From a virus, in the IMG/VR virus record IMGVR_UViG_3300010392_000309, positions 1 through 30,946 of that record: a DNA stretch of 30,946 nt. One strand, written 5' to 3'. Each line of letters begins with the position of its first letter. Position 1 is the first letter of the stretch. The notes below the pieces were generated by a model, which saw only the letters and a program-made list of their open reading frames with translations, was not told where the DNA came from and searched no databases. Shown here piece after piece: positions 1 through 30,946 of this stretch. The position numbers and the translations under genes are program-made.

Positions 1-333
1 ATTACTGGCCCAAACTTTTGGTCGATATACATTAGGGGATTCAGGGCTCTTTATTTTTATCCCTTATTATTGATCTTCGATCTATTTCTATTCCTAAATG
101 TAATGAGCTTCAACCTCTCCCCTCGTGAGCCAAACCAATTGCTCTTGCTCTTGGCCTTTAGTAAAGAAAGACTACCTACGCCGCTTTCTTATTTAGCATT
201 CGTTGTCTTAAATAAAGGTCTTGTTAAAAAGGAGTTGCTTTCTTATTGGAAAGATACGTCACACAATAACGGATATTGGAGGCCGCATTTTATTGGTGAT
301 ATGTGGTTAGATTATTTAGAGGATAAGAAATGA
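1..333 (+). CDS. Membrane-associated phage protein, 5' end cut by the window edge
   Basis: The frame is open from base 1 to the TGA at 331-333, so the true start lies outside; 110 codons are visible. The visible N-terminal part is aromatic and hydrophobic (GPNFW near residue 3, then a leucine-rich segment around residues 16-35 that could span a membrane). It is followed by a polar part with a PTPLS motif and a W-rich C-terminus ending WLDYLEDKK. I recall this general layout (GP.xW, hydrophobic helix, PTPLS) from phage proteins of unknown function, but cannot name a family with certainty. A TTG at 70 and an ATG at 103 are possible internal starts, but neither has a convincing ribosome-binding site, so the truncated reading is preferred. 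The next gene starts inside its stop codon (ATGA), which indicates translational coupling. Confidence 0.65.
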   Translation: MTGPNFWSIYIRGFRALYFYPLLLIFDLFLFLNVMSFNLSPREPNQLLLLLAFSKERLPTPLSYLAFVVLNKGLVKKELLSYWKDTSHNNGYWRPHFIGDMWLDYLEDKK

Positions 334-527
334 AAAGCCTAAAACAAAAACTTAAAGATGGTTATTTTATCTGTTTTGATTGTGCCAAAAAACATGGCGC
401 TAAATCAACTGGACCTAACACCTGTTCAAGTCAGAAATGCTCAGTATGTGAAGAGATAAAAACTTGTAATGCTGTTACTGATTGGCATTGGCCCAAGGAT
501 CTTAAGATAGGTTATGTGTGGGATTGA
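330..527 (+). CDS. Small Cys-rich (zinc-ribbon-like) protein
   Basis: A 65-residue protein with two CxxC knuckles, C15-x2-C18 and C37-x2-C40, plus C32 and C46, followed by a DWHWP segment. The paired CxxC spacing suggests a single structural zinc site of the zinc-ribbon kind. Small proteins of this form are common in phage accessory operons, and no specific function can be assigned. The start ATG overlaps the preceding stop and has GAGGA about 8 nt upstream. The TGA at 525-527 overlaps the ATG of the next gene. Confidence 0.7.
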   Translation: MKSLKQKLKDGYFICFDCAKKHGAKSTGPNTCSSQKCSVCEEIKTCNAVTDWHWPKDLKIGYVWD

Positions 528-763
528 TGTTTATTAAAGGCTATTGGAAACACAAAAGATTTTTAGATGTGTTTATTCAGGTACTAAGCGTGAGTTATGT
601 AGGTCCAGAATATACAAAGCTTAAAGTCCTCTGGTGGAATGAGAATAAGCATGGCGAGCCTTTTGTTATATTTTATGAGCCTCAAACTATTAAAATAACC
701 AAAGAAGAGAATGAGAATTGGGAGATGCTCTGCCCATCAATAGTGACAAAAAACGTCACTTAA
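527..763 (+). CDS. Small hypothetical protein
   Basis: A 78-residue protein from ATG 527, which overlaps the previous stop (TGATG) and so is probably translated by re-initiation. A GTG at 518 would add three residues, but the coupled ATG is preferred. The sequence is rich in aromatic residues (GYW, VLWWNENKHGEPFVIFYEP) and looks like a small beta-rich domain. No family recognised. A short perfect dyad (742-760) overlaps the last codons. Confidence 0.6.
   Translation: MFIKGYWKHKRFLDVFIQVLSVSYVGPEYTKLKVLWWNENKHGEPFVIFYEPQTIKITKEENENWEMLCPSIVTKNVT
742..760. repeat. 6-bp inverted repeat with 7-nt loop
   Basis: AGTGAC (742-747) and GTCACT (755-760) are perfect inverted arms around AAAAAAC. The dyad lies over the end of the 527-763 gene and precedes an 81-nt stretch with no supported gene. 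It lacks a following T-run, so it is not a typical intrinsic terminator. It could be a weak mRNA hairpin or an operator half-site pair, or chance. Confidence 0.35.
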
Positions 764-830
764 AAGAAATAGTTACATTTCATGAAATAAATGTTGATAA
801 GTTGGTTTGTTCTGTTATTGTGGTTTCAAC

Positions 831-847
831 AAAGGCGGTAACCAATG
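831..847 (+). promoter_or_regulatory. Repeated translation-start cassette, copy 1 (AAAGGCGGTAACCAATG)
   Basis: Ribosome-binding site plus ATG for the gene at 845. It shares 15 of 17 positions with the cassettes at 1187 and 1414. AAGGCGGT differs from the ideal AAGGAGGT by one base. The 14 nt from 832 to 845 are complementary to the terminator loop at 1735-1748 with one mismatch. Confidence 0.75.
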
Positions 848-1204
848 TCACAAAATACTCTAAACTACTTAATGTCAAAAAAAGTTCCAATGATGAGAAA
901 TACCAAGACTGGCGAATGGGCCAAGCTTAGTCTCACGTGCAAGGCAAACAACCATTACTATGCAAACGGAAAGAAGATTTGCATGAACATGGTTTATCAA
1001 TTAATCGGTGAAAACATGGTCGAGGGATTAGAGAAAGGCGTAATTAGTAAAGAAAAAAGAATAAAGTCACTAGATAATGCTGTTAAGGCGCTACAGGAGC
1101 TAATAGATAGTTATCCTATGAGCCGTGGAAAGTATGAAAAAATAGCAGCTGTAAGATCTTATTTAAGAACAGAATCAAGAAATTTAAAAGGCGGTAACAA
1201 ATGA
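845..1204 (+). CDS. Hypothetical protein with helical C-terminal half
   Basis: A 119-residue protein. The start at ATG 845 is chosen because the AAAGGCGGTAA cassette sits just upstream; an alternative in-frame ATG at 872 lacks one. Residues around 25-60 contain a short segment with two Cys (LTCKANNHYYANGKKICMN). The C-terminal half is rich in Lys, Glu and Leu and is probably helical (KEKRIKSLDNAVKALQELID). Its last codons, encoding KGGNK, double as the ribosome-binding site of the next gene, and the TGA overlaps the next ATG. Family not recognised. A competing frame (718-930) overlaps it but has no start signal. Confidence 0.65.
   Translation: MSQNTLNYLMSKKVPMMRNTKTGEWAKLSLTCKANNHYYANGKKICMNMVYQLIGENMVEGLEKGVISKEKRIKSLDNAVKALQELIDSYPMSRGKYEKIAAVRSYLRTESRNLKGGNK
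1187..1203 (+). promoter_or_regulatory. Repeated translation-start cassette, copy 2 (AAAGGCGGTAACAAATG)
   Basis: Ribosome-binding site plus ATG for the gene at 1201. Bases 1188-1201 (AAGGCGGTAACAAA) are the exact reverse complement of the terminator loop segment 1735-1748, reaching the first base of the start codon. It is encoded inside the last codons of the preceding gene. Confidence 0.8.
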
Positions 1205-1431
1205 ATCCAGTTCTAAAGCTCAGAAGAAATGAAATCAAAAAAATAGAAAAAAAATTAAAAGAAGAAATATTCTGGTCCGAACAATTAAGAGTTAACGACA
1301 GCAGAAAAGAAATAAGCAATTTTGCAAAGCAACAAATAAATGACCTTGAGCTTAACCTGGATTGCATGAAGAAAGAATATGAGTTTTTAAAAACTGAACT
1401 AAGAATATATAACAAAGGCGGTAAACAATGA
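1201..1431 (+). CDS. Small coiled-coil protein
   Basis: A 76-residue protein that is almost entirely charged and helical: NEIKKIEKKLKEEI, then a middle heptad-like stretch and MKKEYEFLKTELR. It is probably a coiled coil over residues 8-70. No enzyme motif is visible. The start is fixed by the second AAAGGCGGTAA cassette, and the ATG overlaps the upstream TGA. Its own last residues (NKGGKQ) encode the third cassette. Function unknown; a small regulatory or host-interacting protein is possible but is inference. Confidence 0.65.
   Translation: MNPVLKLRRNEIKKIEKKLKEEIFWSEQLRVNDSRKEISNFAKQQINDLELNLDCMKKEYEFLKTELRIYNKGGKQ
1414..1430 (+). promoter_or_regulatory. Repeated translation-start cassette, copy 3 (AAAGGCGGTAAACAATG)
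   Basis: Ribosome-binding site plus ATG for the gene at 1428. Ten consecutive bases (1415-1424, AAGGCGGTAA) are complementary to the terminator loop at 1739-1748. Two mismatches follow in the 14-nt window, or a single bulged A restores pairing for the next three bases. Confidence 0.75.
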
Positions 1432-1658
1432 TAGTTAAAAAAAGAACAATCAACAAAGCAGTGTTTTATTTAATGTTGATCGAGACCAGAGAGGGTTTTG
1501 ATTTTGTGGTGGACGGCCCTAATTGGTGTTCTGGCCATCTTAGGGCTCTTTATGAGTGGTCTGAGCCTGAGATTACAGAATACTTTGAAAAGGGTGATTT
1601 ATTAGCAGATGTTCAGAGCGCATGGGAAGCTCATTACGAGCGTATTATTGGATGTTGA
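1428..1658 (+). CDS. Small hypothetical protein
   Basis: A 76-residue acidic protein with mixed beta/alpha character (FYLMLIETREGFDFVVDG) and a conserved-looking segment with several Trp (PNWCSGHLRALYEWSEPE). It does not match a family I can name. The start uses the third AAAGGCGGTAA cassette. It is the last gene of the early-looking run that begins before the window. Its TGA stop (1656-1658) lies inside the -35 box of the promoter at 1655. Confidence 0.65.
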   Translation: MIVKKRTINKAVFYLMLIETREGFDFVVDGPNWCSGHLRALYEWSEPEITEYFEKGDLLADVQSAWEAHYERIIGC

Positions 1659-1682
1659 CTTTATTTTTGATAATACTATACT
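1655..1682 (+). promoter_or_regulatory. Sigma70-type promoter
   Basis: TTGACT (1655-1660) and TATACT (1677-1682) are separated by 16 bp. Each hexamer differs from consensus by one base (TTGACA, TATAAT). The predicted start is about 1689-1690, immediately 5' of a hairpin and 30-odd nt before a strong terminator. This is the best promoter match I saw in the window. Confidence 0.65.
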
Positions 1683-1688
1683 TCATTT

Positions 1689-1770
1689 AAGGGAGTAATC
1701 TCTTTAGTTGTATGGTTATAGCCCCACTAGTCTCTTTGTTACCGCCTTGAAACTAGTGGGGTTTCTTTTT
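1689..1770 (+). ncRNA. Candidate phage small RNA / attenuated leader with antisense terminator loop
   Basis: The predicted transcript is about 80 nt. It starts with a hairpin: AAGGGAG (1689-1695) against CTCTTT (1700-1705), with two G.U pairs and the loop TAAT. A single-stranded linker follows, then the terminator hairpin 1722-1761 and its T-run. The 20-nt terminator loop (1732-1751) holds TTTGTTACCGCCTT at 1735-1748. This is fully complementary to the ribosome-binding site of the gene at 1201 and nearly so to those at 845 and 1428. A 5' hairpin, an open seed region and an intrinsic terminator form the usual outline of bacterial trans-acting sRNAs. The alternative is a cis attenuator for the gene at 1780, or the 3' end of the upstream operon mRNA. 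The RNA itself is inferred. Confidence 0.6.
1722..1770 (+). terminator. Intrinsic terminator with 10-bp perfect stem
   Basis: CCCCACTAGT (1722-1731) pairs perfectly with ACTAGTGGGG (1752-1761) and is followed by TTTCTTTTT (1762-1770). The loop is unusually long at 20 nt and carries the antisense sequence described for the candidate RNA. It lies between the gene ending at 1658 and the GTG start at 1780. Confidence 0.85.
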
Positions 1771-1779
1771 GAGGGACGA

Positions 1780-2037
1780 GTGAAATATTTAAAAAGAAGA
1801 GAAGATCAAAACGGCAAGCTTATTGAGCATGATGAAAGGCAAGTGGACCTAAGCCAGTTTCCTGACTGGTATCAAGAATGGAGAGAGCTGCATGCAAGCG
1901 GTGACCTAGCTGGTGCAATGGAGCTACTTGCAGAGGTAGCAGTTGCAGAGCCTAAGAAAAGAAAAAGAGCTAAAAGAGTTAGAGGGCTAAATGCGCTAAG
2001 AAGAAAAGCCCTAGATGCTGCTAAAAAGTCTTGTTGA
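1780..2037 (+). CDS. Small basic-tailed hypothetical protein
   Basis: An 85-residue protein from GTG 1780. This start is chosen because GAGG (1771-1774) sits 5 nt upstream and because an upstream in-frame TTG at 1708 would force translation through the terminator hairpin. The N-terminal half is polar and acidic with Trp (FPDWYQEWRELHASGDL). The C-terminal third is strongly basic (KKRKRAKRVRG), which suggests nucleic-acid contact; this is inference. The gene sits 9 nt after the T-run, so any transcript from 1655 must read through the terminator to reach it. Its 3' end overlaps the convergent minus-strand gene by 17 bp. Confidence 0.6.
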   Translation: MKYLKRREDQNGKLIEHDERQVDLSQFPDWYQEWRELHASGDLAGAMELLAEVAVAEPKKRKRAKRVRGLNALRRKALDAAKKSC

Positions 2038-2323
2038 ACCTACCCCTGCCATCAGTAAACTGACCTATGCTAATCTTCTTATGCACAATCTTTTCCACAA
2101 CATCTAAGTACTTCATATAATCAATCCCTGCATTGCCACATATTTCTTGCATCCATGGGTTATGCACATCTATAAGAACATCCCTTAAAGTACATGATTC
2201 ATAAAGTGTATATTTGGTTTTCTTTGGTAGCTCTGCACGCATCACTGCTGACTGCAGATCAAATAGACTTTGGGTGATGATCATCCACCACAACTTATGC
2301 TCAGGGCTTTTAAATCTAATCAT
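2021..2323 (-). CDS. Small phage protein, the only minus-strand gene
   Basis: A 100-residue protein from ATG at 2323 to TAG at 2021. It begins with an EHKLWWMIITQSLFDLQSA helix. A central WMQEICGNAGIDYMKYLDVV stretch follows, resembling the aromatic-Cys-x-AG-[IL]-[DP] pattern I recall from small phage proteins of unknown function. This similarity is from memory and unverified. The minus orientation against an otherwise + strand module, and a possible promoter of its own, give it the look of an independently expressed accessory gene. It is divergent from the phosphoesterase gene across a 102-bp region with a tandem repeat, so a role as regulator is possible but unproven. Confidence 0.65.
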   Translation of the reverse strand: MIRFKSPEHKLWWMIITQSLFDLQSAVMRAELPKKTKYTLYESCTLRDVLIDVHNPWMQEICGNAGIDYMKYLDVVEKIVHKKISIGQFTDGRGRFNKTF

Positions 2324-2330
2324 TAGTCTT

Positions 2331-2359
2331 ATCGCATAATAGCAGAATCAATATGTCAA
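2331..2359 (-). promoter_or_regulatory. Possible minus-strand promoter (good -35, weak -10)
   Basis: On the minus strand TTGACA (2359-2354) is a perfect -35 box. With a 17-bp spacer the -10 would be TGCGAT (2336-2331), which matches the consensus at only three positions. If used, transcription would start very near the ATG at 2323, giving an almost leaderless mRNA. Confidence 0.3.
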
Positions 2360-2374
2360 CACACCAAAGTCTAG

Positions 2375-2411
2375 AAACCACAAATTAGGTTATATAAACC
2401 ACAAATTAGGT
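2375..2411. repeat. Tandem 16-bp direct repeat, 21-bp period (operator-like)
   Basis: AAACCACAAATTAGGT occurs at 2375-2390 and again, perfectly, at 2396-2411, separated by TATAT. The 21-bp period is two helical turns, so both copies face the same side of the DNA. Each copy contains a loose ACC-N8-GGT dyad. The pair lies in the divergent region between the minus-strand gene (start 2323) and the phosphoesterase (start 2426), which suits a repressor or activator site. Confidence 0.7.
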
Positions 2412-2425
2412 GCTTTGATAAGTGT

Positions 2426-3145
2426 GTGAAATATGAATCCATTATCTGCATATCGGACTTACAGATCCCTTTTCACCATCCAGATTCATTTGAATTTTTA
2501 CTCGCTATTAAAAAACGCTTTTGGATAAACAGTAAAAAGTCTTTATGTATTAACCAGGGTGATGAGGTTGATCAGTACAAGCTTAGTAAATACATAAGCA
2601 GTCCCGATGCTATGTCAGCAGGTATGGAATACACAGTAAGCTTAATGCACTTAAAAGAACTGTGGGATCTATTCCCAGAGCAGAAGATATGTATATCTAA
2701 TCACACATGGCGCATTTTTAATAAAGCAATGGCAGCAGGAATACCAAGAGCGTTCTTAAGAGAGATCAGTGACTTTATGCAAGCGCCTAAAGGTGTTGAG
2801 TGGAGACATAAGTGGAAAATAGACAACATTATATTTGAGCATGGAGAAAATGTATCAGGGCCTAACGCAGCTTTAAATGCTGCTATTCAAAACGGCATGT
2901 CAACATCAATCGGACATCAGCATACCTATGGCGGGATTAGCCACATAACAAGAGAAGCTGGTCCTATATGGGGCATGAATACAGGATGCTTAATAGACAT
3001 CAATCAATATGCATTTGACTACGCCAAGAAGGCCAGAAAAAAACCAACACTAGGCACAGGTGTTATCCTTTATGGTGTGCCTTATTTTATACCGATGATA
3101 TTGCTTAAAAATGGAAAATGGAATAAGAAAATACCATGGATTTAA
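2426..3145 (+). CDS. Calcineurin-like metallophosphoesterase
   Basis: A 239-residue protein with the ordered metal-ligand motifs of the calcineurin-like phosphoesterase superfamily. These are D11-x-Q13 (normally DxH), G45-D46-x2-D49, N92-H93, H139 in FEHGEN and G163-H164-x-H166. The family hydrolyses phosphomono- or diesters with two metal ions. Phage members are found near terminase genes and are thought to act on nucleic acid or nucleotides, but the substrate here is unknown. Gln in place of the first His is the only deviation among the ligands. The start is a GTG with a poor ribosome-binding site; no in-frame ATG gives an intact first motif. Its end overlaps the next gene by 10 bp. Confidence 0.85.
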   Translation: MKYESIICISDLQIPFHHPDSFEFLLAIKKRFWINSKKSLCINQGDEVDQYKLSKYISSPDAMSAGMEYTVSLMHLKELWDLFPEQKICISNHTWRIFNKAMAAGIPRAFLREISDFMQAPKGVEWRHKWKIDNIIFEHGENVSGPNAALNAAIQNGMSTSIGHQHTYGGISHITREAGPIWGMNTGCLIDINQYAFDYAKKARKKPTLGTGVILYGVPYFIPMILLKNGKWNKKIPWI

Positions 3146-3684
3146 TATACATAGAAAAAACAAAAGAAAAGTATAGGGACGGGACTTACCTTTCAAAATA
3201 TAAATGCTATTGTGGCAAGGAATTCTTAGCGCTTGATAGGAGCATAAGAAGTAAAAGGCTTAAGTCTTGTGGTTGCATGAGAGGATCAACTGCAGCAATG
3301 AGGGCAAGATGCAGAACTCCAGGCAATGCTCTTAAAGATCCAACGGAAAGCTCTTTAAATTCAGTTTATAATAACTATTATCATTCTGCTAAAAATAAAA
3401 AACTAGAGTTTAAAATAAGCAAAGAGTTTTTCAGAAATATAACTCAGCAGCATTGTTTCTACTGTGGTGAGCCACCATCAAATAAATGTAAATACTCTAA
3501 GTGGGCAAGGTCAGCTTATATATACAATGGAATAGACAGAGTTAATAGCTCTGTCGGTTATATAGAATCAAACTGCGTACCATGCTGTAAGAAGTGTAAT
3601 TATTTAAAATCAAACAGAAGTCAGGAAGACTTTATAAAACACTTACGAAGGATTGTAGAGTGGATAAAAAAATTGTCTATTTAG
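3136..3684 (+). CDS. HNH endonuclease
   Basis: A 182-residue protein with two zinc-binding parts. Residues 24-47 hold CYCG and SCGC, the small knuckle often seen at the N-terminus of phage homing-type nucleases. Residues 107-154 form the HNH region: C107-x2-C110, GIDRVNSSVGY (131-142), N146-C147-V148-P and C151-x2-C154. The GIDRVN...NCVPCCKKCN pattern is typical of HNH nucleases of mobile or phage type, whose first catalytic residue often departs from His. The gene sits upstream of the terminases, where HNH enzymes can assist packaging cleavage, but a free-standing homing nuclease is equally plausible. The start ATG lies inside the end of the phosphoesterase gene. Confidence 0.8.
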   Translation: MDLIYIEKTKEKYRDGTYLSKYKCYCGKEFLALDRSIRSKRLKSCGCMRGSTAAMRARCRTPGNALKDPTESSLNSVYNNYYHSAKNKKLEFKISKEFFRNITQQHCFYCGEPPSNKCKYSKWARSAYIYNGIDRVNSSVGYIESNCVPCCKKCNYLKSNRSQEDFIKHLRRIVEWIKKLSI

Positions 3685-3896
3685 AATGGGAAGATCCAGA
3701 GTCTCATGATGCATGGGAGGAGTGGGATAAGTTGCCTGATAAGTTAGAGCGGATATACTCCATTGGTTTTATCATTAAAGAAACTAAAGATATGTATGTG
3801 ATGGCTTTAAATGTAGATCCAAGAAACAAGACTGCATCTTGTACAATGTTAATACCAAAGAAACTTATATTAAAGAAAAGGACTATTAAAAGATGA
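3660..3896 (+). CDS. Small phage protein of unknown function
   Basis: A 78-residue protein from GTG 3660 with GAAGGA 7 nt upstream. It opens with VYLEWEDPESHDAWEEWD. It continues with a beta-rich YSIGFIIKETKDMYVMALNV and ends in a TMLIPKKLI strand. I recall this order (acidic Trp segment, [ST]-x-G-[FW]-[LI] strand, IPK near the C-terminus) from small proteins in many phages, all without known function. It overlaps the HNH gene by 25 bp and the next gene by 4 bp, so it is part of the same operon. Confidence 0.65.
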   Translation: MDKKIVYLEWEDPESHDAWEEWDKLPDKLERIYSIGFIIKETKDMYVMALNVDPRNKTASCTMLIPKKLILKKRTIKR

Positions 3897-4099
3897 GTGA
3901 TGATAAGCTAGATCCAGGTGATATTCGTTTCATGATTCGCATGAATGATGATAATAAAGAGATAACGCTCACTGTCCAAAGTGCCATTCCATTGACACCA
4001 GAGGATTTTAAGGAAATTCTTTTGCTCTATGTAGAAGATCCTGACTTTAAGCAGGTAGATGGTCAGATACTTGAGGAGCACTATGGAGACACGCATTGA
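3893..4099 (+). CDS. Small acidic hypothetical protein
   Basis: A 68-residue acidic protein: PGDIRFMIRMNDDNKEITLTVQ suggests a beta hairpin, followed by the helix TPEDFKEILLLYVED. No motif or family recognised. The start ATG overlaps the previous stop (ATGA). The last 17 bp overlap the start of the methyltransferase gene, so the two are probably co-translated. Confidence 0.6.
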   Translation: MSDDKLDPGDIRFMIRMNDDNKEITLTVQSAIPLTPEDFKEILLLYVEDPDFKQVDGQILEEHYGDTH

Positions 4100-5393
4100 G
4101 CATGGATGTAGCTTAAATGTACTTAAAACATTGGATGATAACTCAGTAGATAGCGTAGTAACTGACCCTCCTTATGGTCTTAGCTTTATGAATAAGCACT
4201 GGGATTATGATGTACCCTCAATAGAATTATGGAAAGAAGTCTTAAGAGTGCTTAAACCAGGCGGCCATTTGTTATCTTTCGGAGGCACTCGGACTTATCA
4301 TCGCATGGTCGTAAATATTGAGGACGCAGGGTTTGAAATAAGAGACCAGATACAATGGCTTTATGGGAGTGGGTTTCCGAAGTCGCATAATATTAGTAAG
4401 GCTATTGATAAGAAGTTGGGGGTTGAGCGTGAGGTTATTGGATTAAAAAAATATCCCGATGGACAAACTTACAATGGCGGTGCTCAGTCTGGACGCTCTG
4501 GAATGATGAGCGAGGGCAAGCCCAGGGGACCAAATTTAGAAACCGCCCCAGCCACAGATCAAGCTAAAACTTGGGACGGCTACGGCACAGCCCTAAAACC
4601 CGCCAATGAGCCCATAGTCTTAGCCCGTAAACCTTTAAGTGAAAAAACCATAGTTGATAATGTTTTAAAGTGGGGAGTGGGTGGGCTTAATATTGATGCT
4701 AGTAGGGTTTCGCATAAATCCGAGGCAGACAGAGCAAGCGCTACGCCGCAAGGTAAAGTTATACGAAATAATTTTAAACCAGGCGAAAATATAAAAGGAA
4801 AAGAAACAAATAGACCTGACACCACCAAAGGCCGCTTTCCTGCAAATATAATACTAGATGAGGATGCAGCGCGGGCGCTTGATGAGCAGAGTGGGATAAG
4901 TAGCAGTAATGTTAGGCCGCCTAGTAACGATACTAATACAGGCAATGGACGGACTCATGGTAAAATGTTAGGGATAAAAACAGAGCGAGGTCACAAAGAC
5001 AAAGGCGGAGCCTCTCGTTTCTTCTATGTAGCTAAAGCCTCAAAGCGTGAGCGTAATGCTGGGTTAGAAGGTATAAAGGAAAAGAAATGTACATCTAAGC
5101 AACAAAACTCTAGCGCCAGGTATGAAAATGGAATTGCAACAAACAAAAGACCAAATGAGCCCAGCGCACAAAACCATCACCCCACAGTTAAACCAGTCAA
5201 ACTAATGCAATACCTAGTGAGACTTGTAACACCTCCAAATGGCACTGTGCTTGATCCCTTCACAGGTTCAGGCACCACAGGGATAGCGTGTAAAAAAGAG
5301 GGCTTTTCATTCATAGGCATAGAGAGAGAGGCTGAGTATTGTGAAATTGCAAAAAAAAGAATTAATGTGATACAATACCAAAGTCATGGATAG
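4083..5393 (+). CDS. DNA methyltransferase (amino-methyltransferase, beta order)
   Basis: A 436-residue protein from ATG 4083, chosen over ATG 4059 because GAGGAG (4073-4078) precedes it. Motif IV D28-P-P-Y31 lies near the N-terminus. The AdoMet-binding motif (DPFTGSGTTG, about residues 391-400) lies near the C-terminus. This is the beta-class order of N6-adenine or N4-cytosine DNA methyltransferases. The long middle part (about 150-360) is the probable target-recognition region. DPPY is usual for N6-adenine enzymes, but the base and site cannot be read from sequence. No matching restriction gene is nearby, so an orphan, self-protective or regulatory role is likely. The end overlaps the terminase small-subunit gene by 8 bp. 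Confidence 0.9.
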   Translation: METRIEHGCSLNVLKTLDDNSVDSVVTDPPYGLSFMNKHWDYDVPSIELWKEVLRVLKPGGHLLSFGGTRTYHRMVVNIEDAGFEIRDQIQWLYGSGFPKSHNISKAIDKKLGVEREVIGLKKYPDGQTYNGGAQSGRSGMMSEGKPRGPNLETAPATDQAKTWDGYGTALKPANEPIVLARKPLSEKTIVDNVLKWGVGGLNIDASRVSHKSEADRASATPQGKVIRNNFKPGENIKGKETNRPDTTKGRFPANIILDEDAARALDEQSGISSSNVRPPSNDTNTGNGRTHGKMLGIKTERGHKDKGGASRFFYVAKASKRERNAGLEGIKEKKCTSKQQNSSARYENGIATNKRPNEPSAQNHHPTVKPVKLMQYLVRLVTPPNGTVLDPFTGSGTTGIACKKEGFSFIGIEREAEYCEIAKKRINVIQYQSHG

Positions 5394-5805
5394 CTTTACA
5401 GAAGATCAAAAAAGATTTATAGACTTAAGCCTTAATGCAAAACTGACAGAATTTGAGTGGAAAGTTCAGTTCCCAGACAAGACTTTAGATGTGCATAGAT
5501 GTGATATGGATCTTCAAAGATATATTTCACAAGAAAAAATTAAAAGACAGCAGGAAGAGTTAGAGAAAAAGCGCATTAGACAAAACGGTGGCTTTAGTGA
5601 TGAGCAAGTTGCAGAGGCTGTTCAAGAGACATTGTTGATGCTTAAAGATCCTGATCCTAAGTTGAGGTTAGAGGCTATGAAGATCATACTAAAATCTAGT
5701 ATGGCTTATGGATCTGCATTTCAAGCGAGGCAAGCGGACAAAGATACTGGCGTTGTTGAGGATGGTGACGAGTCGGCAGTTTTAAATGTGTATCTTGGTG
5801 ATTAA
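5386..5805 (+). CDS. terS: Probable terminase small subunit
   Basis: A 139-residue protein placed directly before, and overlapping by one base, the large terminase gene. The N-terminal part (FTEDQKRFIDLSLNAKLTEFEWKVQF) could form a small helical DNA-binding domain. The middle (residues 45-70, KIKRQQEELEKKRIRQ) is probably a coiled coil for oligomerisation. The C-terminal tail is acidic. Small terminases recognise the packaging site and stimulate the motor. The assignment rests mainly on size, helical make-up and position; sequence alone would not settle it. Confidence 0.6.
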   Translation: MDSFTEDQKRFIDLSLNAKLTEFEWKVQFPDKTLDVHRCDMDLQRYISQEKIKRQQEELEKKRIRQNGGFSDEQVAEAVQETLLMLKDPDPKLRLEAMKIILKSSMAYGSAFQARQADKDTGVVEDGDESAVLNVYLGD

Positions 5806-7073
5806 TGGATTTTCATGCCTTTAAACAGCAATCACAAATAATAAAAGACAAAGAAAACAGAATTAAATGTGCATTTGCTGCCAAGAGATCAGGAAAGTCA
5901 GAGGCATGTTATGTTGAGAGCATAATAAAAGGCAACAATCAGCCAGGATATGTAAATAACGGAAGAGATCCTTATGCCATGGCAATGATTGCGCCTACAC
6001 AAGATATGCTAACAAGGCTTGTCTGGCCTAAGTTTAGGATGTTTGCAAAGGCGTCAGAAGGCCACTTCACTAAGCGTCCAGATATATTTTATTTTAAGAA
6101 AAGCAACACCATTTTATATGGCATTAGTGCGGAGAAAATTGAGAGAATGGAGGGCTTAAAGCTTAGTCACATACATATGACAGAGGCCTTTCAAATGAAA
6201 GAATACGCATTTTTAGAGGCACTAGCCAGGACATCAGACACAAGGGGAACTATAACTATTGATGGATCTCTGGGGCCTCAACTTATAAACCCTAAATCTC
6301 ATTGGCTGTATAGAACATTTAAAGAAAGCCCGTTTCCTGGTGCCAAGATTTGGGAGTGGAAAACAGAAGATAACCCTTATTTCCCTAAAGACGAGCTAGA
6401 CACAATGAGGGATGCTCTGGATCCTCAAACTTATAGGTCAATGTTTGAGATTGAATGGGATACAATACCAATTAATGCTGTATACGCAGATTTTAGTGAA
6501 GATAACATCATGGATAACTACGTGTACAATCCAGATCTGCCTACTTATGTAAGTATTGACTGGGGTTGGGCACATCCAATGGCAGTTGGTTTTTTTCAAT
6601 ATGATGCCAAAAAAGACATTGTATATTTGTTTGATGAGATCATAAGCAGCAAGCTTTTGTTAGATAATCTCTATAAGCAGATCATGGCTAAGCCTTATAA
6701 AATATCTGGTTATTGTTGCGATATATCAGGAAATCAAGAACGTGAGCAGACTGGCAGATCTAATATAATGTTTTTTAAAGATAAAAATATTGGGTTTAAG
6801 TACAGGAAAACAGTAGTGCAGTTTGGAATACCAATTGTAAGGCGCTATATTAAAAACGGAAAAGGGCAGACAAAATTTTATGTGTCTAGAAATTGTGCGA
6901 AGTCTATAGATGGACTGCGTCAATACAGATATGCAGAAAAGGATGGTATTATACTAAATGAAAATCCAGTTAAGCTTGATGATGATGCATGTGATATGAT
7001 TAGATACTTTTTTGTAAATTTTAGGGATGACAGAGTAAGTCCGAGTGAGATCAGGATGCTACCAAGGAGATAG
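5805..7073 (+). CDS. terL: Terminase large subunit (packaging ATPase/nuclease)
   Basis: A 422-residue protein with the two-domain terminase plan. The ATPase has Walker A AAKRSGKS at 25-32 and a Walker B-like strand HIHMTEA near 122-128, where Thr replaces the usual Asp before Glu127. The C-terminal RNase H-like nuclease has D252 in VSIDWGW, D306 in CCDISG and a DDDACDMIRYF cluster near residue 400. It forms the motor that pumps DNA through the portal and cuts concatemers. The start ATG abuts the small-subunit stop (TAATGG), and the portal follows after 3 bp. Confidence 0.9.
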   Translation: MDFHAFKQQSQIIKDKENRIKCAFAAKRSGKSEACYVESIIKGNNQPGYVNNGRDPYAMAMIAPTQDMLTRLVWPKFRMFAKASEGHFTKRPDIFYFKKSNTILYGISAEKIERMEGLKLSHIHMTEAFQMKEYAFLEALARTSDTRGTITIDGSLGPQLINPKSHWLYRTFKESPFPGAKIWEWKTEDNPYFPKDELDTMRDALDPQTYRSMFEIEWDTIPINAVYADFSEDNIMDNYVYNPDLPTYVSIDWGWAHPMAVGFFQYDAKKDIVYLFDEIISSKLLLDNLYKQIMAKPYKISGYCCDISGNQEREQTGRSNIMFFKDKNIGFKYRKTVVQFGIPIVRRYIKNGKGQTKFYVSRNCAKSIDGLRQYRYAEKDGIILNENPVKLDDDACDMIRYFFVNFRDDRVSPSEIRMLPRR

Positions 7074-7076
7074 GTA

Positions 7077-8678
7077 ATGGCAAAGTCTTTAGACTTAATG
7101 GAGCAGTCGCAAAGAAAACGATTAATAGGTGAGACAAAAACAGAGAGTAACAAAGAGAGAAAAGACGAGAGCCTTTCAAGGTTTGAGATCTTCAATGGTA
7201 GGCAGTCCCAATACATAATGGAAAAGCTAGAGAGAGAGTTTGACTCTGCAGCTGTTCTGCAGATGCGTAAAGTTTTATCCATTAATATCTCTAAAAGAAT
7301 AATAGGTGAGCAGTCTAGCATTTACAAAAAGCATCCAGATAGAATTTTTGGTGACGCAACTGATGCAGAAATAGAGCAGCTGGACGCTATATACAGGCAC
7401 GCAAGGGCAGATTTTAAAATGCGATTAGCGAATGAATATTATAAGCTTTATAATGACCAGATTATAATGCAGATTATCCCTAAAGAAGGCATCATCCAGA
7501 TGCGCCCATTACTACCTCACAATTATGATGTAATACCAGATCCTAATAACCCAGAGAAAGCACTTGGCTATATTCTGCATGTACATGATAAGTGGAGAGA
7601 GTTAAGTCAGCTAAAAAGGCCTGATGGCACTGATAAGTTGAGAAGTAGAGCAACAGGAATTGAGCCAGACGATACTAACCAATCATACGCAGAAGCTGAT
7701 GATTATAAGTCTCTTGCAGAGAGATATATAGTCTGGACTGACGATTTGCACTTTGAAATGAATGGTCTTGGTGAGATAGTTGGTGAGGAAGGTGAGGACA
7801 TAACAAATCCCATTGGTAAGCTGCCTTTTGTAGATATAGCTAACCAAAAAGATAATGAGTTCTTTAGGCGCTTTAGTAGCAATGTTACGGATTTTGCTAT
7901 TGAGTTTGGAGTGTGCTTAAGTGATATTTCTAATATCTCAAGACTGCAGTCGTATGCACAGGCTGTGATCACTAGTGAGAATAAGCCTGAATTTATGGTG
8001 GTAGGTCCACAAAATGTTTTATGGCTTAAGCAGGATCCTAACCCAGATGCTAAGGATCCTAAGTTTGAGTTTGTTACTCCTAATGCAGATCTAGATGGTG
8101 CTCTTAATGTACTAGAGACAACACTCAGAATCTTCTTGTCATCAGAAGGCCTTGATACTTCTACAGTGGGCAGCCAAGTTGACGCAAGCAATCCTAACTC
8201 TGGTATACAGCAGCTACTGTCAATGATTGAACGCTTTGAGGCTTCTCAGCAGGACGTTGAGAATTTTAGAGATGCAGAAGGTGAGCAGTTTGATATTTTC
8301 AAGAGATGGTCTAACAGGATGCAAGGCGTAAATGGCTCAGAATTTGACCTGATTGATGACCTTAAACGGGCCAACATTAGTGACGATGTGAGTTTTAATA
8401 TTAAATATGCTCAGCCACAGTTGATTCAAACTAAAAAAGAGATTGAAGAGAGTGCGGTTTTCTTACTGGATAAGGACCTTGCGTCTAGAGTTGAGACTAT
8501 TATGGAGATCAGAGAAGTTGACGAGGATGCTGCCATACAAGTTATTGAGAGAATAGATAAAGAGAAAAAAGAGAGGGCAGAGAAGTTTTCAATTGGATCT
8601 GATTTACTTGGCATGGGAGGCATTAATGGCGGCACCGACATTCAAGAAAAACAAAGTGAGCCAGAAGATCAATCTTAA
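7077..8678 (+). CDS. Portal protein
   Basis: A 533-residue protein following the large terminase, the standard place and length for a portal. The first 120 residues are helical and charged. The middle contains the beta-rich wing (PHNYDVIPDPNNPEKALGYI, then YIVWTDDLHFEM). Near residues 365-400 the stretch GSQVDASNPNSGIQQLLSM resembles the S/A-N-P-x-S-G motif of siphovirus portals. The last 40 residues are acidic. The dodecameric portal forms the DNA channel and joins head to tail. AAGGAG lies upstream of the ATG. The gene overlaps the next by 53 bp. Confidence 0.85.
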   Translation: MAKSLDLMEQSQRKRLIGETKTESNKERKDESLSRFEIFNGRQSQYIMEKLEREFDSAAVLQMRKVLSINISKRIIGEQSSIYKKHPDRIFGDATDAEIEQLDAIYRHARADFKMRLANEYYKLYNDQIIMQIIPKEGIIQMRPLLPHNYDVIPDPNNPEKALGYILHVHDKWRELSQLKRPDGTDKLRSRATGIEPDDTNQSYAEADDYKSLAERYIVWTDDLHFEMNGLGEIVGEEGEDITNPIGKLPFVDIANQKDNEFFRRFSSNVTDFAIEFGVCLSDISNISRLQSYAQAVITSENKPEFMVVGPQNVLWLKQDPNPDAKDPKFEFVTPNADLDGALNVLETTLRIFLSSEGLDTSTVGSQVDASNPNSGIQQLLSMIERFEASQQDVENFRDAEGEQFDIFKRWSNRMQGVNGSEFDLIDDLKRANISDDVSFNIKYAQPQLIQTKKEIEESAVFLLDKDLASRVETIMEIREVDEDAAIQVIERIDKEKKERAEKFSIGSDLLGMGGINGGTDIQEKQSEPEDQS

Positions 8679-9201
8679 AGAAGAGTTTGGGATTGATTTT
8701 AGGGGAAAGGATGCCCTTAAAGAAGCTTTAGGACAGGCTATTATTGATCGTATTGTTGAGAGGTCTCAGTCAGGAAATGGTATGAGTTTTAACTCTAATG
8801 GATCTGGTAAGCCAGTTAAATTAAAAAGCCCATATTCTGACACATACGAGGAAAGCTTAGAGTTTAAGGCTGCTGGTAAGTCAAAAAACGATGTAAATAT
8901 GACCTTGACCGGCGATATGTTGGGTTTAATTGATATTGTAAATGTTAAGGGAAACACAATAGAGATAGGCTGGGATGATGAGACCGAAAACGCAAAGTCT
9001 TATAATCATTCTGTTGGTGATACTGTTCCTAAGCGTCCTTTTTTTGGTGTAAACAAGGCAGAGCTTAAATCAATTAAGAGTGAGTTTTCAAAGGACATAA
9101 AAGAAGCTTTGAAAATAAAAAAGAAAGAAGGCGAGAAGGCCTTTGAGAGTTTTGTTTTGGATCTTATTGATAAAACAAAAAAAGGTGATGTCATTGGCTA
9201 G
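8626..9201 (+). CDS. Virion morphogenesis / head-tail completion protein
   Basis: A 191-residue protein. ATG 8626 is chosen over an upstream TTG at 8593 because GGGAGG (8615-8620) lies 5 nt before it. The core (NMTLTGDMLGLIDIV, IEIGWDDETENAKSYNHSVGD, PKRPFFGV) follows the SG-x-ML, A-x-x-H-x-x-G and RPFFG pattern of Mu gpG-like virion morphogenesis or tail-completion proteins. The C-terminus is a Lys-rich helix. It overlaps the portal gene and probably acts at the neck of the particle. Assignment is by pattern and position. Confidence 0.6.
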   Translation: MAAPTFKKNKVSQKINLKEEFGIDFRGKDALKEALGQAIIDRIVERSQSGNGMSFNSNGSGKPVKLKSPYSDTYEESLEFKAAGKSKNDVNMTLTGDMLGLIDIVNVKGNTIEIGWDDETENAKSYNHSVGDTVPKRPFFGVNKAELKSIKSEFSKDIKEALKIKKKEGEKAFESFVLDLIDKTKKGDVIG

Positions 9202-9748
9202 TGTTAAGGGTGTTGATAAAGTCAAGTTCAGCGTAAAAAAGGCTTTTGAAGGTACTTTGTCAAACAGTAGCCTTCAATCAGAGGTTGGCACATATGCTGT
9301 TGGACAAATGAAGCTTTACGCAAGAAAGGCTACTCCGCTGCAAGGTAGGAATGTTGGCAGCTTTCCTTCTGGCTACCCAAGACCAAAAACACAAGAGCAG
9401 AGAGAGCGTCTTGCAAAATATAACAGAACACATCCTGCGTATGGCAGATCAACTCCAAACTTGACTATTACAGGTCAATTGATTGACGCTATTAAGTATG
9501 AGTTTTCAAAAACAAAGAAAGGACTTTTTATAGAGTTTTTTGTGGATGGGAAAAGAAAACCATATATGACAGGGAGAAACAAAAGACAAAAGCCTACAAA
9601 AATCAACACAGATAATGCAGAACTTTATAAATTATTAATTGATATAGACAAAGATTTTGCAATACTAGGTCTTGGTCCTATTCAAAGAAAAGTAATAACA
9701 AATAAAGTCCGAAGCTTTTTACGTAGAGCGTTAGGGTTTACAAAATAA
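9188..9748 (+). CDS. Head-tail joining / minor virion protein
   Basis: 186 residues from ATG 9188; a TTG at 9194 with AAGGTG better spaced upstream is an equally possible start. Features include a Pro/Gly-rich loop (GSFPSGYPRPKTQEQRERLA), a central LTITGQLIDAIKYEF and a basic helical C-terminus (RSFLRRALG). The TITGQL core echoes the TLTGDML core of the preceding protein, so both may be neck proteins of the gpG or gp10 kind. This is inference from motif and position. It overlaps the previous gene by 14 bp. Confidence 0.55.
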   Translation: MSLASVKGVDKVKFSVKKAFEGTLSNSSLQSEVGTYAVGQMKLYARKATPLQGRNVGSFPSGYPRPKTQEQRERLAKYNRTHPAYGRSTPNLTITGQLIDAIKYEFSKTKKGLFIEFFVDGKRKPYMTGRNKRQKPTKINTDNAELYKLLIDIDKDFAILGLGPIQRKVITNKVRSFLRRALGFTK

Positions 9749-9766
9749 TGTCAGGAGGCATATAAT

Positions 9767-10387
9767 ATGGAACAAACACAAGACCCCAGTGGGGCATCCG
9801 ATGTGCAAGCCAGTGGCGGCGTCGAGACCGAAACTCAGACAGACCAAGTTCCCAGTGGGAATGATGAACTGATAAAGCTTTCTACTCATAGAAAGTTGTT
9901 AGGCGAAAAGAAAGCTGCTCAAGCAAAACTTGATGCTGCTCAAACTGAGCTTAATACTTTAAGAGAAGAAAAGTTAATGTCAGAGGGCAAAAAGGATGAG
10001 TTGATCCAAAAGTATCAAACCGATCTAAAGGAGCTTGAGGGTAAATACAAAGGTACAGTAGGAAACTTTGCTTACAATGCCATTTCTGGCAAGGTGAGAG
10101 AAGTCTCTGCACGCTCTGGATGTATTGACGTTGATGGCTTGATAAATCTAGTAGATTTATCATCAATAGATTGTGATGATTCTTTTAATGTAGATGGTAA
10201 ACAGGTAGAGGCATTAGTTGATGAGTTTAAGAAAGGCCGCCCACACTTCTTTAGTCGAGAAGCGCCTAACATTAAGGACGGTGTTTTGAAAAAACCAGAT
10301 GCGCCCTCTACCTATGAAGAAGATTTACGAGCTTGTAAAACCCAAAAGGAATTAGAAGCAGTAATGAAAAAACATGGTAGAATTTAA
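9767..10387 (+). CDS. Capsid scaffolding protein
   Basis: A 206-residue acidic protein directly before the major capsid gene. The N-terminal 35 residues are low-complexity (Gln/Asp/Gly/Thr). Residues 38-92 form a long charged coiled coil (KKAAQAKLDAAQTELNTL). The C-terminal part ends in a helical KTQKELEAVMKKHGRI that could bind coat. This is the usual plan of a scaffolding protein, which guides procapsid assembly and then leaves. AGGAGG (9753-9758) lies 8 nt before the ATG. Confidence 0.8.
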   Translation: MEQTQDPSGASDVQASGGVETETQTDQVPSGNDELIKLSTHRKLLGEKKAAQAKLDAAQTELNTLREEKLMSEGKKDELIQKYQTDLKELEGKYKGTVGNFAYNAISGKVREVSARSGCIDVDGLINLVDLSSIDCDDSFNVDGKQVEALVDEFKKGRPHFFSREAPNIKDGVLKKPDAPSTYEEDLRACKTQKELEAVMKKHGRI

Positions 10388-10407
10388 TTAAATAAAGGAG
10401 GCCCAGG

Positions 10408-11334
10408 ATGGCTTTTACTACAAATTTAACAGGGACAGCTCAAGTAGATGATTCAATTGTCTTAGAGTTTGACTCACAATTTATTATCGCAGCAGCTCAA
10501 GAACACGTTATGGATCAGTTCGTTTCTTACAAAAGAATGATTGATGCAAAATCAATTGAGTTTCCAAAGTATGCACAACTTGCACTTGCTACAACTCCTC
10601 TAGTGGAAACTGATGATGTTGTTTCAGAGGCTCTTGTTGATGAGAAAATTCTCATTCAACCTCAAGAGTATGGTAATGTTGTTACTACTACTAAACTTGC
10701 TAACCTTCAAACTGGTGGAACTGCAGACCTTGCAGCTGCTAGACTTGTTGGAATGAACGCTGGACGTACGTCTGATAAGCTTGCAATTTTAGAGGCAGAG
10801 CAGAGCACAAATGAGTTAACTCCTGGTGGAGTTGCAGAGGGTGCCTTGACAGCATCTGACATCATGAGTGTTACTTTCTTGAATGAGCTTTATAACAAAC
10901 TTGCAAGAGCTTCTATTCAGCCTTTAAGTCAAGGAATGTATGTAGCAGTTATGCATGATGATGTTATTCATGATTTAAGAAACTCTTCTGGCGCTGGTAG
11001 CTGGCAAGATATTAACAAGTACACTGATCCTTCTGAAATTCTTATGAATGAAGTTGGACAGATTGCTGGGTTTAAGATTGTTAGAGATAACAATATCACA
11101 GTAAACGCTGATGCGGGTGATGCTTTGGTTGATACTTATCATTCTATCTGCATGGGTTTTAATGCTCTTGGAAAAGCAGAATCTAAGCCTACTTCAATTG
11201 TAGCCTCTGGGCCTTTTGATAAGCTTGGACGTTTTGTGAACCTTGGCCATTATGGTGTTTTTGAGTATGGTATTGTAGATCAAGATGCTCTTTATCTTGG
11301 AACTACTGCTTCTAGTGTTGGAGCGAACGTATAA
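10408..11334 (+). CDS. Major capsid protein (HK97 fold, N4-gp56-like type)
   Basis: A 308-residue protein after the scaffold. A strong ribosome-binding site, AAAGGAGG (10394-10401), and an intrinsic terminator at 11352 mark it as highly expressed. The sequence has the look of the N4-gp56/P22-like coat group: an N-terminal helix (SQFIIAAAQEHVMDQF), a long basic-patterned E-loop region, and the segment SGAGSWQDINKYTDPSEIL followed by GQIAGFKIVRDNN. It ends with a short strand region (FGVFEYG-like). It forms the icosahedral shell. Confidence is high for the role and moderate for the subfamily. Confidence 0.85.
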   Translation: MAFTTNLTGTAQVDDSIVLEFDSQFIIAAAQEHVMDQFVSYKRMIDAKSIEFPKYAQLALATTPLVETDDVVSEALVDEKILIQPQEYGNVVTTTKLANLQTGGTADLAAARLVGMNAGRTSDKLAILEAEQSTNELTPGGVAEGALTASDIMSVTFLNELYNKLARASIQPLSQGMYVAVMHDDVIHDLRNSSGAGSWQDINKYTDPSEILMNEVGQIAGFKIVRDNNITVNADAGDALVDTYHSICMGFNALGKAESKPTSIVASGPFDKLGRFVNLGHYGVFEYGIVDQDALYLGTTASSVGANV

Positions 11335-11351
11335 TCTAATCATCATAAATT

Positions 11352-11385
11352 TAGGAGAGGGGCATAGGTCTCTCTCCTATTTTTT
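11352..11385 (+). terminator. Intrinsic terminator after the major capsid gene
   Basis: TAGGAGAG (11352-11359) pairs perfectly with CTCTCCTA (11372-11379) across a 12-nt loop, followed by a run of six T (11380-11385). It lies 17 nt after the capsid stop. Its GGAGAG/CTCTCC core is shared with the terminator at 17158. Confidence 0.85.
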
Positions 11386-11397
11386 GCTAGGTGTTCA

Positions 11398-11592
11398 ATG
11401 AGCAATAGAAAAAACCATTTTAAGGTTAAGATGTATCTAGTTGCAGATACAGAGTCTGATCTAATTGAGCTTCAAGTAAAAAACAACTTAGTAAATGATA
11501 GGATGTATGGCTATGGAGATCCTGTTAATGTAGATGGCAAATGGTATGTCTGGTTTTTAGCTGATGTAACAAACTATAAGAAGGTGCAGTAG
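11398..11592 (+). CDS. Small hypothetical protein
   Basis: A 64-residue protein with alternating beta pattern: HFKVKMYLVADTESDLIELQVK, then a GDPVNVDGKWYVWFLAD strand pair. Start at ATG 11398 with AGGTG upstream. No family recognised. It is the first gene after the capsid terminator and abuts the next gene with no gap (TAG then ATG). Confidence 0.65.
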   Translation: MSNRKNHFKVKMYLVADTESDLIELQVKNNLVNDRMYGYGDPVNVDGKWYVWFLADVTNYKKVQ

Positions 11593-12072
11593 ATGAGCAC
11601 TAATAAGAGCGTAGATGATGGCTTTCAGGATTGCATAGAGGACATAGACCATAATAATAGTTATGTAAAAACTAAGGTTATCAATGATGGCTCTGAGCCT
11701 ATACCTGTAACGCTTGATTTAACAGTTGGTGTAACTACTAATATTTTTGACCAGGTTACTGCAGTTGCGACATCTACACAAACAACAATTTTAAGCTATA
11801 CAGTACCAGCATCTAAGCAGTTTAAATTGCAATTAGTTGAGGCCAGTGGAGAGAATATTGCAACTTATGAGATTTATAGAGATACGACACTAGAGGCCAA
11901 AAGACGTACCTATTGGGGTGCAGGGCTTGATATTGTGTTACAATTTATACAAACTAATTCAGCAGGTCTAGTTTTTACTGCAGGTGAAAAAATAGAAATT
12001 AAAGTAGAGCATGAAAGGCCGATGTCTGGCGATTTTGATGCTAGAATATTAGGAGTGCTAGAGGATGTCTGA
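11593..12072 (+). CDS. Probable virion decoration protein (beta-sandwich)
   Basis: A 159-residue Thr/Val-rich protein without signal peptide or enzyme motif. Residues about 48-110 (NIFDQVTAVATSTQTTILSYT, then FKLQLVEASGENIATYEIY) align by eye with the C-terminal domain of the protein at 12354: a DQ-[AV], an isolated Tyr-[TS]-V, a K-[QF]-[LF]-E-[LI] strand. Both are likely jelly-roll or Ig-type surface domains. Position between major capsid and connector genes supports a head decoration or fibre role. This is inference. Confidence 0.55.
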   Translation: MSTNKSVDDGFQDCIEDIDHNNSYVKTKVINDGSEPIPVTLDLTVGVTTNIFDQVTAVATSTQTTILSYTVPASKQFKLQLVEASGENIATYEIYRDTTLEAKRRTYWGAGLDIVLQFIQTNSAGLVFTAGEKIEIKVEHERPMSGDFDARILGVLEDV

Positions 12073-12241
12073 TTTAGATAAAATGAAAAAGAAACTTGAA
12101 TTAATGAAGATACAAGCTGCTAAGTATGGTTATGAAGTTAAGATTGAAGAGCGTTTAAAAGATATTGATCGCATTAAAAAAGAGATTGAAATTGTAGAGG
12201 CCAGAGAATTAGAGCTTTCACAGGAGATAGACAATGGCTGA
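12065..12241 (+). CDS. Small coiled-coil protein (58 aa)
   Basis: A 58-residue highly charged helical protein running from ATG 12065 to TGA 12239-12241: MSDLDKMKKKLELMKI, then a Lys/Glu/Ile heptad-like pattern to the end. It overlaps both neighbours by 8 bp, with GAGG in the upstream gene as ribosome-binding site. Overlap on both sides and the continuous heptads support a real gene. Function unknown. Confidence 0.65.
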   Translation: MSDLDKMKKKLELMKIQAAKYGYEVKIEERLKDIDRIKKEIEIVEARELELSQEIDNG

Positions 12242-12332
12242 TAAAGATAAGGATAAGAAAGAAAAGAAAACTAAAAAAACTAAGAAAATGAAACACAGGA
12301 TGTTGATAGCTTTATTAGCAATGTATATTTAA
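12234..12332 (+). CDS. Tiny Lys-rich protein with hydrophobic tail (32 aa)
   Basis: A 32-residue peptide: the first 22 residues are almost all Lys, Asp, Glu and Thr, followed by MLIALLAMYI at the C-terminus. AGGAG sits about 8 nt before the ATG, a good site that supports expression. The layout (basic head, short hydrophobic tail) could dock to membrane or to a hydrophobic groove of another virion protein. This is speculation from composition. Confidence 0.45.
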   Translation: MADKDKDKKEKKTKKTKKMKHRMLIALLAMYI

Positions 12333-12353
12333 TTTTTTTCAAGGGAGTGAAAA

Positions 12354-13139
12354 ATGGCAGATTATGATTCAGGTTTACCAATAAGATCAGAGGCAGATGG
12401 TGATGATGAACGCGTTCACAGTAAGATAGTAGATTATGCGGATCCAGATGGTGCGGGTAAGCAGTTAGAAGTAGATGCAGATGGTAATGCTCATATAGAG
12501 ATGCATGGCAATGAGCCCGATGGAACTACTGATATTGTTATGCGCTTATCGGAGCTTGGTGCTCCTAATGGTGATGGTGACTATGATGCCACTAATAACA
12601 CAAAACCAGCATCTAGTGGCCTAATAGCTCATGATAGAAATGCAACTCCTGATGAGACACATCAGAATCATAGAGTTACAGGTGTAAGTAATGGCTCTAC
12701 TCATACAGTTGATGTTTCATTACATGATGAGGCAGGTGCTCCTTATAGTGGCACCAATCCCATGCCTGTTACTTTTGAGCAGAGTGAGGGGACTGAGATC
12801 CATGATTTTGACCAGGCTGTGGCTATTGCAAAAGACGCCACTAGCAATCATGATTATTCAGTAGCAAGTGGGCAGACTTTACTTTTGAGAGAGGTATTAG
12901 CCTCTGCATCTGGTAAGGCTAAGTTTGAGTTACAAATTGGTGATGGTGCAGTAAGTGAGGTTTTCTCTACTATAGCAGTTGTTTTTAACTCTACTGCTAA
13001 CCCAAATGCTCCGATTGTTTTTACTGATCCTGTAGTAGTAGTTGGTACTGCTAACTCTACTACTGTAAGACTTATCAAGACTAACTTGGATAACCAAGCT
13101 CAAGACTTGTACTCAACTATTGTAGGAGTTGAATCTTAA
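12354..13139 (+). CDS. Probable head decoration / virion surface protein
   Basis: A 261-residue acidic, His- and Asp-rich protein without Cys. The N-terminal part (SGLPIRSEADGDDERVHSKI) is a polar attachment segment. The middle is Gly/Asn-rich (NGDGDYDATNNTKPASSG). Residues about 148-261 form the beta-sandwich domain related to that of the gene at 11593 (HDFDQAVAIAKDATSNHDYS, then KAKFELQIGDG). AGGGAG lies upstream. Modular build and position suggest a surface protein on the capsid. No biochemical role can be read from it. Confidence 0.55.
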   Translation: MADYDSGLPIRSEADGDDERVHSKIVDYADPDGAGKQLEVDADGNAHIEMHGNEPDGTTDIVMRLSELGAPNGDGDYDATNNTKPASSGLIAHDRNATPDETHQNHRVTGVSNGSTHTVDVSLHDEAGAPYSGTNPMPVTFEQSEGTEIHDFDQAVAIAKDATSNHDYSVASGQTLLLREVLASASGKAKFELQIGDGAVSEVFSTIAVVFNSTANPNAPIVFTDPVVVVGTANSTTVRLIKTNLDNQAQDLYSTIVGVES

Positions 13140-13141
13140 GA

Positions 13142-14269
13142 ATGGCTGATTTAACTGATGAGGAAGCGTCACAGTATGTAAAGATCACAGGTGGTGATGA
13201 GATATATACTGCTGATGTCACTCTGGATGATGGCAAAAGAAAACTACACACACTGTCTACAGTAAGCGTAGGTGTGGGCTTAGGGAGAGATCCTATCCCA
13301 GACACTTACTTTACTTTAGATGCTGCTGGCGCTATCGGAGATACAGTTAGAATACAAATTGCGGGCACATCAAATGATAGTACGTCTCCTGACAGGGATG
13401 TCCCAGCGGTAGATTATACCTATACACTGGTGGCAGAAGATGTTGGCGATGAGATTAAATTAGCTCAAAATATAGTTTTAGGATTAAATGCAGATGTTAA
13501 TTTTGGCCTAGCGTTATTAGAATCTGCTCATGTTAATGATACAAGGGCAATAGTACATATATCATCTACTGGCTTTTCTTTAGAGGGTGAGTTTTTAGAG
13601 CGCTCTAATGCTTTGGATGTCCAAGTAACGCCAACTGGTACTACGCTAACTACTTTAGCTTTTGATACTTTAATTGCAAGGGCTAAGCAGACAACTTTAT
13701 CAAGAGATCCTAACAATCCACATAGAGCTGGTATTTTAGGTATATCTGGTAACATTGTAGTGAGTGCTCAGGAGGTTGATAACCTAATTGAGGAGTTTGC
13801 AACTGCTACTGGTCCAATTACTGATTTAACAGTGGATGGCTCTGTTACACCAGTTGTATTTAGTGTTTATGCTAACTCTGCAGGTGGTGGTGACAAGGTT
13901 TTAGATTCAATTACTATGTATGGCACAGATACAAACATTAAAGTTGGTGAATTTAACTTTTTGGGCAACAACTCCCCTCTAACAAATGGGATTCTTATAG
14001 AAACATTAATAGATGGTGTGTTGGGTACATTCAGGGTTTTAAAGTCTACTAATGATGTGTTGGCAAGAATGTCCTCTGGTCCTAGTGATAATAAAATTAT
14101 TAATCAGTCTGGTGGTGATTACATCCAGGCAATTTTCTCGTTAGTTGAGAAGAACTTACAGGTCGTATTATCAGAAGGCACTACAGATGAGGTTAGGGTT
14201 ACAGTTCAGGATGATGTAACTCAAGTAACGGATTTATTTGTTAAAGTAGAAGGATTTTTGAGGGACTAA
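13142..14269 (+). CDS. Virion structural protein, unknown
   Basis: A 375-residue protein rich in Thr, Val, Asp and Gly with long beta-strand patterning, no Cys, no signal peptide and no enzyme motif. The start MADLTDEEASQYVKI is followed by repeated beta segments (SVGVGLGRDPIPDTYFTL; TTLTTLAFDTLIARAKQT). The C-terminal third (KVLDSITMYGTDTNIKVG, then RVTVQDDVTQVTDLFVKVEG) again looks like a beta sandwich. It lies 2 bp after the previous gene and overlaps the next by one base. Head fibre or decoration protein is the best guess. Confidence 0.5.
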   Translation: MADLTDEEASQYVKITGGDEIYTADVTLDDGKRKLHTLSTVSVGVGLGRDPIPDTYFTLDAAGAIGDTVRIQIAGTSNDSTSPDRDVPAVDYTYTLVAEDVGDEIKLAQNIVLGLNADVNFGLALLESAHVNDTRAIVHISSTGFSLEGEFLERSNALDVQVTPTGTTLTTLAFDTLIARAKQTTLSRDPNNPHRAGILGISGNIVVSAQEVDNLIEEFATATGPITDLTVDGSVTPVVFSVYANSAGGGDKVLDSITMYGTDTNIKVGEFNFLGNNSPLTNGILIETLIDGVLGTFRVLKSTNDVLARMSSGPSDNKIINQSGGDYIQAIFSLVEKNLQVVLSEGTTDEVRVTVQDDVTQVTDLFVKVEGFLRD

Positions 14270-14598
14270 TGGCAGATATAGAATTAAAAGTTAGCCAAAA
14301 AGTATTAGCAGGTGAGAAGACTGCAGACTCTTATGTTGTTCCTAGTGGTGATAATGCTTTAATTTATTACTTTGAGGGATCAGCTCCTGATAGTCCGTTG
14401 ACTGTTGTTCGCTTGGTTTGGGATTTTGGCGGCGTTGGTGAGGAGGACCTTTGGGTGCTTCAGAGGCAAGGGATAATGCCTAATAGGGAGTTTTCTACAA
14501 AAGTTATTGGTGATGGTGTCAAAAAGTTGGCTGTTGTCTGTGATAACGGATGCACATCTGATTACTATTTTAATGCTTTCGCAAAGGTTAAGGTTTAA
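14269..14598 (+). CDS. Small virion-type beta protein
   Basis: A 109-residue beta-rich protein: YVVPSGDNALIYYFEGSAP, VVRLVWDFGG, LAVVCDNGC and FNAFAKVKV are probable strands. It resembles single-domain phage surface proteins in composition, but no family is recognised. Its start overlaps the previous stop (TAATGG), and the next gene starts in its own stop, so it is translated within the structural cluster. Confidence 0.5.
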   Translation: MADIELKVSQKVLAGEKTADSYVVPSGDNALIYYFEGSAPDSPLTVVRLVWDFGGVGEEDLWVLQRQGIMPNREFSTKVIGDGVKKLAVVCDNGCTSDYYFNAFAKVKV

Positions 14599-14897
14599 TG
14601 GCTTTAGAAACAGTTGATTCCAGTCAGAAAAGAAATATTGCAGCAAGAAGATTTAATATACCAAAGGCTCCTTCGATTGGCTCTTTTACTTTACCAGAAA
14701 GAGTTACCGAGTTTATATGTAAAAATGAGGGAGATGTCCCTGTTAGGTTTAATTTTGATAATGATGGGAATACGAATTATTGGGAGTTAGCTCCTGGTGA
14801 AACGCTGCCTGTTGCAATTAAAGTAAACAGCAAGGTTAGTGCAAACGCTACGGCTATTGGCGGGACATCTGTAGTACAATGTATATTTTGGGGATGA
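14598..14897 (+). CDS. Small virion-type beta protein
   Basis: A 99-residue protein: RFNIPKAPSIGSFTLPERV, then a beta segment with NEGDVPVRFNFDNDGNT and WELAPGETLPVAIKV. The acidic-aromatic turn followed by a PGE turn fits an Ig-like or jelly-roll surface domain. It has no identified family. It is tightly linked to neighbours on both sides and probably belongs to the particle. Confidence 0.5.
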   Translation: MALETVDSSQKRNIAARRFNIPKAPSIGSFTLPERVTEFICKNEGDVPVRFNFDNDGNTNYWELAPGETLPVAIKVNSKVSANATAIGGTSVVQCIFWG

Positions 14898-14898
14898 T

Positions 14899-15105
14899 AT
14901 GAAAAAAATAACTTATTATTTTATACCATTAGCGATCTTCTTAATAGCGCTCTATGATTTATATGCATACTTAAATGGTGGTCAAAAGGCCACTATAAGT
15001 TATATTATTATAGAGGAGTGGGCGCATGATTATCCTGCTTTCACTTTTGCAATGGGCTTTGTTTTTGGCCACCTTTTTTGGCCATTGTATAGGGAGAAAA
15101 AATAA
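14899..15105 (+). CDS. Small two-helix membrane protein
   Basis: A 68-residue protein with two predicted membrane segments. One is at residues 5-25 (YYFIPLAIFLIALYDLYAYL), the other near 45-62 (PAFTFAMGFVFGHLFWPLY). A short loop containing GGQKATISY joins them. I recall this pattern (YDxYAY, GGxxATIS, GFxxGHLFW) from phage membrane proteins of unknown role. Two helices and small size permit a holin function, but its place among head-tail genes and the lack of a nearby endolysin argue against calling it one. Confidence 0.6.
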   Translation: MKKITYYFIPLAIFLIALYDLYAYLNGGQKATISYIIIEEWAHDYPAFTFAMGFVFGHLFWPLYREKK

Positions 15106-15812
15106 TGGCTATTTTTCCAAGCTTAGAATTAGAAAAAATAATTCAGACTAATGATAAAACTCGTTTAGACGGCACAAAAAGCTTTAAGACAGTTGATGAG
15201 GCCGATATTACTTTAGTAGAAATAGAGCCAGAGTCAGGTGATGGCTTTATAGATGTAACAGGTTCTACTGCTAAAGATTGGTATTTGGATTGGGAATACT
15301 CAGGGACGAGTAGAACTGTAACTGCTAGCATACGGATAACCACGGATGGTGCCCCAGTCACTCAAACTGCAGACATAGAGGTTATAGTACCTGCAGATGA
15401 TATGCTTTTTAGTTCTGATGCAGAGATTGAGCAGGTAGAGCAGGACATTTTAAAATGGGTTAAGCCTGGTAGGAATAGCTTTTTAAACGTCCACAGAGAG
15501 GCACAGTTTCAGATTCTTGATTGGCTTAACGATAATGGCCATAGGCTAGAGGACGGCTCTAGAATAACCAAGGCTGAGATCCTGGATGATTTAGAAGTAA
15601 AGAAATGGTCAAAGCACCTAGTCTTACAGCTAATTTTTGAGGACCTATCTAATGCAGTGGATGATGTTTTTGATAGAAAAGCTTTGAAATACAGTGCAAA
15701 AGTCCAGACTGCTCAAGATAAGTCTGTCCTGCGTTTTGATTTTGATGCAGATGGTACGCTTGAGGATGGTGAAGGCCTTAACATCCAGACTATATTCATG
15801 GTGAGGAGATAA
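15105..15812 (+). CDS. Probable head-tail connector / neck protein
   Basis: A 235-residue protein of two parts. Residues 1-100 form a beta domain (TLVEIEPESGDGFIDVTGST, RTVTASIRITTDG). Residues 105-235 are helical with an aromatic/basic stretch: KWVKPGRNSFLNVHREAQFQ, LEVKKWSKHLVLQLIFEDLS, FDRKALKY, then FDFDADGTLEDGEG. The second part resembles adaptor proteins below the portal. It precedes the tail-terminator candidate and tail tube, the expected place for a neck gene. Assignment is by position and fold impression. Confidence 0.45.
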   Translation: MAIFPSLELEKIIQTNDKTRLDGTKSFKTVDEADITLVEIEPESGDGFIDVTGSTAKDWYLDWEYSGTSRTVTASIRITTDGAPVTQTADIEVIVPADDMLFSSDAEIEQVEQDILKWVKPGRNSFLNVHREAQFQILDWLNDNGHRLEDGSRITKAEILDDLEVKKWSKHLVLQLIFEDLSNAVDDVFDRKALKYSAKVQTAQDKSVLRFDFDADGTLEDGEGLNIQTIFMVRR

Positions 15813-16231
15813 TGGCATTAACAGATGTTCGTACATATTTTAGAGGCAAACTTGATGCGCTTGGTTACTCCGAGTGGTCAGATGGTTTTAATTCTGAGAA
15901 TATACCACAGAGCCTCCTTGATAAGTCTTATCATTTGGAGATCGGTACGATAACATCGGCCACATCTAGTCATTTAACCTATACATTTTCCTATCCGTTA
16001 ACTGTTAAAATTTTTCTCAAGGGATATGTTGACCCATCTGGGGCCATAGATGATGCTATACTACAGAGTGAAAGTATATTAGCATCTATATTAGATACGG
16101 CATCTAGAGTTGGCTTAGATATTAAAGACGTAATACCAGGGACTGTAGATGTTCTGCAATTTGATGCTAGTAATGATAATGACTTAATTTTACAGATGGA
16201 ATTTATAAGTATAATAATGTGTGTTTTTTAA
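15812..16231 (+). CDS. Probable tail terminator / tail completion protein
   Basis: A 139-residue alpha/beta protein: LTDVRTYFRGKLDALGYSEW, then HLTYTFSYPLTVKIFLKGY, a helix (DAILQSESILASILD) and a terminal strand pair. Size, helix-strand order and position one gene before the tail tube fit the tail terminator family (gpU type) that caps the tail and joins the neck. Sequence identity to known members is not evident, so this is inference. The start overlaps the previous stop (TAATGG). Confidence 0.5.
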   Translation: MALTDVRTYFRGKLDALGYSEWSDGFNSENIPQSLLDKSYHLEIGTITSATSSHLTYTFSYPLTVKIFLKGYVDPSGAIDDAILQSESILASILDTASRVGLDIKDVIPGTVDVLQFDASNDNDLILQMEFISIIMCVF

Positions 16232-16255
16232 TTACAAATAAAAGGAGGCTCAAGA

Positions 16256-17146
16256 ATGAGTAGTTCAGCAAATAACATAGTAATTTCCCCAATGAACATT
16301 TATTGGAGAATTGAATCTGAGGCAGCTTTAGACTTTACAGGTCTAACTGGCGCAGATGTAAAAGGTAAATATATAACGCTAAGCTCGCCTACAACAGATT
16401 ATTATCTGTGGGGAGATGATAGTGTTGAGGCGGATCCAGCTCCTGCAGGAAAAACTGCAATACCTTTTACTGTAGTTGGAGATTCAGACTCTGACACAAC
16501 ACTTGCTGCTGCTGCCCAGGCTGCTATTGATGCAGAGGGTGACTTTGGAGCGTCTGTATCTGGTAAAGTTGTTACTTATACTGCTGCTGCAGTTGGGGAA
16601 GTAACGGATCCTGCAGATGTTGATAGTGGAATTGTTGTTACTGTTTGTAGGCGAGGAAAAGATGTTGATCTTGGACTTTTAGAGGGAGATGTTGAGCCAA
16701 GTCTTGCTCCTGCGAATTTTCAAATTAGCGCTCATCAGACTGGTTTAACAACTTTAGGATTGTTAAATCAAGGTATTGAGACAAATGAGGTTACAACTGT
16801 TTTGCAAGAAACTGGCAGCTCTAAGCTAAAGGAATTTTACAAAATTTGGGGCGGAGCTTTCACTCCTGGTGCAGGGACAGAGGTTTTCGGAGTTGGAACA
16901 GCTGTAATTGGCCAAAACATGCTAATTGAAGCTGCAAGACTTGAAATGCAGCCTGTTAACTCTTTGAGCGGAGATCTAAGTTATAATTATACAATTATGC
17001 TAGCTCTCCCTGTTCCTGAATCTCTTACTTTTTCTGGGGAGAATCCTAGAACATTGAGCGTTTTATGGAGTGGGTTTCCTGATCTTTCAAAAGATTCAAG
17101 AGTGGATTCTGTTCTTATTGGCGATCCTACTCAAACTGGAATTTAA
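16256..17146 (+). CDS. Major tail (tube) protein
   Basis: A 296-residue protein with one of the strongest ribosome-binding sites in the window (AAAAGGAGG before the ATG) and a perfect terminator 11 nt after its stop. Its neighbours are the tail terminator and the frameshifted chaperones. All this fits the abundant tube protein. The sequence begins NIVISPMNIYWRIESEAALD. It continues with a variable, Asp/Ala-rich insert (about 30-140), and ends with FQISAHQTGLTTLGLLNQGI and strand-rich segments typical of tail tube folds. The insert could be an outward-facing domain. Confidence 0.8.
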   Translation: MSSSANNIVISPMNIYWRIESEAALDFTGLTGADVKGKYITLSSPTTDYYLWGDDSVEADPAPAGKTAIPFTVVGDSDSDTTLAAAAQAAIDAEGDFGASVSGKVVTYTAAAVGEVTDPADVDSGIVVTVCRRGKDVDLGLLEGDVEPSLAPANFQISAHQTGLTTLGLLNQGIETNEVTTVLQETGSSKLKEFYKIWGGAFTPGAGTEVFGVGTAVIGQNMLIEAARLEMQPVNSLSGDLSYNYTIMLALPVPESLTFSGENPRTLSVLWSGFPDLSKDSRVDSVLIGDPTQTGI

Positions 17147-17157
17147 TTAAATTTATT

Positions 17158-17183
17158 GGAGAGGGATGATCCCTCTCCTTTTT
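17158..17183 (+). terminator. Intrinsic terminator after the tail tube gene
   Basis: GGAGAGGGA (17158-17166) and TCCCTCTCC (17170-17178) form a perfect 9-bp stem with a TGA loop, followed by five T (17179-17183). Confidence 0.9.
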
Positions 17184-17202
17184 AATAGGGAGTTGTTTTT
17201 TT

Positions 17203-17463
17203 ATGGCGAAGATAGATTTAGGTTCTGATTTAGAATTTGAAGTTAGTTATAACGGAAAAGAATATAAATTAAGAGAGCCTTCACTTGACGATGTTGAGAA
17301 ATATCAAAAATCACAAAAATCAAAAGAAGACGAGGAGTCTTTTGATGATTTAAAAACTTTTATTTGCACACTAGGTATGCCAATTGAAGTTATAAACGCC
17401 ATGGGAATCACTAAAGTAAAAACACTGGCTGACGGTTTGTTGGGTGGTCTTGAAAAAAAGTAG
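17203..17463 (+). CDS. Tail assembly chaperone, short form (gpG-type)
   Basis: An 86-residue protein directly after the tube gene: FEVSYNGKEYKLREPSLDDVEKY is a beta strand pair followed by a helical acidic middle and MGITKVKTLADGLLGGLEKK. The pattern (acidic small protein read before the tape measure, ending at a slippery run) is that of lambda gpG-like chaperones, which coat the tape measure during tail assembly. The stop TAG (17461-17463) immediately follows the heptamer A AAA AAG. GGGAG lies upstream of the ATG. Confidence 0.8.
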   Translation: MAKIDLGSDLEFEVSYNGKEYKLREPSLDDVEKYQKSQKSKEDEESFDDLKTFICTLGMPIEVINAMGITKVKTLADGLLGGLEKK

Positions 17464-17762
17464 ATGGCTTTGCCTATATGAAGGCATTTGTCGCTCATTT
17501 TTACGGATGGTCTGACAATGAAGTTTCAAGGATGAGATATAAATTGTTTTTAGATTATTATAAGGCTGCAAAAATAATAAAAGCTGAGGATGCTCTTCAT
17601 GATTATACTGCATCAATGTATGTAAATTTCAAAAAAGATGCACAAAAAAGAGTTTGGACAGAGGCAAGAAAAGACATCGTAAAATACCAAGAGCGGCCAG
17701 ATAGTGAGAAAAATAAAACATCTAATATTCAAAGAATAATAGAGGCGCAAGGAAATGGCTGA
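17203..17762 (+). CDS. Tail assembly chaperone, -1 frameshift fusion (gpGT-type)
   Basis: Predicted join(17203..17460,17460..17762), 186 residues. A -1 slip on A AAA AAG gives ...LGGLEKK-VDGFAYM and runs into the downstream frame, whose own ATG is at 17478. The T part is helical and aromatic (FVAHFYGWSDNEVSRMRYKL, DYYKAAKII) and ends at TGA 17760-17762, overlapping the tape measure start. Long-tailed phages make a small share of G-T fusion by this mechanism, and the fusion recruits tube subunits. In-frame continuity from slippery site to the second ORF is direct evidence. Separate initiation at 17478 is possible but lacks a ribosome-binding site. Confidence 0.8.
17454..17460 (+). promoter_or_regulatory. 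-1 ribosomal frameshift site A AAA AAG
   Basis: Zero-frame codons are GAA AAA AAG TAG, so the heptamer A AAA AAG is in register for tandem slippage, the same heptamer as in E. coli dnaX. GGGTGGT a few bases upstream could act as a Shine-Dalgarno-like stimulator. A weak hairpin (TGCC 17471-17474 with GGCA 17483-17486) lies downstream, and the zero-frame stop is immediately after. Confidence 0.8.
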
Positions 17763-20700
17763 CGAAAAGATAGTTATTAAAATTGATCTTGACGCTTCAG
17801 ATGTTGAAAATCAATTTAAACAAATAGAGGTATCTGCACAGGGAACAGCAGAAACTGTTGAGAAATCTTTCTCTACTACCATTGGCGATAGAATAGACAG
17901 CATAATTAACACTGTTAATAAGCTTGTTAGCGTTGTTGCCATAGGATCAATAGCCTTGAAAGCTTTTGGTTTGGACATTGTTAAGCTATTCAAAAAAATA
18001 GGAATAAACATTGAGCCTGTAATTGAGGCCTTTGTTAAGTTCAGAAACATTATACTTGCAATAATAAAAGACCCTTCTCTGCAGAATTTTAAAAAATTAA
18101 GAAATGAAATATTAGGTCTTTTAAGTAAGCTTGGTCTCTTAAACAATACAACATTGCTTTTTCTTGCAAGGCTTGATGTACTTGGGCCAACGATACTTAA
18201 AATCATAAAATCATCTGAGCTTTTGTCTTCTGTTTTTGACAAGCTAAAATTTGCTGCTGGTGGCGCTTTTGCCATTATTGGTATTGGTGTTAAGAATGTA
18301 AAGGAAATAGTAAGAGTTTCTGGTGGTCTTGCGAATATATTTCTTGGTAATATTAGAAATCTTTTTGGTTTAACTACTGCATTAGCTTCTGTATCTGCAG
18401 GGCTCTTGCTTTTTGGAGAGACTGTTAAAAGATCAAATAATGAGTTTATAAGGTTTTCTGGGATTATTGCGACAACAGCTGGTATTATTATTGGTGGCTT
18501 TGCTGCTGCGCTAGCATTTGCAATTGTAAAAGTTGGTCAGCTTGCCCAGGAAATAGGCTCATCATTAGTTAGAACATTTCAAAGCGCAACAGATAAATTT
18601 ATAAAAGCAAATGAGGGAATAGTTTTATTTACTAAGACTATAGAAAACTTTGACAGAGTAACAAGGGGTGCAGTTGGAACAACAGAGAGCTGGGCCGCTG
18701 AGGTTTCAGAGCTTGGTGAAGTTTTTAATCTCAGTCAATCAAGCTTGCAAAAGGCTGCTGCAGAGATTGTAAACGTTGGTTCTGCTCTTCATTTAAATGA
18801 AAGACAAATGAAGTCCCTTTTAACAATATCAGCAGAGTACGCAAAGATTAACGGAAAGGATGTGTTTGATACCTCTGTTAAGCTAGTTGGTGCTTTGAAT
18901 GGTAACGCACAGGCTGTAACGGCTTTGGGTATTAAGTTAAACGAGGCGGCTACATCTTCATTTGCTCTTAAACGCGGGTTAGCAAGCAACTTTCAAGCGC
19001 TTGGTGATGGTGAAAAAGTTCAGGTAAGGTTCAACAGTCTTGTTGAGCAATACGCAAAAGTTGCAGGTCTTGGCGCTGCAACTGCTGGCACTCTTGCGGA
19101 TCAGAATGAGAAGTTTAGAAATAATGTAGAAAAATTAAATTCAGAACTTGGCGCTGGGGCTGCGATTATTGAAAACAATAATTTAGTGGCAGCAGCGCTT
19201 AATACAGTTTTAAACAATGTTAACTCTACAGTTACTAAGGCTGCTGGATTTTTCGGCGCACTTGGCGCTAGAGTTTTACAGGTAGGCGGATTTTTTCTTG
19301 AATGGTCTTTTAAAATATTCGCAGTGATAAAGGCGTTTAAAGTTCTTGACCTTCTTTTGTCTAGCGATCTAACTAAAACAGCCTTTGGTAAGTCAATCCC
19401 AATTCTTGGGACATCTATAACTGGTCTTATAAGAAAGCTTGCAGGTGCAGAGGTGCAGCTCACTTCTGCCGCTGGAGCATTTCAGGCCTTTAAATTAATT
19501 GTATTAAAAGAAGGAAATAAAATTTCCAAACTTTTATTTGGGATTGGAATAAACGGGCTTACTTTGAGAAGTATATTTACTGGTTTGTTTAAAAACCTAG
19601 CAAAGGGTTTAAAAATAGCCATCCCTCTCTTGTCGCGCCTAACAATTGCTGCAGCTCCATTTTTGCTTAAATTTACTTTAATTGCAGGAATAATAAAGCT
19701 TGTCGTGACAGCTTTTCAGGAGGCAGAAAGACAGACTGGGTTTTTCTCAGAAGCTTTTGCGATATTAAAAAAGGCTGCCACAGAGACAGCATCTGTTTTT
19801 GAGCCATTAAAAACTCTTTTTGGAGAGTTTGGGGTTATAGTTAAAACTGTTGTGGATAAAAGTATAGGGCTTATGGTCGTTTCGCTAAATGGGCTATTGA
19901 GGCTTGTTGGTGCATTAGTAGAAAAAAATCCATTTGGCGCGTTTTCAAAAGAAACAGTTGATAGCTTTAAGTCGTTGAACGCAAGAATTGACAGCTTTAA
20001 TAGCAGATTAATTGCTTCTGGATTTAGCTTTTCAGAGCTTGGAAAAAGAGCACTAGCCTCTAAGGATGATATAAATACATTCATAAGAGAGGTTAGGCCA
20101 GAAGACCTTCAAAGGTTAAGAGAGTCTTTGCAGGACATTGGTAAGTCTGACTTAACATTACTTAAAGAGCAGCTAGATGAAAGACTTGATTTATTAACGA
20201 GATCAAGGGAACAAGAACTTTTAAATGAAAAGGATTTTTTCTTTCTAAAAAATCAAGCTCTTTTAGATTACAACACAAGAAGACAAGAAATTTTAAACAA
20301 ACTTTTTGAGGAGCAAAACAAGGAAGCCATTGCGTTTAGAAAAAACCTAGAGCAAAACGTTTTAGGTGGAATACTAAAAGTGACAGCTACTTCCTTTGAG
20401 GCTCTTGGTGCCGCTCTTGCTGGGGCCAAAACAAATTTTCGAGAATTTGGCAAAGTTATCCTTGGAATTATAGGTGATGTTTTAATTACTATTGGTACTT
20501 CTATCCTTGCAACTGGTAAAGCTATAGAGGCGCTTAAGGCGTCATTAACTACATTCTTTGGTGGCTTTGCTATCATTGCTGGTCTTGCGTTAATTACTCT
20601 TGGTGGTGCTCTTAAGGCTCTTGGCGGTGGTGGGCTTGGTGTGCCAACTCCTGCAAGTGGTGGCGAGGCCGCTGCTGCTCCGCAAACTTTAGTGCCTCCT

Positions 20701-20850
20701 GAAATCGAAGAGCAAGAAAAGCAGACTGCTGTTACGGTAAATGTTGAGGGTGCGGTGTTGGATCCAGTAGGCACTGGTCAGCAAATTGTTGCAATTTTGC
20801 AGGAAACTTTTGATACTAATGGAAGTCAAGTAGTCACTAACGTAGGGTAA
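17755..20850 (+). CDS. Tape measure protein
   Basis: A 1031-residue protein, the second longest in the window, with extended helical content and several hydrophobic segments. These include IIATTAGIIIGGFAAALAFA (about residue 238), a central Gly/Ala-rich stretch, and two near the C-terminus (about 905-960, ITIGTSILATGKAIEAL and FFGGFAIIAGLALITLGG). It begins KIVIKIDLDASDVENQFKQI, the common opening of tape measures. It sets tail length and may enter the host envelope during DNA delivery. No peptidase or lysozyme motif was recognised. It overlaps the chaperone gene by 8 bp. A tail length near 150 nm would follow from the usual 0.15 nm per residue rule. Confidence 0.9.
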   Translation: MADEKIVIKIDLDASDVENQFKQIEVSAQGTAETVEKSFSTTIGDRIDSIINTVNKLVSVVAIGSIALKAFGLDIVKLFKKIGINIEPVIEAFVKFRNIILAIIKDPSLQNFKKLRNEILGLLSKLGLLNNTTLLFLARLDVLGPTILKIIKSSELLSSVFDKLKFAAGGAFAIIGIGVKNVKEIVRVSGGLANIFLGNIRNLFGLTTALASVSAGLLLFGETVKRSNNEFIRFSGIIATTAGIIIGGFAAALAFAIVKVGQLAQEIGSSLVRTFQSATDKFIKANEGIVLFTKTIENFDRVTRGAVGTTESWAAEVSELGEVFNLSQSSLQKAAAEIVNVGSALHLNERQMKSLLTISAEYAKINGKDVFDTSVKLVGALNGNAQAVTALGIKLNEAATSSFALKRGLASNFQALGDGEKVQVRFNSLVEQYAKVAGLGAATAGTLADQNEKFRNNVEKLNSELGAGAAIIENNNLVAAALNTVLNNVNSTVTKAAGFFGALGARVLQVGGFFLEWSFKIFAVIKAFKVLDLLLSSDLTKTAFGKSIPILGTSITGLIRKLAGAEVQLTSAAGAFQAFKLIVLKEGNKISKLLFGIGINGLTLRSIFTGLFKNLAKGLKIAIPLLSRLTIAAAPFLLKFTLIAGIIKLVVTAFQEAERQTGFFSEAFAILKKAATETASVFEPLKTLFGEFGVIVKTVVDKSIGLMVVSLNGLLRLVGALVEKNPFGAFSKETVDSFKSLNARIDSFNSRLIASGFSFSELGKRALASKDDINTFIREVRPEDLQRLRESLQDIGKSDLTLLKEQLDERLDLLTRSREQELLNEKDFFFLKNQALLDYNTRRQEILNKLFEEQNKEAIAFRKNLEQNVLGGILKVTATSFEALGAALAGAKTNFREFGKVILGIIGDVLITIGTSILATGKAIEALKASLTTFFGGFAIIAGLALITLGGALKALGGGGLGVPTPASGGEAAAAPQTLVPPEIEEQEKQTAVTVNVEGAVLDPVGTGQQIVAILQETFDTNGSQVVTNVG

Positions 20851-20852
20851 AG

Positions 20853-21626
20853 ATGGCATTAGGTACATTTAGTAAGTTTTATTTTCTAGATCCAGTCACT
20901 TCTGACAATCAGAATATGAATTTTGATGAGGGCGGCGGAGAGCTTGTGGCTCAAGTTAACGTAGGCTCATATACGCTTACTGATGTGTTGGTGGCAGTTA
21001 AGACTGCATTGGATGTGTCTGGTGGCCAGGAATACACAGTCACTGTTGACAGAGACACAAGGCAGATCACTATTTCTGCCACATCTAATTTTGATTTATT
21101 ATTATCAACTGGCTCCCAGGTAGGGACATCACCATGGCAGCTTCTGGGATTCACACAAGGTGTGGACCTAACTGGGAGCAATTCTTATACAGGTGCAAGT
21201 CCTGCTGGCTCTGAGTATATAACTCAATTCGCTCCACAAAATTATGTAGATCCAGAAAAGAGCCAACAAAGAATTGACGCGGCAGTTAACGAGTCCGCTA
21301 GCGGAGTTATTGAGGTAATATCATTTGGCATTAGAAAAAGAATAGAAATGAATTTAATGTGGATAACAAACATAAAGTCAGACGGCAAGATTATTAGAAA
21401 TAACCCGACCGGAGTCCAGGATGCAGAAACATTACTACAATATATCACAGGGCGTCCTCAGCTTGAATTTATGCCAGATAAAGATGATAGCAATACGTTT
21501 TATGAGGTACAATTAGAAAGAACTCAGGCTGACACAAATGGAGTTGGCTATCTTTTAAAAGAAGAGATCGGGAATAATCTTCCTGGTTATTATCAGACTG
21601 GTTTATTAGTTTTTAGGGTGGTTTAA
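20853..21626 (+). CDS. Distal tail protein (Dit-like)
   Basis: A 257-residue protein directly after the tape measure. The first 110 residues are beta-rich: NMNFDEGGGELVAQVNVGSY, an alanine helix (LTDVLVAVKTALD), then YTVTVDRDTRQITISAT and SPWQLLGF before DLTGSNSYTG. This YT-x-T-hydrophobic-DR-x-TR order recurs in proteins of the tail tip. The C-terminal part (VIEVISFGIRKRIEMNLMWI) may form the ring contact. Position next to tape measure is the main ground for a Dit-type or tail-tip assignment. Confidence 0.5.
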   Translation: MALGTFSKFYFLDPVTSDNQNMNFDEGGGELVAQVNVGSYTLTDVLVAVKTALDVSGGQEYTVTVDRDTRQITISATSNFDLLLSTGSQVGTSPWQLLGFTQGVDLTGSNSYTGASPAGSEYITQFAPQNYVDPEKSQQRIDAAVNESASGVIEVISFGIRKRIEMNLMWITNIKSDGKIIRNNPTGVQDAETLLQYITGRPQLEFMPDKDDSNTFYEVQLERTQADTNGVGYLLKEEIGNNLPGYYQTGLLVFRVV

Positions 21627-24600
21627 ATGAGTGTTTCAGATGGTGAAAAGGCAGATGCTGCGAATTTTAATTCTAGTTTTATATCTAGAGAGGTAGATTC
21701 TAGCACTGTAGGAAAGCTTGATTTAGAGAATACAGATGGTGCATCTGGTGATTCAGTTACCAATGTGCAGAGAGAATTAAATGGACAGGATTCTTTTGTT
21801 ACAGATTCTACTCAGCTTAATGGCGCAGAAAATAGAAAACCAACTTGGACATCTGACTCTATAGGAACACCTAATCAGGCTGTTAAAGAAAGGGTAGATT
21901 CTGTTCAGAATGTAGTAGAATCAAACCAAACAGTAATCGCAGAAAATCAATCAGATATTGCAGACATAAGAACTACAACTGGGACTGCAGATGGTGATAC
22001 TGATATGGGGACTTATAGCGGATCAACTATAAGTGATAATGTTGATCAGGCCACAGTAAATCAGGAGCTAGAAACAGCTGTGGAATCAAAGATAGATACT
22101 AGCGAGAAGGCCGCAGCAAATGGAGTTGCAACACTTGACGGCACTGGGAAAATTCCTAGTTCTCAATTAACAGTAGAAGTTATGGAGTATCTTGGCTCTT
22201 ATGATGCATCAGTTGGAGGATCTGGATCACCATCATTAACTGATGGATCGGGAGATACTGGTGATTATTATAGAGTAGGAGCTGCTGGTTCTGTTGATCA
22301 TGGCGCAGGAAGTGTTACTTATGCAATAGGTGACGTAGTAATGTATAGCGGTGCTGTTTGGGAAAAGTATCAAACAAGCTCTGTTATTGAGGGTGCAGAC
22401 AAAGTTCTTGGTAATTTAAACTCACCTACTGCAATTAATCAGGCTCTTTTGCCTAATGTAAATCAAGGACAAGATCTTGGCACAACTACATTTTCCTGGA
22501 ATACAGCCTATCTAAGAACAGCTAGATTTTTCAGCGGCACTGTTGATGAGGGATGGGTTGCAATTGATACTGTATCTCCGACTGGTAATTCTACAAATTT
22601 CGGATTAACAACAAAGCAATCTGCTAACGCTTTACTTTTAATGACCAGGAATACGAGTAACAGCAATGATGTATTAGTTGAAACAGGCAACGGATCAGTT
22701 GGTACGTCTGGAGATATAGTCAATCAGACGGGAACTGCTGTAACAAATTCTGGAGATATAATTAATGAAACAGGTGCAGCTGGAGGCACTAGAGGATCAA
22801 TAAAAAATGTTGATGGATCAGAGGGAACAATAGGGCATGTATGGACGTCTAAGGGTGTAGATGGCTCTGGTGAGTGGGCAGAGGCAACTGGTGGTTCTGG
22901 CGAGGGTGGCATTAACTACATTACTAACTCAGACGCAGAGGTTGATTTAAGCGATTGGAACACTTATTACGATGGTGCAGTAAGTGAGCCTATCGACGGG
23001 AGCGGAGGCGTTAGTGGCCAGGTTATTGCCTCTGGCGGCTCTGCCATTAGGGGTACTAATTGTTTTTCTGTTACCAAAACTGGATCAGACTTTCAAGGCG
23101 CAGGATTTTCTACAGACCTAGCAATTGATCAGGCAGATAAGTTTAAAACGCTTTATGGTTACATTGACTATTTAATTACTGATGCTGACACTGAGTATGT
23201 CTCTGGTGACTACAGAATATTCGTTTATGATATTGATAACGCAACTCTTTTAGGAGCATTAAATACAGATTTAGATGGTGACATCCCTCCTGCTTTTGAG
23301 CATCTGCAAGAAGCTAATACTATTATGGGCACATTTCAGGCCACTGATAGTTTGAATTACAGATTTATTATTCATGCGACAACTACGACAACTGGCACTT
23401 GGAATTTTAAATGGGATAGGGTTAGGGTAACTTCTGACTCTCCTGTGCCTGGTGCAATTGTTACTGAGTGGCAGGAGTTCACTCCTACTTGGAATAACGT
23501 AACTTTAGGCAATGGTACTGTGGATGCTTACTGGCGTAGAGTTGGCGATAATATGGAGATTCAAGCATCATTGGTTATGGGTAGCACAACTTCTGTAATA
23601 GGATCTTTGACAGTTGTGCTGCCAAATTCAAAGGTTATTGATTTAACTAAAATGGCATCTAATGTAGGTTCTGCACCAGAGAGACCATGTGGAATAGCTA
23701 CGGCACTTGACTCTGGATCTGCATTTAGAACTGGTAACACTTTTCCGGCTAACAATACTGCAATAGGCATGATCTCACATAATGGCGGTGGAACATGGGG
23801 CATTACTAACCCTCATACATGGGCTACTGGTGATGAGCTTGGAGTAACTGCCAGTATTCCAATAGTAGACTGGTCAGCAGGTGCAATACTTTCAACTACT
23901 GAGACTTTGTTTAGTACAGTTAAGGCTAGCGCATTTGCGCTGCCAACTGGGACTCTAAGCAATGTATGGAATAAGGTGACCTTTGGTTCTACTGTTAATG
24001 ATACTCATAGTGCCTATAATACATCAACTGGCGTGTTCACAGCGCCTAAGACTGGGTTTTATTCAGTTAGTGCATTTCTTGAGATCAGGACAACATCACA
24101 TAGCTCTGGCCTGTCTATTACATCTGCTGTGCGCGTAGTAAATACAGTTACTGGCGAATCAGCACCAGGAGGTACTGCTAGATACCAAACTTCTGGTGTC
24201 ACAATTACGCTTGATCAGCGGCCTCAATGTTCTGGCATTATACACGCGTCAAAGGGTGATACGATTGAAGTTCAATCTTTTTTCAATGCACCATCTGGGA
24301 TGAGCTTTATAAACACTCTTACTAATAGTGGTTTTTCTATTAACGAAGATCCAGACTTCTCTACCTTCTCAGTACATGGCACTAGCGAAGTGTTAGCCGT
24401 TGAAAGCTCTATTAAAACAGCAGTAGGCAGTGCGATTTGGCATCAACTGACTGGCAACTCATTAACTTTAGGTCAAGGTAAGTATAGGATTAGTGGAGAT
24501 ATGGAGTTTAAGTCTAGTGGTGGAAGTCCTGACTATACAAGAATTATAGCTGCATGGTTTTCAACCAATGGCACCGATACAGCAGCAGTACCTACTGCAC

Positions 24601-24800
24601 TAACATTAGACACATTTGGAATAGATACAGATATATTTTTAGCTTCTGGGGCTTTGTTTCATGAGTTTGCAGTGCCAGCGCCAAGTGCAATTATAACAGT
24701 TACAAGCTCTCAAACAGTTTACCTTAACGCTTATTCAGTCCAGACATTAAGTGGCAGATGCAGAATAAGAGCTAATATTTTTGCTGAAAGGATCTCTTAA
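21627..24800 (+). CDS. Large tail fibre / receptor-binding protein
   Basis: The longest gene, 1057 residues. Residues 1-60 (MSVSDGEKADAANFNSSFIS) are a typical fibre attachment segment. Then comes an Asn/Ser/Thr-rich shaft with predicted trimeric coil (about 90-190). Residues 428-600 (NYITNSDAEVDLSDWNTYYD onward, Trp/Asp-rich) look like a carbohydrate-binding beta sandwich. Residues about 765-890 contain YNTSTGVFTAPKTGFYSVSA, matching the C1q/TNF-like jelly roll. A second similar domain (LGQGKYRISGDMEFKSSGG) occupies the last 160. The protein probably recognises host surface glycan. No enzyme motif was seen. Confidence 0.75.
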   Translation: MSVSDGEKADAANFNSSFISREVDSSTVGKLDLENTDGASGDSVTNVQRELNGQDSFVTDSTQLNGAENRKPTWTSDSIGTPNQAVKERVDSVQNVVESNQTVIAENQSDIADIRTTTGTADGDTDMGTYSGSTISDNVDQATVNQELETAVESKIDTSEKAAANGVATLDGTGKIPSSQLTVEVMEYLGSYDASVGGSGSPSLTDGSGDTGDYYRVGAAGSVDHGAGSVTYAIGDVVMYSGAVWEKYQTSSVIEGADKVLGNLNSPTAINQALLPNVNQGQDLGTTTFSWNTAYLRTARFFSGTVDEGWVAIDTVSPTGNSTNFGLTTKQSANALLLMTRNTSNSNDVLVETGNGSVGTSGDIVNQTGTAVTNSGDIINETGAAGGTRGSIKNVDGSEGTIGHVWTSKGVDGSGEWAEATGGSGEGGINYITNSDAEVDLSDWNTYYDGAVSEPIDGSGGVSGQVIASGGSAIRGTNCFSVTKTGSDFQGAGFSTDLAIDQADKFKTLYGYIDYLITDADTEYVSGDYRIFVYDIDNATLLGALNTDLDGDIPPAFEHLQEANTIMGTFQATDSLNYRFIIHATTTTTGTWNFKWDRVRVTSDSPVPGAIVTEWQEFTPTWNNVTLGNGTVDAYWRRVGDNMEIQASLVMGSTTSVIGSLTVVLPNSKVIDLTKMASNVGSAPERPCGIATALDSGSAFRTGNTFPANNTAIGMISHNGGGTWGITNPHTWATGDELGVTASIPIVDWSAGAILSTTETLFSTVKASAFALPTGTLSNVWNKVTFGSTVNDTHSAYNTSTGVFTAPKTGFYSVSAFLEIRTTSHSSGLSITSAVRVVNTVTGESAPGGTARYQTSGVTITLDQRPQCSGIIHASKGDTIEVQSFFNAPSGMSFINTLTNSGFSINEDPDFSTFSVHGTSEVLAVESSIKTAVGSAIWHQLTGNSLTLGQGKYRISGDMEFKSSGGSPDYTRIIAAWFSTNGTDTAAVPTALTLDTFGIDTDIFLASGALFHEFAVPAPSAIITVTSSQTVYLNAYSVQTLSGRCRIRANIFAERIS

Positions 24801-24801
24801 A

Positions 24802-25179
24802 ATGAAGGAATACGTTGTCAGTGAATATGGAAAATTCCACGTTGTAAAAGCTAAGGGTTTTGTGCCACAAAATGTAGTAGGTGAAATGATACAGGGTGAA
24901 GATCCTGAATGGTTACAGCTAGAGGACATTCAAGATCCTGTCACTGGTGAGATGGTGCCAACACTTACAATTGATGATGTTAAAAAAGCTCAAGTGTTAG
25001 CGCAAAGGTTACAAGATGAGGTTGATGCAGCAGATGATAAGGCTCAAAAAGACATTATAAAACAAGCTAAAAAAGATGCGCTTAAAGCCTTTAAAGGCAA
25101 CAATAACAAAACTTTGGCAGACATTACTAAAGCCTTAGATGATATAATTGATTACATTCAAGACAGGGACGGTTTTTAA
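24802..25179 (+). CDS. Small hypothetical protein, possible fibre chaperone
   Basis: 125 residues from ATG 24802, preceded by AAAGGA; a TTG at 24781 is in frame but inside the fibre gene and was not chosen. The N-terminal part is beta (VVSEYGKFHVVKAKGFVP), the rest helical and Lys/Asp/Ala-rich (DDVKKAQVLAQRLQDEVDAA). Position right after the fibre suits an assembly chaperone, but the sequence does not match a known one. Confidence 0.6.
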   Translation: MKEYVVSEYGKFHVVKAKGFVPQNVVGEMIQGEDPEWLQLEDIQDPVTGEMVPTLTIDDVKKAQVLAQRLQDEVDAADDKAQKDIIKQAKKDALKAFKGNNNKTLADITKALDDIIDYIQDRDGF

Positions 25180-25424
25180 TGTGGAGCCTGTTAATACAGT
25201 CTAAAATATTCAAAGCAGGAGGTGCGCTAGCCGGTGGTACAGGTCTAATTGCTTTTGTTGTCGGCTATGTTGACATTAAAGACAAAGACATACGAGAATA
25301 TGTAAACATTAAAAATCAGACTGTAATAAGTGAAACTAAACATATTAAAGAAAATCAAAAACAAATATTAAATAAATTAAATACAATAGACAACAGGTTA
25401 TACGATCTAAAAAAGGAGAAATAA
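25179..25424 (+). CDS. Small membrane-anchored coiled-coil protein
   Basis: An 81-residue protein with a Gly/Ala-rich membrane segment (about 12-31, AGGALAGGTGLIAFVVGYV) and a long charged coiled coil to the end (IKENQKQILNKLNTIDNRLY). One anchor plus helix resembles inner-membrane spanin (Rz-like) or holin-accessory proteins, but no endolysin gene is present nearby. Start ATG overlaps the previous stop (TAATG). Confidence 0.55.
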   Translation: MWSLLIQSKIFKAGGALAGGTGLIAFVVGYVDIKDKDIREYVNIKNQTVISETKHIKENQKQILNKLNTIDNRLYDLKKEK

Positions 25425-25703
25425 ATGGATTTAGTTAAATATGAAATGGAGATCCCAAAAGAATCTAAAGAGATTGTTGATGCGATGATGGGGCTAGTCC
25501 AGCATTTTATGGACAAAAGGCCACTAGAGGAAATCACTCTTTTATTACCATCTATGATGGCAGCATTTGATGGCTACAGTGAGGTAAAAGAAGAAATGAA
25601 GTCAGAAAATAGAGACGAGCTTGCTGGGTATCTTATTCACAAAGCTTTACCTGCTTTAATGCCTGTTAAAAAAGAAGAAGATAAACCAGAGGGAGTTGCA
25701 TAA
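25425..25703 (+). CDS. Small acidic helical protein
   Basis: A 92-residue protein: YEMEIPKESKEIVDAMMGLV, then PLEEITLLLPSMMAAFDGYS and DELAGYLIHKALPALM. It is fully helical in pattern and ends in an acidic Lys/Glu tail. Directly follows the membrane protein (AGGAG upstream) and overlaps the next gene by one base. I recall small proteins of this type beside phage membrane genes, without known function. Confidence 0.6.
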   Translation: MDLVKYEMEIPKESKEIVDAMMGLVQHFMDKRPLEEITLLLPSMMAAFDGYSEVKEEMKSENRDELAGYLIHKALPALMPVKKEEDKPEGVA

Positions 25704-26116
25704 TGGGTAAATATTTTAGAACAGTTCAGGAAATTAAAAGAGTTGATCCTAACTATAAATATATAGTTACAATCGTAACGGCACCAGGACTTCTTGGTGG
25801 TTTTAATGTTGAAATACAAGGCTTTTCTCTGGATACAGAACAAAAAGACGACAACGAAAACTTTATCAGTGAGTGGTTTTGGCAGAGGCCTACAAGAGAT
25901 AAACTTTTTGAGCTTGTTGATAGACTTCACGTTTCCGTACGATCTGCAATGGGTGAGAAGGATTGGGATAAAATAGCAGAGGAAAGAATTGCAAAAGAAA
26001 TGGAGCAAATGAGAGAGAGAATGAGAAGAGAGTTTGAGTCTGAGCTTGAGAGAAAGATAAAGGAAGAAGCTCAGAAAATTCAGGACGAAATTGATAAAAA
26101 CAAGCCAGAGGTTTGA
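25703..26116 (+). CDS. Small protein with basic/acidic C-terminal coiled coil
   Basis: A 137-residue protein. The N-terminal half is beta (YKYIVTIVTAPGLLGGFNVE) with a Trp pair (SEWFWQRPT). Residues 88-137 are a continuous charged helix (KEMEQMRERMRREFESELER). Unrecognised. Lies in the membrane-protein block ahead of the lipoprotein gene, whose ATG begins at its last stop base. Confidence 0.6.
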   Translation: MGKYFRTVQEIKRVDPNYKYIVTIVTAPGLLGGFNVEIQGFSLDTEQKDDNENFISEWFWQRPTRDKLFELVDRLHVSVRSAMGEKDWDKIAEERIAKEMEQMRERMRREFESELERKIKEEAQKIQDEIDKNKPEV

Positions 26117-26880
26117 TGTTTAAAGTAATACTGTTTTTTTTTCTTATATCTGGCTGTGCTGATCTTCGGACCAAGCTCGATCCCAGGATAGATTATCAAA
26201 GGGATCTCAGAGTTGAGATCCTTTTGTGTTCCAAAGGTCATTGCAGCAGTAAGATAGGGCAGTATAAGTTTAATGGCTTTGGTGTTGTTAGAATGTCCGA
26301 TAACTATTTAATCACAGTTAAGAGCCCTGGTGACATTGATCTTTTTACTGCTACAACTTGTCACAGAGAGTGGAAGGTTGTTAAGCCAAAAGTAAAGTGG
26401 CTATCAAGCGGATATACGTTTAGTTTTACTCCCGTTAAGGGCATAGAAAACGTTAAGGCGTGTGGGCTAGAGCTTGCAACTTATGAGAGAGAAAAAGGCC
26501 GCCATGCTTGGGCCTTAATAGAGTTTCAAACTCCAAGAGAAACTATTGTGGCACACACAAAATGCAACGGTAGAGATACAGACAATATTGGAGTTAGCGC
26601 TTGTCAGGCAAAGTATGGGCTACTGCAGTCAATTTCTTTTAAAGAAAAGGTCGATTACCAGACAACAAAAGAGTGTGACACATTTAAAACAACTGACAAA
26701 ATGCACTTTGAGTATCAAATTCCAAAGGGAGATTGTACAACTTACTTTTCGTCTTGGGAAAATGAAATGTCACTTCATAGGCTGACTACATTTGGATATG
26801 ATATAGTGCCAGTCAGAGGTCTTGATAAATACAAGGGGCTCGAGGAAGAAAAGACAAATAATTGGAGTGATTGGGAATGA
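26116..26880 (+). CDS. Phage-encoded lipoprotein
   Basis: 254 residues from ATG 26116 (a TTG at 26113 is not needed). The start MFKVILFFFLISGCADL is a short lipoprotein signal with lipobox L-I-S-G-C14, so Cys14 should be lipidated and the protein exported. The mature part has an internal CHREWK near residue 75 and CNGRDTDNIGVSACQAKYGL near residue 150, with at least eight Cys that could form disulfides. I recall the TCHRE and CNG...GVS-x-CQxKxGL-x-Q motifs from proteins in other tailed phages next to tail genes, function unknown. Possible roles are superinfection exclusion, outer-membrane lysis or a virion part; none is proven. A run of nine T lies in the signal-peptide coding region. Confidence 0.7.
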   Translation: MFKVILFFFLISGCADLRTKLDPRIDYQRDLRVEILLCSKGHCSSKIGQYKFNGFGVVRMSDNYLITVKSPGDIDLFTATTCHREWKVVKPKVKWLSSGYTFSFTPVKGIENVKACGLELATYEREKGRHAWALIEFQTPRETIVAHTKCNGRDTDNIGVSACQAKYGLLQSISFKEKVDYQTTKECDTFKTTDKMHFEYQIPKGDCTTYFSSWENEMSLHRLTTFGYDIVPVRGLDKYKGLEEEKTNNWSDWE

Positions 26881-27131
26881 CAGCGGCAATAGCAAGTTTT
26901 ATAGGAAATCTTTTAATGACCTTACTTGGCTGGTATATAAAAAAAGTAGAGAAAGATGAGGACATGATTAAGAGTTATTATAGTTTTTTAAGTATAATGG
27001 ATAAGAAAACACATTCAAGAGTCACTGAACGGCTTAGCAGTGAAGAGTCTTTAGATATATTACAAAAAAGAGTAAGACAAAGAAGGGCCGAAAAAAGGTC
27101 AGCACTAGAGGCTATTAAAAAGGCAGAGTAA
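26877..27131 (+). CDS. Small protein with N-terminal membrane segment
   Basis: 84 residues from ATG 26877, overlapping the lipoprotein stop (ATGA). Residues 4-21 (AIASFIGNLLMTLLGWYI) could be a membrane or amphipathic helix. The rest is charged and helical (RVTERLSSEESLDILQKRVR). It may partner the lipoprotein, as the two are translationally coupled; this is inference. The hub gene starts in its last codon. Confidence 0.6.
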   Translation: MTAAIASFIGNLLMTLLGWYIKKVEKDEDMIKSYYSFLSIMDKKTHSRVTERLSSEESLDILQKRVRQRRAEKRSALEAIKKAE

Positions 27132-29635
27132 TGGCATTTCCTGTAACAGAGAGAGCAAGACTAGAATCAAGAGAGTCAAATTTAACTCCTAATATAGTGG
27201 TTAAATTTGACGGTATTGATGAGTGCTATGGTGCCGTTGTTATAAAAAAGTTTGTGCGCATAGGAGATCCAGGGCTTTTAATTGGTGGATTTAACATTGG
27301 TGGATTCAGTGAGGTAGAGGATCAAAGCGCTTACATATCTTTTTCTAGTGGAACATCAAGTACAATTTCTCAAAATCTAAATGTAGACAAAGGCAAAGGA
27401 GAGTCAATCTCTTCTATGCGAATAGCATTGGTAGATAAAAACGGTGAAGTTACTAGAGATATTCTAGCTCCTGGTGCATTGGTAGATGATATAATTGGCA
27501 GAAAAGCAAAAGTCTATTTAGGCTTTGAGGACTCTGCCTTTCCTGAAGATTATATTGTTATTTTTAGAGGTCAAGTAACTAGCACTGACTCAAAGCCTGG
27601 TCTGGTTACTTTTAGTTTAAATAGCCCAGAAGATAAAAAGAGATCTGAAATATTTATTAAGGGCAAAACAAAACTTTTAAGCTCAACTGCAGGTTTTTTG
27701 CCTGCAGATGTTAATGTTTCAGCAAATACAATAACAGAGGCGGCTCATAACCTTGGAGAAGGATCTCCAATTAGTTTTGAAACAACAGGATCTTTGCCAG
27801 CTGGACTTCAAAATGGATATGTTAGAAACCCAACAGCTAGCACGTTTCAAGTTTCTGAGGATCCAGAAGGAGCTGTATTTGATATTACTTCACAAGGATC
27901 TGGATCTCATTCATATATTGCCGGAGTTGGTCCTTCAAACACTGTAATAAACGCAATAGGTACTGCAGATTTTCTTGTGAAAGTTAATGGTCCTGATGGT
28001 ACAATAGATCAAGGGACTGGTGGCGGTGATTCTTTTAAAACATATATTCGAATTGATGATGAGATTATTGAGTACCAGAGCACTTCTGCTAATCAATTTC
28101 AGTCTGTTACTCGCGGTGCTTTGGGCACTGTGGCATCTTCACATCAAAGCAATGTTAATATTGATTCTTATTATAGAATTGGTCCAGACAACGTTATTGA
28201 TCTAACTTTAAAATTAATGTTTTCCGGTAAAGGCGGTAATTATCTAGAGGATATTGAGACCACTAATTTTGTGAGAATATCGCTCACAGAAACACAAGCA
28301 AATACCATATATTTCAAAAATGATAATTTATCTTTTTTGTATAACGTAAGCCTTGGGGACTTTATAAGCACATCTGGCGCATCTAATGGATCCAACAATG
28401 TTTCTTTAAAAGAAATTATAGGAATTTCAGTTGATAGTGGAGGTGGAACGATATTAGAGATTGATGGAGTTTCATTTGTAGAGGAAAATGATACTGCAGC
28501 TCTTGTTAGTTTTAGATCTCAATATGACGTATGGCCAGAGGGTGCAGGGCTTTCAATGGATGCTGATGAAGTTGATGTACAAGAGCATTTGTTAATTAAG
28601 CAGCGGTTTTTATCAAGCCCTGAAATGGATTTTTATTTAAAAGATTCTATAGATGGTAAGGAGTTTTTAGCAGAGCAATTATATAATCCTGTGGCAGCAT
28701 ACAGTCTCCCAAGAAAATCTCAAGCTTCTGTAGGCTATCATTCTCCACCAATACCAGGTACAGACATAAAGTTATTAAATGCTGATAATGTTAAAAACGC
28801 ATCTAAGCTTAAGATCTCAAGGTCTACCACCAAGAATTTTTTTAACACAATGATCACATCCTTTGAGGAGGATTCATTAGAAGAGAAGTTTTTAAGTGCT
28901 GAGGTTAGAGTTAGTACAGACTCTACTGATAGAATAAAGATAGGGACTAAGCCACTTGAGATAGAAGCTAAGGGTTTAAGAGATATTTTATCTGGACTAA
29001 ACATAGTACAGCAGGCTTCAGACAGAAGGCTTAATAAATATGAGTTTGGAGCTGAGTTTTTAAAAGGACTTGAGCTAAACTTCAAGACTGGCTGGAACCT
29101 AGAGGTGGGTGACATTTTAGTATTTGATATGGGTGCTTTAAAGGTGTCTGATATAGAGACCGGCACCAGACAGGGAGAGCAAAGGCTTTTCCAAGTAGAT
29201 AATAAAAGCTTAAATTTAAAAAATGGTCAAGTTGTGATTACCATAGTTGATACTAACTTTAACAAAGACGCTAGATTTGGTTTAATTTCGCCAAGCTCTT
29301 TTGTTGGACCTGACGCAACTACTACAAGCTTTAACTTAAAGCCTTCTTTTAATACAGATAGGTTTGGAACAAATGAGGGCCAGAAATGGACCAAATATAT
29401 AAGCGCTTTAATTACAGTTAGGAATAGTGATTTTAGTGTGCAAGATACTGCAGTGCTAGAAGATGTAGTTGGGAACCAAATTATATTAGATAGTGCGTTA
29501 AGCTTTACGCCTAGTGAGGATTATATTTTTGAATTATCTAAATACACTGGACAGACAGATACAGTGAAATTAATATTTACATTCATGAGTGATACTGCCT
29601 TCCCAGATGGTGGTGTCCAATATGCAATGATTTAA
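27131..29635 (+). CDS. Tail hub / tail-tip protein
   Basis: An 834-residue beta-rich protein. The N-terminal part (about 15-200) contains IVVKFDGIDECYGAVVIKKF and a Ser/Thr-rich strand set. Residues about 300-345 hold YIRIDDEIIEYQSTSANQF and VTRGALGT, a motif common in phage tail-tip proteins. Residues 560-700 carry the mixed region with DRIKIGTKPLEIEAKGLRD and the hub-like WNLEVGDILVFDMGALKVSD. The C-terminus (FTPSEDYIFELSKYTG) is again beta. The most likely role is the central hub (Tal/gpJ position), though it is separated from the Dit-like gene by the fibre and membrane genes. Confidence 0.6.
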   Translation: MAFPVTERARLESRESNLTPNIVVKFDGIDECYGAVVIKKFVRIGDPGLLIGGFNIGGFSEVEDQSAYISFSSGTSSTISQNLNVDKGKGESISSMRIALVDKNGEVTRDILAPGALVDDIIGRKAKVYLGFEDSAFPEDYIVIFRGQVTSTDSKPGLVTFSLNSPEDKKRSEIFIKGKTKLLSSTAGFLPADVNVSANTITEAAHNLGEGSPISFETTGSLPAGLQNGYVRNPTASTFQVSEDPEGAVFDITSQGSGSHSYIAGVGPSNTVINAIGTADFLVKVNGPDGTIDQGTGGGDSFKTYIRIDDEIIEYQSTSANQFQSVTRGALGTVASSHQSNVNIDSYYRIGPDNVIDLTLKLMFSGKGGNYLEDIETTNFVRISLTETQANTIYFKNDNLSFLYNVSLGDFISTSGASNGSNNVSLKEIIGISVDSGGGTILEIDGVSFVEENDTAALVSFRSQYDVWPEGAGLSMDADEVDVQEHLLIKQRFLSSPEMDFYLKDSIDGKEFLAEQLYNPVAAYSLPRKSQASVGYHSPPIPGTDIKLLNADNVKNASKLKISRSTTKNFFNTMITSFEEDSLEEKFLSAEVRVSTDSTDRIKIGTKPLEIEAKGLRDILSGLNIVQQASDRRLNKYEFGAEFLKGLELNFKTGWNLEVGDILVFDMGALKVSDIETGTRQGEQRLFQVDNKSLNLKNGQVVITIVDTNFNKDARFGLISPSSFVGPDATTTSFNLKPSFNTDRFGTNEGQKWTKYISALITVRNSDFSVQDTAVLEDVVGNQIILDSALSFTPSEDYIFELSKYTGQTDTVKLIFTFMSDTAFPDGGVQYAMI

Positions 29636-29646
29636 AGGAGTAAATT

Positions 29647-30453
29647 GTGGCAGATATTCCGGGTAATTTAGACAAGATGAATGACATTGAGGTTAGCAGT
29701 GAGGCAGTTCACAGTGAGGCCTTAATGAATAAAATTTCTGCAAACTTAAATGCACTTATTGACCTTTCAGGATTTGCGGCTAACTCTCAAGAGTTTACTG
29801 CACACGGAACTTTTAATGTGCCAGAAGATGTTAGCTCTGTTTTTGTAGAGATGATAGGCGGTGGTGGTGGAGGTGCAGAGGGTGGAAATGGTGGTGTTGC
29901 TGGCGGTGGCGGCGCAGGAGCACCAAGGATAGTGCAAGTAGTGACAGTTACTCCACTTGCATCTGTTACAGTTACTATAGGTGCTGGTGGTTCTGGAGGA
30001 CAGATTTCAGGTTCTCAAGTTAAATATGGTGGCAATGGTGGTGATACATCTTTTGGATCTATAACAGTAAAAGGTGCTCAAGGCGGTAGAGGTACTGACG
30101 GTATTAATTTTCCTGGTGATTCAACTGTTAGAAATGCTGGTGGTACTGCGCTGCCTGGTGGTACTAATGGAGGACATGCTAGTGGATATCCTGGTACAAT
30201 AATAGAGGACACTTTTAACAATAATAATGGTGAAGATAGCTCTAGATTTTTAGGTGGAGCAGGAAACCCACTTGGCGCTGGTGGCGGTGGCGGCGGCGCA
30301 TCTTATTATGGGGCTGGTGGAGCTGCTGGCGCAGCTGGCAATCCAGGAGTAAGTCCTATTGCATCGGCATATGGCGCTGGTGGCGGAGCTGGTTCTGGCA
30401 TATCACAGACAGGAGCTGTTGGCGCTTCTGGTTATGTTAAAGTTTGGTGGTAA
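29647..30453 (+). CDS. Glycine-rich tail-tip adhesin
   Basis: A 268-residue protein from GTG 29647 with GGAG (29637-29640) about 6 nt upstream. The N-terminal 60 residues form a helix-rich attachment region. Then comes FTAHGTFNVPEDVSSVFVEM, typical of polyglycine-domain adhesins, followed by a chain of glycine-rich segments (GGGGGGAEGGNGGVAGGGGA; AGGGGGGASYYGAGGAAGAA). It ends in SGYVKVWW. In T-even adhesins (gp38) similar glycine-rich motifs scaffold the loops that bind the receptor. Here the same layout is inferred, not homology. Confidence 0.7.
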   Translation: MADIPGNLDKMNDIEVSSEAVHSEALMNKISANLNALIDLSGFAANSQEFTAHGTFNVPEDVSSVFVEMIGGGGGGAEGGNGGVAGGGGAGAPRIVQVVTVTPLASVTVTIGAGGSGGQISGSQVKYGGNGGDTSFGSITVKGAQGGRGTDGINFPGDSTVRNAGGTALPGGTNGGHASGYPGTIIEDTFNNNNGEDSSRFLGGAGNPLGAGGGGGGASYYGAGGAAGAAGNPGVSPIASAYGAGGGAGSGISQTGAVGASGYVKVWW

Positions 30454-30944
30454 TGTCTGCTCAAAAAGCTTTATACAACTACCACGCTAAACAGCTGCCA
30501 AAGAGTGGTAAGCCTAAGAAAAAAAACCAAAAGCCTGAAAAGTATGTAGAGAAGACTTGCCTTAAGTGGATGCGTGAACATGGTTTTAACGTTGACATTA
30601 TAGAGGCTAAGGGTGGTTATAATAACCAGTATGGAGTAATAGCAGTAAAGGCAGGTTTTAGTGACTGTGTTGGAAATGACAATTTGGGACGCGCATGTTT
30701 TGTTGAGTTCAAAGCTAAAGGAAGGCGCTCTAATGTTTCTGAGATACAGCGCCAATTCTTACTTAGTAAAATTTCTACTAACACTTTCGCTGTTGTTACT
30801 GACTGTGTTGAGCATCTATCTAATAGCTATAATATTTGGTGTGGCCTATACGATTACGGAAAGTATAAACGTGCTAGAGAGTTTCTTATGAGCATCCTTC
30901 CAAAGTCAAAGACGCCAGAAGATGATGGTAAGCCCTTATTCTAG
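30453..30944 (+). CDS. VRR-NUC-type (PD-(D/E)xK) nuclease
   Basis: A 163-residue protein from ATG 30453, overlapping the previous stop (TAATG). A basic N-terminus precedes the helix YVEKTCLKWMREHG. The nuclease core follows: GFSDC (Asp of the first motif), FVEFKAKGRRS (E-x-K) and SEIQRQFLL (Gln of the VRR-NUC signature). The family includes phage structure-selective endonucleases and Holliday-junction-type enzymes, so a role in replication, recombination or packaging is likely. Complete; the TAG is at 30942-30944, just before the window end. Confidence 0.8.
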   Translation: MSAQKALYNYHAKQLPKSGKPKKKNQKPEKYVEKTCLKWMREHGFNVDIIEAKGGYNNQYGVIAVKAGFSDCVGNDNLGRACFVEFKAKGRRSNVSEIQRQFLLSKISTNTFAVVTDCVEHLSNSYNIWCGLYDYGKYKRAREFLMSILPKSKTPEDDGKPLF

Positions 30945-30946
30945 GG

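Follow-up and report, generated by a model that had tools for sequence, protein, structure and literature searches.

In a 30,946-base virus record, analysed at its full length and referred to here as the window, the loop of an intrinsic-terminator-like hairpin (1722-1770, + strand) is the exact antisense of the ribosome-binding site (RBS) of one small upstream gene and a near-exact antisense of the RBSs of its two neighbors. The explanation that best accommodates this arrangement, to which we give an even chance of being correct, is an antisense feedback element that would block translation initiation at three RBS cassettes shared by these genes. The complementarity, its placement, the sharing of the cassettes and the ranking of the targets can all be read from the sequence itself. 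The record carries genes of the TerL, major head, tape-measure and tail-fibre types, and a D5-like primase is additionally seen upstream in near-identical contigs.

A putative small operon with repeated ribosome-binding sites and a terminator-like hairpin

Three small genes belonging to no known family follow one another on the + strand at the left end of the window, namely gene 845 (845..1204, 119 aa), gene 1201 (1201..1431, 76 aa, Lys/Glu-rich) and gene 1428 (1428..1658, 76 aa), and their order suggests that they form one transcription unit. A search across 84,980 prokaryote species returned no relatives of gene 845, and its single phage match is spurious, the matched frame reading like a phosphoglucomutase. 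Each of the three starts is preceded by AAAGGCGGTAA, and AAGGCGGTAA is absent from all other start regions among those listed. The resulting cassettes, all on the + strand, are AAGGCGGTAACCAA (cassette 1, 832..845), AAGGCGGTAACAAA (cassette 2, 1188..1201) and AAGGCGGTAAACAA (cassette 3, 1415..1428), and they carry a non-consensus GCGG in the Shine-Dalgarno (SD) sequence. Two of them double as C-terminal codons of the preceding gene, cassette 2 being encoded within the KGGNK-stop end of gene 845 and cassette 3 within the KGGKQ-stop end of gene 1201, with stop and start overlapping as ATGA, a feature that the earlier note had missed.

Beyond the last stop codon (1658) there follow a promoter match, a small hairpin (1689-1704) and the strong terminator-like hairpin, whose perfect 10-bp stem (CCCCACTAGT and ACTAGTGGGG, 1722-1761) encloses a 20-nt loop (CTCTTTGTTACCGCCTTGAA, 1732-1751) and is followed by the tail TTTCTTTTT. 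The region 1689-1770 is predicted to fold as RNA with -25.3 kcal/mol (z = -3.0), and the fold includes the small 5' hairpin with which, according to the earlier note, a transcript of about 80 nt would begin. Such a candidate antisense RNA (1687..1770, + strand) would consist of the 5' hairpin, a spacer and the terminator hairpin. As for its promoter, a sigma-70-like sequence TTGACT-16-TATACT is indeed present at 1655..1682 (+ strand, consensus match of 10/12, predicted start about 1688), as the same note had it, but matches of this quality are no rarer than chance over the surrounding 4 kb, where 10 promoter-like sites were found against 14.0 +/- 3.6 in shuffled sequence; in its immediate surroundings no other + strand site occurs, with 2 sites on both strands against 0.6 +/- 0.8 expected. 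A 12-codon ORF (MVIAPLVSLLPP, 1712-1750) also runs from an ATG at 1712 through the 5' stem arm to a stop in the loop; a ribosome on this ORF would block the hairpin, and its SD-like AAGGGAG (1689-1695) lies uncomfortably far upstream.

Complementarity between the loop and the start regions

The claims from which this work set out, that the match is exact over 14 nt, that it lies wholly within the loop and that two further sites match less well, are all borne out: the loop seed TTTGTTACCGCCTT (1735..1748, + strand), which falls within the 20-nt loop at 1732-1751, is the reverse complement of 1188-1201 and ends at the first base of the gene 1201 start codon, while 832-845 has one mismatch to the loop and 1415-1428 has two. 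When pairing was scored against 42 phage start regions by accessibility-corrected energy, genes 1201, 1428 and 845 took ranks 1 to 3, with predicted net energies of -17.9, -13.4 and -11.5 kcal/mol, respectively, against -9.6 kcal/mol for the next start region; only 6 of 2000 shuffled loops matched the third-best energy. The proposal of a built-in specificity code is likewise upheld by the ranking, no capsid or tail gene with an SD of the AAGGAGG or AGGAGG type being found among the top 12. General anti-SD mimicry was considered as a source of the match and rejected: the loop matches the cassettes even in their non-consensus GCGG and runs on, past the anti-SD stretch, into TTGTTT, and a general anti-SD likeness is therefore no explanation.

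How often such a match would arise by chance bears directly on the main competing explanation, which is that the hairpin is a plain terminator and that its match to the RBS is a coincidence, or an inverted local copy of the repeated cassette, with no regulatory function; we regard this as a real possibility, though one that is on balance unlikely. A match of at least 14 nt to any of 37 start regions has a probability of 1.2e-5 for 20-nt loops drawn from a second-order Markov model and of 2.7e-5 for permuted loops, that is, about 1-3e-5 per loop and about 1e-4 for the five terminators of the window before any wider post hoc correction. Among the window's 30,926 20-mers this site is the only one with a match of at least 14 nt to a start region, and in a survey of 2.56 Mb of phage and bacterial DNA, in which some 84 terminators had loops of at least 8 nt, it was the only such case, with 10 nt as the next-longest non-trivial match (rows of 19 and 12 nt in this survey are trivial, since each loop there lies across a start codon of the strand opposite to it). 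Conversely, exact 14-nt inverted repeats are not rare in this AT-rich window, which holds 8 of them against 2.7 expected, a count that favors coincidence; what is rare is the joint position of the repeat in a terminator loop and at a ribosome-binding site, not the inverted repeat itself. Short copying also seems to occur here, given three occurrences of the cassette within 600 bp, yet a copied segment would often run into the cassette flanks, whereas the similarity stops exactly at 14 nt. It must further be borne in mind that the finding was singled out by eye among many candidates, and that such a free scan for curiosities adds a look-elsewhere factor in favor of coincidence.

Relatives were sought with the proteins of genes 845, 1428 and 1780, with the phosphoesterase of gene 2426, with that of a 250-aa gene ending at window position 333 and, in viral contigs, with TerL. 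The locus recurs at 99.9% identity in three further contigs, which come from separate metagenomes, and the eight differences in 6.2 kb (seven in gene 1428, at 1454-1506, and one at 3883) spare hairpin and cassettes altogether but are too few to bear on constraint. No diverged relative carrying the locus was found by the five-protein and TerL searches, every carrier being 99.9% identical, so that there is no conservation signal to count against coincidence. More distant relatives (L128, L129, L136-L140 and L307) share other genes, with identities of 51% for the phosphoesterase, 51-55% for TerL and 32% for the 250-aa left-arm gene, and in the stretches of them that were read the locus and a comparable hairpin are absent. 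Scans for the loop motif in viral and genome collections gave at least 120 stretches in one case and 112 and 53 in the others, and among the matches listed from viral contigs TTACCGCC occurs in a terminator loop in this phage species only. Separately, a contig of an uncultured Clostridia (L288, near the motif match at 1896-1941, - strand) holds TTGTTACCGCCTT in a strong hairpin (-22 kcal/mol), which is smaller than that of the phage and in which GCCTT belongs to the stem. The differences within gene 1428 are themselves peculiar in that seven of the eight that separate the window from contigs L002 and L003 are packed into 53 bp and are lacking in L004, as if this segment had come from recombination or were under special change.

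The gene behind the hairpin and further alternatives

Directly behind the U-tract of the hairpin lies a gene that the earlier note had missed, gene 1780 (1780..2037, + strand, 85 codons, GTG start), recognized from the sequence and its codon score; its SD sequence GAGGGA (1771-1776) begins one base past the U-tract. With 0.28 it has the highest codon score among the seven tests listed (frame +2, -0.92), and no relatives of it were found outside the near-identical copies. There is no room for a promoter between the hairpin and this SD, so gene 1780 needs readthrough of the terminator; being transcribed through the hairpin, it would make the latter a leader element as well, with termination that must be partial or controlled, and the hairpin may accordingly be an attenuator in addition to forming a 3' end. 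One may thus suppose that the emerging loop is bound, and the terminator disturbed, by a free upstream RBS located on the same nascent mRNA or on a second copy of the RNA, in which case readthrough into gene 1780 would report how busy the RBSs of the operon are. The good coding statistics of a gene that depends on readthrough speak for attenuation, and RBS and loop (a predicted duplex of -23.6 kcal/mol) could pair while the 3' stem arm is still to be synthesized. On the other side, the antisense segment lies wholly in the loop with no stem overlap, so that the hairpin may well survive pairing; the analysis identified no antiterminator helix as an alternative fold; and a leaky terminator would be enough for gene 1780. 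Altogether, we consider attenuation improbable, though a rival to be reckoned with.

Two further readings fare worse. Host genes are the targets of many known phage sRNAs, an example being the action of PreS on dnaN (PMC12197685), and the loop might by analogy be the seed of a trans-acting RNA with host mRNAs as its important targets and the phage RBS match as a secondary matter; this we judge to be very unlikely, given that the loop matches the phage's own cassettes perfectly, down to their unusual GCGG. That the shared 14-mer, present in both orientations, serves a phage protein as a DNA-level operator is the least credible reading, for although four copies lie within 920 bp and hardly any elsewhere (other AAGGCGG matches falling in coding sequence), three of them stand exactly at RBS spacing, two encode the C-termini KGGNK and KGGKQ, and the motif has no dyad symmetry.

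Proposed antisense feedback and its precedents

We infer from the arrangement described above a course of transcription, termination, release and pairing in vivo with a negative effect on translation. In such a feedback circuit, hairpin 1722-1770 would end the transcript of the small operon (genes 845, 1201 and 1428), and its exposed 20-nt loop would seed antisense pairing with the RBS cassette common to the three genes. The RNA might be the 3' end of the operon mRNA freed by cleavage, an independent RNA of about 80 nt from the 1655-1682 promoter, or both. The loop would pair over 10-14 bp with AAGGCGGUAA(C)AA, thereby covering the SD sequence and the start codon; a 14-bp duplex within a closed loop of 20 nt would be sterically strained, and fewer pairs may therefore form. 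Such pairing would lower translation of the operon, and of gene 1201 most strongly, amounting to negative feedback from the product side.

By analogy, each part and step of this proposed mechanism has an experimental precedent in c4, OppZ/CarZ, RepG or LhrC. One of these is c4 of phages P1 and P7, an RNA from its target's own transcription unit whose loops are complementary to sequence at the ribosome-binding site and which blocks translation (PMC12197685, PMC5320573). In the present phage, too, RNA and target appear from gene order to share one unit and the loop is complementary to the RBS; however, c4 has about 77 nt and three stem-loops, is made by RNase P and pairs via two separate loops, whereas here a single terminator loop covers the whole RBS and the target is common to three genes. 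Rfam's C4 covariance model finds no match at E <= 10 in 1600-1850, and at Rfam's cutoffs no family matches the locus.

In Vibrio cholerae, OppZ and CarZ are RNAs from the 3' end of an operon that carry a Rho-independent terminator and pair with a start region inside their own operon (PMC7398697), and the placement found here is of this type, with the gene 1428 stop at 1658, the hairpin at 1722-1770 and the targets at 832-845, 1188-1201 and 1415-1428. OppZ, which RNase E sets free and which works with Hfq, targets a single internal gene, whereas the phage element would have its seed in the terminator loop itself and three repeated cassettes as its targets. A terminator loop serves as the antisense seed in RepG of Helicobacter pylori (PMC8295292), and in LhrC of Listeria monocytogenes loops that include the terminator loop pair with the SD region of lapB (PMC4132741); complementarity and predicted energies would fit a seed of this kind in the phage. 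RepG differs in being chromosomal and trans-encoded, with a C/U-rich loop directed at a G-repeat in a leader, and LhrC in carrying a general UCCC-type anti-SD seed in three places, as opposed to the one long, target-specific seed of the phage, which matches a non-consensus SD.

CopA of IncFII plasmids shares with the candidate RNA a two-hairpin antisense architecture of 80-92 nt, and the likeness is one of architecture only. Aligned end to end with the CopA family (RF00042), the candidate RNA scores 30.2 bits against a gathering cutoff of 60, and homology was rejected on the ground that 28 control terminators matched assorted families equally well below threshold. Moreover, CopA is cis-encoded, on the strand opposite to that of its target leader, whereas the complementary RBSs of the phage lie on the same strand, 300-900 nt upstream, and the perfect target is 550 nt away.

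Possible implications and further observations

If the mechanism is real, its new element is the matched pair of an altered SD and an altered anti-SD common to three genes, a pair that would separate the targets within the operon from ordinary AGGAGG genes. A phage operon would then switch itself off via the loop of its own terminator, providing a compact and transferable example of RNA-based operon feedback in a virus whose host is uncultured. More cases might then be found cheaply by comparing the terminator loops of phages with the start regions of the same genomes. A more far-reaching version would see here a private anti-SD system, in which an altered SD cassette (AAGGCGGUAAC) common to the three genes is matched by an altered anti-SD in the operon's terminator, the terminator being at once a 3' end, a feedback repressor of the cassette regulon and an attenuator of the next gene; we put this forward with considerable reserve and think it rather improbable.

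Two minor observations concern the neighborhood of the locus. A tandem direct repeat AAACCACAAATTAGGT, with copies at 2375 and 2396 (window 2375-2410), lies upstream of the phosphoesterase gene, and an Endonuclease VII/HNH-like gene at window 3136-3684 has further matches to the PHROG families that go by the names Srd anti-sigma factor and decoy of host sigma70.
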